DNA from: Maricaulis sp.
GTDB taxonomy: Bacteria; Pseudomonadota; Alphaproteobacteria; Caulobacterales; Maricaulaceae
Direction of reading: 5' to 3'
Assembly: GCA_017643585.1 (NCBI GenBank)
Contig: JAEPND010000003.1
Location: 186,001-250,000 of the forward strand
Length of the DNA stretch: 64,000 nucleotides
Shown: piece by piece, positions 1-64,000 of the stretch
Layout: every line of letters begins with the position of its first letter
Position numbering within the stretch: the first letter of the stretch is position 1
Notes under the pieces: model-generated
What the model saw: only the letters and a program-made list of their open reading frames with translations
Database searches by the model: none
Told to the model about the DNA's origin: nothing
Program-made: the position numbers and the translations under genes

Positions 1-1
1 C

Positions 2-1258
2 GCCACCGTGTGGCTTGATCGCGGACAGACACGCCTGCTGAACAAGGGGTTCGAGAGTTTCGAAGCCTGGCGAGACGAGACGCTGGAGGCTGAACAGCTC
101 GAGCTTCACAAGCTCGACCGCAAGATCGTCCGCGAGGAACACTGGCTTCGCTATGGCGTCACCGCGCGTCGCAAACGCAATGTCCGCCGCCTGTCCGAAC
201 TGCATGACCTGCGCAAACAGCGTGCAGAGCATCGCGGACCAACCGGAACGGCGAAAATGGAAGCGTCCACCGCCCAGGAAGCCAGCAAGCTGATCGCCGA
301 CGCACGCGGCCTCAGCAAACAATATGGCGACCAGCGCCTGGTCGATGACTTCTCCATGCGCGTGACCCGGGGCGCTCGGATCGGCCTGGTAGGCCCCAAT
401 GGCGCGGGCAAGACCACCCTGCTCAAGATGCTGGTGGGCGAGCTGGAGCCGGACAGCGGCAACGTGAAGCTGGCCCAGAATCTGGAATTCGCCAGTCTTG
501 ACCAGCGCCGCTCCGCGCTGAAGGCGGACTGGACCGTCGCTGAAACCCTGACCGAGGGCAGCGGCGACATGGTGGAAGTCAATGGCCAGCGCAAGCATGT
601 CATGGCCTATATGAAAGACTTCCTGTTCGCACCGGAGCAGGCCAATACGCCGATCGAAGTGCTCTCCGGCGGAGAACGCGCACGGCTTCTGCTGGCGCGT
701 GCGCTGGCCCTGCCATCCAACGTGCTCATCCTCGACGAGCCAACCAACGACCTCGACCTGGAAACCCTAGACCTGTTGCAGGACCTGATCGCCAATTATG
801 CCGGCACCGTCTTCCTAGTGTCCCACGATCGCGATTTCATCGACCGTACCTGCACCAGTGTTCTGATGTCGGAAGGACGGGGGAAATGGGTGGAGTATGC
901 CGGTGGCTATTCCGACATGCTGGCCCAACGCGGCGCCGGTGTCGCCAAGAAGAATGCCCCACGCAAACCGGCTGGTTCAGGGGACAAGCCCGCTGCCAAG
1001 CCGCAGCAGGCCGCACCGGAACGCAAGCGCATGGCGAACAAGGACCGCTATGAGCTCAAGCACCTGCCTGAACAGATCGAGGCGCTGGTGACACGGATTG
1101 CTGCGTTGGAAAAGGAATTGGCCAGTCCGGCTCTGGCGCAGGACCCGGCGCGTATGACCGAGGTCTCCGAAACACTCGGCAAGGCCATGCAGGAGCGCTC
1201 TGACAAGGAAGACCGCTGGCTTGAGCTGGAAGCCCTGCGCGAGGAGTTGGAAGGCTAG
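2..1258 (+). CDS. uup: ABC-F family ATPase (Uup-like), 5'-truncated by window edge
   Basis: This is the C-terminal part of a soluble duplicated-ABC ATPase of the ABC-F group, which acts on ribosomes or nucleic acid rather than in transport. The reading frame is open back to base 2, so the first ABC domain lies outside the window. Visible parts are the linker after domain 1 (WLRYGVTARRKRNVRRL, typical of Uup), then ABC domain 2 with Walker A GPNGAGKTT at about 392-418, signature LSGGERAR at about 662-685, Walker B LILDEPTNDLD near 727-759 and the SHDRDF switch. A charged C-terminal tail with coiled-coil character follows a Lys/Pro/Ala-rich spacer, which matches Uup rather than EttA. It converges on the M14 peptidase gene. 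I am sure of the family and fairly sure of the Uup subgroup. Confidence 0.9.
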   Translation, partial: ATVWLDRGQTRLLNKGFESFEAWRDETLEAEQLELHKLDRKIVREEHWLRYGVTARRKRNVRRLSELHDLRKQRAEHRGPTGTAKMEASTAQEASKLIADARGLSKQYGDQRLVDDFSMRVTRGARIGLVGPNGAGKTTLLKMLVGELEPDSGNVKLAQNLEFASLDQRRSALKADWTVAETLTEGSGDMVEVNGQRKHVMAYMKDFLFAPEQANTPIEVLSGGERARLLLARALALPSNVLILDEPTNDLDLETLDLLQDLIANYAGTVFLVSHDRDFIDRTCTSVLMSEGRGKWVEYAGGYSDMLAQRGAGVAKKNAPRKPAGSGDKPAAKPQQAAPERKRMANKDRYELKHLPEQIEALVTRIAALEKELASPALAQDPARMTEVSETLGKAMQERSDKEDRWLELEALREELEG

Positions 1259-1272
1259 GCTGGGGATGCCGG

Positions 1273-1303
1273 CCAGCAGCGCTCCGGCTGGGAGCGCCGC
1301 TGG
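1273..1303. terminator. Hairpin between convergent uup and M14 peptidase genes
   Basis: Inverted arms CCAGC-A-GCGCTCC (1273-1285) and GGAGCGC-C-GCTGG (1291-1303) form a 12-bp stem with one A/C mismatch and a 5-nt loop. No T-run follows on either strand, so it would be a weak or factor-assisted terminator. Its place between two convergent stop codons supports a transcription-end role. Confidence 0.4.
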
Positions 1304-1318
1304 ACGAACCTGACCGGT

Positions 1319-3979
1319 CTATCTCAGACGGTTGGAGTTTGCCGGGCCCAGCAGGACGGCGTTCAACAGCAACAGGTCGAGGCCTTCAAGATAGGCGCGC
1401 GTGGTTGGTGACTGGGTGAAGGCAATCACATGACCGCGTCCCATGCGCCGCGTGACGACGAAGGGTTTCAGCGCCAATTGCTCGGCATATTCGGCCCACA
1501 GATAACCGCCCTGCAGCAATTCCTCCGGTGTTCCGAAGCGCATGGCCGTCGTGGCATCATCCAAGGCCACGGGCGCGTAGATATCCGAGCCGGTCACCAG
1601 CGCATAAGCCCCGTCCTCGTAGCCCGCAGACATCCAGCTGTCCGTATTGGCTGTAACGGAAACCAGGGCACCGGGCGAGGAATCCGGCATGGCGCCGTGA
1701 ACCGCTTCGGCAATCAGTCGTTCGGCTTGGCTGTTCAAGATACTGCCGTCTGTGACCCCTGAAGACGACGCTTCACTGTCTCTTGGAGTGCCCACGGCCC
1801 GTTCACGCTGCATCGGAAGAAAGCCGTTATCACTGTCGGACAACCAGCGCGTCGCCGTTCCCAGTCCGACCAGGACACCGCCCTGGGACACATAGCTCTG
1901 CAAGGCAGAGCGCGCTCCAGACAACATGCTCGTATATCCGGGGAAACCCTGATCCGGCATGATGATCACATCAAACCGATCGAGATCTGCCCGCCCGATG
2001 GTCGACGGACGGATAATCGTCACCGGGAGATTATACCGGCGCTCCAGCACGTAGCGGGTCGCCCCCGTCTCTGTCGCACCGGTCCCCTGTCCCCAGAGCA
2101 ACGCGATGCGCGGGGCAATCACGGGTGAGAAGTTGGACGATCCCGGGTTGGGCCCCTCATCCACCCAGCTGGTGTCCATCGCATGCACTTCCGCGCCGCT
2201 TTCGCGAGCATGGCGGGTGATCAGGAAATCCAGTTCGGCAACATTATCCCGCCGGGGCACCACAACCGACCCTGTCGGATAGGTCTCGTTGCCAATGCGG
2301 AATGGCAGGGAGGTTGTGCGCATGCTCACGCCGTCACGGGCGAGCGCGGCAACCAGGTGTGCCTGGCCCGCATCATCCCACGGAATGGCATAGCCCCATG
2401 ACGCATCCATATCCGGCAGATCCGCCTGCGGTGTGCCGTCAGCATTGACGATGGTACCGGCCGTTCCCGGCGCGCGGCGGCACTGTACGGCGCGCACATT
2501 GCTCATCAGGGGCAGCGCCCAGGCCGTCACATCGTAGAGCTGGGCATTCAGGCCTGCTTCCCGCCGACGTTCCTGTTCATCAACGAAGTCCGTCGGAAGG
2601 TCTGTCGTCGGTTCCAGCAGCGTTCGCGCCAGACGCCCCGAGGGTTGGTCATACCGGACCACATAGGCGCCTTCTTCAAAGCTGGCACCACACAGGGACT
2701 GGCGCCCTTCCAGGCGCTCTACGGTGATGCCCTGATAGGCCAGCTGTCGGGCGAGACGGTCGGCATTCCAGGAATTGGTCGAGGCATCGAACACAGCGGC
2801 GGCATTGCCATTGGCCTGACGCCCACCGCTAGCCCGGAAATCGGTATACTCACCCAGCAGCTGAACCCGGTTTCGAGCAGCGGCCTCGATGGTGGAGAGA
2901 CTGGTGACGAAATTGCGATCCACTCCATCGCCATAAGTCAGTATGGAGCCATCCGGTCGGCGCCAGGACAGGCCGCGCGCCGAACCCTGCTCATAGGTCA
3001 TAGACACGGCGCCGTGCAGGGTCGGCCACATATCGCCATAACCCGGATAGAAGGCGTCATAGACCTCACGGGTGAAGTAGTGATAGCCCAGCTCGTCGAA
3101 ATAGCCGACGTGATTGCGGCCGATCAGCTCCTGGGTACGCCGTTGGTTATCCTCGATATTCGGATTGAACGGCTCTGCGGATGGCGCGAAGAAATACGTC
3201 GAGTCACCGCTCATCTCATGGGAATCGACAACAACCTGGGGCCACCAGACCTGCATCTCGCGGACCTTGCCGCGAGTCTCAGGCTGGGTCAGGGCAAACC
3301 AGTCACGGTTCAGGTCGAAGAGATAGTGATTATACCGACCTCTCGGCCAGGGCTGGTCATGCTCAACAGCATAGCGATCCGGACTCGGCTCCAGCCCGCG
3401 CGCGGATTCGAACGAGTTGACAAAACGGGCACGCCCATCGGGGTTCTGCGTCGGGTCGATGATGATCAGGGCATTCTCGAAGATCGTCTCGACGGTTTCA
3501 TCCCCTTCGGCGGCGAGCAGGTGATAGGCGGTTCTCAAGCCGGCTCCGGTCGGAGAAATTTCGTCTCCATGCACGCCATAGGACAGCCAGACAACAATCG
3601 GCATTTCCTCGATCAGACGGTCCCGTTCTGCGGCTGTCAGATCGCCCGGATTGGCGAGGGCCGCCATGCCTTCGCGCACGCGGTCCAGGTCGGCCATGCG
3701 TTCCGGCGAACCGATCACGGCATACACCAGTTCGCGCCCTTCCCAGCTGGTCGCATAGGAGAAGACCTCGACCCGCTCCGGTGCGGCCGCTTCCAGGGCG
3801 CGGATATAGGCGATCGCCTGTTCCGGCCGCGTGACCTCACCGCCAAAATCGTGCCCGGCAAAACTCTCCAGGGTCGGAATGGTGTCGTCGTAGCGCACAT
3901 TGAAGGGCGCTGACTGGCTCATGGCTGGCGCTGTCGACAAGAACAGGGCCGCGCTGAAAGCTGCAAGTGACCGGATCAT
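1319..3979 (-). CDS. Secreted M14-family zinc carboxypeptidase
   Basis: Predicted exported metallopeptidase that would cleave C-terminal residues from peptides in the periplasm or outside the cell. The ATG at 3979 follows GGGAGGAAT, a good ribosome site; a TTG nine codons upstream keeps the frame open but has no such site. The N-terminus (MIRSLAAFSAALFLSTAPAMSQS) is a signal peptide. The M14 zinc motif is seen as HGDE (H137, E140), with the third ligand in VDSHEMSG (H254) and the likely catalytic Glu in MTYEQGSARG. The protein is 886 aa; the second half (about residue 500 on) contains IIMPDQGFPGY and GGVLVGLGTA, resembling the glutamine-amidotransferase-like fold often fused to such peptidases. 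It stands alone, followed on the same strand by nothing before the convergent uup. Confidence 0.85.
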   Translation of the reverse strand: MIRSLAAFSAALFLSTAPAMSQSAPFNVRYDDTIPTLESFAGHDFGGEVTRPEQAIAYIRALEAAAPERVEVFSYATSWEGRELVYAVIGSPERMADLDRVREGMAALANPGDLTAAERDRLIEEMPIVVWLSYGVHGDEISPTGAGLRTAYHLLAAEGDETVETIFENALIIIDPTQNPDGRARFVNSFESARGLEPSPDRYAVEHDQPWPRGRYNHYLFDLNRDWFALTQPETRGKVREMQVWWPQVVVDSHEMSGDSTYFFAPSAEPFNPNIEDNQRRTQELIGRNHVGYFDELGYHYFTREVYDAFYPGYGDMWPTLHGAVSMTYEQGSARGLSWRRPDGSILTYGDGVDRNFVTSLSTIEAAARNRVQLLGEYTDFRASGGRQANGNAAAVFDASTNSWNADRLARQLAYQGITVERLEGRQSLCGASFEEGAYVVRYDQPSGRLARTLLEPTTDLPTDFVDEQERRREAGLNAQLYDVTAWALPLMSNVRAVQCRRAPGTAGTIVNADGTPQADLPDMDASWGYAIPWDDAGQAHLVAALARDGVSMRTTSLPFRIGNETYPTGSVVVPRRDNVAELDFLITRHARESGAEVHAMDTSWVDEGPNPGSSNFSPVIAPRIALLWGQGTGATETGATRYVLERRYNLPVTIIRPSTIGRADLDRFDVIIMPDQGFPGYTSMLSGARSALQSYVSQGGVLVGLGTATRWLSDSDNGFLPMQRERAVGTPRDSEASSSGVTDGSILNSQAERLIAEAVHGAMPDSSPGALVSVTANTDSWMSAGYEDGAYALVTGSDIYAPVALDDATTAMRFGTPEELLQGGYLWAEYAEQLALKPFVVTRRMGRGHVIAFTQSPTTRAYLEGLDLLLLNAVLLGPANSNRLR

Positions 3980-4043
3980 ATTCCTCCCCAGGGTGTTGCT
4001 GCCCAAAGACTTAGACGGAATCCTTGTAAACTCAAATCACCGC

Positions 4044-6059
4044 TTACGGCGTGACAATCTCGAAAGCCGGCTCGGGCTGTTCCAGCAGCGAGAAGAAGCG
4101 CAACAAGGCGGCGCGGTCTCCGCTGACACGGAAATCGCTGGACGTGATCATATCCATCAACCCGGCCTCTTGCTGGATCAAGCGAAGCCAGAAATCGCGC
4201 GTCAGATTCACCGTCGCATCCGCGCCCTCCCGGGCCGGGCGTTCATAGTGACGCATCACCCCGTTGGAGACCTCGATCACGAATGTCTGGCCCGAATCTT
4301 CGAACAGGAAGTTCAGCACCACCTCGAATTCACCCGCATCCACGGCGTTCAGGCGGGTCGCCATGGCGGTGAAGAACATGTCCAGGGGAATGGATTCCAG
4401 AATATTGCCGGCCGTCCGGGTGACGTCCCGCGCCTCGACACCATGACGCAACTCATACGCCCCTGTCAGATAAACATCGCGCCAGGGCCCGGACTCCGCC
4501 TGATAGCCCAATTGCTCATAACTCCGCGCCAGCCATTCGCGCGCAGCCTCGCTGGAGGGGTGAGCAAAAACGGCATGCTGGGCAAGCTCGGAAGACCAGC
4601 GATACTCCCCGGCCGCGAACGCTGTCTGGACAGCCTCCAGCACAGCATCCAATCCGCCCATCGCGGCGACATAGCGCTGGGCCGCTTCCACCCTGGGCAA
4701 TGGATTGAGGTGCGCCGGAACGCCATCATACCAGCCGAAATAGCGCTGATAGACGGCGCGGGAATTATGCCTCAGCGTCCCGTAATAACCGCGGATGGCG
4801 AAACGGCTTTCCAACGCCTCGGGCAGCTCGATCTGTTCGGCGATTTCATCCGGCCGCAAGCCTGATGCGGCCAGCCTTAGCGTTTGGTCATGGATGTATT
4901 TGTAGATGTCGCGCTGGCCTTCCAGATAGTCGCGCACCTCGGCATTTCCCCATACCGGCCAGTGATGGCTGTTGAAGACAACGTCCGTGCGGTCGCCAAA
5001 CCGCGTCAGGGCATCATCGATCGCACCGGACCAGGCCAGCGCGTCGCGGACCTGCGCACCGCGCAGGGTATAAAGATTGTGCAGGGTCCGCGAGACGATC
5101 TCGGCGCCGCACCAGGCCTGGTAGTCTGGAAAAAACACGGTGAGCTCTGCCGGGGCCTCGGTGTGCGGCGCGTACTGAAACTCCATGCGGACACCGCCAA
5201 ACTCCAGGGTCTGTCCACTCTGATAGATCACATGGCTCGGCGCCGCGATCGTGTGCGTGCCAATGGCCGGGTGCTGCCCAAGACCAGACCCGACATGACC
5301 GCGCGGCGACCGGGGCAGCGGCATGCCGTACATGTATCCGGACCGTCGCCCCATCACGACACCCGCGACCACGTTTTCACTGACCGCCTCGGCGAGGAAA
5401 TGGGCTGGCGCAATCAGGCTGACCTCTCCGCGGGCGATTGCGTCCAGGTCCACGACACCGGCCAGTCCGCCAAAATGGTCGATATGACTGTGGGTCAGGA
5501 TAATCGCCGCGATCGGACGCTCGCCAAGCGTTTCATTGACCAGCTGCATCGCCGCCTCTGCCGTCTCGACAGCCGTCAGCGGGTCGATGATGATGCGCCC
5601 CTCCGGCCCGTCGATGATCGACATGTTGGACAGGTCATATCCGCGGACCTGGTAGACACCTTCGGCGACTTCGAACAGGCCATGAATGGCGTTCAGCCGG
5701 GACTGACGCCAGAGGCTGGGATTGCTGGTTGCCGGAGCCGGCCCTTCCAGAAACGCATAATCCTGTGTCCGCCAGATGACCTGTCCATCTTCGCCACGAA
5801 TATCCAGCGCGTCCCGCTGAGCCAACAGGCCGCGCATCGCGAGTTGGAAATCCTCGTCATTCTCCATGAATTCCGAAGACATGACCGATGCATTCCTGGA
5901 CTGCGTGGTCGGAGTAGCCGCGCGGAAACCGCGATCATCGACTTCTGCTTCCACATCATACGGCACCCCTGTCGGCGCCACCGGGTCTCCGCAGGCTGCT
6001 AGCCAGGCGCACAGGGCACCGACCAATATTGATTTGGACCAACCATTTGTTTTCTTCAA
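4044..6059 (-). CDS. SdsA1-type alkyl sulfatase, metallo-beta-lactamase fold, lipoprotein
   Basis: Predicted hydrolase of primary alkyl sulfates such as SDS, releasing alcohol and sulfate. The N-terminus has a lipobox LAAC with the lipid-modified Cys at residue 23, so the enzyme is probably membrane-tethered. The binuclear zinc motif THSHIDHFGG lies near residue 190, followed by SENVVAGVVMGRRSGYMYG, a signature shared with SdsA1/BDS1 alkyl sulfatases. The last ~130 residues fit the SCP2-like C-terminal domain of the family. The length, 671 aa, is typical. The start is TTG at 6059 with GGGGGAGAG upstream. The gene is transcribed away from the Crp-family gene, sharing a ~100-bp divergent promoter region, which makes regulation by that protein possible but unproven. 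Confidence 0.85.
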   Translation of the reverse strand: MKKTNGWSKSILVGALCAWLAACGDPVAPTGVPYDVEAEVDDRGFRAATPTTQSRNASVMSSEFMENDEDFQLAMRGLLAQRDALDIRGEDGQVIWRTQDYAFLEGPAPATSNPSLWRQSRLNAIHGLFEVAEGVYQVRGYDLSNMSIIDGPEGRIIIDPLTAVETAEAAMQLVNETLGERPIAAIILTHSHIDHFGGLAGVVDLDAIARGEVSLIAPAHFLAEAVSENVVAGVVMGRRSGYMYGMPLPRSPRGHVGSGLGQHPAIGTHTIAAPSHVIYQSGQTLEFGGVRMEFQYAPHTEAPAELTVFFPDYQAWCGAEIVSRTLHNLYTLRGAQVRDALAWSGAIDDALTRFGDRTDVVFNSHHWPVWGNAEVRDYLEGQRDIYKYIHDQTLRLAASGLRPDEIAEQIELPEALESRFAIRGYYGTLRHNSRAVYQRYFGWYDGVPAHLNPLPRVEAAQRYVAAMGGLDAVLEAVQTAFAAGEYRWSSELAQHAVFAHPSSEAAREWLARSYEQLGYQAESGPWRDVYLTGAYELRHGVEARDVTRTAGNILESIPLDMFFTAMATRLNAVDAGEFEVVLNFLFEDSGQTFVIEVSNGVMRHYERPAREGADATVNLTRDFWLRLIQQEAGLMDMITSSDFRVSGDRAALLRFFSLLEQPEPAFEIVTP

Positions 6060-6160
6060 CGGATCTCTCCCCCGCTATTTCGGTTCAGGTTACGCGCTCT
6101 CGCTTGTTGGGCAAGCTATCCTGGCCTAATGATGAAAAGTCCAAACGAGACGAGGACGAG

Positions 6161-6844
6161 ATGGCGGCGGACATTGACTGGCAGGCCTGTTGGGAAAGGC
6201 TGGAGGTAGACGCCCCGGACGCCCGAGCAGCATTGGTGGAGACGTGCGAGCTGTTCCGGGTGCCTGCGGGTGAGCCCATCATTTCGCAAGACGCCCTGGA
6301 TGACAGCGTCTACTTGCTGTTGAGCGGTCAATTGCGCGTCGGTGTGCTCGCCCGGTCCGGTCAGGATGTCTGGGTCAGCCATCTCGAAGCGGGAGCCCTG
6401 TTTGGCGAAATGGCGATTTTAACCGGCCAGCCAAGGACAACGGAAATCACCGCCAGCCAGGACAGTATTGTCGCCCGGTATACCGGAGGCGATTTTCTGG
6501 CCCTCATGTCGAAACATGGAGGCATAGGCGTGGCGCTGTCACGCATGCTGGCAGCCCGGATGCACGCGACGACGCGGCGCATGTTCGAACTGTCCGCTCT
6601 CTCGACCACAGGTCGGATCTACGCGGAATTGCTGCGCATATCGCGGCCGACCAGCCAGGGCGACACCCGGATTATCCAACCAGTGCCCTCCTTCACCGAA
6701 ATCGGCGACCGGGTGACCGCTGCTCGGGAAACGGTCTCCCGCACCGTCAAGCGGTTGGCAGATCGCGGCTTGATCGAGCGCCATGATGACCGGATCGAAC
6801 TGATCGATCCGGAACAGTTAAGCCGTCTCGAGGATACCATGTGA
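6161..6844 (+). CDS. Crp/Fnr-family transcriptional regulator
   Basis: A 227-aa regulator with an N-terminal cyclic-nucleotide-binding fold (VYLLLSGQLRVGV; GALFGEMAILTGQPRTTEITA, where the phosphate-binding cassette GEMAxLxxxPRxxxxxA is recognisable) and a C-terminal winged helix (VPSFTEIGDRVTAARETVSRTVKRLADRGLIER). No FNR-type cysteine cluster is present, so it is more likely a cyclic-nucleotide or small-molecule sensor than an oxygen sensor. I chose the ATG at 6161 because the protein then begins like other family members; upstream codons are open but unlikely coding. It runs divergently from the alkyl sulfatase and its 3' end overlaps by 27 bp the convergent cyclase gene, which suggests a functional pairing of cyclic-nucleotide maker and reader. 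Confidence 0.85.
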   Translation: MAADIDWQACWERLEVDAPDARAALVETCELFRVPAGEPIISQDALDDSVYLLLSGQLRVGVLARSGQDVWVSHLEAGALFGEMAILTGQPRTTEITASQDSIVARYTGGDFLALMSKHGGIGVALSRMLAARMHATTRRMFELSALSTTGRIYAELLRISRPTSQGDTRIIQPVPSFTEIGDRVTAARETVSRTVKRLADRGLIERHDDRIELIDPEQLSRLEDTM

Positions 6845-8635
6845 ACTGCGAAAGGCGCGCGCGACCAGTGAGTCAGGCGCGACCTTGCGCAAGGTATACA
6901 GGCGCACTGGCGGCAATTGCGGATCCACGCGCTTGACCCCGACCGGTTCACAGCGGAATTCGCCCGATTGTTCCATCGCCAGCACCGCCGCAAATGTTTC
7001 ACTGGCAAACACGGTGCCGGGCATTGCCGCGCTTTCGATCCGCGCGGCCAGTGATACCTGGGCACCAAACAGGCTGTCGCGGTCCATCAACGGATCCCGC
7101 CCCTTGTGTGCAGGCCCGAAATGCAGGCCGATCCGCAGATCCAGGTTCGTCGGCAGATCAAGAGACGTCCGATCAACGCCCTTGAACCGCCGCATCAGCT
7201 GCGATGCCGCCTCCGCTGCCGCCTTGGGGCTGGAATAGGCGAGGAACATGCCATCGCCCCAGCTGTCCATATAGTCGACCGGGGTCTGGCGTGCCGTCTC
7301 CGCGAGCGGCCCCAGAACCGAGCCGACGAAGTGCGGTACAACATCCTCGGCGATCTGGGATGACCCGACGATGTCCGCAAACAGCATCGCCCGCATCGCC
7401 GGTTTATAGGCCCGAGCCTCCGCCTCCAGCGGCGGCTGCGGATTGTTGCCAGCATGATTGCGACGGATGCCAAGCACGTGCTGTTCCAGGCCGGCCGACG
7501 CCCAAACCGCATGGTCACGGGCCGTTCCATAATCGCGCCGCGGATCGGTCTCATCCAGCAAGAGAACTTGCATGGGGTCGGTGGCCAGTATTTCCGCGCG
7601 CAGCCGCGCGAGTCCCATGGCGGTTGAACTGGCCAGATTGATCGATGCGCCTGACAAAAGCACCCGGTCAGTGCTGGCCTCGATTACATCATCAGCCGCT
7701 TCAAGGCAGTGTTCACACCGGCGCACCCAATCGCGACCAAACGGACGCACGGAAGCCTGGACAAAGACACGGACCGGAACGGGCAAGACGATGGTCAGGG
7801 GCGCCTTTCGACGCAAGATTGCTTCGGCGAACAGGATATCCGCCCCGGCGGCCAGGGCTCCAAATCCCGCTCCAGCACGGTGTTCATCCAGCAAGGCATC
7901 AATACGCGCGGGCAAATCAGCTGTGTCAAAGCGATCGGATTTCAGATCTGACAGCTCGGAAAAGATGTGGCCGGCATAGTGGAAAGGGCGTGGCAGCTCC
8001 GGCAAGGGCAAGGCCTGACGCCCGATACCCATGGCAGACCCGACCAGAGCGAGTTGGCGACGGCTGACGGCATGCGCTCCGTAATTGTCCGGATCCTCGG
8101 CCAATGCCGCGTTGAGAGCGATCTGGGCGGCCCGCAAGTCGCCGAGCAGAAGATGGGCCTCAGCTGTCGAGGCCAGCTGGTAATAGCGAGCCTGGGGGCT
8201 GCCCGCTTGCAGCGCGCTGGCGGACAGGACCCGTCGTGCATAGGCGCGGGCGCGAGCGCCATCGCCACTGAGCGCCATCATGCTGGCCGCATTGATACCG
8301 CTGTAACTCCCCCCGGTCGCCTCGAAAATTGCGGCATAACGTTCAGCGGACTGACGGGCGAGCGGTTGAAAATTCTCTGCGACAGACTCGAACGCCTGGG
8401 CCTTGATGAGCCGCGCGTCCAACGCCATCAAGTCCTCATCAAGTTGAGCCTGGTGTAGTCCGTAATCCCGGAACTCCTGCCGGGCCCGCTCGATCGCTCC
8501 GCTGCGCAGAAGGCAGATCACCGCAGCATGCTTGATGCGCGCGTCGTCCGGATTGTCCTGGAGAGACCGCAAACAGAGTTCATGCGCTCTCACCAGGTTT
8601 CCGCTGCGGATCTCGGCGTCGACTTCGCTGTTCAA
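6818..8635 (-). CDS. TPR-like/Rossmann/class III nucleotidyl cyclase
   Basis: A 605-aa protein predicted to make a cyclic nucleotide. The first ~210 residues are helical and repeat-like (TPR-type: RAHELCLRSLQDNPDDARIKHA, AQIALNAALAEDPDNY). Residues ~270-400 contain GFGALAAGADILFAEAILRR followed by a beta strand TIVLPV, reminiscent of SLOG-type nucleotide-binding Rossmann domains. The C-terminal catalytic domain has FADIVGSS with metal ligand D421 and WGDGMF with D461. The usual transition-state Asn of VNxAARI is Ser528 here, while Arg532 is kept. I chose TTG 8635 because AGGGGGGA precedes it; the longer ATG start at 8722 would overlap the upstream gene. It is the last gene of a three-gene operon with the TIR protein and a 202-aa unknown. 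Confidence 0.8.
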   Translation of the reverse strand: MNSEVDAEIRSGNLVRAHELCLRSLQDNPDDARIKHAAVICLLRSGAIERARQEFRDYGLHQAQLDEDLMALDARLIKAQAFESVAENFQPLARQSAERYAAIFEATGGSYSGINAASMMALSGDGARARAYARRVLSASALQAGSPQARYYQLASTAEAHLLLGDLRAAQIALNAALAEDPDNYGAHAVSRRQLALVGSAMGIGRQALPLPELPRPFHYAGHIFSELSDLKSDRFDTADLPARIDALLDEHRAGAGFGALAAGADILFAEAILRRKAPLTIVLPVPVRVFVQASVRPFGRDWVRRCEHCLEAADDVIEASTDRVLLSGASINLASSTAMGLARLRAEILATDPMQVLLLDETDPRRDYGTARDHAVWASAGLEQHVLGIRRNHAGNNPQPPLEAEARAYKPAMRAMLFADIVGSSQIAEDVVPHFVGSVLGPLAETARQTPVDYMDSWGDGMFLAYSSPKAAAEAASQLMRRFKGVDRTSLDLPTNLDLRIGLHFGPAHKGRDPLMDRDSLFGAQVSLAARIESAAMPGTVFASETFAAVLAMEQSGEFRCEPVGVKRVDPQLPPVRLYTLRKVAPDSLVARAFRSSHGILETA

Positions 8636-8684
8636 GCGTTCCCCCCTGGGGCGATGGCGGGCCGATCCTGCTCCGGGCCAGAAA

Positions 8685-9293
8685 TCAGGACGGACCCACA
8701 TCCACCTCGATTTCCGGATCAATGATCAACCGCGTGACTTGTTGACCGGCATTCTGGGACGCCTCGATGTAGAGCGCAAACGCATGTTTGATCTTCTTCT
8801 TCACCTCGGCCACCCCGATCTGGAATGTATAGGGTTTCGAACTCTGGCCATGCAGGTCCAGCCATTCCAGACCACAGAACTGGGTTTCCGCCCCTTCTGT
8901 CTTGAACTTGATACGAGCGTCCTCGAATCCCCAGCCTGGAACGTGAACATGGAAAACCATGCGAGCCGGCCCCACAACATGCTGATCGAACGGGCAATTC
9001 ATGACACCGGAACAGGGTGCCCACATGCCCGCCAATGCGGCAGTCAACGCCATGCGCAGAGTCGCGCTGTCGGATCCGGAGAATTCATCCGCCGTTTCAT
9101 TGAAGACGATCAGGATCTGCGAAATCTGGGTGTCATCAAAGGCCGGCAGCCCCCAATCGCTTCCATTGACGACGACAAATCCATCGCTGCCCTGGGCGAT
9201 CAGGCTGAGATAGGTCAATTCGGGTTCGAAATTGCACGCCTCGTCCAGCCCTGCCTGGATCTGGCTCCCATCAAATGATTGCTTGTCGATCAT
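8685..9293 (-). CDS. Unrecognised 202-aa protein in TIR/cyclase operon
   Basis: I do not recognise this protein. It has no signal peptide or membrane segment and is acidic overall. It begins MIDKQSFDGSQIQAGLDEAC and contains a central Cys-bearing stretch (WAPCSGVMNCPFDQHVVGP) and a C-terminal portion rich in beta residues ending IIDPEIEVDVGPS. The gene sits 29 bp downstream of the TIR gene and 49 bp upstream of the cyclase start on the same strand, so co-transcription is very likely. An adaptor, regulator or substrate-sensing role in that signalling module would be an inference from position alone. Confidence 0.7.
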   Translation of the reverse strand: MIDKQSFDGSQIQAGLDEACNFEPELTYLSLIAQGSDGFVVVNGSDWGLPAFDDTQISQILIVFNETADEFSGSDSATLRMALTAALAGMWAPCSGVMNCPFDQHVVGPARMVFHVHVPGWGFEDARIKFKTEGAETQFCGLEWLDLHGQSSKPYTFQIGVAEVKKKIKHAFALYIEASQNAGQQVTRLIIDPEIEVDVGPS

Positions 9294-9322
9294 GATATCC
9301 CCCTTCTACTGACACAGGATGA

Positions 9323-11344
9323 CTACTCTGCCGGTTCCAGTATCGAAACCAGGCTTTGCGCGTGCGCCAATTGCGCACTCAGGAACAGATGGTCATATCC
9401 GGCGGGTCTCGCCTCATGCGCTGCCAGAGCGCTTGATAGCCAGGCATCGGATGTTTCCGGCTGCCCGGTTGAACGATTGAGCTCCACCAGAAAATTGGTC
9501 ACCAGCAGGGTGTAGATATAGTCCTGCACGGTCGCTGTCCCGGCGCTTCGGGCTGCCGCAAACTGCCCGAGCAACTCCTCGGCTTCAGACCGCGCCGCGT
9601 CGGTTTCACCCAGCGCCGCCAGCAAACGCATCTGGCTCGACCGCACAGAAACCCGTGCGTCCGCAATCACTTCGGTTCCAGCCGCTTGCCAGGATTCATG
9701 GCTCATCAGTCGCGAGAGGGTGATCATGGCGGCGCGCGCTTCAGGGACGTCCTGGTTGAACAGGTGGGCGTCGACGAGCAGAGAGAGGGTGCGCACGGCA
9801 TTCATCCGCCAGTTCAGGCGATCGGGCTCGTGATTGACCATGGCCTGTGCTTCGAGCGCCGCCGGGATGAGGAAGACCAGCGCATTGTCGACCGAGTCTG
9901 CTGATGGCGGCGCCTCGGCATACAGATGCAATCGCGCGACATTGGCCTCTGCCACCATGGCATCGCGCCGAATGCGCCAATCATCCTGGAAATTCTCAGC
10001 GCCATTGAGCAATTCGATCTGCTCCAGCAGATGCATGATCGCCCCGTCCGCGTCCATCGCGCGTTCCTGCACCCGCGCCAGCCAGCTATAGGCGCCGGCG
10101 AGGTTGTCGCGCTGCGCATCTGTTGGATATTGCTGGAAGGCCTGTTCAAAATGATCGCGGGCAAACTCGAAAGCGGCGCGGGCCTCGTCCAGATTGCCGC
10201 GACGCAAATGCACAATGCCGGAATTGTTGCGCGCATGGCCGGCCTCATTCAGCCATTCGAGGTTCTGGTCATCCACCTCGACCAGCGCCTCGGCCAGAGC
10301 GCGATATTCGTCGAACCGGTCACTGGCCAGTTCCAGCTCACCCGCCTGCAAGGCGAAATAGCCGAGCCAGAAGCTGGACTGGGAATGCTCATACATGCGT
10401 GCCGGTTCGCTGGGATCGCGCTCCAGGATCACCCGTGTCGCTTCATAGGCCGATGTCGAGTAGCTGCGGGCAGCCTCCAGATCGCCCTGAGCCAGCTCGA
10501 TTTCCGCCAGCAGGTGGCGCGCACGAGAGCTGCGCCCCAGCGAGTCCGCGGTCATTTCGCGTGAAGGCTGAGCGGAATAGTACTCGATGACTTTTTCGCC
10601 GACGGCATCCAGCACATCAAGACGACCGACAGGCTGGAGCTGTTGTTTCAGATCGGTAAGCATGAATTCTATCAAATCCTCTGCTTCAGCTTTGCGGCGC
10701 TCTGCCTCTGACCGGGCAGACATCGCAAGCAGTGAAAGAGAGGTCATGATTAACGCAAGAGCTGAGGTAACAGCCGTGACCGCCGTCACGCGGCGCTGTC
10801 GTCTTTGAAGGTCGCGCTGCAGGATCTGGTCCAGCGGAAGCCCCAGAAGGCCCGCCACCAGCTTGACCACGCCCAGACGCTTGCCGTCCTTGCCCGGCCG
10901 GAAATCTGCCCCGGCAGGCTCGTCAAAGCCACCGTCAGGGCGCTCCCGCAAGAGCGCGGGCGGGTAACAATTCTCCGCTTCGTCTTCCGCGCCAGGCTCG
11001 CCACGCACAATCGCAGCCAGGACGGGGCGGTTCGGATACAGCTCCCGGAACACCTCGATTTCACGATTTACCCATTTTGACCGCGCAGAGTCCGGCGAAC
11101 ACAGGACGATCAGCGCGCGTGATGCGGACAATGCGGCCTGGACCACGGCCGACAGGTCATCCGCCGCGGGCAGATCGTCGCGATCACGGAAAACACGTCC
11201 GATACGACTGGGAACAGTGCCCCCCTTGCGGGTGAGGTGCTTGGGGACCCGATAGGACTCCAACTGCCGGTGAAGCCAGCGGGCGAACCGGTCATCGGCA
11301 TGACTATAGCTGATGAATGCAGCAAATTCAGTCGATTCAGTCAT
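9323..11344 (-). CDS. TIR-domain protein with transmembrane segment and TPR-like repeats
   Basis: A 673-aa protein with an N-terminal TIR domain (FAAFISYSHADDRFARWLHRQLE, residues ~7-30; box with RDRDDLPA; SARSKWVNREIEVF). E95 in WVNRE sits where the catalytic glutamate of TIR NAD-cleaving enzymes is found, so enzymatic activity is plausible. One hydrophobic segment (~186-208, VTAVTAVTSALALIMTSLSLLAM) separates it from a long helical, TPR-like region (for example RDNLAGAYSWLARVQERAMDADGAI). The ATG at 11344 is preceded by GGGGGGCG; a start 20 codons earlier is possible but adds nothing recognisable. It is the promoter-proximal gene of a three-gene operon with an unknown protein and a cyclase. 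Bacterial TIR proteins serve in defence or NAD signalling; which applies here is unknown. Confidence 0.82.
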   Translation of the reverse strand: MTESTEFAAFISYSHADDRFARWLHRQLESYRVPKHLTRKGGTVPSRIGRVFRDRDDLPAADDLSAVVQAALSASRALIVLCSPDSARSKWVNREIEVFRELYPNRPVLAAIVRGEPGAEDEAENCYPPALLRERPDGGFDEPAGADFRPGKDGKRLGVVKLVAGLLGLPLDQILQRDLQRRQRRVTAVTAVTSALALIMTSLSLLAMSARSEAERRKAEAEDLIEFMLTDLKQQLQPVGRLDVLDAVGEKVIEYYSAQPSREMTADSLGRSSRARHLLAEIELAQGDLEAARSYSTSAYEATRVILERDPSEPARMYEHSQSSFWLGYFALQAGELELASDRFDEYRALAEALVEVDDQNLEWLNEAGHARNNSGIVHLRRGNLDEARAAFEFARDHFEQAFQQYPTDAQRDNLAGAYSWLARVQERAMDADGAIMHLLEQIELLNGAENFQDDWRIRRDAMVAEANVARLHLYAEAPPSADSVDNALVFLIPAALEAQAMVNHEPDRLNWRMNAVRTLSLLVDAHLFNQDVPEARAAMITLSRLMSHESWQAAGTEVIADARVSVRSSQMRLLAALGETDAARSEAEELLGQFAAARSAGTATVQDYIYTLLVTNFLVELNRSTGQPETSDAWLSSALAAHEARPAGYDHLFLSAQLAHAQSLVSILEPAE

Positions 11345-11563
11345 GGACGCCCCCCAAAATTGTCGGAGGCTACTCTCCTTCACACGCAATGCGTGCGCAA
11401 GCAAAAGCTGGATCTGTCATGTTGAAACCGGGAAATAAGGGCGGAGCGCGATGCGTTGATCAGACGCTTGGGCAATATCGCACTCCGCCAAGCATGCGTC
11501 GGGATGTTTTGGGGCCATCCCGGTCGGCAGCTGAGCCAACATATCCAGCTTCCCGGCTGGTTC

Positions 11564-11581
11564 GCGTGACCCAGGTCACGC
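11564..11581. promoter_or_regulatory. CRP-like operator palindrome upstream of TIR/cyclase operon
   Basis: The 18-bp sequence GCGTGACC-CA-GGTCACGC is a perfect inverted repeat and contains GTGA-N6-TCAC, the half-site spacing of Crp/Fnr-family operators. On the minus strand a TATGTT at 11543-11538 could be a -10 element; its start point near 11531 would place the palindrome centre about -41, the class II activator position. The site lies 10 bp beyond the stop of the DUF3108 gene, so it could instead be a transcript-end hairpin, though no T-run follows. Confidence 0.5.
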
Positions 11582-11591
11582 CAGGACGGAT

Positions 11592-12443
11592 TTATGTCGC
11601 TGAAAGGTGTGCGAGTTCGATTGTCACGCCGCCCAGTCCTGCCCGCGTGTACAGACGGACAGGCAAGAAGTAGCGGCCGCCCTCGATCGGTGCGAGCCAG
11701 ATGCGCAGGGGCTGGCTCAACTCCCGTTCGCTGGGATAGTCCTCCGGATCATATCCGGCGACGGGTTCATACCAGATGTCACACAGCACGGCGTCGCCGC
11801 GCCAGCCGCCGGTTCGGACGCGATCCATGCCCCGGCTCTCCAGACGCAGATTGTAGCGGGCCTTGCCGTCAAAAACGGGCAGCACACCGGAACAACCCCG
11901 CCCCGCACCCTGCGTCAGCTGATCTGACAGCGCCACGAAAGCCGACATCGGATCAATGGCTCCGGTCCTGTCGCGCTCGGATGCGGGGGGCACGCCCCAG
12001 GACCCGAAAGGAGGCTCGACATGCGAGCTGGCCACGCCTGCGGGGAAGCTGACTTCCACAGAGCGCACCTTGCGCCCCGTGCGTTCGACATGCGCATAGC
12101 GGCTGGGTGTGATGCCGCTGGCCGCCAGGACACCATCGACCTCTGCATTGATGTCGAAATCGGTAAACAAGGCCGCCAGTCCAGCGGCCTCTATCCGTGT
12201 CGTGGCCGAATAGGCTTGTCCACTCAGATTGGCCTGGAACGTGATGTCCCCGACGGGGAAGATCAGGACCCGGCTTGAATATCGGGCCGAGAGCGTCAGC
12301 TCACCCGGCTGTGGCAGGGCCGCCCGCCCGGCCTCTTCATCCGCTGTCACCGAGGGTGATCCAACAGCAAAGAACACGAAACCCACCGCTGCCAACTGAG
12401 CGAGATAAAACCGGATACGACGAAATCGGAACGGAAAATCCAT
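11592..12443 (-). CDS. DUF3108-family periplasmic protein
   Basis: A 283-aa exported protein of unknown function. The N-terminus carries a hydrophobic signal (FYLAQLAAVGFVFFAVGSPSVTA). The mature part begins with a beta-rich DUF3108 pattern (LTLSARYSSRVLIFPVGDITFQANLSGQAYSA, split over residues ~50-80), followed by the conserved region GAIDPMSAFVALSDQL and a C-terminal strand-rich section. Family members are outer-membrane or periplasmic beta-barrel-like proteins of unproven role. The gene is divergent from the aldo/keto reductase gene with a 59-bp spacer, and nothing downstream is clearly in its transcript. Family assignment is from pattern recognition only. Confidence 0.7.
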   Translation of the reverse strand: MDFPFRFRRIRFYLAQLAAVGFVFFAVGSPSVTADEEAGRAALPQPGELTLSARYSSRVLIFPVGDITFQANLSGQAYSATTRIEAAGLAALFTDFDINAEVDGVLAASGITPSRYAHVERTGRKVRSVEVSFPAGVASSHVEPPFGSWGVPPASERDRTGAIDPMSAFVALSDQLTQGAGRGCSGVLPVFDGKARYNLRLESRGMDRVRTGGWRGDAVLCDIWYEPVAGYDPEDYPSERELSQPLRIWLAPIEGGRYFLPVRLYTRAGLGGVTIELAHLSAT

Positions 12444-12502
12444 GGCAGGATCATGTCACATCGGGCTTTGCCGTCCAATGCAGATAACGCTAACATGGCG
12501 CC

Positions 12503-13396
12503 ATGAAACCGCTCATCGAAAACGATCTGATCTGGGGGGCCTGGCGGGCCCGCCATAGCGACACGACACGCGAACCGGACGGGTTCGCCCGATTGCTGGC
12601 GCTCTGCCTGGAACTCGAAATCGACTGGATCGACCATGCGGATATTTATGATGATGGTGCGGTGGAAGACCTGCACGGCAGGGCCATCCAGCGCCTCTCG
12701 GCGGCGCAGCGCCAAGGCTTGCGCGTGATTACCAAATGCGGCGTTCGCTTCCCCAGTCCGGGCCAGCCGGGCGTGCGCACCGTGCATTATCGCTCCGATG
12801 CCGCCTATCTACACCAGCAGGCCGACGCCTCGCTGCAACGCCTCGGGGTCGATCAGATCGACCTCTACCTGTTGCACCGCCCGGACTATCTCATGCAGGC
12901 CGAGGAAACGGCCCGGGCGCTGGAAGACTTGCACACCTCCGGCAAGATTGCCGCCTATGGTGTTTCCAACTTCTCCATTCACCAGCTCGAACGCCTGCGC
13001 GCCTCAACCGAACTGCCGATGGCGGCGCATCAGATTGAAATTTCGGTGGGCGAGACCTCGGCGCTGGATGATGGCCGGCTCGACCAGGCCGCCCGGCTAG
13101 ACATGCCGCTGCTGACGTGGTCGCCGCTGGCTGGTGGCCGTCTGTTCCACGACGACGGTCGCCTCCAGCCCCTGCGCGAGCGCCTTGAACAGGTCGCGCG
13201 GGAGATGGACGCGGGTGGTATAGACGAGATCGCCCTGGCCTGGCTCAAGGGCCTGCCCGCGCGCATTCAGCCCATTCTGGGGACGATGCAGCCTGACCGT
13301 CTGCGCAGACAGGTCATGGCCTATCGTGCTCTCAACCTGGATCGGCAGGACTGGTATGCCATCTTGGAAGCCGAGCGGGGCACCCCGGTGCCCTAG
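12503..13396 (+). CDS. Aldo/keto reductase (YdhF-type)
   Basis: A 297-aa NAD(P)H-dependent oxidoreductase predicted to reduce aldehydes or ketones; the physiological substrate is unknown. The catalytic tetrad is visible: Asp and Tyr in IDHADIYDDG, Lys in VITKCGV and His in LLHRPD. The cofactor-binding end of the barrel is represented by WSPLAGGRLF and ILGTMQPDRL. The N-terminus (IENDLIWGAWR) and length match the YdhF/oxidoreductase subgroup. It ends 9 bp before the convergent eda stop codon. Family is certain, substrate not. Confidence 0.87.
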   Translation: MKPLIENDLIWGAWRARHSDTTREPDGFARLLALCLELEIDWIDHADIYDDGAVEDLHGRAIQRLSAAQRQGLRVITKCGVRFPSPGQPGVRTVHYRSDAAYLHQQADASLQRLGVDQIDLYLLHRPDYLMQAEETARALEDLHTSGKIAAYGVSNFSIHQLERLRASTELPMAAHQIEISVGETSALDDGRLDQAARLDMPLLTWSPLAGGRLFHDDGRLQPLRERLEQVAREMDAGGIDEIALAWLKGLPARIQPILGTMQPDRLRRQVMAYRALNLDRQDWYAILEAERGTPVP

Positions 13397-13405
13397 CCAC
13401 GCGGC

Positions 13406-14035
13406 TCAGGCTTTCAGTGATGCGGCGAAACGGGCATTGGCCTCGATCTGATCCCAGTCACCGGCCTCGATCATTGCGGCATTCGCAATCCATGACCCGC
13501 CGACACAGGCCACATTGGAGGTGGCCAGGTAATCCGCCGCGCGCTCACGCGTGATGGAGCCTGTGGGACAGAAACGGATATCCGGCAGCGGCCCCTTGAG
13601 GGATTTCAGGTAATCCAGGCCGCCCGCCTGCTCGGCCGGGAAAAATTTCATCGCCTCGAAACCGGCGGCAGACGCGGACATCGCCTCGCTGGCGGTGGCC
13701 ACACCGGGCAGGGCCGGAACCCCGGCCTTCAACATCGCCACACCCAGATCATCGGTCAGGCCGGGCGACACCAGGAAATGCGCCCCCGCATCCACAGAAC
13801 GCGTCACATCGTCCGCGGTGCGCAGGGTCCCCATGCCCACGATCAACTCCGGCTGTGCAGCCTGCATGCGCTGCATGACCTCGATTGCGGCGTCCGTACG
13901 CAGGGTCATTTCGACGACGCGCAGGCCACCCCGTGCCAACGCGCCCGCCAGCGGCTCCGCATCATCGGCATTCTTGACGGCCAGAACCGGAATTACGCTG
14001 GCTGCTGTGAGCAGCTCATCCATGGAAATCGCCAT
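13406..14035 (-). CDS. eda: 2-keto-3-deoxy-6-phosphogluconate aldolase
   Basis: Final step of the Entner-Doudoroff pathway: cleaves KDPG to pyruvate and glyceraldehyde 3-phosphate, and may also act on 4-hydroxy-2-oxoglutarate. The Schiff-base Lys lies in AMKFFPAEQAGG and the catalytic Glu in VEMTLRTDAA. The length (209 aa) is normal. The ATG at 14035 overlaps the glk stop by one base (TGATG), indicating translational coupling; a GTG one codon earlier is possible. It is the last gene of zwf-pgl-edd-glk-eda. Confidence 0.95.
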   Translation of the reverse strand: MAISMDELLTAASVIPVLAVKNADDAEPLAGALARGGLRVVEMTLRTDAAIEVMQRMQAAQPELIVGMGTLRTADDVTRSVDAGAHFLVSPGLTDDLGVAMLKAGVPALPGVATASEAMSASAAGFEAMKFFPAEQAGGLDYLKSLKGPLPDIRFCPTGSITRERAADYLATSNVACVGGSWIANAAMIEAGDWDQIEANARFAASLKA

Positions 14036-15009
14036 CACAGGCCTCCAGCTTCTGCCAGCGCAGCCGCGCCGAGCAGCGCCGCCTTGTCGGACAGGATCAA
14101 ATTGACAGGAATATTCGCAACATAATGGGTCATCGGACCGCGCCGCTGGAAACGCGCCTCGAAGGCTGTCTGGGGCACCAGCTCGCGAATACGCGGCAGG
14201 ATACCGCCACCGAGATAAATACCGCCACGGGCACCGGCAATGACTGCGACATCCCCGGCATAGGCACCCAGGACAGCACAGAAGAGCTCGACCACACGAC
14301 GCGACATCGAGGACGCGTTTTCCAGGGCCTCAGCGGTGATGTCCTCCGGCCGATGTCCCGGCCAGGTTTCGCCCGAAATCTGGCAAAGTGCGCGATGAAT
14401 ATTGACCAGGCCACGGCCGGAGAGCAGGCGTTCCCAGGACACGAACCCGTATTCGTCCGCGATGAAGCGGCCCACGGCGATCTCTTCATCCGTGCGCGGG
14501 GCAAAGCCGGCGTGACCGCCCTCGGTCGCGACCACGCTGACCCCACCCGTCCGCGGGATCACCAGACCCAGGCCCAGCCCGGTTCCCGGCCCCAGAACAG
14601 CGCACGGTGCGCCATCAATGGCATTGCCTGCATGCAGGCTCATCAGATTTTCCGTCGCACTCAGCGGCGCGCCGCGCGCCTGTGCGGCGAAGTCGTTGAC
14701 GGGCAATAACTGTTCGAGCTTCAGATCCTCGGCGAGGTCTTTGGGACAGAAACGCCAGGTCGAATTGGTCAGCTTGACCTTGCCGTCCGAAACCGGCCCG
14801 GCCACGGCAAAACACGCGCGCGAAGGATGCCCGCCCGAACAACTCTCGAGAAAGGCATGTGCCGCATCGCGCAGATGCTCGAAATCCTCATTCTTCAGGC
14901 GCCGGGTTTCCTCCAGCTCGAATCCCGAACGTACGGATCCCGACACCATCGCAAAACGCGCATTGGTTCCGCCGATATCGGCGACGAGATAACGGTCAGT
15001 CGCACCCAT
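14035..15009 (-). CDS. glk: Glucokinase
   Basis: Phosphorylates glucose with ATP to glucose 6-phosphate, feeding the Entner-Doudoroff enzymes encoded around it. The protein (324 aa) belongs to the proteobacterial Glk family rather than ROK: DIGGTNARFAMV phosphate-binding motif at the N-terminus, VAGPVSDGKVKLTNSTW, a GPGTGLGLG loop and EGGHAGFAPR near the active site. It begins 2 bp after the edd stop codon and ends overlapping eda, so it belongs to the operon. Confidence 0.95.
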   Translation of the reverse strand: MGATDRYLVADIGGTNARFAMVSGSVRSGFELEETRRLKNEDFEHLRDAAHAFLESCSGGHPSRACFAVAGPVSDGKVKLTNSTWRFCPKDLAEDLKLEQLLPVNDFAAQARGAPLSATENLMSLHAGNAIDGAPCAVLGPGTGLGLGLVIPRTGGVSVVATEGGHAGFAPRTDEEIAVGRFIADEYGFVSWERLLSGRGLVNIHRALCQISGETWPGHRPEDITAEALENASSMSRRVVELFCAVLGAYAGDVAVIAGARGGIYLGGGILPRIRELVPQTAFEARFQRRGPMTHYVANIPVNLILSDKAALLGAAALAEAGGL

Positions 15010-15011
15010 GA

Positions 15012-16856
15012 TCAGGCCATCACCGGCTCTTGGATCGTGTTCTCACCCAATCCGGGAATGGAGATGGCGCCCTCTTCCGCCGCACTGGCAACCGCGCGGA
15101 AACCGGTGAAGAGCTCGCGCCCCATTCCCAGCGTTACCGACGTATCCAGCTGCGCGAGTTCGCGGGTTTCAAATCCGTCTGCGACCAGTTCGAGGGTGCC
15201 GCGTTCGGCATCCAGCGTGATCATGTCACCCGTCTGGACGCGCGCCAGCGGGCCGCCGAGTGCAGCCTCGGGGCTGACATGAATGGCCGCCGGGACCTTG
15301 CCCGACGCGCCGGACATGCGTCCGTCGGTCACCAGCGCAACCTTGAAGCCCCGGTCCTGTAGCGACCCCAGCGCCGGCGTCAGCTTGTGCAGTTCCGGCA
15401 TGCCGTTCGCCCGCGGCCCCTGGAAACGCAGGATGGCGACAAAATCGCGCTCAAGCTCGCCCGCCTTGAAAGCGGCCATCAGATCGTCCTGGCTTTCGAA
15501 AACCACGGCAGGAGCCTCGACAACGCGATTTTCCGGCTTCACGGCCGAAACCTTGATGACGGAGCGCCCGAGATTGCCGTCCAGCACACGCAGGCCACCA
15601 TCGGCAGAGAAGGGTTCTGCGACAGGACGAACGATGTCCAGATTGGCACTCTCCCGGGTCCCCTCGGACCAGGCCAGGGCGCCGTCATTATCGTAAGGCT
15701 CGCGCGCATAGTGTTCCAGACCGTCTCCGGCGACCGTCTTCACATCGCCATGCAGGAGGCCTGCGTCGAGCAGCTCGCGGATCACAAGCGCCAGCCCTCC
15801 GGCAGCGTGGAAATGGTTCACATCAGCAGGACCGTTCGGATAGACACGGCACAGCAGCGGTGTCACCGCGGCCAGCTCGTCGAAATCCTGCCAGTTGATG
15901 GCGATACCGGCCGCACGGGCGATCGCAATCAGGTGGATGGTGTGATTGGTCGATCCGCCTGTCGCGTGCAGACCGACAATCGCATTGACGATCGCGCGCT
16001 CGTCGACGACATGCGCGATCGGCGTGAAGTCCTCGCCCTGGTGAACCAGCTCGAGCGCCCGTTTGGCGGCCGCACGGGTCAATTTGTCCCGCAGCGGGTC
16101 GGTCGGATTGATGAAAGCCGAGCCCGGAACGTGCAGGCCCATGATTTCCATCAACATCTGGTTGGAATTCGCCGTACCGTAGAAGGTGCAGGTGCCCGGC
16201 GAGTGGTAACTCTTGCTTTCCGCGTCCAGCAGCGCCTCACGCCCGACCTTGCCTTCGGCATAGAGCTGGCGCACGCGCGCCTTTTCCGGGTTCGGAAGAC
16301 CCGAGCGCATCGGTCCGGCGGGTACGAAGATCGCGGGCAGATGGCCAAAGCGAAGCGCCCCCATCATCAGCCCGGGCACGATCTTGTCGCACACGCCCAG
16401 GAACAGGGCAGCGTCGAACATGTTGTGGGACAGGCCGACCGCGGTTGCCATCGCGATCACATCGCGACTGAACAGCGACAGCTCCATACCGTCCTGGCCC
16501 TGGGTAACACCGTCACACATGGCCGGAACCCCGCCGGCGACCTGGGCGACAGCACCATGCTGGCGCAGCTCGTCCCGGATGATGTCCGGATAGGTCTCGA
16601 AAGGCTGGTGTGCCGACAACATGTCGTTATAGGCCGTGATAATGCCGATATTGGCGCTGCCACCATCCTTAAGGGCGCGCTTGTCTGCGCCACCACAGGC
16701 GGCAAATCCATGGGCCAGGTTTCCGCAAGAGAGCACGTCGCGATTGCGGCCCTCGCCAATCGCGCGGTCCATCTGGTCCAGATAGGCCCGGCGCGTGGCC
16801 CGGGAGCGTTCGCGGACCCGCTCGGTGACGCGGTGAAGAGTATCATTGAGAGACAT
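15012..16856 (-). CDS. edd: 6-phosphogluconate dehydratase
   Basis: Dehydrates 6-phosphogluconate to KDPG, the committing Entner-Doudoroff reaction, using a [4Fe-4S] cluster. The protein (614 aa) belongs to the IlvD/Edd family, with cluster and active-site segments such as [31 protein letters not shown] and [18 protein letters not shown]. The ATG at 16856 is preceded by AAGAGGAACACC; the open frame upstream adds Cys/Pro-rich sequence that is not family-like. It lies 16 bp after pgl. It differs from the IlvD at 23-25 kb, so both family members are present in this window. Confidence 0.96.
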
Positions 16857-16872
16857 GGTGTTCCTCTTCGCT

Positions 16873-17595
16873 TTAGCTGGCCCAGTGAATGGACATGGGC
16901 ACACTGTCGTCCTGCAGCAATGACCGGATGGGCATTTCATCGATATCGGAGCCGGCCAGAGCCGCCTCCAGCGTCGTGCGTTTGGCCGCGCCGCCGAGCA
17001 TCAGGTAGATCGCGCCGGACTGAACGATGGGACGGCGGGTCAGGGTGATCCGATCGAGATGGTCGCCAGTGACCTCAGACTGTTCGGCTCGAACGGCAGC
17101 CAGCAGCGCGCGGTCCAATGAGAGACAGTTGGACAAACCGGTCGCATGCGGGAACCAGCTCGCGGTGTGACCGTCATTGCCCATGCCCAGCACCGTGACA
17201 TCCAGCGGCAGGGGCAGGTCCGTCAGGCGGCTTTCCGCCTCTGCCAGCCCGTCGGCGGGCTTTGCACCCGCAGCCTTCAGCCCCAGAAATTGGGTGCTGG
17301 CCGCCTTGTTCTGCAGCAAGGTCTGGCGAACAAAATCCTCGTTGGATCCCGGCTGCCCCGGCTCAACCCAACGCTCGTCGACGAGGACGACAGTGACCTT
17401 GTCCCAGTCGAGGTCCGCGTGCGACAGGCGCTGATACAAGGGCTTGGGCGTTGACCCGCCGGACACGGCGAAGGACGCTGCGCCACGCGCCTTGATGGCC
17501 GCTGCCAGGCGCGCCTCGATGTCTGCGGCCAGGGTGTCCGCCATCGCGTCAACCGACGCATGGCTGGTCATGTTCAGATCAAGCACTGAAGGCAT
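16873..17595 (-). CDS. pgl: 6-phosphogluconolactonase
   Basis: Hydrolyses 6-phosphogluconolactone to 6-phosphogluconate, between zwf and edd. Motifs of the DevB/Pgl family are present: [39 protein letters not shown] and [18 protein letters not shown] chose the ATG at 17595 because CGGGAG lies 7 bp upstream; this start overlaps the zwf stop by 17 bp. An ATG at 17571, after the zwf stop, would shorten it by eight residues but has no visible ribosome site. Part of the Entner-Doudoroff operon. Confidence 0.93.
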
Positions 17596-19054
17596 CAAAC
17601 CACTCCCGATCTTCCGTTGCCAGCAGCAGCGCCGATTGTGTCGGCCCGTCCGTGCCTGCCGGATAGCCATAGAGTTTGGACTGGCCGTCATCCCAGGCCT
17701 GAATAATCCCATCGACCCAGCGCCAGGCTGCCTCGACTTCATCGCGGCGCATGAACAAACCCAGATTGCCGCGCACGACCGCCATCAAGAGGCGCTCATA
17801 GGCATCGGGATAATCCTTGTCGAAATGCTCGGCATAACTCAGATTTAGCGGCACGTAGCGCAGGCGCAATCCACCCGGCCCCGGATCCTTGGTGGTCAGC
17901 ATCAGCTTGACGCCCTCATCCGGCTGCAGACGGATGATCAGGCGGTTGGGATGGGTACCGGCATTGCTGGCCCCGACCACGTCATGCGGCACGTCCTTGA
18001 ATTGGACGATGATCTCGCTGCGCTGCGCCGCCATTCGCTTGCCCGTCCGCATGTAGATCGGCACTCCGGCCCAGCGCCAATTGTCGATATGGGCACGGAT
18101 CGCGACGAAGGTCTCGGTCTGGCTGTCATGGCCGACCTCGTCGGCGTAACCCTCGACACTCTCGCCGTCGACGGCACCGGCCTGATACTGACCGCGCACC
18201 ACATCGCGCGTGACCGAGCTCTCGTCCACCGTGCGCAAGGCCCTGAGCACCTTCATCTTCTCGGTTCGCACAGCATCGGCATCCAGAGAGGACGGTGCCT
18301 CCATGGCGACAAGGCAGGCCAGCTGGAGCAAGTGGTTCTGGACCATGTCACGCAGCGCGCCCGAACGGTCATAATAGCTGGCGCGCTGGCCAGCTCCGAG
18401 GGATTCCGCGACGGTGATCTGGACGTGGTCGATACCATTGGCATTCCACATCGGCTCGAACAGGAAATTGGCGAAGCGGAGAATGAGCAGGTTTTGCACC
18501 GTCTCCTTGCCGAGATAGTGGTCGATCCGGAAGATCGAGTTCTCCGGAAAGACTTCGCCGACACTGTCATTGATCTCGCGCGCCGTATGGAAATTGGACC
18601 CGATGGGCTTTTCCAGCACGATGCGGGCGTTCGGCGTGTTCAGCTTGTGTGCGCCAATGGCCTTGCAGACCGGGCCGTATAGCGAGGGCGGCAGGGCCAG
18701 ATAGAACAGACGGATCTTGTTCTCGGCATCGTCGAGCGCACGGGCCAGTTGCGGCCAGCCCTCGCCTGCGCCGGTGGCATCAACAGCCACATAGGTGACA
18801 TGGGCGAGAAATTCCTTCCAGCGCGCTCGCCGGTTGTCCGACGAATCCTCGCTGAGCACGTGGGTGGCAGCCAGGTCCCAGTATTTTTCCGTCGGCATGT
18901 CCTCACGAGACGCCGCCACAATGCGGGACTCCGCCGGAATTTGACCGTCGCACCAGCGATGGAAAAGCGCCGGGACAAGCTTGCGAAGAGCGAGGTCACC
19001 CGTCGCTCCAAACACAACGATATCAAAGGGTTCTACTGGGACAAGCTCAGCCAT
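17579..19054 (-). CDS. zwf: Glucose-6-phosphate dehydrogenase
   Basis: Oxidises glucose 6-phosphate to 6-phosphogluconolactone with NAD(P)+. The 491-aa protein has the nucleotide-binding GATGDLALRKL near the N-terminus and the family signature RIDHYLGKE with its catalytic His and substrate Lys. AAGAGG lies upstream of the ATG at 19054. It is the first gene of the zwf-pgl-edd-glk-eda operon, and a LacI-type palindrome sits 43 bp upstream of its start codon, between it and the divergent class III alcohol dehydrogenase. Confidence 0.96.
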   Translation of the reverse strand: MAELVPVEPFDIVVFGATGDLALRKLVPALFHRWCDGQIPAESRIVAASREDMPTEKYWDLAATHVLSEDSSDNRRARWKEFLAHVTYVAVDATGAGEGWPQLARALDDAENKIRLFYLALPPSLYGPVCKAIGAHKLNTPNARIVLEKPIGSNFHTAREINDSVGEVFPENSIFRIDHYLGKETVQNLLILRFANFLFEPMWNANGIDHVQITVAESLGAGQRASYYDRSGALRDMVQNHLLQLACLVAMEAPSSLDADAVRTEKMKVLRALRTVDESSVTRDVVRGQYQAGAVDGESVEGYADEVGHDSQTETFVAIRAHIDNWRWAGVPIYMRTGKRMAAQRSEIIVQFKDVPHDVVGASNAGTHPNRLIIRLQPDEGVKLMLTTKDPGPGGLRLRYVPLNLSYAEHFDKDYPDAYERLLMAVVRGNLGLFMRRDEVEAAWRWVDGIIQAWDDGQSKLYGYPAGTDGPTQSALLLATEDREWFDAFSA

Positions 19055-19096
19055 AAAGATATGCCTCTTTATCAGTCAGGCCGTGTATAGCACGAA

Positions 19097-19110
19097 TGTT
19101 AGGGCTAACA
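19097..19110. promoter_or_regulatory. LacI-family-type operator upstream of zwf
   Basis: TGTTAG-GG-CTAACA is an inverted repeat with perfect 6-bp arms. It is one base from the TGTTAGCGCTAACA shape commonly bound by LacI-family regulators. It lies 43-56 bp upstream of the zwf ATG and about 90 bp upstream of the divergent alcohol dehydrogenase start, so a sugar-responsive repressor controlling the Entner-Doudoroff operon is the simplest reading. No LacI-family gene is in the window. Confidence 0.6.
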
Positions 19111-19199
19111 CAGAGGGCGCAACATCAATCCTCCGAGAAAAGATTTGCGACCACCGACCAGAAGTGTTTCGCTCCGCGAAGCTTTATGGGGAACACGTG

Positions 19200-20309
19200 A
19201 TGAAAACCAGAGCTGCTGTGGCGTTCGGGGCTGGCAAGCCACTCGAGATCGTCGAAGTGGACCTTGAGGGCCCAAAGGCGGGTGAGGTCCTGGTCGAGAT
19301 CAAGGCAACCGGCATCTGTCACACGGACGAGTTCACCCTGTCCGGCGCGGACCCGGAAGGCGCCTTCCCGGCGATCCTGGGCCATGAGGGCGCCGGCGTT
19401 GTCGTCGAGATCGGCCCGGGCGTGAAAGACCTTAAGGTCGGCGATCATGTCATCCCGCTCTACACGCCGGAATGTCGAGAGTGTGATTATTGCCTGCACC
19501 CCAAGACCAATCTGTGCCAGTCGATCCGCTCGACCCAGGGCCAGGGCGTGATGCCGGACGGCACCTCGCGCTTCTCCTACAAGGGCGAGAAAATCCTGCA
19601 CTATATGGGCACCTCGACCTTCTCGAACTACACCGTCCTGCCCGAGATCGCACTGGCGAAAGTGCGCAAGGACGCCCCCTTTGACAAGATTTGCTATATC
19701 GGCTGCGGCGTCACCACAGGCCTTGGCGCGGTGATGTTCACCGCCAAGGTGGAGCCGAATTCAACCGCGGTCGTGTTCGGCCTCGGCGGCATTGGTCTCA
19801 ATGTCATCCAGGGCCTCAAGCTTGTCGGCGCCCGCCAGATCGTCGGCGTCGACACCAATCCGGCCAAGGAGGCGATGGCGCGCCAGTTCGGCATGACCGA
19901 TTTCGTCAATCCCAAGGACATCAAGGGTGATCTTGTCGGCCACCTGGTCGAGCTGACCGGCGGCGGTGCGGACTACTCCTTCGAATGCATCGGCAATGTC
20001 GAGGTCATGCGTGCCGCCCTGGAATGCGCCCACAAGGGCTGGGGCGAAAGCGTCATCATCGGCGTTGCCCCGGCCGGCGCGGAAATCCAGACCCGCCCCT
20101 TCCAGCTGGTCACCGGCCGCGTCTGGCGCGGCTCGGCCTTTGGCGGCGCAAGAGGCCGGACCGACGTGCCCAAGATCGTCGACATGTACATGGAAGGCCG
20201 CGTCAATATCGACGACCTGATCACCCACAAGCTCAAGCTGGAAGACATCAACAAGGGTTTCGACCTGATGCATGCCGGCGAAAGCATCCGCAGCGTGGTG
20301 GAGTTTTGA
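19200..20309 (+). CDS. frmA: S-(hydroxymethyl)glutathione dehydrogenase / class III alcohol dehydrogenase
   Basis: Oxidises the formaldehyde-glutathione adduct to S-formylglutathione with NAD+, the first enzymatic step of formaldehyde detoxification. The 369-aa length is exactly typical. Catalytic zinc ligands appear in GICHTDEFT and GHEGAGVVVEIG, structural zinc cysteines in PECRECDYCLHPKTNLC, and the Rossmann motif in VFGLGGIGLNVIQG. The ATG at 19200 follows TGGGGAACACG; the frame is open for 73 codons upstream but that stretch overlaps the zwf promoter. The partner S-formylglutathione hydrolase lies 1.56 kb downstream on the same strand. Confidence 0.95.
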   Translation: MKTRAAVAFGAGKPLEIVEVDLEGPKAGEVLVEIKATGICHTDEFTLSGADPEGAFPAILGHEGAGVVVEIGPGVKDLKVGDHVIPLYTPECRECDYCLHPKTNLCQSIRSTQGQGVMPDGTSRFSYKGEKILHYMGTSTFSNYTVLPEIALAKVRKDAPFDKICYIGCGVTTGLGAVMFTAKVEPNSTAVVFGLGGIGLNVIQGLKLVGARQIVGVDTNPAKEAMARQFGMTDFVNPKDIKGDLVGHLVELTGGGADYSFECIGNVEVMRAALECAHKGWGESVIIGVAPAGAEIQTRPFQLVTGRVWRGSAFGGARGRTDVPKIVDMYMEGRVNIDDLITHKLKLEDINKGFDLMHAGESIRSVVEF

Positions 20310-20692
20310 TGCAATCTCGTTCGATTGCACTGGCTGTTCTCATCGTGCTGGTCGTCGCGGGCTACGGGTATCGGGACCGGCTATTTTGGACCGTCGCGGC
20401 AGTTTGGATGTGGGTAGATCCTGGCCCACCAGCTCCACCGTTTATCGAGGAGAATAGGCTCGGGTTTGGCTCTGAGGACATCACAGCGTTCCTTGAACGC
20501 CGCTTTCCACCCGGCACCCCCACCGACCTGCTTTCCTCCTATCTGTCGAGACAAGGTTTCGTGGTCGAGGCCGATAGCGCGAGTTACCACTGGAGCGACC
20601 TTGTGTGCACGTACCTAATTTCCGTTCGCTGGGAAGCCGTGGACGGATCTGTCGAAATCATCGCGGCCTCCTATGACAATGTTTGTCTATAG
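20309..20692 (+). CDS. Small membrane-anchored protein of unknown function
   Basis: A 127-aa protein I do not recognise. It starts with a single hydrophobic segment (SIALAVLIVLVVAGYGY), then a second moderately hydrophobic stretch with Trp (LFWTVAAVWMWVDPGPP), then a soluble domain with two late cysteines (SDLVCTYLISVRW and SYDNVCL). Its ATG overlaps the alcohol dehydrogenase stop codon by one base (TGATG), so translation is probably coupled. No function can be given from sequence; the position suggests only co-expression. Confidence 0.65.
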   Translation: MQSRSIALAVLIVLVVAGYGYRDRLFWTVAAVWMWVDPGPPAPPFIEENRLGFGSEDITAFLERRFPPGTPTDLLSSYLSRQGFVVEADSASYHWSDLVCTYLISVRWEAVDGSVEIIAASYDNVCL

Positions 20693-20713
20693 CCTCTCCC
20701 TTTACCGCAAGAT

Positions 20714-20756
20714 TGATATCATACCGATATCATGAAATGATATCGGTATGATATCA
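20714..20756. promoter_or_regulatory. Perfect 20-bp inverted repeat, toxin-antitoxin operator
   Basis: Arms at 20714-20733 and 20737-20756 are perfect reverse complements around the 3-nt centre GAA. Each arm itself contains GATATCAT twice (GATATCAT-ACC-GATATCAT), so four copies of the half-site are present. A TATGAT at 20747-20752 could be the -10 of the antitoxin promoter, so binding here would block transcription. Autoregulation by the ribbon-helix-helix antitoxin immediately downstream is the expected use. Confidence 0.75.
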
Positions 20757-20768
20757 GGAGTCCCCCCA

Positions 20769-20996
20769 ATGGGTCAGGTGATCATTCGCAATCTCGATGA
20801 CAGCGTGCTTGCTGACCTCAAGCGTCTCGCAAAAAGAGATGGCGTATCGCTCGAGCAGTTTCTGCGCGATCTTCTCGCCGCCAAGGCGCGCGAGGAGAAA
20901 GAGGCATTCTTTGAATTCGCAAAGGGGATGCGAGAGCGATCGCGTCCCTCTGACCTCGACCCGACCGACCTCATTCGCGAGGATCGTGACCGGTGA
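20769..20996 (+). CDS. Ribbon-helix-helix antitoxin (FitA/VapB type)
   Basis: A 75-aa antitoxin that should bind DNA through an N-terminal ribbon-helix-helix (QVIIRNLDDSVLADLKRLAKRDGVSLEQFLRDLL, residues ~3-36) and neutralise the PIN toxin with its charged C-terminal tail ([19 protein letters not shown]). I chose the ATG at 20769 because AGGAG lies 8 bp upstream; an in-frame ATG at 20748 falls inside the operator palindrome. It overlaps the toxin start by 4 bp. Confidence 0.85.
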   Translation: MGQVIIRNLDDSVLADLKRLAKRDGVSLEQFLRDLLAAKAREEKEAFFEFAKGMRERSRPSDLDPTDLIREDRDR

Positions 20997-21421
20997 AGCG
21001 TGTTATTCTGGACGCCAGCGTCGCCACCAAACTCTTCCTGACAGTTCCGGGAAGCGATTTGGCGTGGCGAGCGGCCAAGCAGTTTCACTTCGTTGCACCT
21101 GCCCTTGTTCTCACGGAAACAGCGAATGCACTTTGGAAATATGTAAAACGGGGCGATACAACGGCTGAAGACGCGACAGGGGCCGTAACTCACTTGGCTG
21201 AGATAACAGAAATCCATGACAACCCAATGCTGGTTGAACGTGCCCTGTCTCTGGCCTGCAAACTCAGTCATCCGGTTTATGACTGCACCTATCTGGCCCT
21301 GGCCGAAGCTGAGAAACTGGCCTTACTCAGCGCCGACAAGCGCTTGTTGGCTCTGGCCCAAGAACATATCTGGCCGGATGTCATCCCGCTCAACTCCCTG
21401 ACCAGCGACAATACCTCATGA
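20993..21421 (+). CDS. PIN-domain toxin (VapC/FitB type)
   Basis: A 142-aa predicted ribonuclease toxin. The four acidic residues of the PIN active site are all present: D7 (LDAS), E42 (LTETANAL), D97 ([11 protein letters not shown]) and D115 (SADKRL), so it should be active. It starts with GTG overlapping the antitoxin stop (GTGA) and ends overlapping the next start (ATGA), which couples the DUF188 gene to the same message. The physiological RNA target cannot be read from sequence. Confidence 0.88.
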
Positions 21422-21867
21422 TCCTCTATGTCGATGCAGACGCCTGCCCCGTCAAAGACGAGGTTATCCGGGTCGGTGAGCGGCACCGTTCGGAGATCCT
21501 GCTGGTCTGTGATGGCGGGTTGATGCGACCGCGTTCGCCCTGGGCGAAACTGGTGATTGTCGAGGGCAAGCTGGACGCTGCCGATGACTGGATCGCCGAA
21601 CGGATCGGCCCCGGCGATATCTGTGTGACCGCCGACATCCCGCTGGCCGATCGCTGCCTCAAGGCCGGTGCCCGTGCCATCGATCCGCGCGGCAAGGCCT
21701 TCACACCGGACACGATCGGTTCGGCTGTCGCCACGCGCAATCTGATGACCGACCTGCGCGAGACCGGCGTCATCACCTCTGGAGCCAAACCCTTTTCCCA
21801 AAAGGACCGCTCCGCCTTTCTCAACGGGCTGGAAGCGCTCATCCAACAGGTCAAACGCGGACGATAG
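21418..21867 (+). CDS. DUF188 / YaiI-YqxD family protein
   Basis: A 149-aa member of the UPF0178 (DUF188) family, recognised by [23 protein letters not shown] at the N-terminus and [25 protein letters not shown] in the middle. The family has a PIN-related fold and no settled function. Its start overlaps the toxin stop by 4 bp and its stop is 2 bp before the S-formylglutathione hydrolase start, so it bridges the toxin-antitoxin pair and the formaldehyde gene in one apparent transcript. Confidence 0.9.
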
Positions 21868-21869
21868 AC

Positions 21870-22712
21870 ATGACCCTGAAACCGGCATCCTCCTGGACTT
21901 CCTTTGGCGGCGAGCTGGCCGTTTTCGACCATGACAGCGCCGTATGCGGCTGCGAGATGCGCTTTGCCGTCTTCACACCTCCGCAAGCCAAGGACGGGCC
22001 GGTGCCTGTGCTCTGGTATCTGTCGGGGCTGACCTGCAACTGGTCGAATGTGATGGAGAAGTCCGGCCTGCAGCGTGTCGCCGCCGAACTGGGGCTGATG
22101 GTCATCGCGCCGGACACCAGTCCGCGCGGCGAGGCTGTGCCCAATGACGACGGCTATGATCTGGGCCAGGGCGCAGGCTTCTACCTGTCCGCCACCCAGG
22201 CGCCCTGGTCGCAGCACTTCCGCATGGATCGCTATATAACCGAAGAACTCAGTGCACTGATTGAAAAAAGCTTTGCTGCGGACATGAGCCGCCAGGGCAT
22301 TACCGGTCACTCCATGGGTGGCCATGGCGCCCTGACACTTCACCTGAAAAACCCTCAACAATTCCAATCTGTATCGGCTTTTTCACCCATCGTCGCGCCG
22401 ATGGATGTGCCCTGGGGTCAAAAAGCGCTCTCCACCTATCTCGGCGACCAGAAATCAGACTGGGAAAAACACGATTCCTGCGCCTTGGTACGCAAGCAAC
22501 CGAGCCGCGCCCACATCCTGGTCGACCAGGGGTTGGGCGATCAGTTTCTCGACCAGCAACTGCGCCCCGACCTGTTCGAAACCGCCTGCGCGGAAGCGGG
22601 ACAGGACCTCACCCTGCGACGCCATGAGGGGTATGATCATTCATACTATTTCATCGCCAGCTTCATCGAGGACCATTTGCGTCACCACGCCGCTGCATTG
22701 AATTCGCTGTGA
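21870..22712 (+). CDS. fghA: S-formylglutathione hydrolase
   Basis: Hydrolyses S-formylglutathione to formate and glutathione, the second step after the class III alcohol dehydrogenase. The 280-aa esterase-D family protein has the nucleophile elbow GHSMGGHGAL with Ser148 and the oxyanion segment YLSGLTCNWSNVMEKSG. The catalytic Asp and His fit LVDQGLGDQFLDQQL and YDHSYYFIASF. It begins 2 bp after the DUF188 stop codon, whose final codons carry no obvious ribosome site, so re-initiation is likely. Confidence 0.94.
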   Translation: MTLKPASSWTSFGGELAVFDHDSAVCGCEMRFAVFTPPQAKDGPVPVLWYLSGLTCNWSNVMEKSGLQRVAAELGLMVIAPDTSPRGEAVPNDDGYDLGQGAGFYLSATQAPWSQHFRMDRYITEELSALIEKSFAADMSRQGITGHSMGGHGALTLHLKNPQQFQSVSAFSPIVAPMDVPWGQKALSTYLGDQKSDWEKHDSCALVRKQPSRAHILVDQGLGDQFLDQQLRPDLFETACAEAGQDLTLRRHEGYDHSYYFIASFIEDHLRHHAAALNSL

Positions 22713-22877
22713 GCTGCAGCCCGTCCTCGCGCGCGCGAGCATTACAGCCCGCGAGCACGATTTTTGCGCCGTTTTTGCAACACAGCGTGCCGCGCGCACA
22801 ATTTTTTCTTTTTTGGGGTTGCAATCGCATCCCAGCCCGGTAACTGTGCAGCGCAGCAAAGACAGGAACCGGTTCTC
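22713..22877 (+). other. Intergenic region: end of formaldehyde transcript and ilv promoter region
   Basis: A 14-bp self-complementary run, CTCGCGCGCGCGAG at 22726-22739, lies just past the fghA stop, with further CGCGAG and then ATTTTTG downstream; together they may end the fghA transcript. A T-rich stretch follows at about 22802-22814. The promoter of the ilv operon must be in or near this region, but I see no convincing -35/-10 pair: TTGCAA occurs at 22775 and 22819 without a good -10 at the right distance. Confidence 0.4.
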
Positions 22878-23015
22878 ATGAACCCGAGCACGAACACCAT
22901 TCAGGCCATTGCCGTCGCCGCCCAGCCGGGCGTGCGGACGCTTGGTCTCGTGCTTATTCTTGTGGTGCTTATTACCGCCCAGATAACGGGAGCGGCGACG
23001 ACGCCTGCCATCTAG
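22878..23015 (+). CDS. ilv operon leader peptide
   Basis: A 45-codon open frame whose residues 22-32 read LGLVLILVVLI, ten branched-chain residues out of eleven (codons at 22941-22973). It is followed at once by a factor-independent terminator and then ilvD. This is the hallmark of a leader peptide whose translation senses charged Leu, Ile and Val tRNAs. The upstream sequence AGGAACCGG is a fair ribosome site. The peptide probably has no function beyond controlling transcription. Confidence 0.88.
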   Translation: MNPSTNTIQAIAVAAQPGVRTLGLVLILVVLITAQITGAATTPAI

Positions 23016-23072
23016 CGAAGCAAGACTAGGCAGACACGAAAGACCCCGCTCCCAGAAGGAGCGGGGTTTTTT
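22913..23072 (+). promoter_or_regulatory. Transcription attenuator of the ilv-leu operon
   Basis: Three pairings can be read directly. Segment 1 (22913-22921, CGTCGCCGC) pairs perfectly with 22992-23000 (GCGGCGACG). Segment 2 (22988-22995, GGGAGCGG) pairs perfectly with segment 3 (23046-23053, CCGCTCCC) as an antiterminator. Segment 3 also forms the 5' arm of the terminator 23044-23066. The pairings are mutually exclusive, as in classical amino-acid attenuators. A further hairpin (CTGC/GCAG plus CTAG/CTAG, 23005-23033) lies between. Low Leu/Ile/Val supply should stall the ribosome at 22941-22973 and favour 2:3 pairing and read-through. Confidence 0.82.
23044..23072 (+). terminator. Attenuator terminator before ilvD
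   Basis: CCCCGCTCC (23044-23052) and GGAGCGGGG (23058-23066) form a perfect 9-bp GC-rich stem with loop CAGAA, followed directly by six T (23067-23072). It is a textbook factor-independent terminator placed between the leader peptide and ilvD. Confidence 0.93.
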
Positions 23073-23096
23073 CGTGCTGGCCGCACAGGACACACG

Positions 23097-24818
23097 ATGA
23101 ACCAGCATACGCCCAAATCCTCTGACACGATCACCAAGGGTCCCGCCCGCGCCCCGGCACGCGCCATGCTGCGCGCTACTGGCATGACGGACGAGGATTT
23201 CGCCAAGCCGATGATCGGTGTCATCAATACCTGGAGCACGATCACGCCCTGCAACATGCACCTGGACAAGCTGGCGGATGCCGCACGTGAAGGCGTTCGC
23301 GAAGCCGGCGGGTTTCCGGTCGATTTCAACACGGTCGTGGTGTCCGACGGCATCACCATGGGCACCGAGGGCATGCGCGCCTCGCTGATCTCCCGCGAGG
23401 TGGTCACCGACAGCATCGAGCTGGCCGTACGCGGACACAGCCTGGACGGCATCATCATCCTGGCGGGTTGCGACAAGACCATCCCGGCCGCTGCAATGGC
23501 CCTGGTCCGCGCGGATATTCCCGGCTGCATCCTCTATGGCGGCACGATCATGCCGGGTCGCAAGGGCGACCAGGAGCTGTCCATTCAGGATGTTTTCGAG
23601 GCCGTCGGCGCTCATGCCTGCGGCTCAATCGACGATGCCGAACTGGAAGCGGTCGAGAAAGCCGCCTGCCCGGGCGAAGGCGCCTGCGGTGGTCAGTTCA
23701 CGGCCAATACGATGGCGATGATGCTGAGCTTCCTGGGTCTCTCGCCAATGGGCCTTAATGACATCCCGGCCCCTCACCCCGACAAGCCAGATGCAGCGCG
23801 CAAATGCGGCGTCCGGGCCGTCGAGCTGGTCGAAGCTGCGGTCAATCCGCGCCGCTTCATCACCCCCGAGTCGCTGCGCAATGCCGCGATCGCAGCTTCG
23901 GCCAGCGGAGGGTCCACCAATGCCGTCCTGCACCTAGCGGCTATCGCCGCAGAGGCGGGCGTCCCCTTCTCGATCGACACGTTTGACGCGGTTTCGGCCG
24001 AGGCACCGGTCATCACCGATCTGAAACCGGGCGGTCGTTTTCTGGCCCACCACATGTTCCTGGCCGGAGGCACCCGCCTGTTCGGCCAGCGCCTGATGCA
24101 GGCCGGGCGCATCGCCGACACCCCGACCGTCAGCGGCGAAAGCCTGTTCGAAGAGTTTTCGAAGGCCGAGGAAAGCCCCAACCAGCGCGTCATCCACAGC
24201 GTCGAGAACCCGGTCAAACCCGATGGCGGCTTCCGCGTACTCTATGGCGATATCGCTCCGGAGGGCGCGGTTCTCAAACTCAGCGGTCATTCCCGCACGG
24301 CTTTCGATGGCATTGCCCGCGTTTTCGAGTGCGAGGATGATGCATTCGCCGCTGTTGAAGCCAATCAAATCAAGGCCGGTGATGTCGTCATCATCCGCTG
24401 CGAAGGCCCCCAGGGTGGCCCCGGGATGCGCGAAATGCTTGCCGTCACGGCGGCGCTGGTCGGCCAGGGTCTCAGCGAAGATGTCGCCCTGATCACCGAT
24501 GGCCGTTTCTCAGGTGCCTCGAAAGGCTTCGTTATCGGCCATGTCAGCCCGGAAGCCACCGCCGGTGGCGCCATCGGCCTGTTGATGGATGGCGACCGCA
24601 TCAGCATCGATGTCGACGCCCGTCGGATCGATACGGATGCCGATCTGTCGGCGCGCCGCCGCACCATGACCACACCGCAGCCCAATCGCATGGGGGGCGT
24701 GTTCGACAAGTACGCGCACCTCGTCAGCTCCGCGTCCAAGGGCGCGGTGACCGGCCCGCCCTCTGCCCAGCCAACGACACCCAACACGACACATCGCGAA
24801 CAGGAGATTTTCGCATGA
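23097..24818 (+). CDS. ilvD: Dihydroxy-acid dehydratase
   Basis: Converts 2,3-dihydroxy-isovalerate and 2,3-dihydroxy-3-methylvalerate to the 2-keto acids in valine and isoleucine synthesis, using an Fe-S cluster. The 573-aa protein shows [42 protein letters not shown] and [26 protein letters not shown] lies 7 bp before the ATG at 23097. It is the first structural gene behind the attenuator and overlaps ilvC by 4 bp (ATGA). Confidence 0.96.
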
Positions 24819-25837
24819 CCCGCCCAACCCAGGCTCCGCGCCGGAGCGATTTCGAGATCGACACGACCGACTTCAAGTCACAAACGGTGGCGATCATTGG
24901 CTATGGCAGCCAGGGACGCGCCCACGCCATGAACCTCAAGGACAGCGGCTGCAAGGTCGTGGTCGGGGTGAGAGCCGGCGGCCAGGGCGCGGCCCGCGCG
25001 GCAGCCGACGGCCTGGACACAGCAGAGCCGGCCGAGGCGGCGAGACAGGCGGATATCGTCATGATCCTGACGCCTGACATGTCGCACGAGGAAGTCTTCC
25101 GCGAACAGGTCGCGCCCAATCTCGAGGCTGGCAACGCCTTGATGTTTGCTCACGGTTTCTCGGTCCACTTCGGACGTGTGCAACCGGCCGCGAACGTCGA
25201 CGTCATGCTGGTCGCGCCAAAGGGCCCCGGCGATCTCGTTCGCCGTGAATACGAACGCGGACGCGGCGTGCCCTGCCTGTTCGCGGTGCACCAGGACGCG
25301 ACCGGCACGGCGCGCGAGCGCGCACTCGCCTACACCTCCTGCATTGGTGGTGCAAATTCCGGCGTCATCGAGACCTCGTTCGCCGAGGAGACCGAGACCG
25401 ATCTGTTCGGCGAACAGGCGGTCCTGTGTGGCGGTGCGACCGAGCTGGTCCTGGCCGGTTACGAGACCCTGACCGAGGCCGGGTACCAGCCTGAAGTCGC
25501 TTATTTCGAATGCCTGCACGAGCTCAAGCTGATCGTCGACCTGCTTTACGAGGGCGGGCTCGGGAAAATGCATGAATTCATCTCCGAAACCGCGATCTAC
25601 GGCGATCTGCGCTCGGGTCCACGGGTGATCAATGACGAGACCCGTGCCCGCATGCGCGAAGTCCTCAAGGACATCCAGGACGGCACATTTGCCCGCGACT
25701 GGATCACCGAGAACCAGGCCGGAAAACCGCAATATGCGGCACTCCTGCGCAAGGATCTCGAACACCCGATCGAGAAGACCGGTGCGCAATTGCGCGCTGA
25801 CATGCCCTGGCTGCAGCCAGGCGCCAACGCTCACTAA
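24815..25837 (+). CDS. ilvC: Ketol-acid reductoisomerase
   Basis: Isomerises and reduces acetolactate or acetohydroxybutyrate with NADPH and Mg2+. The 340-aa class I enzyme has the Rossmann motif [20 protein letters not shown], a proton-relay [30 protein letters not shown] and the metal-binding [10 protein letters not shown] and [14 protein letters not shown] segments. It overlaps ilvD by 4 bp and precedes ilvB by 25 bp. Confidence 0.96.
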
Positions 25838-25862
25838 CCCGTCAGGCCAGGAGAACTGATCC

Positions 25863-27557
25863 ATGACCGCCCTGCCCGCAGCCGAACTGGACGCGCATTC
25901 CCGCCCTCTGATGACGGGTGCCCAAGCCGTGGTGCGGACGCTCGAGGACCTCGGCGTGCGCCGTATCTTCGGCTATCCGGGTGGGGCGATCATGCCCGTC
26001 TATGACGCGCTGGTCGGCTCGAAACTGGAACACATCCTGGTGCGCCATGAACAGGCGGCGAGCTTTGCCGCCGACGCGCAGGCGCGCCTGACCGGCAAGG
26101 CCGGCGTTTGCCTAGCGACCTCCGGTCCCGGCGCGACCAATCTGCTGACCGGCATCGCCAATGCCTACATGGACAGCGTGCCCATGGTCATCCTGACCGG
26201 ACAGGTTCCTTCGACCCTGATGGGCACAGACGCCTTCCAGGAAGTCGACGTGTTCGGGATGAGCCTGCCGGTCGTCAAACACTCCATGATCGTGCGTCAT
26301 GCCGAGGACATTCCGGCCACCATCCGCGAGGCCTTCGAAATCGCCGAGGAAGGTCGACCCGGCCCGGTCCTCGTCGATCTGCCCAAGGATACGCTGCAGG
26401 CGAACATGGCGTTCGACAGCGGCGAAGCCGACGCGGCACCGACCGTGACACGCGCAGACGCTGACAGCATCGAAGCGGCAATGAGCCTGATCCAGGCGGC
26501 CCGCCGCCCGGTCCTGTACATGGGCGGTGGCATTGCCCTGGGCGAGGCGGTCGACGCTGTCCGTGACTTCATGGCCCGCACCGGCATCCCGACCGTGGCC
26601 ACGCTGAAAGCCATTGGCTGCGCTCATCCGGACGCCCAGAACTATCTCGGCATGCTGGGCATGCACGGAACCCGCGCCGCGAACATGGCCGTCCAGGAGA
26701 GTGATCTGTTGATCTGCTGCGGCGCCCGGTTCGATGACCGCGCAACCGGCAAGCCGGATCAGTTCGCCCCCCATGCCCGCATCATCCACATGGATCTCGA
26801 CCATGCCGAAATCGGCAAGCTGCGCGGCGTGGACGCAGCTATTCGCGGTGATCTGCAAGACGCGCTGGCGCGGCTGGATGCGGGATATCTGTCGATCGAC
26901 AGCTGGCGCTCCCTGTGTCGCGGCCGCAAGAAAGAGTTCGCCTTCAGCTATGACGCGCCGGGCTCAGGCATCTACGCGCCTGGCCTGTTGAAAGAGTTAT
27001 CCGAGACCGCTGGCGATGACTTCATCGCTGCCTGTGATGTCGGCCAGCACCAGATGTGGGTGGCCCAGCATTGCCGCTTCGCTCGGCCGGAGAACCATCT
27101 GACGAGCGCGGGCCTGGGCGCGATGGGCTACGGCCTGCCCGCCGGAATCGGCGCCGCACTGGAACGCCCGGACAGCAAGGTCGTCACCATCACCGGCGAC
27201 GGCTCGATCATGATGAATATCCAGGAGCTGGCGACCGCGCGTCGTTACGGCGTGCCGATCCGTATCCTGCTGCTGGATAATGCCTCGCTGGGCCTGGTGC
27301 GCCAGTGGCAGGAATTATTCTTCGACCAGAATTTCTCCGAGATCGATCTCTACGACAATCCGGACTTTGCCGAAGTTGCCCGCGCATTCGGCGTCGAAGC
27401 ATTCACCATTCACAGTCGCGACGAGGTGCCCGGTGCCATCCAGCGACTGCTCAACGCCACTGGACCGATCCTGGCGCACTGCCTGATCGACCCGCGCGAA
27501 AACGTCTGGCCGCTCGTTCCGCCAGGCAAATCCAATGCAGAAATGATGGAGGACTGA
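25863..27557 (+). CDS. ilvB: Acetolactate synthase large subunit
   Basis: Thiamine-diphosphate enzyme joining two pyruvates, or pyruvate and 2-ketobutyrate, as the first common step of branched-chain synthesis. The 564-aa protein has GYPGGAIMPVYDAL, RHEQAASFAADAQAR with the cofactor-activating Glu, TSGPGATNLLTGIANAYMDS and the ThDP/Mg motif GDGSIMMNIQELATARRYGVPIRILLLDN. GGAGAACTGATCC precedes the ATG. It is followed by a short ACT-type regulatory subunit, an arrangement like E. coli ilvGM. Confidence 0.95.
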   Translation: MTALPAAELDAHSRPLMTGAQAVVRTLEDLGVRRIFGYPGGAIMPVYDALVGSKLEHILVRHEQAASFAADAQARLTGKAGVCLATSGPGATNLLTGIANAYMDSVPMVILTGQVPSTLMGTDAFQEVDVFGMSLPVVKHSMIVRHAEDIPATIREAFEIAEEGRPGPVLVDLPKDTLQANMAFDSGEADAAPTVTRADADSIEAAMSLIQAARRPVLYMGGGIALGEAVDAVRDFMARTGIPTVATLKAIGCAHPDAQNYLGMLGMHGTRAANMAVQESDLLICCGARFDDRATGKPDQFAPHARIIHMDLDHAEIGKLRGVDAAIRGDLQDALARLDAGYLSIDSWRSLCRGRKKEFAFSYDAPGSGIYAPGLLKELSETAGDDFIAACDVGQHQMWVAQHCRFARPENHLTSAGLGAMGYGLPAGIGAALERPDSKVVTITGDGSIMMNIQELATARRYGVPIRILLLDNASLGLVRQWQELFFDQNFSEIDLYDNPDFAEVARAFGVEAFTIHSRDEVPGAIQRLLNATGPILAHCLIDPRENVWPLVPPGKSNAEMMED

Positions 27558-27560
27558 CCC

Positions 27561-27832
27561 ATGCACAATATTCGAATTCAACTCGCCGAGCGCGAGGGTG
27601 CCCTTGTGCGCCTGCTCAGCAATATCGAGCGCCGCGGTTTCATTATCGAGAGCCTGGACAAGACGGCCGCACAGGACGGCGTGACCGATATCGCTGCGCG
27701 CATCACGCCACGCGGCGAGCGCTCGCTGGACGTCCTCACACGCCAGCTTTCCCGCCTGTTCGACGTCATGGACGTCCACACCCCGATGCCGGCCCACATG
27801 GCCAGCCACGCCATGCCTCCAGGAGAGCCGTC

Positions 27833-27851
<19 letters not shown>
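27561..27851 (+). CDS. ilvN: Acetolactate synthase small (regulatory) subunit, ACT domain only
   Basis: A 96-aa ACT-domain protein (IRIQLAEREGALVRLLSNIERRGFIIESL) placed directly after the catalytic subunit, so it should be the regulatory partner that sets activity and feedback inhibition. It lacks the C-terminal half of the common ~160-170 aa IlvH/IlvN of alphaproteobacteria and is closer in size to enterobacterial IlvM/IlvN. Its last 19 bp overlap leuA, and its final ~20 residues (PAHMASHAMPPGEPSCRQPQ) look unstructured. Confidence 0.85.
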
Positions 27852-29410
<1,559 letters not shown>

Positions 29411-29419
29411 GGATTTATC

Positions 29420-30376
29420 ATGTCTATCCAGGAAACTGACTTCATCTGGCGCAATGGCGAGTTGATCGACTGGCACGATGCGCAAACCCATATCCTGAGC
29501 CACGCCCTGCACTATGGGACCTCGGTCTTTGAAGGCATCCGCGCCTACAAGACACCGCAGGGTCCACAGATCTTCCGGCTGCAGGACCACATCCGCCGCC
29601 TGTTTGACTCGGCCAAGATCTATCGCATGCCGCTGCCGTACACGCAGGGGGAGCTGGAGAAGGCCTGCCGCCATGTCGTGCGCTCGAACCGGCTCAGCGA
29701 CGCCTATCTGCGGCCGGTCGCCTTTTTTGGCTATGGCGGGATCGGTGTCATGCCAGGCAAGGCGGCCAAGGTTGATGTCGCCATCGCCGCCTTCCCGTGG
29801 GGCGCCTATCTGGGCGAGGAAGCCCTGTCCAAGGGCGTGGATTGCTGCATCTCCAGCTGGAGCCGGGCAGCCCCCAACACCATCCCGACCGGCGCCAAGG
29901 CGGGCGGCAACTACCTGTCCTCCGTTCTGATCAGCCAGGAAGCGCATGATCGCGGCTTTGATGAAGGCATCGGACTGGACGTCAACGGTCTCGTCTCCGA
30001 AGGCGCGGGAGAGAATATCTTCGTCGTCTCCGACGGTGTCATCCGCACGCCCCCGACCTCGTCCTCCATCCTCTCCGGCCTGACCCGCGATGCGGTCATC
30101 AAGCTGGCCGAGGCCGACGGGTTCGATGTGCGCGAACAGACACTGTCACGCGAAAGCCTCTATGTCGCCGACGAGATCTTCTTCACCGGCACGGCCGCCG
30201 AGATCACTCCGGTTCGCTCGGTCGACGGGCATGTTGTTCGCTGCGGCGGCCGCGGGCCGGTTGCCGAACTGATGCAGAAGCGTTTCTTCGGCCTGTTTAG
30301 TGGCGAGACGGAAGACCGCTGGAACTGGCTGACCCCGGTGCATGATGACGCGATGGAGGTTCAGCATGTCGCCTAG
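29420..30376 (+). CDS. ilvE: Branched-chain amino acid aminotransferase
   Basis: PLP enzyme that performs the final transamination to Val, Leu and Ile. The 318-aa class IV aminotransferase shows [19 protein letters not shown], the cofactor Lys in [26 protein letters not shown] and [16 protein letters not shown]. It starts 9 bp after leuA with AAGGA upstream, and its last 11 bp overlap leuC. Its place in the middle of the leu genes is unusual but clearly operonic. Confidence 0.95.
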
Positions 30377-31778
30377 AAGCCTCTTCGATAAGATCTGGGA
30401 CGCGCATATCGTGCGGGCCGAGACACCGGACACGCCGGCGACGATGTATGTCGACCTGCACCTGGTGCACGAGGTGACCTCTCCGCAGGCCTTTGCCGAG
30501 CTGGAGGACCGTGGCCTCAAGGTGCGTCGACCCGATCGCACTCTCGCGACGATCGACCATTCCACCCCGACCCTGCCGTTCAAGGCCGGCACGCCACCGC
30601 CCTATGCCACCGATGCAGCGGCAGCACAGGTGGAAACACTCTACGCCAACACCGCCCGTCATGGCATCGAACTGAATGGCTGGGAAAGTGAACACCGGGG
30701 CGTCGTGCATGTGATCGGCCCGGAACTGGGTGCGACCCAGCCGGGCATGACCATCGTCTGCGGCGATAGTCACACCGCCACGCATGGTGCGTTCGGCGCA
30801 CTTGCCTTCGGCATCGGCACGACCGAGGTGGGCCATGTGCTGGCGACCCAATGCCTGTTGCAGCGCAAGCCCAAATCTATGCGTGTCCACGTCACCGGAC
30901 GTCCAGGCCCCAACACCTCGGCCAAGGACATCATCCTCGCAGTGATCGCGAAAATCGGTGTCGACGGCGGAACCGGTCACGTTCTCGAATACTGCGGCGA
31001 TGCCATCAGTGCACTGGACATGGAAGGGCGCATGACCCTCTGCAACATGTCCATCGAGGCCGGCGCGCGCGCGGGCCTGGTCGCCCCGGACGATAAGACC
31101 TTCGCCTTCCTCAAGGGTCGCAATCGCGCCCCGCAGGGTGCTGAATGGAACGAGGCCATCGCCCGTTGGCGCGACCTCTACACGGATGAAGGCGCACACT
31201 TCGACCGGGAAGTCGTCGTCGATGTTGAGGGGCTTCGCCCGATGATCACCTGGGGCACGGCACCGGATACCGGCATTGCGCTCAACGATGTCGTCCCGGC
31301 CCATCGCAATGACAGTGACCGGAAGGCGGCGGACTATATGGGTGTCGCAGCCGGCGAGCGCGTCTCCGGCCAGAAGGTCAACCGCGTCTTTATCGGCTCA
31401 TGCACCAATTCGCGCATCTCCGATCTGCGGGCAGCCGCAAACGTCATGCGCGGGCGCGCCATCTCGCCGGGGGTCACCGCGCTCGTGGTGCCGGGCTCGG
31501 TCTGGGTGAAGGCGCAGGCCGAGGAAGAAGGCCTGGACAAGGTGTTCAAGGCGGCCGGTGCCGAATGGCGTGAAGCCGGATGCTCGATGTGTATCGCCAT
31601 GAATGGCGACAAGGGCGCACCGGGCGAGCTCATCGTCTCGACATCCAACCGCAATTTCGAGGGCCGGCAAGGCCCGGGCGTACGCACAATGCTGGCCAGT
31701 CCGGCGGTCGCGGCAGCATCGGCTGTCACCGGCCGTGTCACCGATCCGGCCAAACTCAAGGAGACGGAATATGCCTGA
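30366..31778 (+). CDS. leuC: 3-isopropylmalate dehydratase large subunit
   Basis: Large subunit of isopropylmalate isomerase, carrying the [4Fe-4S] cluster. Recognised by [41 protein letters not shown] and [10 protein letters not shown], which hold the three cluster cysteines. The ATG at 30366 follows GGAGGTTCAGC; 470 aa is the normal length. It overlaps ilvE by 11 bp and leuD by 8 bp. Confidence 0.96.
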
Positions 31779-32346
31779 GACATTTCCGATCAACAGCCGG
31801 ACTTTCAACCTGACCGGCGAGAACATCGACACGGACCAGATCATTCCGGCCCGTTTCCTGACCACAACCTCGCGCACGGGTCTGGGGCGTTTCGCCTTTC
31901 ATGACTGGCGGTTCGACGGATCCGGCTCGCCCCGCGCAAACTCGCCGCTGAGCGGGTTTGATCCCACACGCGCATCCGTCCTCGTGGCCGGACGCAATTT
32001 CGGCTGTGGCTCCTCGCGTGAACACGCGCCGTGGGCCCTACTGGATTACGGCTTCCGCGCCGTGATTTCCTGCGAAATCGCCGACATCTTTCGCTCCAAT
32101 GCGGCACGCAACGGCCTGTTGCCGATCGTCGCGCCCGAGACGGCTCAACAATGGCTGCTGGACAATCCGGGCGCCGAGGTCGAGATCGATCTGGAAGCAA
32201 CCCGTGTGACCATAGCCGGCGGGCCGGGTTTCGATTTCGACATCGAACCCTTCGCCCGGCACTGCCTGCTCAGTGGCAATGACCCGATGGGCTATCTGCT
32301 CGACCAGACAGACGAGATCCGCCAATTCGAGGAGGTTGCAGCATGA
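31771..32346 (+). CDS. leuD: 3-isopropylmalate dehydratase small subunit
   Basis: Swivelling-domain partner of LeuC. The 191-aa protein has [31 protein letters not shown] and [15 protein letters not shown], all characteristic. The ATG at 31771 follows AAGGAGACGGAAT within the last codons of leuC. It overlaps leuB by 4 bp (ATGA). Confidence 0.96.
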
Positions 32347-33425
32347 GCTGGAATATCGTGCTTCTACCCGGTGACGGCATCGGCCCGGAAGTGACCCGGG
32401 TCGCCCGTGCCGCGCTGGAACAGGCGGCGCTTCAGAACGGGATCAAGCTGAACTTCACCAGCCATGATTTTGGTGGTGCTTCGATTGATGCCCATGGCGA
32501 GCCGCTGACCGAGGACACGCTGAAGGCCTGTCAGGCTGCCGACGCCGTCTTCCTCGGCGCTGTCGGTGGTCCCAAATGGGATGACGCGCCGGAACGCCCT
32601 GAGGCCGGGCTTCTTGCCTTGCGCAAGGGACTCGGCGTGTTCGCCAATCTGCGTCCGACCAGCGTCCATCCGGCCCTGTCCGATCGCTCGCCCCTGCGCC
32701 AGGAACTGGTCGAGGGTGCGGACATGCTGATCGTGCGGGAGCTGACCGGCGGCATTTATTTCGGTGAACGTGAGGTCAGCGAAAACTCCGCCAGCGACAA
32801 ATGTACCTACAGCCGCCACGAAATTGAGCGTGTCGCCCGGGTGGCATTTGAACAGGCGCGTCTGCGGCGGGGCAAGCTGACCTCGGTCGACAAGGCGAAT
32901 GTGCTCTCAACCAGCAAGCTCTGGCGGTCTGTCGTGAGTGAGCTGGGTGCGCGGGATTATCCTGATGTCGCGCTGGATCACATGTATGTCGATGCGGCGG
33001 CCATGCATGTGTTGCGCGCGCCGCGCGATTTCGATGTCGTGCTGACCGAGAACATGTTCGGGGACATCCTGTCCGATGAAGCCTCCATGCTGCCCGGCTC
33101 GATCGGACTTCTGGGCTCGGCTTCGCTGGGCACAAACCGTCCGGGCCTGTTCGAGCCGATCCACGGATCTGCACCAGACATTGCGGGTGAGGACAAGGCC
33201 AATCCGTTCGGCGCCATTGAAAGCGCCGCACAATTGCTCGAGGCCGGTCTCGGCGAGAGCGAGGCCGCGGCCCTCATCCGGCGCGCGGTGGACCGCATGC
33301 ACGCCAACCGCGAATGGACCGGTGATCTCGGCGGAGATTTCACCTGTTCCGGGCTGGGCATGCGCCTCATTGAACAGATGGAAGCGCTCGACAACACGCG
33401 CCAGCCAGTGCTGGCGGCTAGCTGA
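32343..33425 (+). CDS. leuB: 3-isopropylmalate dehydrogenase
   Basis: NAD+-dependent oxidative decarboxylation of 3-isopropylmalate, last leucine-specific step before transamination. The 360-aa protein has LLPGDGIGPEVTR, ELTGGIYFGERE, the metal-binding ENMFGDILSDEASMLPGS and PIHGSAPDIAGEDKANP. It is the final gene of the ilv-leu operon, followed by a strong hairpin. Confidence 0.96.
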   Translation: MSWNIVLLPGDGIGPEVTRVARAALEQAALQNGIKLNFTSHDFGGASIDAHGEPLTEDTLKACQAADAVFLGAVGGPKWDDAPERPEAGLLALRKGLGVFANLRPTSVHPALSDRSPLRQELVEGADMLIVRELTGGIYFGEREVSENSASDKCTYSRHEIERVARVAFEQARLRRGKLTSVDKANVLSTSKLWRSVVSELGARDYPDVALDHMYVDAAAMHVLRAPRDFDVVLTENMFGDILSDEASMLPGSIGLLGSASLGTNRPGLFEPIHGSAPDIAGEDKANPFGAIESAAQLLEAGLGESEAAALIRRAVDRMHANREWTGDLGGDFTCSGLGMRLIEQMEALDNTRQPVLAAS

Positions 33426-33452
33426 GCCCCGCCAGCACCTGCTTGTCGGTCA

Positions 33453-33489
33453 GGAGGAAGTGGTGACGGCCCCTGTCACCACTTCCTTC
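33453..33489 (+). terminator. Strong hairpin at the end of the ilv-leu operon
   Basis: GGAAGTGGTGAC (33456-33467) pairs perfectly with GTCACCACTTCC (33475-33486), and flanking bases extend the stem to about 17 pairs with two G-T wobbles. The loop is short. No T-run follows, so it may stabilise the 3' end, or act with Rho, rather than terminate on its own. Confidence 0.5.
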
Positions 33490-33572
33490 AACCGGGGGCA
33501 GAACCATGAAATAGCAAAGCTCCTCTCAACCGACACCAGCTGTCCTAAGCATGGAAGCAGGGGGGCTTTGCC

Positions 33573-36191
33573 ATGGCTTTTGATGCGCAAATGCGACTGG
33601 TCGCTGACGATCCGGAACGGGTTGCGCTGATCGGTGCGCAGTCGGGCGAACGCCTCAGCCAGGGTGATCTGGCTCGCTGTATCGAGCAGTTTGCCCTTCG
33701 GCTCGACGCCGGCCGCGGGATCGTACTGATCCGGACCGACAATTCGATCAACGCGGTTATCGCCTATCTGGCCAGCCTCCACGCACAATGCCCCGCCCTG
33801 CTGGTGGGCGCGGGCGCCGAGGTGCAGAAACACCAGCTGCTCGCGCAAATCCCGGTCCTGTATGTTTACGAGCCCCATCTTGATCATCTGGACGTCCTCC
33901 CGCAGCACCGCGATGCAGATCTTCACCCGGACCTGGCGCTGCTATTGTCGACCTCCGGCTCCACCGGAGAGCAAAAACTCGTCCGCCTGTCCCATAGCAA
34001 TTTACTCAGTAATGCCGGGGCGATCTGCACGCATCTGGAGCTTACCCGGCAGGACCGCGCACCCACTGGCTTGCCGATGGCCTATTCCTTCGGCCTCTCG
34101 ATCATAAATTCGAATCTACATGCCGGGGCCAGCCTTCTGGTGACAGACAAGTCCCTGATCGACGCGGATTTCTGGGGAGACGTCCGGCGCCATCAGTGCA
34201 CCAGCTTTTCCGGTGTTCCCGAGCAGTTCAAACTTCTGGAAAAAACCGGCCTCTTTCCCCGCGAACTGCCAAGCCTGCGATATGTGACGCAGGCGGGCGG
34301 TCGACTGCACGCGGACCAGGTCGAGAAATTGGCGCGCCGTGGCCAGAGCGAAGGCTGGAATTTCTTTGTCATGTACGGCCAGACCGAGGCGGCGCCGCGC
34401 ATGGCCTATCTTCCTCCGTCCGAGGCCATTTCCAATCCCGGCAGTATCGGCCGCGCCATTCCCGGTGGCCGATTGGAACTGATCGACACGCACGGAGAAA
34501 AGGTGACAATCGCCGGCGCTCAGGGGGAGCTCGTCTATAGCGGCGACAATGTCATGATGGGCTATGCCCGCAATGCCGGCGACCTGGCACGCGGGCAAGA
34601 GGTCGAGCGCCTGTTCACCGGCGACCTGGCCAGCCGGGATGAAAATGGCCTCTACACGCTGCATGGACGCACGGCACGATTCCTCAAGATCACCGGCAAA
34701 CGCATCAGCCTGGATGCGGTCGAGCAAAGGCTGCATGCCCTTGGTGCGGAGGGGCTCGCAGTGGGCCAGGACGAATGCCTTGGCCTGGTCATGTGCAGTC
34801 CACAGGACCCGTCGGCGATCGCACGTCAGCTCGTTGAAGAATTAGGCATTCCGGCCAGTCGCTTGCAGACCGTCCGCATCGATAAGCTACCGCTCAAGTC
34901 CAATGGCAAGCCGGACTATAGTGCGGCCATGGCGCTGCTCCCGCCTGCCTCTGAACTGCCAGCCCCCAATCCGACGGCAAAGGGCTCCGTTCAAGATCAA
35001 CTTCTCGCAGCCTTCCTGGCGCAATTCCCCGGCGAAGACATCCAGCCGGAAACAACGTTTGAATCGCTTGAAGCCTCATCGATTGAATTTGTGGACCTGG
35101 AACTCCGCCTGAGTGCAATCCTGCCCGCCCTGCCAAAGGACTGGCACAGGCAAGACATTGCCCAACTGGCCGCAAGCACACAGCGCCAGGAGGCTCCGGC
35201 AGGGCAACGATTCTATGACCCGGTCTCGCTGCGATCACTCGGCATCATGCTGGTCGTGCTTCTGCACGTTGTCGGAGATACGCCGGACGCCGGCCTGCAG
35301 CTGTCGCGGGATACGGCCCTGTTCGGGCTGTCCGCCATGATCCGCTACCTGACCATGCCGCTTTACACCCTGCTGGCCGGTCTGGCTTTCGCGCAACTGG
35401 GCCGCGGCGAGATGGCGCCTGCCCGCTTCCTGAGCCATCTGGCAACAACCGTAGTCCTTCCCGCATTGATCGCGATGGTCGCCTTTGCTGTCATTTCGAC
35501 CCTGATGGGCAGCCGGTTCGGCATCTACAGCCTGGATGACGTGGTGACCAATCTGGTCATGCCCTACGCTCACTTCTGGTACATTAACGCCTTCATCCTG
35601 CTCTCGGGGGGCGCCTATCTGCTCTATCGCGGCCTTGCGGAGCACGCGATCTGGGTCGCCACCGCAATCGGCGCAGCGGTGCTGATCCTGCCGGTCGGTC
35701 TGTCCGAGGATATCTGGGCGGTCAATCGCACACTCGGCATTCTGCCCTTCTTCGTTCTCGGCCTGATGCTGGTTCGCTTTGAAGCCGCGATCTCACAGTG
35801 GAAATGGCCGCTCCTTGGATTGGCCTTGATAACCGTGGTCGCGCTCTACCCGCTGGCCTATGCGGATATGTTGCAGACCGGGAACCGGGCCGATTTCAGA
35901 ACGTGGGACGGCTTCCTGCTCAGTCTCGCGGTCATCGTGATCGCGTTGCACGCCTCCCGCCTCCTTGGACCCATCCGCCCACTGGCGGCGTCTTCCTTCA
36001 CAATCTATCTCTGGCATGTGTTTGGAACGTCCGCGTCACGACGCGCGTTGGAGGCCATGGAGATCTGGCATCCGCTGCCACATCTGCTCCTGGGCACGAG
36101 TGTGGGACTGGTCGCCCCAATCCTGCTCTACCTGATTTTGCAGCGCTTACCGTATGGCTACATCGTGCTGGGTCAGAGACGGCGACACTAG
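33573..36191 (+). CDS. Single-chain adenylation-carrier-acyltransferase fusion protein
   Basis: An 872-aa fusion. Residues ~1-450 form an AMP-forming adenylation domain: STSGSTGEQKLVRLSH (from S126), MYGQTEAAPRMAYLPP, GDLASRDENGLY, and the catalytic C-terminal Lys446 in LPLKSNGKPDY. Residues ~470-540 look like a phosphopantetheine carrier, with candidate attachment Ser503 in LEASSIEFVDLELRL (the usual Asp before it is Ser). Residues ~548-872 are a polytopic acyltransferase-3-like membrane domain beginning FYDPVSLRSLGIMLVVLLHVVGD, with about ten hydrophobic segments. The design suggests activation of an acyl or amino acid, tethering, and transfer across or at the inner membrane to a surface polymer. 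Substrate unknown. AGGGGGG precedes the ATG. Confidence 0.8.
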   Translation: MAFDAQMRLVADDPERVALIGAQSGERLSQGDLARCIEQFALRLDAGRGIVLIRTDNSINAVIAYLASLHAQCPALLVGAGAEVQKHQLLAQIPVLYVYEPHLDHLDVLPQHRDADLHPDLALLLSTSGSTGEQKLVRLSHSNLLSNAGAICTHLELTRQDRAPTGLPMAYSFGLSIINSNLHAGASLLVTDKSLIDADFWGDVRRHQCTSFSGVPEQFKLLEKTGLFPRELPSLRYVTQAGGRLHADQVEKLARRGQSEGWNFFVMYGQTEAAPRMAYLPPSEAISNPGSIGRAIPGGRLELIDTHGEKVTIAGAQGELVYSGDNVMMGYARNAGDLARGQEVERLFTGDLASRDENGLYTLHGRTARFLKITGKRISLDAVEQRLHALGAEGLAVGQDECLGLVMCSPQDPSAIARQLVEELGIPASRLQTVRIDKLPLKSNGKPDYSAAMALLPPASELPAPNPTAKGSVQDQLLAAFLAQFPGEDIQPETTFESLEASSIEFVDLELRLSAILPALPKDWHRQDIAQLAASTQRQEAPAGQRFYDPVSLRSLGIMLVVLLHVVGDTPDAGLQLSRDTALFGLSAMIRYLTMPLYTLLAGLAFAQLGRGEMAPARFLSHLATTVVLPALIAMVAFAVISTLMGSRFGIYSLDDVVTNLVMPYAHFWYINAFILLSGGAYLLYRGLAEHAIWVATAIGAAVLILPVGLSEDIWAVNRTLGILPFFVLGLMLVRFEAAISQWKWPLLGLALITVVALYPLAYADMLQTGNRADFRTWDGFLLSLAVIVIALHASRLLGPIRPLAASSFTIYLWHVFGTSASRRALEAMEIWHPLPHLLLGTSVGLVAPILLYLILQRLPYGYIVLGQRRRH

Positions 36192-36203
36192 TCATTTTCC
36201 GCT

Positions 36204-36221
36204 CTGTCACCGCATCGTCAC
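36204..36221 (+). promoter_or_regulatory. Candidate Pho box upstream of pstS
   Basis: CTGTCAC (36204-36210) and TCGTCAC (36215-36221) are 7-bp direct repeats separated by 4 bp, the 11-bp period of PhoB sites (consensus CTGTCAT-N4-CTGTCAT). The pair lies about 123-140 bp upstream of the pstS start. The second repeat matches the first at 5 of 7 positions, so this is a candidate only. Confidence 0.45.
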
Positions 36222-36343
36222 ATCTTCGGACTATCGAACACCCGGCGGCATGTATTCACGCGCTGACGGACAAGGTCAGAGCGGTGCCATATTCACGACT
36301 CGCAATATGTGGCGTCACTTTATTGTCGTCCCGGAGATTGATC

Positions 36344-37399
36344 ATGATGAGTGTTCGACTTTGCTTCGTCGCACTGTGGCTGGCGACAGCAGGTGCGGCG
36401 GCAGAGGCCCAGGGGCGGGATCAGATCCGCATTGTCGGGTCGTCGACGGTCTTTCCGTTCTCGACAGCCGTTGCTGAATCTTTCGGCGCAAAGACCGAAT
36501 ACTCAACCCCGGTTGTGGAATCGACCGGTTCCGGAGGCGGCCTCCGCCTGTTCTGCGGCGGGATCGGTTCCGAGCACCCTGACATCACCAATGCCTCTCG
36601 CCGGATGATGGCATCAGAGTACGAGCTTTGTCAGAACAATGGTGTGCGCGAGATCACCGAAGTCCGGATCGGCTTTGACGGCATCGTTCTCGGGGCTGCG
36701 GATAACGGTCTTCCGGCGATGGAGCTCACCATGACCCAGCTCTGGCTGGCCCTGGCTGCCGAAGTCCCGGTCGACGACAGCTGCACACGCTTTGCTCCCA
36801 ATCCCAACACACGCTGGTCCGACATTGATCCGTCCCTGCCACGCCAGCGCATCGAGGTGTTCGGCCCGCCGCCCACTTCGGGTACGCGAGATGCCTTTGT
36901 CGAGCTGGGCATGCAGGTTGGCGCCCGCGGCCTGGACTGTATGGCGGCGCTGCACGAGAGCGATGCGGACCAGTTCGAGGAAGTCGCCAGTCGCATTCGC
37001 GAAGACGGTATGTGGATCGATGCCGGGGAGAATGACAACACGATCGTCCAGACCCTGATCAACACGCCCACCGCTTTCGGCGTCTTCGGTTTTTCCTTCC
37101 TGGACCAGAATTCCGACCGCCTGGTCGGCACGCTGATCGATGGTGTGGCGCCAGAATTCGACGCCATCGCCGATGGCGAATACCCGATCTCCCGTTCCTT
37201 GTTCTTCTATGTAAAGAACCAGCATTCCTCCATGGTTCCCGGACTGGCGTCCTATGTTGCGGAGTTCACCTCCGAGGACGCGTGGGGTGAGTTCGGATAT
37301 CTCACCGATCGGGGGCTTATCCCGCTGCCCGACGCGCTGCGCGACGAAATGGGGCGGCGCGCCCGCATTCTCAGTCCGATGACGGAGGTACCGGGCTAA
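36344..37399 (+). CDS. pstS: Periplasmic phosphate-binding protein
   Basis: Captures inorganic phosphate in the periplasm for the Pst ABC transporter. The 351-aa protein has a signal peptide (LCFVALWLATAGAAAEAQG) and the phosphate-binding loops IVGSSTVFPFS and ESTGSGGGLRLFCGG, plus PPPTSGTRDAFVELG. GGAG lies 8 bp before the ATG at 36344; the open frame further upstream overlaps the previous gene and is not coding. It leads the pstSCAB cluster, with pstC starting 155 bp downstream. Confidence 0.92.
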   Translation: MMSVRLCFVALWLATAGAAAEAQGRDQIRIVGSSTVFPFSTAVAESFGAKTEYSTPVVESTGSGGGLRLFCGGIGSEHPDITNASRRMMASEYELCQNNGVREITEVRIGFDGIVLGAADNGLPAMELTMTQLWLALAAEVPVDDSCTRFAPNPNTRWSDIDPSLPRQRIEVFGPPPTSGTRDAFVELGMQVGARGLDCMAALHESDADQFEEVASRIREDGMWIDAGENDNTIVQTLINTPTAFGVFGFSFLDQNSDRLVGTLIDGVAPEFDAIADGEYPISRSLFFYVKNQHSSMVPGLASYVAEFTSEDAWGEFGYLTDRGLIPLPDALRDEMGRRARILSPMTEVPG

Positions 37400-37554
37400 C
37401 ACCTGGTGCGGTTTACTTGTGAATTGGTGCGAAGCGGGACGTGGTATTCAATGACGGTCGGTCCGCGCCTGGTTGGTTGACTGGCCAAGGCTCTTCTCGT
37501 ATCCGGCGACGACACTCGTTGACGCCGATCCGCTAACCCGCTGGGACAGTTTTC

Positions 37555-39261
37555 ATGTCGATCAATGCAATCCTGGCGCTGACCTTGCTGGTCCTGATTG
37601 CAGGCGGATTTTATGTCGGGCGCTCGCGCGCCATGACCGCCAGTCGGGGACAGATCGCGAACCTGCACTCGCTGCCCAATTACTACGGATATTTTGTCGC
37701 CACCTGGACCGGCTTGCCGGCCATCATCGTCCTGTTGATGAATGCTTTTTTCGGCCAGCAACTGGCTGACAGGCTGACGACTGCCCAATTGACCTCTGCC
37801 GCGCGCGACATGGTGTCCGCGTATACGGTGCAGCTCGAGGACGATGCGAGCTATCAGGCCTTGCTCGCCGCTGCGGCACAGCAACGATCGGTCGCGGACC
37901 AGTTGCGCAGCGACATCAACACGTTGCGCCGTGCACGCGGCGAGGCGCGCGATCCGGCGCGTCTGGATATGCTGCGCCAGGACCGGCTGGACCGCGTCAA
38001 CCTGCTGACGGCGACCGAAACCTCGCTGGAGAACCGGCGCCAGCAAATCGCATCCGAGCTGCTCGCTACGGCCGATGCCGAAACGTCGGACACGGCACGC
38101 CAGTCGCAGGCCGGATTCATCCTCGCCACCGCATCTGCAAGTGAAGCCGAGCTGTTCGCGACGGACATGCGCCGGATCGCCGACGGGGATTTGCCAAGCC
38201 GCGACACACCCGTCCTCCACTCCGCGGCGCAGCTGCTCGTACAGACGGAAAACGGGATGATGCGCATCCTCTCCGTGATTGTGCTCGCCCTGGCCCTGGG
38301 TGGTTTCTTGATGGCCCGTCAGAATGTGGGCTCCGAATTCCGCGCCCGGAACAATGTGGAATACCTGATCAATACCGGACTTTTCCTGTGTTCGGTGATC
38401 GCCATCCTGACCACGGTCGGCATCGTGGCCTCGCTGATGTTCGAGAGCGTACGCTTCTTCTCTGAAGTACCGTTGCAGGAATTTCTCTTAGGTCTGCAAT
38501 GGAGTCCACAGATCGCCATCCGTGCCGACCAGGTCGGTCAGTCCGGGGCGTTCGGAGCCGTCCCGCTGTTCGCGGGAACCGCACTGATTACGCTCATCGC
38601 CATGGTGGTCGCCATTCCGATTGGCCTGTTCGCCGCCATTTACCTGTCCGAATATGCAGGTCCGCGCTTCCGCCAGATCGCCAAGCCGGCACTGGAAATC
38701 CTCGCGGGCATCCCCACCGTCGTCTATGGCTTCTTCGCCCTGCTGACCGTTGGGCCCTTCATTCGTGGCCTGTTCGGCGCGCTGGGATTTGAGGATGTCG
38801 TGACCCAGAGCGCGCTTTCAGCGGGCCTGGTAATGGGCGTGATGATCATTCCGTTCATCTCCTCGCTCTCCGACGACGTCATCAACTCCGTACCGCAATC
38901 CCTGCGTGACGGCTCTTACGCCATGGGCGCCACCCAGTCGGAAACCATCCGCCAGGTTGTCCTTCCCGCAGCTCTGCCGGGCATTGTGGGCGCTGTTCTC
39001 CTGGCCGTCAGCCGTGCGGTCGGTGAAACCATGATCGTCGTCATGGCGGCAGGCCAGGGTGCCAATCTGACGGCCAATCCGCTGGAAGCGGTCACCACCA
39101 TCACCGTGCAGATCGTGATGCTGCTGACCGGTGACCAGGAATTCAACAGCGTCAAGACGCTGTCGGCCTTTGCCCTGGGACTAGTGCTGTTCATCATCAC
39201 CCTGATCATGAACATCATCGCCCTTCGTGTGGTCCAGAAGTATCGAGAGAAATATGACTGA
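37555..39261 (+). CDS. pstC: Phosphate ABC transporter permease PstC (long form)
   Basis: Inner-membrane channel subunit of the Pst transporter. The C-terminal ~280 residues are the usual permease core (IPIGLFAAIYLSEYAGPRFRQIAKPALEILAGIPTVVYGFFALLTVGPF; the coupling segment GATQSETIRQVVLPAALPGI). The protein is 568 aa, much longer than the ~300-aa E. coli PstC, because of an N-terminal extension with extra membrane segments and a predicted coiled-coil loop (about residues 85-225). It overlaps pstA by 8 bp. Confidence 0.93.
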   Translation: MSINAILALTLLVLIAGGFYVGRSRAMTASRGQIANLHSLPNYYGYFVATWTGLPAIIVLLMNAFFGQQLADRLTTAQLTSAARDMVSAYTVQLEDDASYQALLAAAAQQRSVADQLRSDINTLRRARGEARDPARLDMLRQDRLDRVNLLTATETSLENRRQQIASELLATADAETSDTARQSQAGFILATASASEAELFATDMRRIADGDLPSRDTPVLHSAAQLLVQTENGMMRILSVIVLALALGGFLMARQNVGSEFRARNNVEYLINTGLFLCSVIAILTTVGIVASLMFESVRFFSEVPLQEFLLGLQWSPQIAIRADQVGQSGAFGAVPLFAGTALITLIAMVVAIPIGLFAAIYLSEYAGPRFRQIAKPALEILAGIPTVVYGFFALLTVGPFIRGLFGALGFEDVVTQSALSAGLVMGVMIIPFISSLSDDVINSVPQSLRDGSYAMGATQSETIRQVVLPAALPGIVGAVLLAVSRAVGETMIVVMAAGQGANLTANPLEAVTTITVQIVMLLTGDQEFNSVKTLSAFALGLVLFIITLIMNIIALRVVQKYREKYD

Positions 39262-40996
39262 CATCTCGACCCGACCCACCCAGCAGGGCGCTGTCGAGGC
39301 GCGCCTGGCACGGCGCTATCGCTCCGAGGCCCGCTTCCGGGCGGCCGGTCTGGGTGCGATCTTCATCGCCGTGACCATCCTGGTCATTCTGGTGGGATCG
39401 ATCGGACACCAGAGTTTGCCCGCCTATACGGTGAACGAGCTGCGGCTGAACGTCGAGCTGTCTGAGGACCTTGTCGATCCACTCGGCGATGCCAGCGAAG
39501 ACTCGATCCGCGCCGGCAGTTTCACGCGGGTGCTGCAAAACGCCATGCGGGAAGAGTTTCCCGATGTGAGCAATCGCCGCGAGCTGCGCGAACTGTTTCA
39601 GTTGTTCAATTCACTCAATGCACCACAATTGATGAATGAGGTGCTGGAAGACCCCAACCTGATCGGCCAGCAACATGCCTTCCGTATGCCCCTGGCCGAT
39701 GACCTGGATCTCTACCTCAAGGGCAGGCTGGTTGAAGAAACGTCGGCACGCTTCAACACACCGCTCGATATCACGAGCGACGGACGCGGTGTGCTGTTGC
39801 GGGCCCAGGACCCGGTTTTTACAGACCGGCTGTCCAGCCTGCGCATCACAATCGAGAACGACATCACGGCGGAACAAGCGGCGCGGGACCGGCTGGTCGA
39901 ACAACAAGCCTTGGCGCAGGACGAGGAAGCCGAGGATCTGGGCGTACAGGTTTCGTTCGCCGACCGCCGGATCAGCGCGCTACAGGCCCAGCTGGACGGC
40001 GATGAGCTCACGCTGAGAGACGACATGCCCAGCCTCATCGTCGAAAGTCGGGGCGGCTTCTACAAGCTGACCACCGTGTCTATCGACGGTCTTGCCGCAC
40101 GCGCCGAACAGGTTGTGCCGCCTTTGACGGACGCGAACACGGATCGGAGCAACTGGGTCCTGCGCATTGTGGAAACACCCGAAGCGCGCGGGCGCGCCTC
40201 TGACAATCAGCTGATCTGGACCCGAGCGCTGGTGGAGCGAAATATCATCCGCACGACGTTCAACGGGTACTTCTTCAACAATGCGGACAGTCGCGAACCG
40301 GAGCTGGCCGGGGTGCGCGGCGCCCTGTTCGGCTCCATCCTGACCTTGATCATCACCGTCATCCTGTCGGTGCCGGTCGGTGTATCAGCGGCGATCTATC
40401 TGGAAGAATTCGCGCCCAAAAACCCCATCACCGACATGATCGAGGTGAACATCAACAACCTGGCCGCCGTACCGTCCATCGTGTTCGGCATTCTGGGGCT
40501 GTCAGTGTTCATCACCCTCTTCGGACTGCCGCGCAGCGCACCGCTGACGGCCGGCGTTGTGCTCTCCCTGATGACCTTGCCGACGATCATCATCGCGACC
40601 CGTGCGGCGCTCAAGGCTGTGCCTCCCTCAATCCGCCAGGCTGCCATGGGCGTTGGTGCTTCATCCACGCAGACCGTTTTCCATCACGTTCTGCCGCTGG
40701 CTGCTCCGGGTATCCTGACCGGCGCCATCATCGGCATTTCCCGGGCGCTGGGTGAAACCGCCCCGCTGCTGATGATTGGCATGGTTGCATTCATCGCGGA
40801 TGTGCCCAGCCTCTCGCTGGAGGGCATGACCGAGCCGGCAACCGTTCTGCCCGTACAGGTCTTCCTCTGGTATGACGCCGCTGAGCGCGCCTTCCAACCG
40901 CGTGCTGCGGCAGCGATCATGGTTCTGCTATTCCTCATCATCAGCTTCAATGCCCTGGCGATTTATCTGCGCCACAAGTTTGAACGTCGCTGGTAG
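39254..40996 (+). CDS. pstA: Phosphate ABC transporter permease PstA (long form)
   Basis: Second channel subunit. The permease core lies in the last ~250 residues ([69 protein letters not shown]). The N-terminal ~330 residues form one membrane segment and a large, mostly periplasmic region of the DUF3333 type, giving 580 aa. The ATG at 39254 sits inside the pstC end with GAGAGAAAT upstream. Confidence 0.93.
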
Positions 40997-41028
40997 GCCC
41001 CGGCCGCCCATTAAACGAAGAGACACTC

Positions 41029-41799
41029 ATGTCGAGCATTACCAAAACCAAGCTCAAGGTCCGCGACGTCAACGTCTTCTATGGCGAGAAACAGGCGTTG
41101 AAAAACGTCAATATCGATATCGCCGACGGCAGTGTGACCTCATTCATCGGCCCGTCGGGCTGTGGCAAATCCACCTTCCTGCGCTGCCTCAACCGCATGA
41201 ATGACACGATCGATGAAGCCCGGGTGACCGGCTCGATCATCATGGACGAGGAAGAGATCAATGACCGCCGCCTAGACCCGGTGGTCCTGCGCGCCCGCGT
41301 CGGCATGGTGTTCCAGAAACCCAACCCGTTTCCCAAGTCCATCTTTGACAATGTCGCCTATGGACCGCGCATTCATGGCCTGGCGAGCACCCGCGAAGAG
41401 CTGGAAGAGATCGTCGAAAACAGCCTGGTCAAGGCCGGGCTCTGGAACGAGGTTTCCGACCGTCTGGACGATCCCGGAACCAGCCTGTCAGGCGGCCAGC
41501 AACAGCGCCTGGTCATCGCCCGTGCGATCGCCGTGAACCCGGAAGTCATCCTGATGGACGAGCCCTGCTCAGCGCTGGACCCGATCGCTACCGCGCGCAT
41601 CGAGGAACTGATCGACGAGCTGCGCGAGAATTATTGCATCATCATTGTCACCCACTCGATGCAACAGGCCGCCCGCGTGTCACAGCAGACGGCCTTCTTT
41701 CACCTGGGAGAGCTGGTCGAGGTGGGTCCGACGGAAACCATCTTCACCAATCCGCGCGACCAGCGCACCCAGGACTACATCATGGGACGTTTCGGCTAG
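41029..41799 (+). CDS. pstB: Phosphate ABC transporter ATPase
   Basis: ATPase subunit of the Pst system. The 256-aa protein has Walker [34 protein letters not shown] (diagnostic for PstB), signature [16 protein letters not shown] and Walker [14 protein letters not shown]. It lies 32 bp after pstA. No phoU or phoB follows, unlike many pst operons; a convergent lipoprotein gene ends 4 bp inside it. Confidence 0.96.
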
Positions 41800-42659
41800 G
41801 GCTTGATGAACATGTTGGCCGCGTAGCTCGCATCGAGCATGGCGTCGACATCCACATCCAGCGTCTCCGGACGCGCCGCGCCGGGATAGGCTGCGCTGAC
41901 GCTCTCCAGTGCTGCGCGCAGGGCCGCACCGAATTCAGGCTGTTCACGCTCGATATCGGCCAGGTGACGCGCAGCGATGTCCGCGGCAGAGCGTTCGAAC
42001 CCGTACCCATCGAGATAGGCTTCCGTGGCACTCGGCTCCGCCACTGCAAACCGGTATTGCAGGGCCGCGCGATAAATCATCCCGGCCAGGACTTCGGCAT
42101 AGACCAGAGCCTCGGACTGTCCGGCTGCCGGTGCAAAGGTTTCAGCCGAGTTGATCGCGTCCAGAACCGACGTCACAGCCGCACGGATCTCTTCATCCGA
42201 GCGCCCGTCGAACGGCGCCGCCGAAGCATCGGTCATCTGATCCAGGAAGTTTTCCGCCCCCAGGTCGACAACGACCTCTTCCAGGTCCACGTAGATTTCA
42301 GAGATCGGGTGAGCGAACATTTCCGCACCGGCAGCACGGTCTCCCATTTCCAGCGCGTCTATACCCGCCAGGTAATGGGCGCGGATGACTTCCAGTGCAC
42401 CGAGATAGATGACCGGGTCCTGGCGCGCACGATCCGGATCGATACCGAATTCACCACCGCCGCCGGACTCGCCTTCACCTTCACCCTCACCTTCGCCTTC
42501 ACCTTCTCCGGCATGGCTGGACAGGGCGGTGGTGTCGTCCATCGGCTGGCCGTGTTCGGAGCCGTCTTCGCCCATCTCGCCGCTACAGGCCGCGAGCCCT
42601 CCCATCAGTGCCATGGCGCCAACCTGGCTCCACAGCTTGGACGTACGCTTGATCCCCAT
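41796..42659 (-). CDS. Lipoprotein of unknown function with Gly-Glu repeat
   Basis: A 287-aa predicted lipoprotein with lipobox LAAC, then a flexible acidic linker of seven Gly-Glu dipeptides followed by Gly-rich sequence, and a helical domain ([46 protein letters not shown]). I do not recognise the domain; the spacing of His and acidic residues in [13 protein letters not shown] could suit metal binding but this is speculative. The ATG at 42659 follows AAAGGACTGCGG; a further ATG 12 codons upstream is less likely. It converges on pstB with a 4-bp overlap. Confidence 0.75.
42468..42509 (-). repeat. Gly-Glu hexanucleotide repeat in lipoprotein gene
   Basis: Seven consecutive Gly-Glu codon pairs (42 bp) encode an acidic linker just after the lipoprotein anchor. 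Codons vary between GGT/GGC/GGA and GAA/GAG, so it is not a pure DNA microsatellite, but the copy number could still change by slippage or recombination. Confidence 0.8.
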
Positions 42660-42752
42660 CCGCAGTCCTTTCACTGATCGACGTCGTGAACTCATCTGCT
42701 ACAAAGTCATATCGGCTCGCCGTGAAACTGACAATTATTCTCAGGAATTTAT

Positions 42753-43417
42753 ATGCTGCTGCAGTTGGAAAAGGTCTGCTCGGACACCGAGATCGAGAGT
42801 CTCAGAGATATCATCCTGCGCCAGGACAGCTTCCAGGACGGCAAGGCCACCGCCGGCTGGGCGGCTCGCGAGGTCAAGGAGAACGAGCAATTGGCCGGCG
42901 GCGCAGAGATGGACACGGTGAGGACAATCACCCGCAAAGCGCTTCAGGCCCATCCGCTCTACACCGCCTTTGCCCAGCCCAAGGCGATCACGCGGATGCT
43001 GGTTTCGCGATACCGCGAAGGCATGGCCTACGGCACACATGTCGACGATGCCATTATGGGGGGGGGCGCCGCACGGACCTGTCCTTCACCCTCTTCCTGG
43101 CCGAACCGGACAGCTATGAGGGCGGGGAGCTGGTTGTCGAGGATATGGGCGGGGAGAGCGCCATCAAGCTGGGTGCCGGCAACGCCGTGATTTACCCGAC
43201 CGGCGCACTGCATCGCGTCAACCCGGTGACATCCGGCGAACGCCTGGCCGTGGTCGGCTGGATACGCAGCCTGGTCCGGCGCGCCGACCAACGCGAAATC
43301 CTGTTCGACCTGGACATCACCAGCCGCGCCCTGTTCGAAAAGGACGGGAAAACGGCGCTTTATGACCGGCTGGCCAAGACCCGGTCCAACCTGCTGCGCA
43401 TGTGGGCAGAGGACTAG
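42753..43417 (+). pseudogene. PKHD-type hydroxylase (PiuC/YbiX family), frameshifted in a nine-G run
   Basis: An Fe(II)/2-oxoglutarate dioxygenase of the PKHD type, homologous to E. coli YbiX, is split between two frames. The first frame reads MLLQLEKVCSDTEIESLRD through H96-x-D98 (THVDDAIMGG) and then loses homology at nine consecutive G (43058-43066), stopping at 43190. The second frame resumes RTDLSFTLFLAEPDSYEGGELVVE, the distal iron His in ALHRVNPV and the C-terminus to 43417. One extra G, or two fewer, would restore an intact protein of about 220 aa. It may be a genuine mutation, slippage-controlled expression, or a sequencing error. AGGA precedes the ATG. Confidence 0.8.
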
Positions 43418-46400
43418 TCGAATTCACGCCGCCAGCGCAGCGAGACCGACGCATCCGTGTCATCGCTGATGCGTGACAACAGGCTGAGGTCCGGTGTCAG
43501 TGACCATTCCACGCGCGTGGTTGCAACCGCGGACAGACCCGCTGTTTCAATCTCCAGATAGACATCGTCACTGATCTGGTGACCGCCGGTGACGGCAATC
43601 GTGCCATCCGCATTCGAGGTGATACGCAAACGATCCACGCCCGCCCGGTCCCGCAGTTCGTTGATCAGGTTGAACATGGAATAACCCGACAGCTGGGCAG
43701 CGATCTGCGCCGTCTCGAAGGCTGAGAGATCCGACGCATCCCGACCGAACAGCAGCCGGGACAGGATTTCGTCCTGCGGCAGTTCCGGCGTGCTGGCCAG
43801 CGTCAGTTGCGGAGCGTCCACCGGGCCGGCGACCTGCGCCTCCACGGTCAGGTCCGCGCGTTCATGTTTCGCGGCCAGCTGCACGCGGGCATTTTCGATG
43901 TCGCCGTCGAGGCGAATCTCGCCACTGGTCAGGTCGAAGGGTCTGGACAACAGATATGCCTCGCCATCCTTCAGGTTTGCCGTGCCGCTGACCGTCGGGC
44001 GCGACAGCCGTCCTCCCACGGTCAGGTCGACACTCCACTCGCTGTCAAATCCGGTGCCGGCGACGCGAATTCCATCTTCGGCCGTCACCCGGTAGTCGAG
44101 CACGACTTCAGGCCCGACATACGAGCTGCGCGCCCGCCCGTCGGGCAGGTTGATTTCGGTCACCGCGAGGTTGGGAATGGTCTCTGCAGATGTCCCGCGC
44201 GGACTGACCCGCAATTCCTCGATGGTCGATTGGCCGGACACCTGCCAGCCCTCTCCCGTCGATGTGAGGCGGGTCTGCCCACTCAACACCATGTCCAGTT
44301 CGGGCAGCGACAAAAGGCGCATGTTTGTCAGGTCCAGTTCAGCAGCGCCCTGATATCCGCCCTGTGAGCCCAGCTGGAACGCGCCCGTACCGGTCGCCTG
44401 TCCACGTCCGCCATCAGTCATGCTGACAACCGGGACGTTGAGGGCATCACCGCTGAATTCAGCCTCGATCCGGACGTCCTGAAAACTGGCTCCGTAAGTC
44501 CCCGAGAGAACCTGGCCATCGGTGAGCGTGGCAAGGCCGTTGACGCGCGGTGCGTCAAGCTGGCCGTCCAGCACCAGGTCTGCCGCCAGTGCCCCCGACA
44601 GCTTCACGGTTGGCGGCAACAGCAATTCGGCAAGCGGCGCGATCTCGCCATCAACGCGTATCCGCCCGGTCAGCGCACCGTCGCCTTCCTCGACGAGCCC
44701 GTACAGGTCCAGCGCCTCGCCGCTGACCGTGGTCTCGATCCGGTTAAAGCCATCGACCTGCAGCAGGGTCCGGGCCTGCAGCACCGGAGCCGTCGCATCA
44801 TGACGCGCCGTCAGGTCGCGAACCTCGATCTCGCCGCCCCCTTGCCAGTGGGCCGTACCGCGTTCGAACTGAAGCCGGGCCGAAATCAGGCCTGTCAGGT
44901 CGGGGGCCGCACGCACATAACCCAGCAGGTCAGCAGGAATATCGCGGGCATTGAACTGTGCCGTATCAGCGGACAGATCGAACGCCAGCTCACCCGCGCC
45001 CAGCTGCAGCACGCCGCGCGTTTGCGCCGGACCGAGGGTAAAGGGAACGGGCTCGACCGCGCGGATCTCGGTCTGTCCCCAGCGGCCCGACAGGTTGAGT
45101 TGCCCCCGCACGCCATCCTCGCCCAGCGAGACATGACCGGGCAGGGCAAACCGGAAATCGGCGCCCAGCGCCCCCGCCAGCGTGCCGTCGAGCTGGATAT
45201 GATCCGGACGCCCGGACAGGCGCAGGCCCGAGGCCGCGAGACTTCCACCCGGGATCAGTCGCGCCGGCAGGCTGACCTGCCCTTCAACCTGTCCCGCCAT
45301 CAGGTGCGCGAGCGGAGCATGATAGTGCAGCGAGGCTTCGAAATTTCCGGCCTCCACTGCGCTCAGGGTGACGGCCAGCCTCTCGTTCTCCAGCGCCAGC
45401 TGCCCGGTCCCGACAACATCACCCCAACGCGCCTCGCTGATATCCAGCTGAGTGAGTGTGCTTGAATGCGCGATCGCCCCGGACAGGTCCAGGCCCTGGC
45501 CCGAAACGGCGCCGCGAAGCCCCCAGAGAGCAGAGACCTCACCCGCCCCAGTGCGCGAGGACTGGATGACGAATTCGGGATTTTCCAGGACAAAATCCGA
45601 CAGTTCGACCTCGGCGGCGGCCAGACCAGCATCCAGGCGCAGGACCTGCCCGGACGAGATGGCTCTCGCATTGATCGCCAAACCTCCCTGCCCGCTCACC
45701 GGGCCTTCGAGAGCCGCAAGATCGACCGCGCCGGACACATCCAGCTGCCAGTCAGAAGCCGTATCAGCCTGACCGCCCAGATCCAGCTCCAGGGCGGAAG
45801 ACGCTATCGTGCCACTGGACAGGGTCCAGCGCTTATCGTCTCGCTCCAGGCTAAGCCGGGCGGTCAGACCATCCAGCAATCCATAGCTTTGCGTTGGCCA
45901 GGTCAGCGCCTCGGCAGCAAGCACAACATCCAGGGTATTCGGCGTGGTCGAGACCAGGTCGACGACCAGCGGTCCAGCCAACTCCGGATGCAAACGTCCG
46001 GCCTCGGCAATTTCCAGCCGGGCCGTCAGATCGGCCGCGTCTTCACCCGGATCAAGCCGGCCTTGCGCCGTGAGCGCCAGGGCATCGGCGTCGAGACGCA
46101 AACGATCGATCTCCACCCCGGCAGATGACAGGGATAGGGCCGAGTTAAGCTCGACCCGCGACCCGGTCAGCGCGGCCAGTCGGGCATCGGCCATCGCCAC
46201 GCCCTCGGCCCGCAAATCCAGGTCCACTTGCCAGCGCTCCGACGCGTTGCGGATCTCGACCGGCCCCTGCACGGACGCCGCTGCGTGACCGTCATACCCC
46301 AGCCCGGCGAGACTGAGCGCACCGCGAAAACCGGGCTCTGCGCCCATTTCGACCTGCCCTTGCAGGCTGGCTGTCCGAAAACTGAGCGCCTCGGGCACCA

Positions 46401-47421
46401 GGGTGGAAACCGCAGCGAACTCGACATCGGCCTGCGTGCGCCAGACGGCGCCATCACGCGTGATCCGCGCCGCTGCACCGCCCGCGGTCAGCTCGGCTGT
46501 GTCCAGCACCAGCCCGTCCAGCCGGCCACGGGCCGCCAGTTCAACCTGGCCCAGCATCTGGCCCGCCGCCTCGCCCAGCACGGCCCAGTCGCCCAGATTC
46601 ATCACCGTGCTCGACGTCCACTGCCCTTCTACCCAGTCCAGCTGGCCTCGCGCCATGTCAGCGCCATTGGCCAGTACGCTGAACTGGCCGTCGCCCCGGG
46701 CGATATCCCCATCCAGCTCGGCCAACACACTGACCGAACGGGATTGCAGGCGCAGCAGATGCGTGATCGGGCTGTACGGGCCACTATCAATGCGAATGAC
46801 CGCCCGCAAATCCGCCGCCTCACGGCGAATATTCAGGTCGATGCGGTCTTCATTCTGGTCCAGACCCTGGCTCGCCAGGCTGAGCTGCTGCACACCGCCA
46901 TTGGCCAGCACCGCCTCGCCACGGGCATGATAGCGCCCGGCCGGCCCCGCCACGCCCGGAGCGATGGAAAGATCGTCAATGCTCAGATTGCGGATCACCA
47001 GCTCAGGCAGACCGGCGCCGCCACCGGTGCCCGCGTCACGCCGGCGCCCCAGCTGCGGACGCCGCAAGAGCTGCACCCGCCGGGCGGACACATTCTCAAT
47101 GACAAGCGGACGCAGCAACGCGCTCAGACTGTCCCAGTCACCGCGCACCCCATCCACGACCAGCCACGGACCGTCCGCATCACTCAGCGTGAGCTGATCA
47201 ATGGTAAAATTGGCCAGAACATTGCCCTGGATGCCTTCGACCTCGAGCTGTCCGAGCGATCCGAGCTGGCGACCGTCCAGCACCTGGGCGACGAGCGCGC
47301 GGCCCGGCGCCAGCGTCAACAACAGGGCACTGAGAAGGCCCGCAGCAATCAGACCGCCCAGTCCGAACAGCCCCCATCGCAGCCCGTGCTTCCGGAGAAA
47401 AGCGAGTACGCGCGGCATCAT
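43414..47421 (-). CDS. tamB: Translocation and assembly module subunit TamB
   Basis: A 1335-aa envelope-spanning protein that works with TamA in outer-membrane protein and lipid traffic. It has one N-terminal membrane anchor (WGLFGLGGLIAAGLLSALLLTLAPG), a long repetitive beta-helical middle, and the C-terminal DUF490 domain (GEAYLLSRPFDLTSGEIRLDGDIENARVQLAA; LPQDEILSRLLFGRD; LSLLSRISDDTDASVSLRWRREFD). Its start overlaps the tamA stop by one base (TGATG), and its stop overlaps the end of the PKHD gene on the other strand. Confidence 0.93.
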   Translation of the reverse strand: MMPRVLAFLRKHGLRWGLFGLGGLIAAGLLSALLLTLAPGRALVAQVLDGRQLGSLGQLEVEGIQGNVLANFTIDQLTLSDADGPWLVVDGVRGDWDSLSALLRPLVIENVSARRVQLLRRPQLGRRRDAGTGGGAGLPELVIRNLSIDDLSIAPGVAGPAGRYHARGEAVLANGGVQQLSLASQGLDQNEDRIDLNIRREAADLRAVIRIDSGPYSPITHLLRLQSRSVSVLAELDGDIARGDGQFSVLANGADMARGQLDWVEGQWTSSTVMNLGDWAVLGEAAGQMLGQVELAARGRLDGLVLDTAELTAGGAAARITRDGAVWRTQADVEFAAVSTLVPEALSFRTASLQGQVEMGAEPGFRGALSLAGLGYDGHAAASVQGPVEIRNASERWQVDLDLRAEGVAMADARLAALTGSRVELNSALSLSSAGVEIDRLRLDADALALTAQGRLDPGEDAADLTARLEIAEAGRLHPELAGPLVVDLVSTTPNTLDVVLAAEALTWPTQSYGLLDGLTARLSLERDDKRWTLSSGTIASSALELDLGGQADTASDWQLDVSGAVDLAALEGPVSGQGGLAINARAISSGQVLRLDAGLAAAEVELSDFVLENPEFVIQSSRTGAGEVSALWGLRGAVSGQGLDLSGAIAHSSTLTQLDISEARWGDVVGTGQLALENERLAVTLSAVEAGNFEASLHYHAPLAHLMAGQVEGQVSLPARLIPGGSLAASGLRLSGRPDHIQLDGTLAGALGADFRFALPGHVSLGEDGVRGQLNLSGRWGQTEIRAVEPVPFTLGPAQTRGVLQLGAGELAFDLSADTAQFNARDIPADLLGYVRAAPDLTGLISARLQFERGTAHWQGGGEIEVRDLTARHDATAPVLQARTLLQVDGFNRIETTVSGEALDLYGLVEEGDGALTGRIRVDGEIAPLAELLLPPTVKLSGALAADLVLDGQLDAPRVNGLATLTDGQVLSGTYGASFQDVRIEAEFSGDALNVPVVSMTDGGRGQATGTGAFQLGSQGGYQGAAELDLTNMRLLSLPELDMVLSGQTRLTSTGEGWQVSGQSTIEELRVSPRGTSAETIPNLAVTEINLPDGRARSSYVGPEVVLDYRVTAEDGIRVAGTGFDSEWSVDLTVGGRLSRPTVSGTANLKDGEAYLLSRPFDLTSGEIRLDGDIENARVQLAAKHERADLTVEAQVAGPVDAPQLTLASTPELPQDEILSRLLFGRDASDLSAFETAQIAAQLSGYSMFNLINELRDRAGVDRLRITSNADGTIAVTGGHQISDDVYLEIETAGLSAVATTRVEWSLTPDLSLLSRISDDTDASVSLRWRREFD

Positions 47422-49136
47422 CAGAAGGCCTGGCCAATGCTGAAATACAGATGCACAGGCGTTTCGCCATCGCGGCGATCGACCGGCGTCGCCAGGTCAA
47501 TTCGAATGGGCGCGAAGTCGAGATAGTATCGCGCGCCGATGCCAATGGCGACGCGCATGTCATCCACTGCAGGCAGTAGGTCATCCCCGGCTGTCCCCGC
47601 CTCGACAAAGACCACACCGCCCCAGCGCGAGGTGTCACGCCAGCGCAGTTCCAGCCCCGCTTCAGCAACCGACAACCCGCCCGAGGGCAGGTCATCCGCG
47701 GTGCGGGGGCCCAGGGCCTGGTAGTCAAAGCCGCGCACCGATCCACCGCCGCCGGCGTAGAAGCGCTGATCCGCCGGGATATCGTCGAGCGGTGCCCCGA
47801 TCAGCGAGCCGAAACGTGCCCGTGCCGCCACAACCCAGCTCTCGCTGGCCTGCCAATAGGCACTGCCACTGGTCTCCAGGCGCAGATACTGGCCATTGGT
47901 GTCACCAAAACTGGCCGTGGGCACCAGCTCGCCGCGCAGGCGATAGCCGCTTGTGGGTTCCAGCGGATCATCACGGACATCCAGCGTCAGCCCGAGACCG
48001 GCTTCAACAGAGATCGCATCGCTGATGCCTTGCGAACTGGTCACACGCGAATAGTCCAGCTCCGCACCGATGGCGTATTGCAATTGCGCACGCAAGGCGC
48101 GGTTGAGGCTGAAACCCGCCGTGAATTCCTGCTGGTCAAACGCATCGGTTTCCTCCGATTGCAGACCGGCTGACAGCTGCAGGGTCTGCCCATAGCGCCG
48201 CCAGTGCGGGAAGCTCAGCGTCCCCTGCACCCCCTGGCTCAAGGTCTGCAACTGGGCCTGCACACTCAGCAATTGATCCTCGCCCAGCAGGTTTCTGCGG
48301 TTGAGCGATGCGGTCGCGCCGCCGCCATCACTGGTGGAATAGCTCAGCGCGATCTCGGCCACGTGGCGCGGCGCATGCTCCAGGGTGATGCGCACATCCC
48401 GCTCGCCCGGCTCGGCGCCCTCTTCCAGGCTCAACCGGGCACCGGACACGCTCTCAAGGCTGATCAAACGCGTGCGATACGCCTGCAGGGCACTGCGCTG
48501 CAGGTCGCCGCCCGGCTGCAGGGTGGAGAGGCCGAGAATGAAGTTTTCATTCCATTCGCGCCCCTCCAGCCGGATCGTCCCGAGCCGGGCGCGCATGCCG
48601 GGGCGATAGCGCAGTATGATATCGACGCGCTGGCGGGCGTGATCCACTGTGATCTGGCGATCGGCAAGCGTTGCGTCCGGCCAGCCCGCCTCCTGCAACG
48701 CCGCCAGTCCGGCCCGTTCAGCGGTCAGAAGGGCATCGGCGTCATACCCCTGCCCGCGAGTCAGGCGCAGCGTCTCGCGCACATGATCGGCGGCCTCCGG
48801 GTCGCTGCCCGTATCGACCTGGACATCGCCCAGCAGGAAGCGGTCGCCCGGTTCGACACGCAATTGCGCAAACTGGCCCTCGCCCAGCGCCGGGATGATC
48901 TCCGCCGCGAAATACCCCTGGGATCGCAAATACCGACGCGCCCGGTCCGCCGCCATGCGGGCTTTCTGCCAGGGCGTTGTACTGGCATCGACCTCGACGC
49001 TGATGGCCCGGCGCAGCCCGTCATCCAGGGTGGCATCCTCGACACAGCAAATCGCCGCCAGCGGTTGCGCGGCGGATGCGGTAGCGGACAGGCTTGCCAG
49101 CAGGCCGGCAAGGACAAGGAGGTGCAGACGTTTCAA
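47421..49136 (-). CDS. tamA: Translocation and assembly module subunit TamA (Omp85 family)
   Basis: Outer-membrane barrel partner of TamB. The 571-aa protein has a signal peptide (LLVLAGLLASLSATASA), POTRA domains across ~40-250 (RYLRSQGYFAAEIIP, GYDADALLTAERAGLAALQEAGW), and a C-terminal 16-strand Omp85 barrel with FYAGGGGSVRGFDYQALGP, the lid-lock VRGF motif. It ends YFSIGQAF, with the terminal Phe expected for barrel insertion. It is upstream of and coupled to tamB. Confidence 0.93.
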   Translation of the reverse strand: MKRLHLLVLAGLLASLSATASAAQPLAAICCVEDATLDDGLRRAISVEVDASTTPWQKARMAADRARRYLRSQGYFAAEIIPALGEGQFAQLRVEPGDRFLLGDVQVDTGSDPEAADHVRETLRLTRGQGYDADALLTAERAGLAALQEAGWPDATLADRQITVDHARQRVDIILRYRPGMRARLGTIRLEGREWNENFILGLSTLQPGGDLQRSALQAYRTRLISLESVSGARLSLEEGAEPGERDVRITLEHAPRHVAEIALSYSTSDGGGATASLNRRNLLGEDQLLSVQAQLQTLSQGVQGTLSFPHWRRYGQTLQLSAGLQSEETDAFDQQEFTAGFSLNRALRAQLQYAIGAELDYSRVTSSQGISDAISVEAGLGLTLDVRDDPLEPTSGYRLRGELVPTASFGDTNGQYLRLETSGSAYWQASESWVVAARARFGSLIGAPLDDIPADQRFYAGGGGSVRGFDYQALGPRTADDLPSGGLSVAEAGLELRWRDTSRWGGVVFVEAGTAGDDLLPAVDDMRVAIGIGARYYLDFAPIRIDLATPVDRRDGETPVHLYFSIGQAF

Positions 49137-49263
49137 CGTGACATGGCCTTCAACGAGCCTATGGCTCAGCTAGAGGGGCGTATACGCCGCAGAATGCGCC
49201 GGAATCATGACCAGGACAGCATATACCGCGGCGCGGCCAGATGAGAATTTGTTTAGGAAAAAG

Positions 49264-49281
49264 TGGCGCACCGGGGAGGAT
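49264..49281 (-). repeat. Partial copy of the tRNA-Arg 3' end
   Basis: The 18 bp TGGCGCACCGGGGAGGAT is identical to 49387-49404, the 3' end of tRNA-Arg including its CCA, in the same orientation and 123 bp away downstream of the tRNA's 3' end. The adjoining bases (GGGGTTTGAAC on the minus strand) also resemble a T-arm. Such a duplicate is what a tRNA-targeting integrase leaves as an attachment site, or it may be a decayed tandem tRNA. Confidence 0.7.
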
Positions 49282-49386
49282 CAAGTTCAAACCCCGCAGC
49301 CTTGAGCGCGTTCCACGCGAGCCTCGACCCCAACACCAAAGTTGGCGACAGGCTCGGGTCGAGCGGAGCGGGAACAATGAAAGAAA
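49282..49386. other. Spacer between tRNA-Arg and its partial copy
   Basis: No gene is visible. CTCGACCC (49323-49330) and GGGTCGAG (49356-49363) can pair, with an inner CCAAC/GTTGG stem, giving a long branched hairpin of unknown role. There is no T-run beside it. No integrase or phage fragment is recognisable in this 105-bp interval. Confidence 0.45.
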
Positions 49387-49463
49387 TGGCGCACCGGGGA
49401 GGATTCGAACCCCCGACCCCCAGATTCGTAGTCTGGTGCTCTATCCAGCTGAGCTACCGGTGC
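49387..49463 (-). tRNA. tRNA-Arg (anticodon ACG)
   Basis: The minus strand folds as a complete tRNA of 77 nt with encoded CCA: acceptor GCACCGG/CCGGTGC with discriminator G, D-arm GCTCAGCTGGATAGAGC, anticodon stem CCAGA/TCTGG enclosing CT-ACG-AA, and T-arm GGGGGTTCGAATCCTCCC. ACG (read as ICG after deamination) decodes CGU, CGC and CGA arginine codons. Confidence 0.97.
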
Positions 49464-49585
49464 AGGCCGTGTCTTCAGGGCGAGCCCCCGAAGAGGCGCG
49501 GAACCTAGCTTCGAGCCCTGGACTTGGCAAGGGGGCTTTCGCGCAAAAAACAGTCCAAGTGCAGCCCGCCTCTCACCCGGCGCGT

Positions 49586-50569
49586 TCAGGCCTTGCTGGC
49601 CTCGAAAACACCGCGCGCAACGGCGCGTGCCAGACAGTCCGCCGCCAGGCTGCCAAGACGGGTCAGGGTGAAGTCGGCTTTCTCGCCGAGCGCCTTGCGA
49701 CCGGTGGACAGGGCAAAGACGACATCTCCGTCGAACGGGGTGTGTACGGGGCGAATGGCCCGGGCGAAACCGTCCTGGGCCATAATGGCGAGACGTTGGG
49801 CCTGACCGGGCGTCAGGTCCGCGTCGGTGGCGATACAGGCGATGGTCGTATTCTCCCGCGCGGCGGGGTTGATCTTGGCCTCGCCCCAGTCCTCTGGCTC
49901 CGCTGACCAGTCAGCCGGAGGCCGCCGGCCACCGAACTCGCCATCAATCTCCCACGGCCAGGCCCAGAACGCATCCGTCCCCGGCATCATCACCGAGCCG
50001 AAGGCGTTGACGCCGACAATGGCCCCGATCGTAAAGCCGTCATCACTGACAATGCTGGCAGAACCGATACCGCCCGAGCGCTGGCCCGCCATGGCGCCAA
50101 AGCCGGCACCGGCCCGGCCGAGCTCAACCTCGGTCGAGACATTTGCCAGCGCCTGCTGGCCCAGTGCGCGATAGGGCGGGTCCTCGCCCCAGGCCTTGTC
50201 GCCGCCATTGGCCAGGTCATAGAGAATGGCACCGGGAACCACCGGCGATTTGGGCACGCCGGGCAGGTCGACCAGGCCAAAACCCTGACCACGCGCGCCG
50301 AGCGCCGCTGCGACACCGTCCATAGAGGCCAGCCCATAGGACGACCCGCCGGACAGGACGACCGCGTCGACCGCATCGACCAGGGTGTGCGCCGCCAGCG
50401 CGTCGGTCTCCCGCGTTCCGGGACCACCGCCGCGCACATCCACCGCACAGACTGCGCGTTCATCCGGCAGGATCACGGTCACACCGGTCCTGGCCCGCTC
50501 ATCCGCAGAATGCCCGACCTTTATCCCCGCAACGTCGGTGATGGTGTTGTTTTTCCCTAGCATTGCCAT
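49586..50569 (-). CDS. P1-family peptidase (DmpA/L-aminopeptidase-D-esterase family)
   Basis: A 327-aa self-processing N-terminal nucleophile hydrolase, probably an aminopeptidase or amidase. The N-terminus (TITDVAGIKVGHSADERARTGVTVILPD) and VVLSGGSSYGLASMDGVAAAL are typical. The cleavage/nucleophile site is the GGIGSAS segment, with Ser170 as candidate; many relatives have Thr or Ser here. The ATG at 50569 follows AGAGGCCTTTG; the open frame upstream crosses the divergent ggt promoter. Substrate unknown. Confidence 0.88.
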   Translation of the reverse strand: MAMLGKNNTITDVAGIKVGHSADERARTGVTVILPDERAVCAVDVRGGGPGTRETDALAAHTLVDAVDAVVLSGGSSYGLASMDGVAAALGARGQGFGLVDLPGVPKSPVVPGAILYDLANGGDKAWGEDPPYRALGQQALANVSTEVELGRAGAGFGAMAGQRSGGIGSASIVSDDGFTIGAIVGVNAFGSVMMPGTDAFWAWPWEIDGEFGGRRPPADWSAEPEDWGEAKINPAARENTTIACIATDADLTPGQAQRLAIMAQDGFARAIRPVHTPFDGDVVFALSTGRKALGEKADFTLTRLGSLAADCLARAVARGVFEASKA

Positions 50570-50632
50570 CAAAGGCCTCTTAACTGTTTGAAACCGGCTC
50601 CGTTCGGGGCGGCGAGTAGAGGGACAAGTTCC

Positions 50633-52351
50633 ATGAAGCGCATTTTGCTGTCCACCGCGATTTTCTCCCTGGCCGGTCTTCTGGCCGCGTGCGGATCCGG
50701 CGAAGCCCCGCAGGACACGGCCGCGCCGAGCGGTCCGGCTATGGTGTCGGCAGCCAATCCGCACGCCGTGGAAGCAGGCCTTGAGGCCCTGCGTGCCGGA
50801 GGCGATGCCATTGATGCGGCGATCGCTGTGCAAACCGTGCTGGGTCTTGTCGAGCCGCAAAGCTCCGGTCTCGGTGGTGGCGCCTTCATCATGTATTTCG
50901 ACGCCGAGAGCGGTGATGTCACGGTTTATGACGGTCGCGAAATGGCCCCGGCGTCTGCGGGCCCGGACCTCTTCCTCGACGAGAACGGCCAGCCGCTTGG
51001 CTTTTTCCAGGCTGTGTTCTCGGGCCGGTCAATCGGTTCGCCGGGCGCGATCCCGGCCCTGGCAAGGGCGCACGAGGATCATGGCGCCCTGGACTGGGCG
51101 GACGGCTTCACACACGCGGAACGCCTGGCCAGCGAGGGTTTTGAAGTCTCCCCGCGCCTCAACTCCCTGATCGGTCGTTACGGCCAGCGCACGCCACTGG
51201 ACGAATGGGAGGCCACACGCGCCTATTTCTACACCGAGGCGGGTGAGCCGCTGCCAGTGGGTCACCTGCTGCAGAACCCGGACTATGCGGCGACGGTTCG
51301 CGCCCTCGCAGAGAACCCGCGCGCCCTGCACGAAGGGCCGATCGCCGAGGCGATCGTTGCGGCGGTGCAGGCCGAACCCCTGCCCGGCGCGCTGACACTG
51401 GACGACCTGGCAGCCTATGAGCCGGTCGTGCGCAGCCCGATCTGTCGCCCCTATCGCCAGTACACGATCTGCGGCGCACCACCCCCGGCCTCCGGCGGGG
51501 TCACGGTCAACGAGATCATGGGCCTTTTGGAAGGATATGACATGTCGGCCACCGGGCCGGACACGCTGGAAGGCTGGCGCCGCTTTATCGAGGCCAGCCG
51601 CCTGGCCTATGCCGATCGCGATGCCTATGTCGCCGACGCAGACTTTGTCACCGTGCCCGTCGAGGGCCTGTTGGCGGATGATTATATCACGGCCCGGGCT
51701 GCACTCATGGACCGCGAGACGGCCATCGAGACATCGACGCCGGGCATCCCGGCCGGCATTGAAGGCCCCGGAGCTGATGCCACGCCCGACGCGCCGGGCA
51801 CCAGCCACTTCGTCGTGGTCGACAGCGACGGTGATGTCGTCTCGATGACCACCACGGTTGAGGGCGGGTTTGGCAGCCATCGCATGGCGGGCGGCTTCCT
51901 GCTCAACAACCAGCTGACCGATTTCTCGCGCACACCGGTTGATGCGGACGGTCGCGCCATCCCCAATGCGCCCGATGGCGGCAAGCGCCCGCGCTCGTCG
52001 ATGTCGCCGACCCTCGTCTTTGATGAAAACGGTGAGTTTGTCCTCGCCACCGGATCGCCCGGCGGCTCTTCCATCATCGCCTATACGGCCAAGACACTGG
52101 TGGCGATGCTGGACTGGGGGCTGACCCCGCAGGAAGCGATCGAATTGCCCAATATCGTTGCGCGCGGCGATGTTGTGCGCATCGAGAACGGAATGGATAT
52201 CGAAATCCTGGCGGGCCTGCAGGAGCTGGGCTTCGCGCTGGACGCCAATCGCGGCGAGAATTCCGGCATCCATATCGTGCGGCGGCTGGAAGACGGCACG
52301 CTGATCGGTGGGGCAGACCCGCGCCGTGAAGGTGTTGTGGGGGAGCCCTGA
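50633..52351 (+). CDS. ggt: Gamma-glutamyltransferase, lipoprotein form
   Basis: Cleaves the gamma-glutamyl bond of glutathione and related compounds, acting outside the cytoplasm. The 572-aa precursor has a lipobox LAAC and the family pattern NPHAVEAGLEALRAGGDAIDAAIAVQTVLGLVEPQSSGLGGGAFIMYF. It should self-cleave before Thr390 in GTSHFVVVD to give two subunits; KRPRSSMSPTLVF and GSPGGSSI are in the small subunit. GAGGGA precedes the ATG at 50633. It is divergent from the P1 peptidase with a 63-bp spacer. Confidence 0.92.
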   Translation: MKRILLSTAIFSLAGLLAACGSGEAPQDTAAPSGPAMVSAANPHAVEAGLEALRAGGDAIDAAIAVQTVLGLVEPQSSGLGGGAFIMYFDAESGDVTVYDGREMAPASAGPDLFLDENGQPLGFFQAVFSGRSIGSPGAIPALARAHEDHGALDWADGFTHAERLASEGFEVSPRLNSLIGRYGQRTPLDEWEATRAYFYTEAGEPLPVGHLLQNPDYAATVRALAENPRALHEGPIAEAIVAAVQAEPLPGALTLDDLAAYEPVVRSPICRPYRQYTICGAPPPASGGVTVNEIMGLLEGYDMSATGPDTLEGWRRFIEASRLAYADRDAYVADADFVTVPVEGLLADDYITARAALMDRETAIETSTPGIPAGIEGPGADATPDAPGTSHFVVVDSDGDVVSMTTTVEGGFGSHRMAGGFLLNNQLTDFSRTPVDADGRAIPNAPDGGKRPRSSMSPTLVFDENGEFVLATGSPGGSSIIAYTAKTLVAMLDWGLTPQEAIELPNIVARGDVVRIENGMDIEILAGLQELGFALDANRGENSGIHIVRRLEDGTLIGGADPRREGVVGEP

Positions 52352-52470
52352 GAGCCCCTTCGACGAAAACAGGAAGCGAATCTGCCATTCAAAATGCGTC
52401 TGCTCAACGGGTCAACGCGCATTTACTGTCACCCGAGACACATACCCCGCACTCGCCTGAGTTCTCGATT

Positions 52471-53232
52471 ATGCCACTGAAGCGAAAAGTTTATACTCTT
52501 GACGATATGCCGGATTGGCTGGCCGAGGCGTGCGGCGCGATCCCGATAGTTGATATGGCGGACCCTTCTTTTACCGAGTTGCCGACCGCTGAAAGAATTA
52601 AACTTCGCAGGAGCCGGCAGGTTCTGGTCCGGTCCCCACTTAATGAGCCAGCTGTTCGAGCCGCGTACAAGGTCATTCCGACCAGCCAACGATTTTGCAG
52701 GATGCTGGGGCACAAGATGGCATGGGAGAGTAGGGGCGAGTTTCATGATAGCCCGTGGCACGCGGATACCGAGACTGTCCAGGCGTCATATGAAACCTCC
52801 AAATTTCTCGTCGAGAAAAGAAAGTCGGACAAAAGCGCCGATATTGCTGCCACGGATTGCGGCATCCTGTTCAATGAAAAGGCGAAACTCGCGAGCGAGC
52901 GCGCGGGCTTCAAAGATATCATCTTTCGGAAAGTTAACGCCTACAACAAAGATGGCGAGCAAGCCGACCTGGATGTTTACTCAGCCCAGTTTCCTTCAGT
53001 TTCCGACGCACTGGACCTTGATCATTCGAGTCTGACATGGACACGTCTGCAAGATGGAAGCGGCTTTATTTGCTCTCCGGGCGTTGGTGGGAAGGCTCGG
53101 ATAAACGGGGCGAAGCTGGAGAGTTTCAGCTTTTTTTGGGACGTATCAATTCCAAATAGTTTGTTCGTAAACCGAGCGTTCTTGGATGGGTTGAACGATG
53201 ATGGGATCATCTCGGCCGTGAAGGTCGTGTGA
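52471..53232 (+). CDS. Hypothetical protein, possibly Imm11/DUF1629-like immunity protein
   Basis: A 253-aa protein with no signal or membrane segment. The central CGILFNEKAKLASERAGFKDIIFRKV, coming after a divergent N-terminal region, resembles the Imm11 (DUF1629) class of polymorphic-toxin immunity proteins, but this is a weak pattern match. Codon use is visibly less GC-rich than its neighbours (many AAA, GAA, ATT, TTT), suggesting transfer. No cognate toxin is next to it, and the ribosome site is poor. An 11-bp direct repeat lies on either side. Confidence 0.55.
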   Translation: MPLKRKVYTLDDMPDWLAEACGAIPIVDMADPSFTELPTAERIKLRRSRQVLVRSPLNEPAVRAAYKVIPTSQRFCRMLGHKMAWESRGEFHDSPWHADTETVQASYETSKFLVEKRKSDKSADIAATDCGILFNEKAKLASERAGFKDIIFRKVNAYNKDGEQADLDVYSAQFPSVSDALDLDHSSLTWTRLQDGSGFICSPGVGGKARINGAKLESFSFFWDVSIPNSLFVNRAFLDGLNDDGIISAVKVV

Positions 53233-53489
53233 TACATCAGCATGACCCACGATCGCGGGAAGCTGACGGGGTTGCACACCCTCATCCTGGCCGGAGCGAT
53301 TCCCCGCACTCGGATGCTACCGCCCATTCGCAGGGTGATGGCATCGGTGCCATGATCAAGGCCACCGGTTTGTCGACTGCTTGCCCCTAAACACCCCTGC
53401 CTCGCGAACAGGGCGGGACTCTGATTTACCAGTGTATGCCCATGCGAATTCTCCCGGACTTGATCGCCTCAGGACAACGCGTCTCGAGG

Positions 53490-54965
53490 CTACGGGGCCG
53501 GGGTCGCTGGCAACGGCAGCATGACCGCAAACACCGTCCCGTTCTCGTCACTCTTGATGAGGACGAGGTCACCGCCATGGGCCCGGGCGAGTTCGCGGGC
53601 AATCGCCAGCCCCAGGCCTGACCCGCCCTTGCGGGTCGAGCCGGTAAAAGCCTTGAACAGATTGTCCCGTGCCTTGGGCGGCAGGCCCGGACCGGTATCG
53701 CGCACCCAGAAATGGGCACAATGCCCGTCCTCTTCCACGGTGACCGAGAGACGCTTCTCACCCTCGGCCGCATTCATCGCCTGGATGGCATTGCGGAACA
53801 GGTTGAGGAAAATGCGGTGGGTCTGATCCTGGTCGACGTCCAGGCGGAGGGCGCGATCAATATCGAGATACCAGTCCACCTCGCCATCGGCGAGCCGGGC
53901 ATTGTCGAACGCGTCCTCGATCAGCTCTGTCATGACAACACTGCTGCGGGCAGACGGCGCTTCCTCGGCACGACCGAATTCCAGCGTCGCCTCGCACAGG
54001 CGGATACCACGATCAATGGAACGCACGAGACGGCTGGCCATTTTCTGGATGCGCTCATCCTCTTCCATGGCCAGGCGATCAGTCACCAGCTGGGCGCTGG
54101 TCAGGACATTGCGCAGGTCGTGATTGATCTTGGCGACGGCCTCGCCCAGGGCGGCCAGGCGTTCGCGCTGATGCAGGGCCTGGCGGATCTCTTCCTGCAT
54201 CGCCGCCAGTTCCTGTTCGGCACGGGCAATCTCATTGTGTCCCGCAGACGGCGAGATGACGCGCGAAACATCCTCCGGGGCGGAGCGGAAACGAACCATG
54301 GCTCCGGCGAGGCGGCGCATCGGCCGCACAAACAGGAAGAACATGGCCAGATAGATCACCAGACCGACGCCCAGGGCGATCAGGATGGATCCGGTCAGCA
54401 ATTGCCGGGAGAAGGCGTTGAGGGCCTCCTTCAGCGGTTGTTCGGACAGGATGACGTCAATCGTCTCGGTCGGACGGCTCTGCGGTTCAGCGCGGATGCG
54501 CAACATGCGCCCATCCGCGGAATAGAGCGTATCCACGGTCTCGCGCAGATGATCCCACCAACTGGCCTCGCGCAGGTCACTGGTGACCATGTCCGCATTG
54601 ATGGGGCCGCCATAGAGGATGAGCTCGTTGATGCCGTCACGCACCCGTGACACGGCCACGGCGCCGGCACCTTCCAGCAATTCCTCGACGGTGCGTTCGC
54701 CGAGGGCGCCGGAATCCTCCGCCACGTCGGCTGCGAGCGCGGCCAGGTGCGCGGCTTCGGCGCGGTCCTGCATCCATTGCAGGCGATAGGCCGCAGCGGC
54801 GGGGAAATAGACCAGGACCAGTGCGGTCACGACCAGGCCGATGATCAGGGCCAGCAATTGTCCGGGCAGGTTCAGCTGGAATCGCGCCAACACCCCGGCA
54901 CCCGCGTCAAGCACACGACGCGGCAGGGCGGATCTGCCAGGGGACTGTTGCGGATCGGATTGCAT
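53490..54965 (-). CDS. Orphan sensor histidine kinase
   Basis: A 491-aa membrane kinase. Membrane segments lie at about residues 37-57 (QLLALIIGLVVTALVLVYF) and 190-212 (GSILIALGVGLVIYLAMFFLF) and flank a ~130-residue extracytoplasmic sensor region. A HAMP-like linker precedes the H-box LAALGEAVAKINHDLRNVLTSAQ with phosphoacceptor His282. The catalytic domain has the N-box LFLNLFRNAIQAM, G1 VRDTGPGLPP and G2 GGSGLGLAIAREL. No response regulator is adjacent, so its partner is unknown. It follows the TVP38-type gene by 52 bp on the same strand, suggesting a two-gene transcript. Confidence 0.9.
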   Translation of the reverse strand: MQSDPQQSPGRSALPRRVLDAGAGVLARFQLNLPGQLLALIIGLVVTALVLVYFPAAAAYRLQWMQDRAEAAHLAALAADVAEDSGALGERTVEELLEGAGAVAVSRVRDGINELILYGGPINADMVTSDLREASWWDHLRETVDTLYSADGRMLRIRAEPQSRPTETIDVILSEQPLKEALNAFSRQLLTGSILIALGVGLVIYLAMFFLFVRPMRRLAGAMVRFRSAPEDVSRVISPSAGHNEIARAEQELAAMQEEIRQALHQRERLAALGEAVAKINHDLRNVLTSAQLVTDRLAMEEDERIQKMASRLVRSIDRGIRLCEATLEFGRAEEAPSARSSVVMTELIEDAFDNARLADGEVDWYLDIDRALRLDVDQDQTHRIFLNLFRNAIQAMNAAEGEKRLSVTVEEDGHCAHFWVRDTGPGLPPKARDNLFKAFTGSTRKGGSGLGLAIARELARAHGGDLVLIKSDENGTVFAVMLPLPATPAP

Positions 54966-55017
54966 GGATCAGGTCAGGTTTTGCCGCAGCCTAGAATGAT
55001 TTGCGCGGCAGATAACT

Positions 55018-55767
55018 CTATCGGCGAGCGTTTTGCCAGCGCTGGCGCAAAAAGGGAAAAATCGCCAGCACCAGGGCCATGACCACCACGACCAGGAAAC
55101 TCGGACGCAGAAGGTCGCTCCAGCCCGGAGACAGCCCGGCGTCTACAAGCTCGCCCAGGCCCGCCCCGAGATTCGCATAGAGGATCGTTGGCGCGATTGC
55201 CCCGATCAACGTGCCCACGACATAGCTTTTCAGCCGCGCGCCCAGCAGGGCTGCAGCGACATTGATCACAAAAAAGGGCGTCGGGGTCATGCGCAGCAGG
55301 ATCATGTAGGTGAAGTCATTGCGGCGGAATCCATCCGCGAACCGTCCGATCCGGCCCTCGAAACGCTCATGGAATCGCTCGCCGGCGACATACCGCGCAA
55401 CCAGGAAGATATTGGTCGCCCCGACGGTCACCCCGAACAGGGAGACAGGAATCGCCGTGCCTGCTCCCAGCAGATATCCTGCACCAATGGTGAACCAGAG
55501 TGCTCCGGGCAGTGAGACCGACACCATCACCATGTAGAAAATGGCATAGGCAAAGACTGCGAAGAGCGGATGATCGGATACCCAGTTGTTCAGCGCCTCG
55601 CGATTGTCCTGCAACAGCTGGGCAAGCCCCTGCGGTGTCACCCCGTTGATGAAGGCCAGGGCCAGCAGGACGAGGATCAGCAGTAAAATGGCACCCCGCA
55701 TGGAGATGCCCTGTTTGAGCCGACTTCCCAATTGTTTGAGAGACATGATAGGGCACCTGAGACGCAT
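55018..55767 (-). CDS. TVP38/TMEM64 (SNARE-associated) family membrane protein
   Basis: A 249-aa inner-membrane protein with about five to six hydrophobic segments. The family core is seen in SLPGALWFTIGAGYLLGAGTAIPVSLFGVTVGATNIFLVARYVAGERF, then FTYMILLRMTPTPFFVINVAAALLGARLKSYVVGTLIGAIAPTILYANLG. Relatives are DedA-like and are proposed to move lipids, but the role here is unknown. AGGAG lies 10 bp before the start at 55767; an ATG seven codons later (55746) is also possible. Divergent from rpmH. Confidence 0.87.
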   Translation of the reverse strand: MRLRCPIMSLKQLGSRLKQGISMRGAILLLILVLLALAFINGVTPQGLAQLLQDNREALNNWVSDHPLFAVFAYAIFYMVMVSVSLPGALWFTIGAGYLLGAGTAIPVSLFGVTVGATNIFLVARYVAGERFHERFEGRIGRFADGFRRNDFTYMILLRMTPTPFFVINVAAALLGARLKSYVVGTLIGAIAPTILYANLGAGLGELVDAGLSPGWSDLLRPSFLVVVVMALVLAIFPFLRQRWQNARR

Positions 55768-55814
55768 GGCTGTATTTCTCCTGCCATCGCATGCGTCTTT
55801 TGCGGCGTCTAGAC

Positions 55815-55843
55815 TTGACGTGCCCTCTACCCACGCGTATTAG
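55815..55843 (+). promoter_or_regulatory. Sigma-70-type promoter of rpmH operon
   Basis: TTGACG (55815-55820), a 17-bp spacer and TATTAG (55838-55843) form a strong housekeeping promoter. It would start transcription near 55850, about 30 bp before the rpmH start codon. This is the clearest promoter in the window. Confidence 0.75.
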
Positions 55844-55879
55844 CCGCCGCTCTGATTTTCTACGCGATGGAGCGCCACC

Positions 55880-56014
55880 GTGAAACGCACATTCCAACCG
55901 TCCAAGCTCGTCCGCAAGCGCCGGCACGGTTTCCGTGCGCGCATGGCCACGAAGTCCGGCCGCCAGATTCTGGCTCGCCGTCGGACCAAGGGCCGTAAGC
56001 GCCTGTCTGCCTAA
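55880..56014 (+). CDS. rpmH: 50S ribosomal protein L34
   Basis: A 44-aa, highly basic ribosomal protein, [20 protein letters not shown] and onwards, ending [12 protein letters not shown], which matches L34 across its full length. It uses a GTG start with GGAG 8 bp upstream. Its stop is 5 bp before rnpA, the conserved order in bacteria. Confidence 0.97.
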
Positions 56015-56019
56015 GCACG

Positions 56020-56397
56020 ATGAGCGCGACGCCATCGGCCGTTAAGCGGCTGAAAAAGCGGCGCGAATTCTTGTACGTTGCCAAAGGCGAAAAAGCCGTC
56101 CGCGCCGGTGTGGTCATTCAGGCCCGCCGTCGGGACGGCTCTTTACATTGTGGCGTAGGGTTTACCGCCACCAAGAAAGTCGGCAATGCCGTTATCCGCA
56201 ATCGCGCCAAAAGGCGTTTGAGGGAGACGGCCCGGCTGCTACTCCCCCTCCACGGACAGCCCGGCTTTGACTATGTATTCATCGCACGTGCGACCACGCC
56301 CGATCGGGACTGGTCCAAACTGGTCGATGATGTAGAAACAGCGCTGAAGCGTCTCGCAAAGAGCGGGACCGCTGGCAAGACGAACGAAAAAGCCTGA
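56020..56397 (+). CDS. rnpA: Ribonuclease P protein component
   Basis: Protein subunit of RNase P, which trims tRNA 5' ends. The 125-aa basic protein has LKKRREFLYVAKGEKAVRAGVVIQARRR and the RNA-binding signature KKVGNAVIRNRAKRRLRE. There is no strong ribosome site of its own; translation is probably coupled to rpmH five bases upstream. The C-terminal tail is Lys/Thr-rich. Confidence 0.95.
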   Translation: MSATPSAVKRLKKRREFLYVAKGEKAVRAGVVIQARRRDGSLHCGVGFTATKKVGNAVIRNRAKRRLRETARLLLPLHGQPGFDYVFIARATTPDRDWSKLVDDVETALKRLAKSGTAGKTNEKA

Positions 56398-56411
56398 GGG
56401 GCTGAAGTATT

Positions 56412-58211
56412 ATGGGCGACGACAATCGCAATTTCCTGGTCGCAACAGGTCTGATCCTGGCCATCCTGATGGTCTTCCAGGTCTTCTTCTTTGGTCCGCA
56501 ACAGGCCGAGCGCCGCGCCGAGCTGGATGCCCAGCGCGAAGCCGAGCTGGCCCTGCAGGCCGAGGCAGCCTCCGACCTGCCGCCGGGTGCGACCGGCGAC
56601 CGGGCGCCCGTTGACCGCCTGATTGACCGGGACGAGGCACTTGGCAGTGTCGAGCGCATTACCATCAACGCCCCGTCGGTGACCGGCTCCATCTCGCTGG
56701 ATGGCGTTCTGTTCGATGACCTGCAATTGCGCAATCACACCGTCGCCGTGGACAGCGATACGCTGATCTCCCTGCTCAATCCGATTGGGACCTCAGGCGC
56801 CTTCTATGCCCGCGACAGCTGGCTGTCTCGCACGCCGGGCTTTGCCGACCTTCCGGTGCACGACTCGCGCTGGACCCTGCGCAGCGGCAGCGAGCTGACC
56901 CCGGAAACGCCGGTCGTCCTGAGCTACGAGACCGAGAGCGGGCTGGAAATCCAGCGCACAATCGAGATCAACGACAACTACCTCTTCACGATCACGGACC
57001 GCGTCAACAATACGACCAGTGACGAAGTCGAGCTCCAGCGCTACGGCCTGGTGCGCCAGCAAGGCGTTCCGGAAGACCTGGAGCCGAACATGGCGGTCTT
57101 CGAGGGCGCTATCGCGGTGGTTGATGGCGAGATGCACCGCGAGAAATACTCCAATCTCGAAGATGGTCGCGAGATGGACGAGAGCGGCCAGGGCGGCTGG
57201 GTCGGCATCACGACGCGCTACTGGATTGCCGCTGCGATCCCGAGCCTGGACAGCAATTTCACCGCCAATTTCCGCACGATCGAGCGCAATGGCGTGCCAA
57301 CATTTGACGCGACCTATCGCGAACGCGCGCAGATCCTCGCCCCGGGCGCAAGCCTGACCTCTACCTCCTATATTTTCGCAGGCGCCAAGGAACTGGACGT
57401 CCTGCACTATGTCGAGGACGAGGTGGGTGTGGTCGGATTTGACCGGGCGTATAACTGGGGCTGGCTGTGGTTCCTGGTGCGTCCCTTCGTCTGGCTGCTG
57501 CACATGCTCGAAGGCGTCACCGGTCATTTCGGCCTGGCCATCCTGGCGCTGACCCTGCTGATCAAGCTGGTCATGTTCCCGCTGGCCAACCGCGCCTATG
57601 CCTCCATGGCAAAAATGAAGCTCGTGCAGCCGAAAATGCAGGAGATCCGCGAGCGTTATGCCGCAGACCAGCAGAAGCAGCAGCAGGCGCTTATGGAGCT
57701 TTACCGCAAGGAAAAGATCAATCCGCTGGCCGGCTGTCTGCCGATCCTGCCGCAGATCCCGATCTTCTTCGCGCTTTACCAGACCCTGTTCAACGCGCTG
57801 GAAATGCGGCATGCGCCTTTCTTTGGCTGGATCCAGGACATGTCCGCACGTGATCCGCTGATGATCGGCAATCTGTTCGGGCTTCTGCCCTATGACCCGT
57901 TGTCCATTCCGATCCTCGGTTTTGTCCTGGGCCTGGGTGCATGGCCGATCATCATGGGTCTGACCATGGCTGCTCAGCAGGCGCTGAACCCGCCGCCGCC
58001 GGACCCGATGCAGGCCAAGATCTTTGCCTTCCTGCCCATCGTCTTCACCTTCATTCTGGCGCCGTTCGCCGCCGGTCTGGTGATCTACTGGGCCTGGAAC
58101 AACTTCCTGTCCGTCGTCCAGCAGTACATCATCATGCGCCGCCACGGGAACGAGACCCAGCTGGACAAGCTGATTGCTCGCCTGATGGGCAAGGCGAAAG
58201 AAGAGGGCTGA
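56412..58211 (+). CDS. yidC: Membrane protein insertase YidC
   Basis: Inserts and folds inner-membrane proteins, alone or with SecYEG. The 599-aa protein has an N-terminal anchor ([21 protein letters not shown]), a large periplasmic beta domain (~60-340) and the conserved C-terminal helical core ([70 protein letters not shown]). It is 14 bp after rnpA and 2 bp before engB. Confidence 0.96.
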
Positions 58212-58213
58212 CC

Positions 58214-58855
58214 TTGTCGGCTGAAGATGAACTCGACCTCGCGGCCGGCCGGAAACTCTTCGGCCGGCCGACGACGTTTGTCATGGGCGCCGTCAGCCTG
58301 GGCCAGCTGCCTGAGCCCGACCGTATCGAGATCGCCTTTGCGGGTCGTTCAAATGTCGGCAAATCCTCGCTGATCAATGCCCTGACCAATCAGAAGGGTC
58401 TCGCCCGAGCCTCCGGCGAACCGGGCCGAACGCGCGAGCTCAACTTCTTCAATATCGAAGAGAGCAATGTCCGTATCGTCGACCTGCCGGGCTATGGCTA
58501 TGCCAAGGCGCCCAAGGATGTCGTCGACAAATGGACCCGCCTGACCCGCGACTTCCTGCGTGGCCGGGTCAATCTGAAGCGCGTCTATCTGCTCATCGAC
58601 AGTCGCCACGGCCTTAAAAAAGTCGATCTTGCCATCATGGATGTGTTTGACGAAGCCGCCGTGAGCTACCAGATCGTGCTGACCAAGACCGACAAGATCA
58701 AACCGCCTGCAGTCAAACGGGTGACCCAAGAAACCCTGGATGCCGTTCTGAAACGTCCGGCCGCCTTCCCGCGCGTCCTGGCCACATCAAGCTCGAAGAA
58801 AGATGGGCTGGATATGATGCGGGCTGAAATCGCAGAACTGTCCCGCATCGGATAA
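58214..58855 (+). CDS. engB: Ribosome biogenesis GTPase EngB (YihA/YsxC)
   Basis: Small TRAFAC GTPase needed for large-subunit assembly. The 213-aa protein has G1 [15 protein letters not shown]2 [10 protein letters not shown]3 [11 protein letters not shown] and G4 LTKTDK, with SSSKKDG as G5. I chose TTG at 58214 because GAGGG lies 6 bp upstream and the frame before it belongs to yidC. Confidence 0.94.
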
Positions 58856-58860
58856 TCCGG

Positions 58861-59871
58861 ATGAAGCCTTCCTCGTTTTTCAGTGTTGTCTGCCTGGCCC
58901 TGCTGGCTGCCCTGGCGACGTTCGAACGCGCCGAAGCAGCCGAATTGTGCAACGAGACCAGCTATGTCGTTCAGGTGGCAACCGGCTGGCCGGTCGAAGG
59001 CGGCGTCTCCATCCAGGGCTGGCAGCGGGTACGCCCGGGCGAGTGTGTCGCGTCAGCCCAGGAAGTCAGCCTGGAGAGCGATACCCCGATCTTCTATTAC
59101 GCCAAGACCAGCTCTGCCTATCTCGGTGGTGTGCGCGAATGGCGCGGCGGCGTGCCCCTGTGTGTCGACGAGGCAGACTTTGACGTCGTGGCCAATACAC
59201 GTTGCGCCGCACTGGGCCTTGCATCTCGCGATTTCATGATCCGCGAAGGCGATAATCGCGCGCGCACCGTGCTGGTCGAACCGGACAACTTCACGCGACG
59301 TGCCGAGACGGCCGGCATTCAGCGCCTGCTGGAATCGGCCGGCTATGCAATTTCCTCGGTTGATGGCTATGAAGGTCGCGGCACGCGCCGGGCCGTCAGC
59401 GCCTTTCTCTCGGACCGTAATCTGGGCAGCCGCCCGGCAGCCTCACGCCTGATCGATGAACTCGAGGCCTATGCCCTGGAACGCAACGCAACGTCCGGCG
59501 TGACCGTCTGCAACCAAACCATTGGCGATATCTCTGCCGTGATTGGCCACCGGGTCGAGGAAATCTGGCAATCGCGCGGCTGGTGGCGCCTGCACTCCGG
59601 TGAATGCGCGCGCATGCTCGCCTCACACCTGGAAACCGGCAACGCCTATTTCTACGCCGAACGCATCAACACCGGAGAACGCACCCCGATCCTGGAGGGC
59701 ACCCAGCCCTTCTGCCTCGCACCGGCACGGTTTGTGGCTGAAGGCCGTGAAAACTGTGAACAGCGCGGGTATGGCGAAGCGCTCTTCCGTGCTGTTCCCG
59801 AGCCTGAAAATGGCGGCGTGCGCGTCAACATCACCGATGATGATTTCGGAGGCATTCGGCGTGACCCATGA
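58861..59871 (+). CDS. Exported protein with two DUF1036 domains and a peptidoglycan-binding-like middle
   Basis: A 336-aa predicted periplasmic protein. After a signal peptide (FFSVVCLALLAALATFERAEA) come two copies of the DUF1036 pattern: LCNETSYVVQVATGW with GWQRVRPGEC and YYAKTSS (~27-115), and VCNQTIGDISAVIGH with GWWRLHSGEC and YFYAERI (~215-290). Between them IQRLLESAGYAISSVDGYEGRGTRRAVSAFL (~148-180) looks like a peptidoglycan-binding-1 repeat. Role unknown. It begins 5 bp after engB and its last 11 bp overlap the HAD gene. Confidence 0.78.
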   Translation: MKPSSFFSVVCLALLAALATFERAEAAELCNETSYVVQVATGWPVEGGVSIQGWQRVRPGECVASAQEVSLESDTPIFYYAKTSSAYLGGVREWRGGVPLCVDEADFDVVANTRCAALGLASRDFMIREGDNRARTVLVEPDNFTRRAETAGIQRLLESAGYAISSVDGYEGRGTRRAVSAFLSDRNLGSRPAASRLIDELEAYALERNATSGVTVCNQTIGDISAVIGHRVEEIWQSRGWWRLHSGECARMLASHLETGNAYFYAERINTGERTPILEGTQPFCLAPARFVAEGRENCEQRGYGEALFRAVPEPENGGVRVNITDDDFGGIRRDP

Positions 59872-60574
59872 TCAGCCGGACCTGACCCATATCAGTCACT
59901 GGGTCTTTGACCTCGACAATACGCTCTATCCCTCCGATGCCGCTGTCATGTCGCAAGTCGACCGGCGGATGACGGAATATGTCGCGCGCCTGCTGGACCT
60001 GCCGCATGACAAGGCCCGCGAGGTCCAGAAGACCTATTGGCGCGACTACGGAACCACCCTCAACGGGCTGATGTCCAATCACACGGTCGACATGCATGAA
60101 TTCCTCGATTTTGTGCACGATATCGATGCCTCGGTGATCACGCCGGATCCGCAACTCGCAGCGCGCATCAAGGCGCTGCCCGGCAAGCGCCTGGTCTATA
60201 CCAACGGCTCTGTCGGTCATGCCGAGAACATCATGGCGCGCCTGGGTATTGCCGACCTGTTTGACGACATCTTCGACGTAGCGGCGTCTGGATTTGTGCC
60301 CAAACCTCATCGCGAGGGCTTTGACCTCTTCACCAGTCGCTATGCCCTGCCCGTGCCGGAAAGCATCATGTTCGAGGACAGTGTGCGCAATCTGAAGACG
60401 GCGCACGATATGGGCTTTACGACCGTGCTCGTTCGGGCCAAGGAAGGCCCGCGCGACGAGGAAAGCGCCGCACCGGATGAACATCCGGACCATGTCCACT
60501 ATGCCGTCGACTGCCTGAGAACCTTCCTGGGCGAGATCCGGACGGCACAAAACAAGACCGCACCGGGTGAATAA
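59861..60574 (+). CDS. HAD-superfamily pyrimidine 5'-nucleotidase
   Basis: A 237-aa HAD hydrolase with motif I WVFDLDNTLYPSD, motif II LVYTNGS, a conserved Lys in GFVPKPH and motif III/IV MFEDSVRNLKTA. The subgroup resembles eukaryotic and alphaproteobacterial pyrimidine 5'-nucleotidases, which dephosphorylate CMP/UMP-like nucleotides. The GTG start at 59861 has GGAGG 9 bp upstream and overlaps the previous gene by 11 bp; no in-frame ATG is nearby. It overlaps the methyltransferase by 8 bp. Confidence 0.88.
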   Translation: MTHDQPDLTHISHWVFDLDNTLYPSDAAVMSQVDRRMTEYVARLLDLPHDKAREVQKTYWRDYGTTLNGLMSNHTVDMHEFLDFVHDIDASVITPDPQLAARIKALPGKRLVYTNGSVGHAENIMARLGIADLFDDIFDVAASGFVPKPHREGFDLFTSRYALPVPESIMFEDSVRNLKTAHDMGFTTVLVRAKEGPRDEESAAPDEHPDHVHYAVDCLRTFLGEIRTAQNKTAPGE

Positions 60575-61301
60575 GCGCGAAAATGCCGCCGAATTCCGGG
60601 CCTCGCAGGACGATGTCTTTGCGCGTATTGCCCAACGATACGACCGGCTTTGCGACGTGTTCAGCTTCGGTATTCACCGGCTCTGGAAACGCATGATGGC
60701 ACAGCGCATCAGCGCTGAACGGGCCAGCGCCCTGCTCGACCTGGCTGCCGGCACCGGGGATATTCCGCACCGCCTGCTTGAACGCGATGGCAGGCCTACG
60801 AATATGCTGGTCAGCGATCTCTGCCCCCAGATGCTCGACCTCGCCCGCGACAAGCTGGGTCATGATCGCAGGGATGTAGAATTTGCGATCCTCAATGCCC
60901 ACAAACTGGACACCATCGAGGACAATCGCTTCGATATTGTCTCTATCTCGTTCGGGATGAAGATCTGTGATCGAGCCGCGGTGATGAGCGAAGCCTATCG
61001 CGTACTCAAGCCCGGCGGGCTCTTCATCTGCTTGGAAGCCGCTCGGATCCCCAACGCACTCCTGCACAGAATCTATCTGACCTATATGGACCTTTGCATG
61101 CCACTCATCTCACATATTGCGACAGGCGGCGATGCGTCTGCCTATCGCTATCTGTTGCGTGGCATCCATGATTTCCCCGATCAAAACACGCTTTGCGCTG
61201 AATTTAGCTCGCATGGATTTGAGCAGGTGCGTTATACGAACCACTCCCTTGGCATCGTGGCACTCCACGAAGGCCGCAAGCCATCCGAAAAGACCGAGTA
61301 A
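60567..61301 (+). CDS. UbiE-like SAM-dependent methyltransferase
   Basis: A 244-aa class I methyltransferase. Motif I is LDLAAGTGDIPHRLLE, followed by SDLCPQMLDLARDKL and YRVLKPGGLFICLEAARIPNALLHRIYLTYMDLCMPLISH, closely parallel to UbiE/Coq5. The UbiE hallmark GLRN after motif III reads GMKI here, so it may be a divergent quinone methyltransferase or a paralogue with another substrate. It has a GTG start overlapping the HAD gene stop. dapD follows 3 bp later. Confidence 0.8.
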   Translation: MNKRENAAEFRASQDDVFARIAQRYDRLCDVFSFGIHRLWKRMMAQRISAERASALLDLAAGTGDIPHRLLERDGRPTNMLVSDLCPQMLDLARDKLGHDRRDVEFAILNAHKLDTIEDNRFDIVSISFGMKICDRAAVMSEAYRVLKPGGLFICLEAARIPNALLHRIYLTYMDLCMPLISHIATGGDASAYRYLLRGIHDFPDQNTLCAEFSSHGFEQVRYTNHSLGIVALHEGRKPSEKTE

Positions 61302-61304
61302 GCC

Positions 61305-62129
61305 ATGAGCACCGAGCTGCAGACCATTATCGACCAGGCCTGGGATGATCGCGACAGCGTCTCGACCGAAACGACCGGCGAGATCCGGGATGCGGTTGAA
61401 ACCGCGATCGACCTTCTCGACAGCGGCAAGGGCCGCGTGGCGTCGAAGGAAGGCAATGGCGACTGGGTCGTGCATCAATGGCTCAAGAAGGCCGTCCTGC
61501 TCGGCTTCCGCCTCAACCCGATGGGTCTGGTGGATGGCGGCGTCGCGGCCGGCAAGTGGTGGGACAAGGTCCCGTCCAAGTTTGAAGGCTGGGGCGAGGA
61601 AGAGTTCAAGGCGGCCGGCTTCCGTGCCGTTCCGCCCTGTGCCGTGCGCCGGGGTTCCTTCATCGCGCCGGGCGCGGTCCTGATGCCGTCCTATGTCAAT
61701 CTCGGCGCCTATGTCGATGAGGGCACGATGGTCGACACCTGGGCCACGGTCGGTTCCTGTGCGCAAATCGGCAAGCGGGTTCACATCTCCGGCGGTGTTG
61801 GCATCGGCGGTGTTCTGGAACCGCTGCAGGCCGGCCCTGTCATCATCGAGGATGATGTCTTCATCGGTGCCCGTTCCGAGGTCGCCGAAGGTGTCATCGT
61901 GCGCGAGGGCGCAGTCATCTCGATGGGTGTCTTCCTGGGCCAGTCGACCAAGATCGTCGATCGTGAAACCGGCGAGATCACCCGCGGTGAGGTTCCGGCC
62001 TACTCCGTCGTCGTGCCGGGCACGCTGCCGGATCCCAAGGGCGGCCCGTCCCTGGCCTGTGCGGTTATCGTCAAGCGCGTGGACGCTCAGACGCGTTCGA
62101 AGACCTCGATCAACGACCTTCTGCGTTAA
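61305..62129 (+). CDS. dapD: Tetrahydrodipicolinate N-succinyltransferase
   Basis: Succinylates tetrahydrodipicolinate in the lysine/meso-diaminopimelate pathway. The 274-aa protein has the expected N-terminal helices and a left-handed beta-helix with hexapeptide repeats ([81 protein letters not shown]). dapE, the later desuccinylase, begins 1.7 kb downstream on the same strand. Its end overlaps a convergent flavoprotein gene by 20 bp. Confidence 0.96.
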
Positions 62130-63324
62130 GCCAGGCCTCGACACCTTTCGCGGCGGCCAGCCCCGTCGCGAAGGTGGCCTGCAGCAGATAGCCCCCCGTC
62201 GGCGCATCCCAGTCTAGCATCTCCCCGGCGACGAAGGTTCCCGGAATGGCTTTCAGCATCAGCTGATCATCAACCGCCGAGCGAGCAATACCGCCTGCCG
62301 AAGAGATGGCGCGATCAAGACCGCGCTGGGCCGTCACCGACAGCGGGATGGACTTGATGTGAGCCGCCAGGGCCTGCGGGTCACGCGACACCTCACCCGC
62401 CTCACGCACCAGCGCCGCGGCCTGGGGTGCCAGTCCCAGTGTCTTGCGCAGAACGGTCGACAAGGATTGGCCCTTGCGCACCCGCGCCAGTTTCGCGGCC
62501 AGCTGTTCGACAGTCAGGTTGGTGCGCAGATCGAGCCGCAGCTCACAGCGCCCCGCCGCGAGTGCACGACGGATCGGATCAGACAGGGCATAGACCGCTC
62601 CGCCTTCCAGGCCGTACGCCGCAATCATGGCTTCCCCGGCCACTCGCTCCTCACCGCAGCTCAGGGCAATCGTCTTCAGAGGCTCACCGGAAAAACGCTC
62701 GCGAACGACATCGCTCCAACCGATCTCGACACCGCAATTGGATGCCTGGAAAGGCGCGATGTCGACGCCGCGTTCGCCCAGCCTGCGCGTCCACCCGGCA
62801 TCGGACCCCAACCGCGGCCAGCTGGCGCCACCCAATGCCAGAATGACAGCATCGCTTTGAAATTCGAAACTCTCCCCGGCCTCGCTCTGGAATTGCAGAG
62901 CGTCGTCATTCCAGCCTGTCCAGCGCATGCGCCAGTGAAACTCGACACCCAGCGCCTCCAGGCGGTGTCGCCACGCCCGCAACAGCGGAGACGCCTTCAT
63001 GGCGCGTGGAAACACCCGACCACTGGAGCCGATGAAGGTCTCTGCGCCCAGCCCGTCAGCCCAGTTGCGCAGGTCGGCCGGCGAAAATCCGTCGAGCATG
63101 GGCGCCAGCCAGTCCCTGGCGGCGCGATAGCGGTCCAGAAACCGGTTCTCCGCTTCTGAGTGCGTGAGGTTCAATCCGCCACGCCCCGCCATAAGGAATT
63201 TGCGTCCGGGTGTGGGCATGCGCTCAAACACCGATACAGCAAAGCCTTTTGTACCGAGATATTCGGCCGCAAACAGCCCGGCCGGGCCGCCTCCGATAAT
63301 GGCTATACGGGCAGGAGATGACAT
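62110..63324 (-). CDS. HI0933-family NAD(P)/FAD-dependent oxidoreductase
   Basis: A 404-aa flavoprotein with an N-terminal FAD-binding motif [17 protein letters not shown], a family motif [29 protein letters not shown] and a C-terminal FAD contact [26 protein letters not shown]. Related proteins (BaiN/YhiN) reduce or oxidise unknown substrates. It lies between dapD and the dapE region on the opposite strand and interrupts that pathway pair. Confidence 0.88.
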
Positions 63325-63435
63325 GTGGTCTGTCTAAGCGTGCCCGTGCAGTTTTCAAAGCCCTGCGCTGAAGCGCCGCTATCGAAGCGAGCTCGAATCT
63401 GATCGAATATGCCCTCAGACCAAAAGGGGCGTGCC

Positions 63436-63777
63436 ATGAACGATGAAATGACCAAGGAAAAACCAGCTGCAGCCGATCCGACGGCACCGTACGGTTCTGC
63501 CAACAACCCGTCAGAGCATGACGTCCTGAACCGGTTGGGCAATGACGAGCCTTATTTCATCATCCGTGGAGGTGACCCGCTGTCCGACGCGCTGGTCGAG
63601 CTGCACGCCTATATCGGCGCTGGCCAGAGCGGTGCCGCGCACGACACCCTGGAACGCATCCTCGCGCTGACCGGCCAGAACCCGCCGCGCCCGGTTGGCT
63701 CGCCGAAATACCGCGAGACCTTCAAGATCTCCGTTTCCATGGAACGTTTTCGCGAAACGCACGGTCGCTCGCACTAA
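63436..63777 (+). CDS. Small hypothetical protein upstream of dapE
   Basis: A 113-aa soluble protein I do not recognise. The N-terminal 35 residues are polar and probably disordered (MNDEMTKEKPAAADPTAPYG), followed by a compact segment (DPLSDALVELHAYIGAGQSGAAHDTLERILALTGQ) and a basic end (YRETFKISVSMERFRETHGRSH). AAAGGGG precedes the ATG at 63436; an ATG nine codons earlier is possible. It ends 49 bp before dapE. Confidence 0.6.
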   Translation: MNDEMTKEKPAAADPTAPYGSANNPSEHDVLNRLGNDEPYFIIRGGDPLSDALVELHAYIGAGQSGAAHDTLERILALTGQNPPRPVGSPKYRETFKISVSMERFRETHGRSH

Positions 63778-63807
63778 AAGTCTGAATTCAAGCTAGCTCT
63801 TTGCTGC

Positions 63808-63823
63808 GGAAGATTTATCTTCC
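63808..63823. promoter_or_regulatory. Palindrome immediately before dapE
   Basis: GGAAGAT-TT-ATCTTCC is a perfect inverted repeat with 7-bp arms ending 3 bp before the dapE ATG. In RNA the first arm (GGAAGA, the only ribosome-site-like sequence) would be paired, so it could limit dapE translation; in DNA it could be an operator. Confidence 0.45.
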
Positions 63824-63826
63824 CGG

Positions 63827-64000
63827 ATGATGACACTTGATCCCGTATCCCTCGCCCAGCGACTGATCCAGCGCCCGTCGATCACACCCGTCGATGCGGG
63901 GGCCCTGGACGTCATGCAGGACGCGCTCGAACAACTCGGCTTTTCCTGTCGGCGTTACCGGTTCGAGGATGTCGACAATCTCTACGCCCGCCTTGGCAAA
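63827..64000 (+). CDS. dapE: Succinyl-diaminopimelate desuccinylase, 3'-truncated by window edge
   Basis: The first 58 codons of a DapE/M20-type zinc peptidase: [35 protein letters not shown] is the conserved N-terminus of DapE. The enzyme removes succinate from N-succinyl-diaminopimelate, downstream of DapD. The zinc ligands lie beyond the window. Two ATG codons (63827, 63830) are possible starts. Confidence 0.85.

Follow-up and report, generated by a model that had tools for sequence, protein, structure and literature searches.

In Escherichia coli, the leader peptides of the ilvGMEDA, leu and thr operons carry codons for the amino acids that these operons produce, and the antiterminator and the terminator have one strand in common. 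Within the Alphaproteobacteria, Tarleton, Malakooti and Ely reportedly described a leader attenuator of Caulobacter crescentus ilvBN in 1994, and Vitreschak et al. are said to have dealt with an alphaproteobacterial ilvB leader peptide in 2004. According to the sources cited here, the three E. coli operons are listed as attenuated, the polymerase is paused in the trp scheme by a I:II hairpin whose region I holds the control codons, and theory holds that control codons are chosen by the selective charging of isoacceptors (PMC1183508). The C. crescentus ilvBN attenuator possesses a leader with tandem Ile and Val codons and a Rho-independent terminator (PMC4117421), and the alphaproteobacterial ilvB leader peptide was predicted by comparative genomics (PMC1273637). 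The uORFC-8-2 motif found before cysS in Rhodobacterales has its Cys control codons inside the first stem and is followed by a terminator (PMC8632094). The actinobacterial ilvB leaders are short ORFs with runs of Ile, Val and Leu that overlap the terminator; in the ilvB leader of Streptomyces coelicolor, altered codons had no effect (PMC1262725).

The locus described here is situated in a window of 64,000 nucleotides of Maricaulis sp. DNA, i.e. the whole stretch that was analysed; coordinates refer to this window, and features are on its plus strand unless stated otherwise. It is very probably a ribosome-mediated transcription attenuator of an ilv-leu operon, with a two-storey antiterminator and without a conserved 1:2 protector. 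As in the E. coli ilvGMEDA, leu and thr leaders, product codons are present in the leader and one strand is common to antiterminator and terminator. In contrast to the trp scheme as presented in the source above, no codon-containing I:II hairpin is conserved and the stop codon lies in the antiterminator loop; a further difference from the E. coli attenuators is that three operons bear a like switch sequence. With C. crescentus ilvBN, as it is described, the locus shares an alphaproteobacterial operon for branched-chain amino acids, a leader with the corresponding codons and a Rho-independent terminator, but the gene is different (ilvBN and not an ilvD-headed ilv-leu operon). The ilvB leader is a comparative prediction of the same kind in the same class, theirs being upstream of ilvB. 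The uORFC-8-2 motif is likewise an alphaproteobacterial leader ORF with control codons and a terminator, but its first stem contains the control codons, and both the gene (cysS) and the amino acid (Cys) differ. The actinobacterial leaders are similar short ORFs with branched-chain runs and a terminator, but they belong to another phylum and their runs overlap the terminator. This kind of attenuator is thus known; neither the protector-less layout nor the shared switch has, as far as could be seen, been described before, and no Maricaulis attenuator and no switch shared by ilv, thr and ilvA was recognised in the titles and abstract openings of the open-access papers listed by the searches.

The leader-peptide ORF (22878–23015) consists of 45 codons and has counterparts in relatives. 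As the sequence-only reading had claimed, ten of the eleven residues in the stretch L-G-L-V-L-I-L-V-V-L-I are Leu, Ile or Val; they are encoded by the control codons CTT GGT CTC GTG CTT ATT CTT GTG GTG CTT ATT at 22941–22973. Segment 2, the 5′ arm of the antiterminator (GGGAGCGG, 22988–22995), starts 14 nt past the last control codon and is complementary to CCGCTCCC at 23046–23053. Segment 3 (23044–23053) is common to this antiterminator and to the intrinsic terminator (23044–23072), where CCCCGCTCC at 23044–23052 pairs with GGAGCGGGG at 23058–23066 and is followed by six T at 23067–23072. Both pairings had been placed at these positions from the sequence alone and both recur in relatives, a comparison that supports the original proposal of an attenuator in which 2:3 competes with 3:4. 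The same reading had noted an extra hairpin at 23005–23033, made of CTGCC (23005–23009) and GGCAG (23029–23033); the hairpin exists, but it is not separate, since it lies within the antiterminator, of which it forms the inner storey on folding. The leader stop codon (23013–23015) sits in the loop of this inner storey.

The 195-nt region folds 4.69 sd below its dinucleotide shuffles, and an 8-nt complement of the terminator 5′ arm was found upstream in just 50 of 5000 shuffles. The terminator was listed on the plus strand by separate hairpin scans; the automated terminator scan listed the minus strand and lacked the plus-strand hairpin, probably because the stem extends into the T tract. On the minus strand as well, the hairpin at 23043–23067 is followed by a T-rich stretch; it was listed there as terminator-like and may be bidirectional.

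The first gene of the controlled operon is ilvD (23097–24818), which is 95% identical to ilvD of Maricaulis sp. HCUG1439-2 (a MAG). It is followed by ilvC, ilvG, ilvM, leuA, ilvE, leuC, leuD and leuB (24815–33425), with ilvM scoring below its family cut-off. The nine genes from ilvD to leuB (23097–33425) are co-directional on one strand with overlaps or short gaps, and ilvG is the sole acetolactate synthase above the family cut-off in the window's genome (3.1 Mb). Seven of 20 regions from relatives have the eight genes other than leuA, which was not scored, in the window's order. One region (L105) ends after ilvE, more distant relatives have no ilvE match and often no ilvM match, and ilvD stands alone in L119 and without ilvC and ilvG in L120. 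Judged from the co-directional arrangement, the overlaps or short gaps and the gene order of relatives, the attenuator would govern all nine genes. A possible promoter region was marked by eye at 22800–22877, and a scan for the sigma-70 consensus upstream of the leader gave no promoter match. A GGGGTTGC block and a TTGCNNNGCAA-like palindrome were also seen by eye 5′ of the leader start codon (22800–22870 in the window); both occur at the equivalent place in many of the genus members L003–L018 and may represent a promoter element or an operator.

An ORF with at least eight Leu, Ile or Val in 12 residues was found upstream of ilvD in 37 of 40 loci, of which 30 were from relatives and ten were drawn from 39 ilvD loci; three more (L031–L033) repeat L002, L003 and L005 and are additional to the 40. 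Among the three exceptions, the Leu/Val/Ile run of L029 is shorter (6 of 12), with a terminator some 400–480 nt upstream and another ORF in between. In L028, which has leuCDB after ilvD and no ilvC or ilvG matches, a leader with four consecutive Leu and a terminator can be seen by eye. In L026, ilvD is separate from the operon and a covariance-model match lies before an apparent ilvC (by eye); in its genus-mate L201, the model match also precedes ilvC (tblastn). The leader is present in records named Citromicrobium and Alteriqipengyuania (L040, L041, L069). No such ORF was found in eight loci of other groups (L043–L045, L047–L050 and L065; by title Polyangiaceae, Proteobacteria, Omnitrophota, Corynebacteriales, Cenarchaeum, Propionibacteriales and Anaerolineae), in a comparison where L046 and L068 had no ORF at all and which left out L060, L051–L059, L061–L064, L066 and L067. 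Before the acetolactate synthase genes of 30 class-wide loci (the best-scoring 30 of 51 genomes that had a match, with L089 and L095 lacking usable upstream sequence), no comparable branched-chain leader was found by the residue-count rule, which may miss short runs. Between ilvD and the attenuator-like stretch of L121 there is a small ORF.

Covariation was scored in 27 of the 37 leaders (Maricaulis, its family and Parvularcula-like sequences), the other ten being omitted because they align poorly; the sample includes close relatives. In the outer 2:3 helix, 96.3% of cells are paired and both sides have changed in three of nine pairs; in the terminator, the corresponding values are 95.9% and two of nine. 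For 2:3 with the inner stem, the covariation score of 0.133 exceeds those of shuffles (0.082) and of slid versions (no more than 0.064); for the terminator, 0.081 compares with 0.029 in shuffles and, again, no more than 0.064 in slid versions. Other measures did not exceed their controls: further pair types were equalled by 168 of 500 shuffles for 2:3 with the inner stem and by 167 of 500 for 3:4, terminator pairs with changes on both sides were equalled by 204 of 500, and sliding 2:3 with the inner stem by +1 gave 11 both-side cells, nearly the 12 observed. Neither the leader frame nor the 2:3 pairing is absent from the relatives, and by score 2:3 (with the inner stem) and 3:4 covary above shuffled and slid versions.

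The clearest single case is L019, where segments 2, 3 and 4 are altered together. Furthermore, the GGGAGCGG motif is kept in a different reading frame in L022 and L025, which indicates that selection acts on the RNA and not on the peptide. The inner stem is paired in 74.1% of cells over the 27 sequences, with one pair changed from U-A to C-G in seven of them; each of its pairs fails to form in 1–11 of the 27, and the outer helix lacks its end pair in nine. In L007, L009 and L010 the stop codon directly follows segment 2, yet the then untranslated 5′ arm of the inner stem (GCGCCTGCC) is unchanged. Several Parvularcula-like sequences have a mismatch in the terminator and none in the antiterminator. 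In five Parvularcula-like leaders (L034, L035, L037–L039), GGACCTCC before the terminator is, by eye, largely complementary to a GGCGGTCC-like stretch after it, a pairing that would enclose the terminator and its T tract; GGACCTCC also resembles an anti-Shine-Dalgarno sequence.

A further hairpin, P1 (22915–22937, core 22919–22923 with 22928–22932 plus a lower stem), was recognised from the minimum free energy fold and from covariation directly 5′ of the control codons. In 18 leaders (17 of the genus and L014 of the same family; 13 distinct sequences), 91.5% of its cells are paired, and both sides have changed in three of nine pairs, a number reached by 26 of 500 shuffles. Its covariation score is 0.217, against 0.155 when shuffled and at most 0.154 when slid, the slid versions being 31–60% paired; further pair types do not rise above shuffles (335 of 500 equal the observed value). 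By its position, and by analogy with the role of the pause in the trp leader (PMC1183508), P1 is probably a pause or synchronisation hairpin for RNA polymerase.

The distance from the last control codon to segment 2, 14 nt in the window, is 11 or 14 nt in 28 of the 34 leaders bearing the segment-2 motif (L027, L030 and L042 have no motif match) and 8–16 nt in 33 of them, the exception, L024, being a wrong motif match. At the 8 nt of L040, L041 and L069, segment 2 would be in contact with a ribosome stalled on the last control codon. The front edge of a ribosome lies about 15 nt ahead of its P site.

From these parts and their spacing we infer how stalling, timing, pausing and read-through under starvation might proceed. 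When charged Leu-, Val- or Ile-tRNA is low, the leading ribosome would stall on 22941–22973 with its front edge 3–4 nt short of segment 2, which would remain free to pair with segment 3. The two-storey antiterminator (22988–22995 with 23046–23053, and 23005–23009 with 23029–23033) would then engage segment 3 and thereby prevent the terminator, so that the operon would be read. When amino acids are ample, the ribosome would translate across segment 2 until it meets the stop codon in the loop of the antiterminator; it would melt the inner stem, whereupon the terminator would form. P1 would probably hold the RNA polymerase until the ribosome arrives.

Folding calculations gave −28.2 kcal/mol for the antiterminator alone and −25.8 kcal/mol for the terminator alone. 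At equilibrium with segment 4 made, the terminator wins at all three ribosome positions tried (P = 1.00), so that the decision of the switch must be kinetic. At the same three positions, folding predicts the outer 2:3 helix (P 0.99–1.00) when the RNA ends at 23053 or 23058. When the ribosome was represented by masking, the outer 2:3 helix was allowed both in the stalled state and at the stop codon, and the spacing fits stalling; a ribosome that has reached the stop codon lies over the inner stem but extends no further than the border of segment 2.

The choice of control codons was compared with the window operon's own genes in 18 leaders (17 of the genus and one of the family). Leu is encoded by CTC or CTT in 113 of 116 leader codons and by CTG in one, CTG making up 65% in the operon. 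For Val, GTA accounts for 29 of 43 leader codons versus 1% in the operon, and GTC for four of 43 versus 57%; for Ile, ATT accounts for 22 of 29 versus 15%. The control codons thus avoid CTG, GTC and ATC, which are common in the operon; the window's own run has GTG, not GTA, for Val. The window's genome contains one tRNA each for the Leu anticodons TAA, CAA, TAG, CAG and GAG and the Val anticodons TAC and GAC, and tRNA-Ile was absent among its 37 tRNA matches, all of which were inspected. The bias fits the theory of selective charging, a reading that is not secure because the Ile codons shift too, though a single tRNA reads both ATC and ATT. Part of the bias may come from avoiding structure in the codon run.

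A covariance model (R1) was built from 32 leaders, all before ilvD, and spans the upstream flank of segment 2 to the T run. In 19 genomes of the genus it yielded 48 matches at E ≤ 0.05, of which 18 precede ilvD (16 of these are training sequences, matching by construction), 17 precede thrA, encoding a fused aspartate kinase-homoserine dehydrogenase, and ten precede ilvA. The other three are L241, which resembles an ordinary terminator, and two opposite-strand matches overlapping ilvD elements. Assignments outside the window's genome were made by tblastn on 27 regions (16 thrA, 10 ilvA, 1 none). In the window's genome, a second copy with Thr and Met control codons precedes thrA-thrB-thrC (L202 551–745, contig C19), its leader ending in ...SGTTMTMTSWTGGAAGVH; ilvA of this genome, a best match below the cut-off, has no such leader. 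Counted in the frame richest in the expected residues, and hence biased towards them, the 14 codons before segment 2 comprise 95 Thr, 25 Met and 22 Ile of 224 in 16 thr leaders, and 41 Ile and 23 Leu of 140 in ten ilvA leaders. Two thr and two ilvA leaders were folded, and in these the inner stem occurs in the same place with a different sequence.

Searches with R1 were extended to the order and the class with stricter filters and few candidates scored per genome, which makes absence weak. At E ≤ 0.001, 42 of 120 genomes of the order had a match, training genomes included; class-wide, two of 385 genomes had one, one of them being the window's own. Of 20 order-level matches that were fetched (five from genus members), 17 could be assigned: 11 to ilvD, three to ilvA, two to thrA and one to ilvC. 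In the remaining three (L188, L193 and L194, from another family of the order), a small protein and not an ilv gene follows the match.

The ilv, thr and ilvA switches could resemble one another through convergence on a strong GC-rich terminator, without common descent. We regard this as somewhat doubtful, if a serious possibility. GC-rich terminators look alike, the inner stems of the three switches differ in sequence, and the thr and ilvA matches score far below those before ilvD (E 2e-7 to 0.04); however, 27 of the 30 matches outside ilvD precede thrA or ilvA, though the genomes have many terminators, and both segment 2 and its closeness to the codon run recur. Tentatively, at a confidence that falls a little short of even, we propose a single reusable attenuator cassette in Maricaulis and its kin, copies of which would have been placed in front of the ilv-leu, thr and ilvA operons, with exchange of the control codons as the means of retargeting. 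Such a cassette would comprise an antiterminator of two storeys whose loop contains the stop codon, would lack a protector and, in the ilv copy, would have a separate possible pause hairpin, its codons being chosen for the isoacceptors tRNA-Leu GAG and tRNA-Val UAC.

One claim of the sequence-only reading did not withstand the comparison, namely that a first segment (CGTCGCCGC, 22913–22921) functions by pairing with GCGGCGACG at 22992–23000. This 1:2 pairing would suit a classical four-segment attenuator of the E. coli type, with a true protector that frees segment 3 in the absence of a stalled ribosome. The match is present in the window as described, is perfect over its 9 bp, overlaps segment 2 and is rare in shuffles (9 of 5000), but it was chosen after the fact. 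It occurs in two of 34 leaders, the window's own (L001) and its near-twin L002; a complement of at least 7 nt to the neighbourhood of segment 2, located 5′ of the control codons, is present in one further leader (L021), with a different 9-mer. The computed probability of 1:2 pairing is 0–0.15 over 12 folding states of the window RNA, and the control codons lie outside the pairing. With a complement in only three of 34 leaders and so low a folding probability, the odd position of segment 1 upstream of the control codons probably reflects a chance or lineage-specific match, and a classical protector is quite improbable here. Among the 34 leaders and in the folding, no conserved 1:2 protector or pause hairpin enclosing the control codons was found.

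Far less probable still than attenuation without a protector is that the leader acts mainly through its nascent peptide, through translational coupling to ilvD or as a ligand-binding RNA, and not through shortage of charged tRNA. The peptide is indeed long and hydrophobic, as such a role might have it, but the codon content follows the product of the operon, segment 2 is kept across reading frames, the conserved element is a terminator and not a masked ribosome site, and no Rfam family reached its gathering score in the leader, all of which make this explanation very improbable. The only leader family listed by the Rfam search, Thr_leader (RF00506), was rejected: its near-match (24.8 bits against a gathering score of 55) covers the window's terminator and does not indicate a threonine leader there. 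Lastly, an absence of any regulation, the terminator being the ordinary one of an upstream gene and the leader a chance hydrophobic ORF, is hardly credible. An fghA-like gene does end at 22712, about 330 nt 5′ of the terminator, but fghA was detected upstream in one of 20 regions from relatives (some 550–640 nt upstream of ilvD being visible in most), while leader, segment 2 and terminator are conserved, 2:3 covaries and a like element with different codons precedes thrA and ilvA.

The ribosome-mediated attenuator favoured here adds a case supported by covariation, for a nine-gene operon that carries the genome's sole acetolactate synthase above the cut-off. Together with the thr and ilvA copies it provides a natural set of attenuators in which a like switch is combined with different codons, within one genome and across the genus. 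This set makes testable the need for any 1:2 protector, as well as the choice of control codons by isoacceptor charging, a theory set out in PMC1183508. If the cassette reading is true, translation itself and not a 1:2 hairpin causes termination in Maricaulis and its kin, and loss of leader translation should therefore raise expression, which would be the opposite of the classical design.
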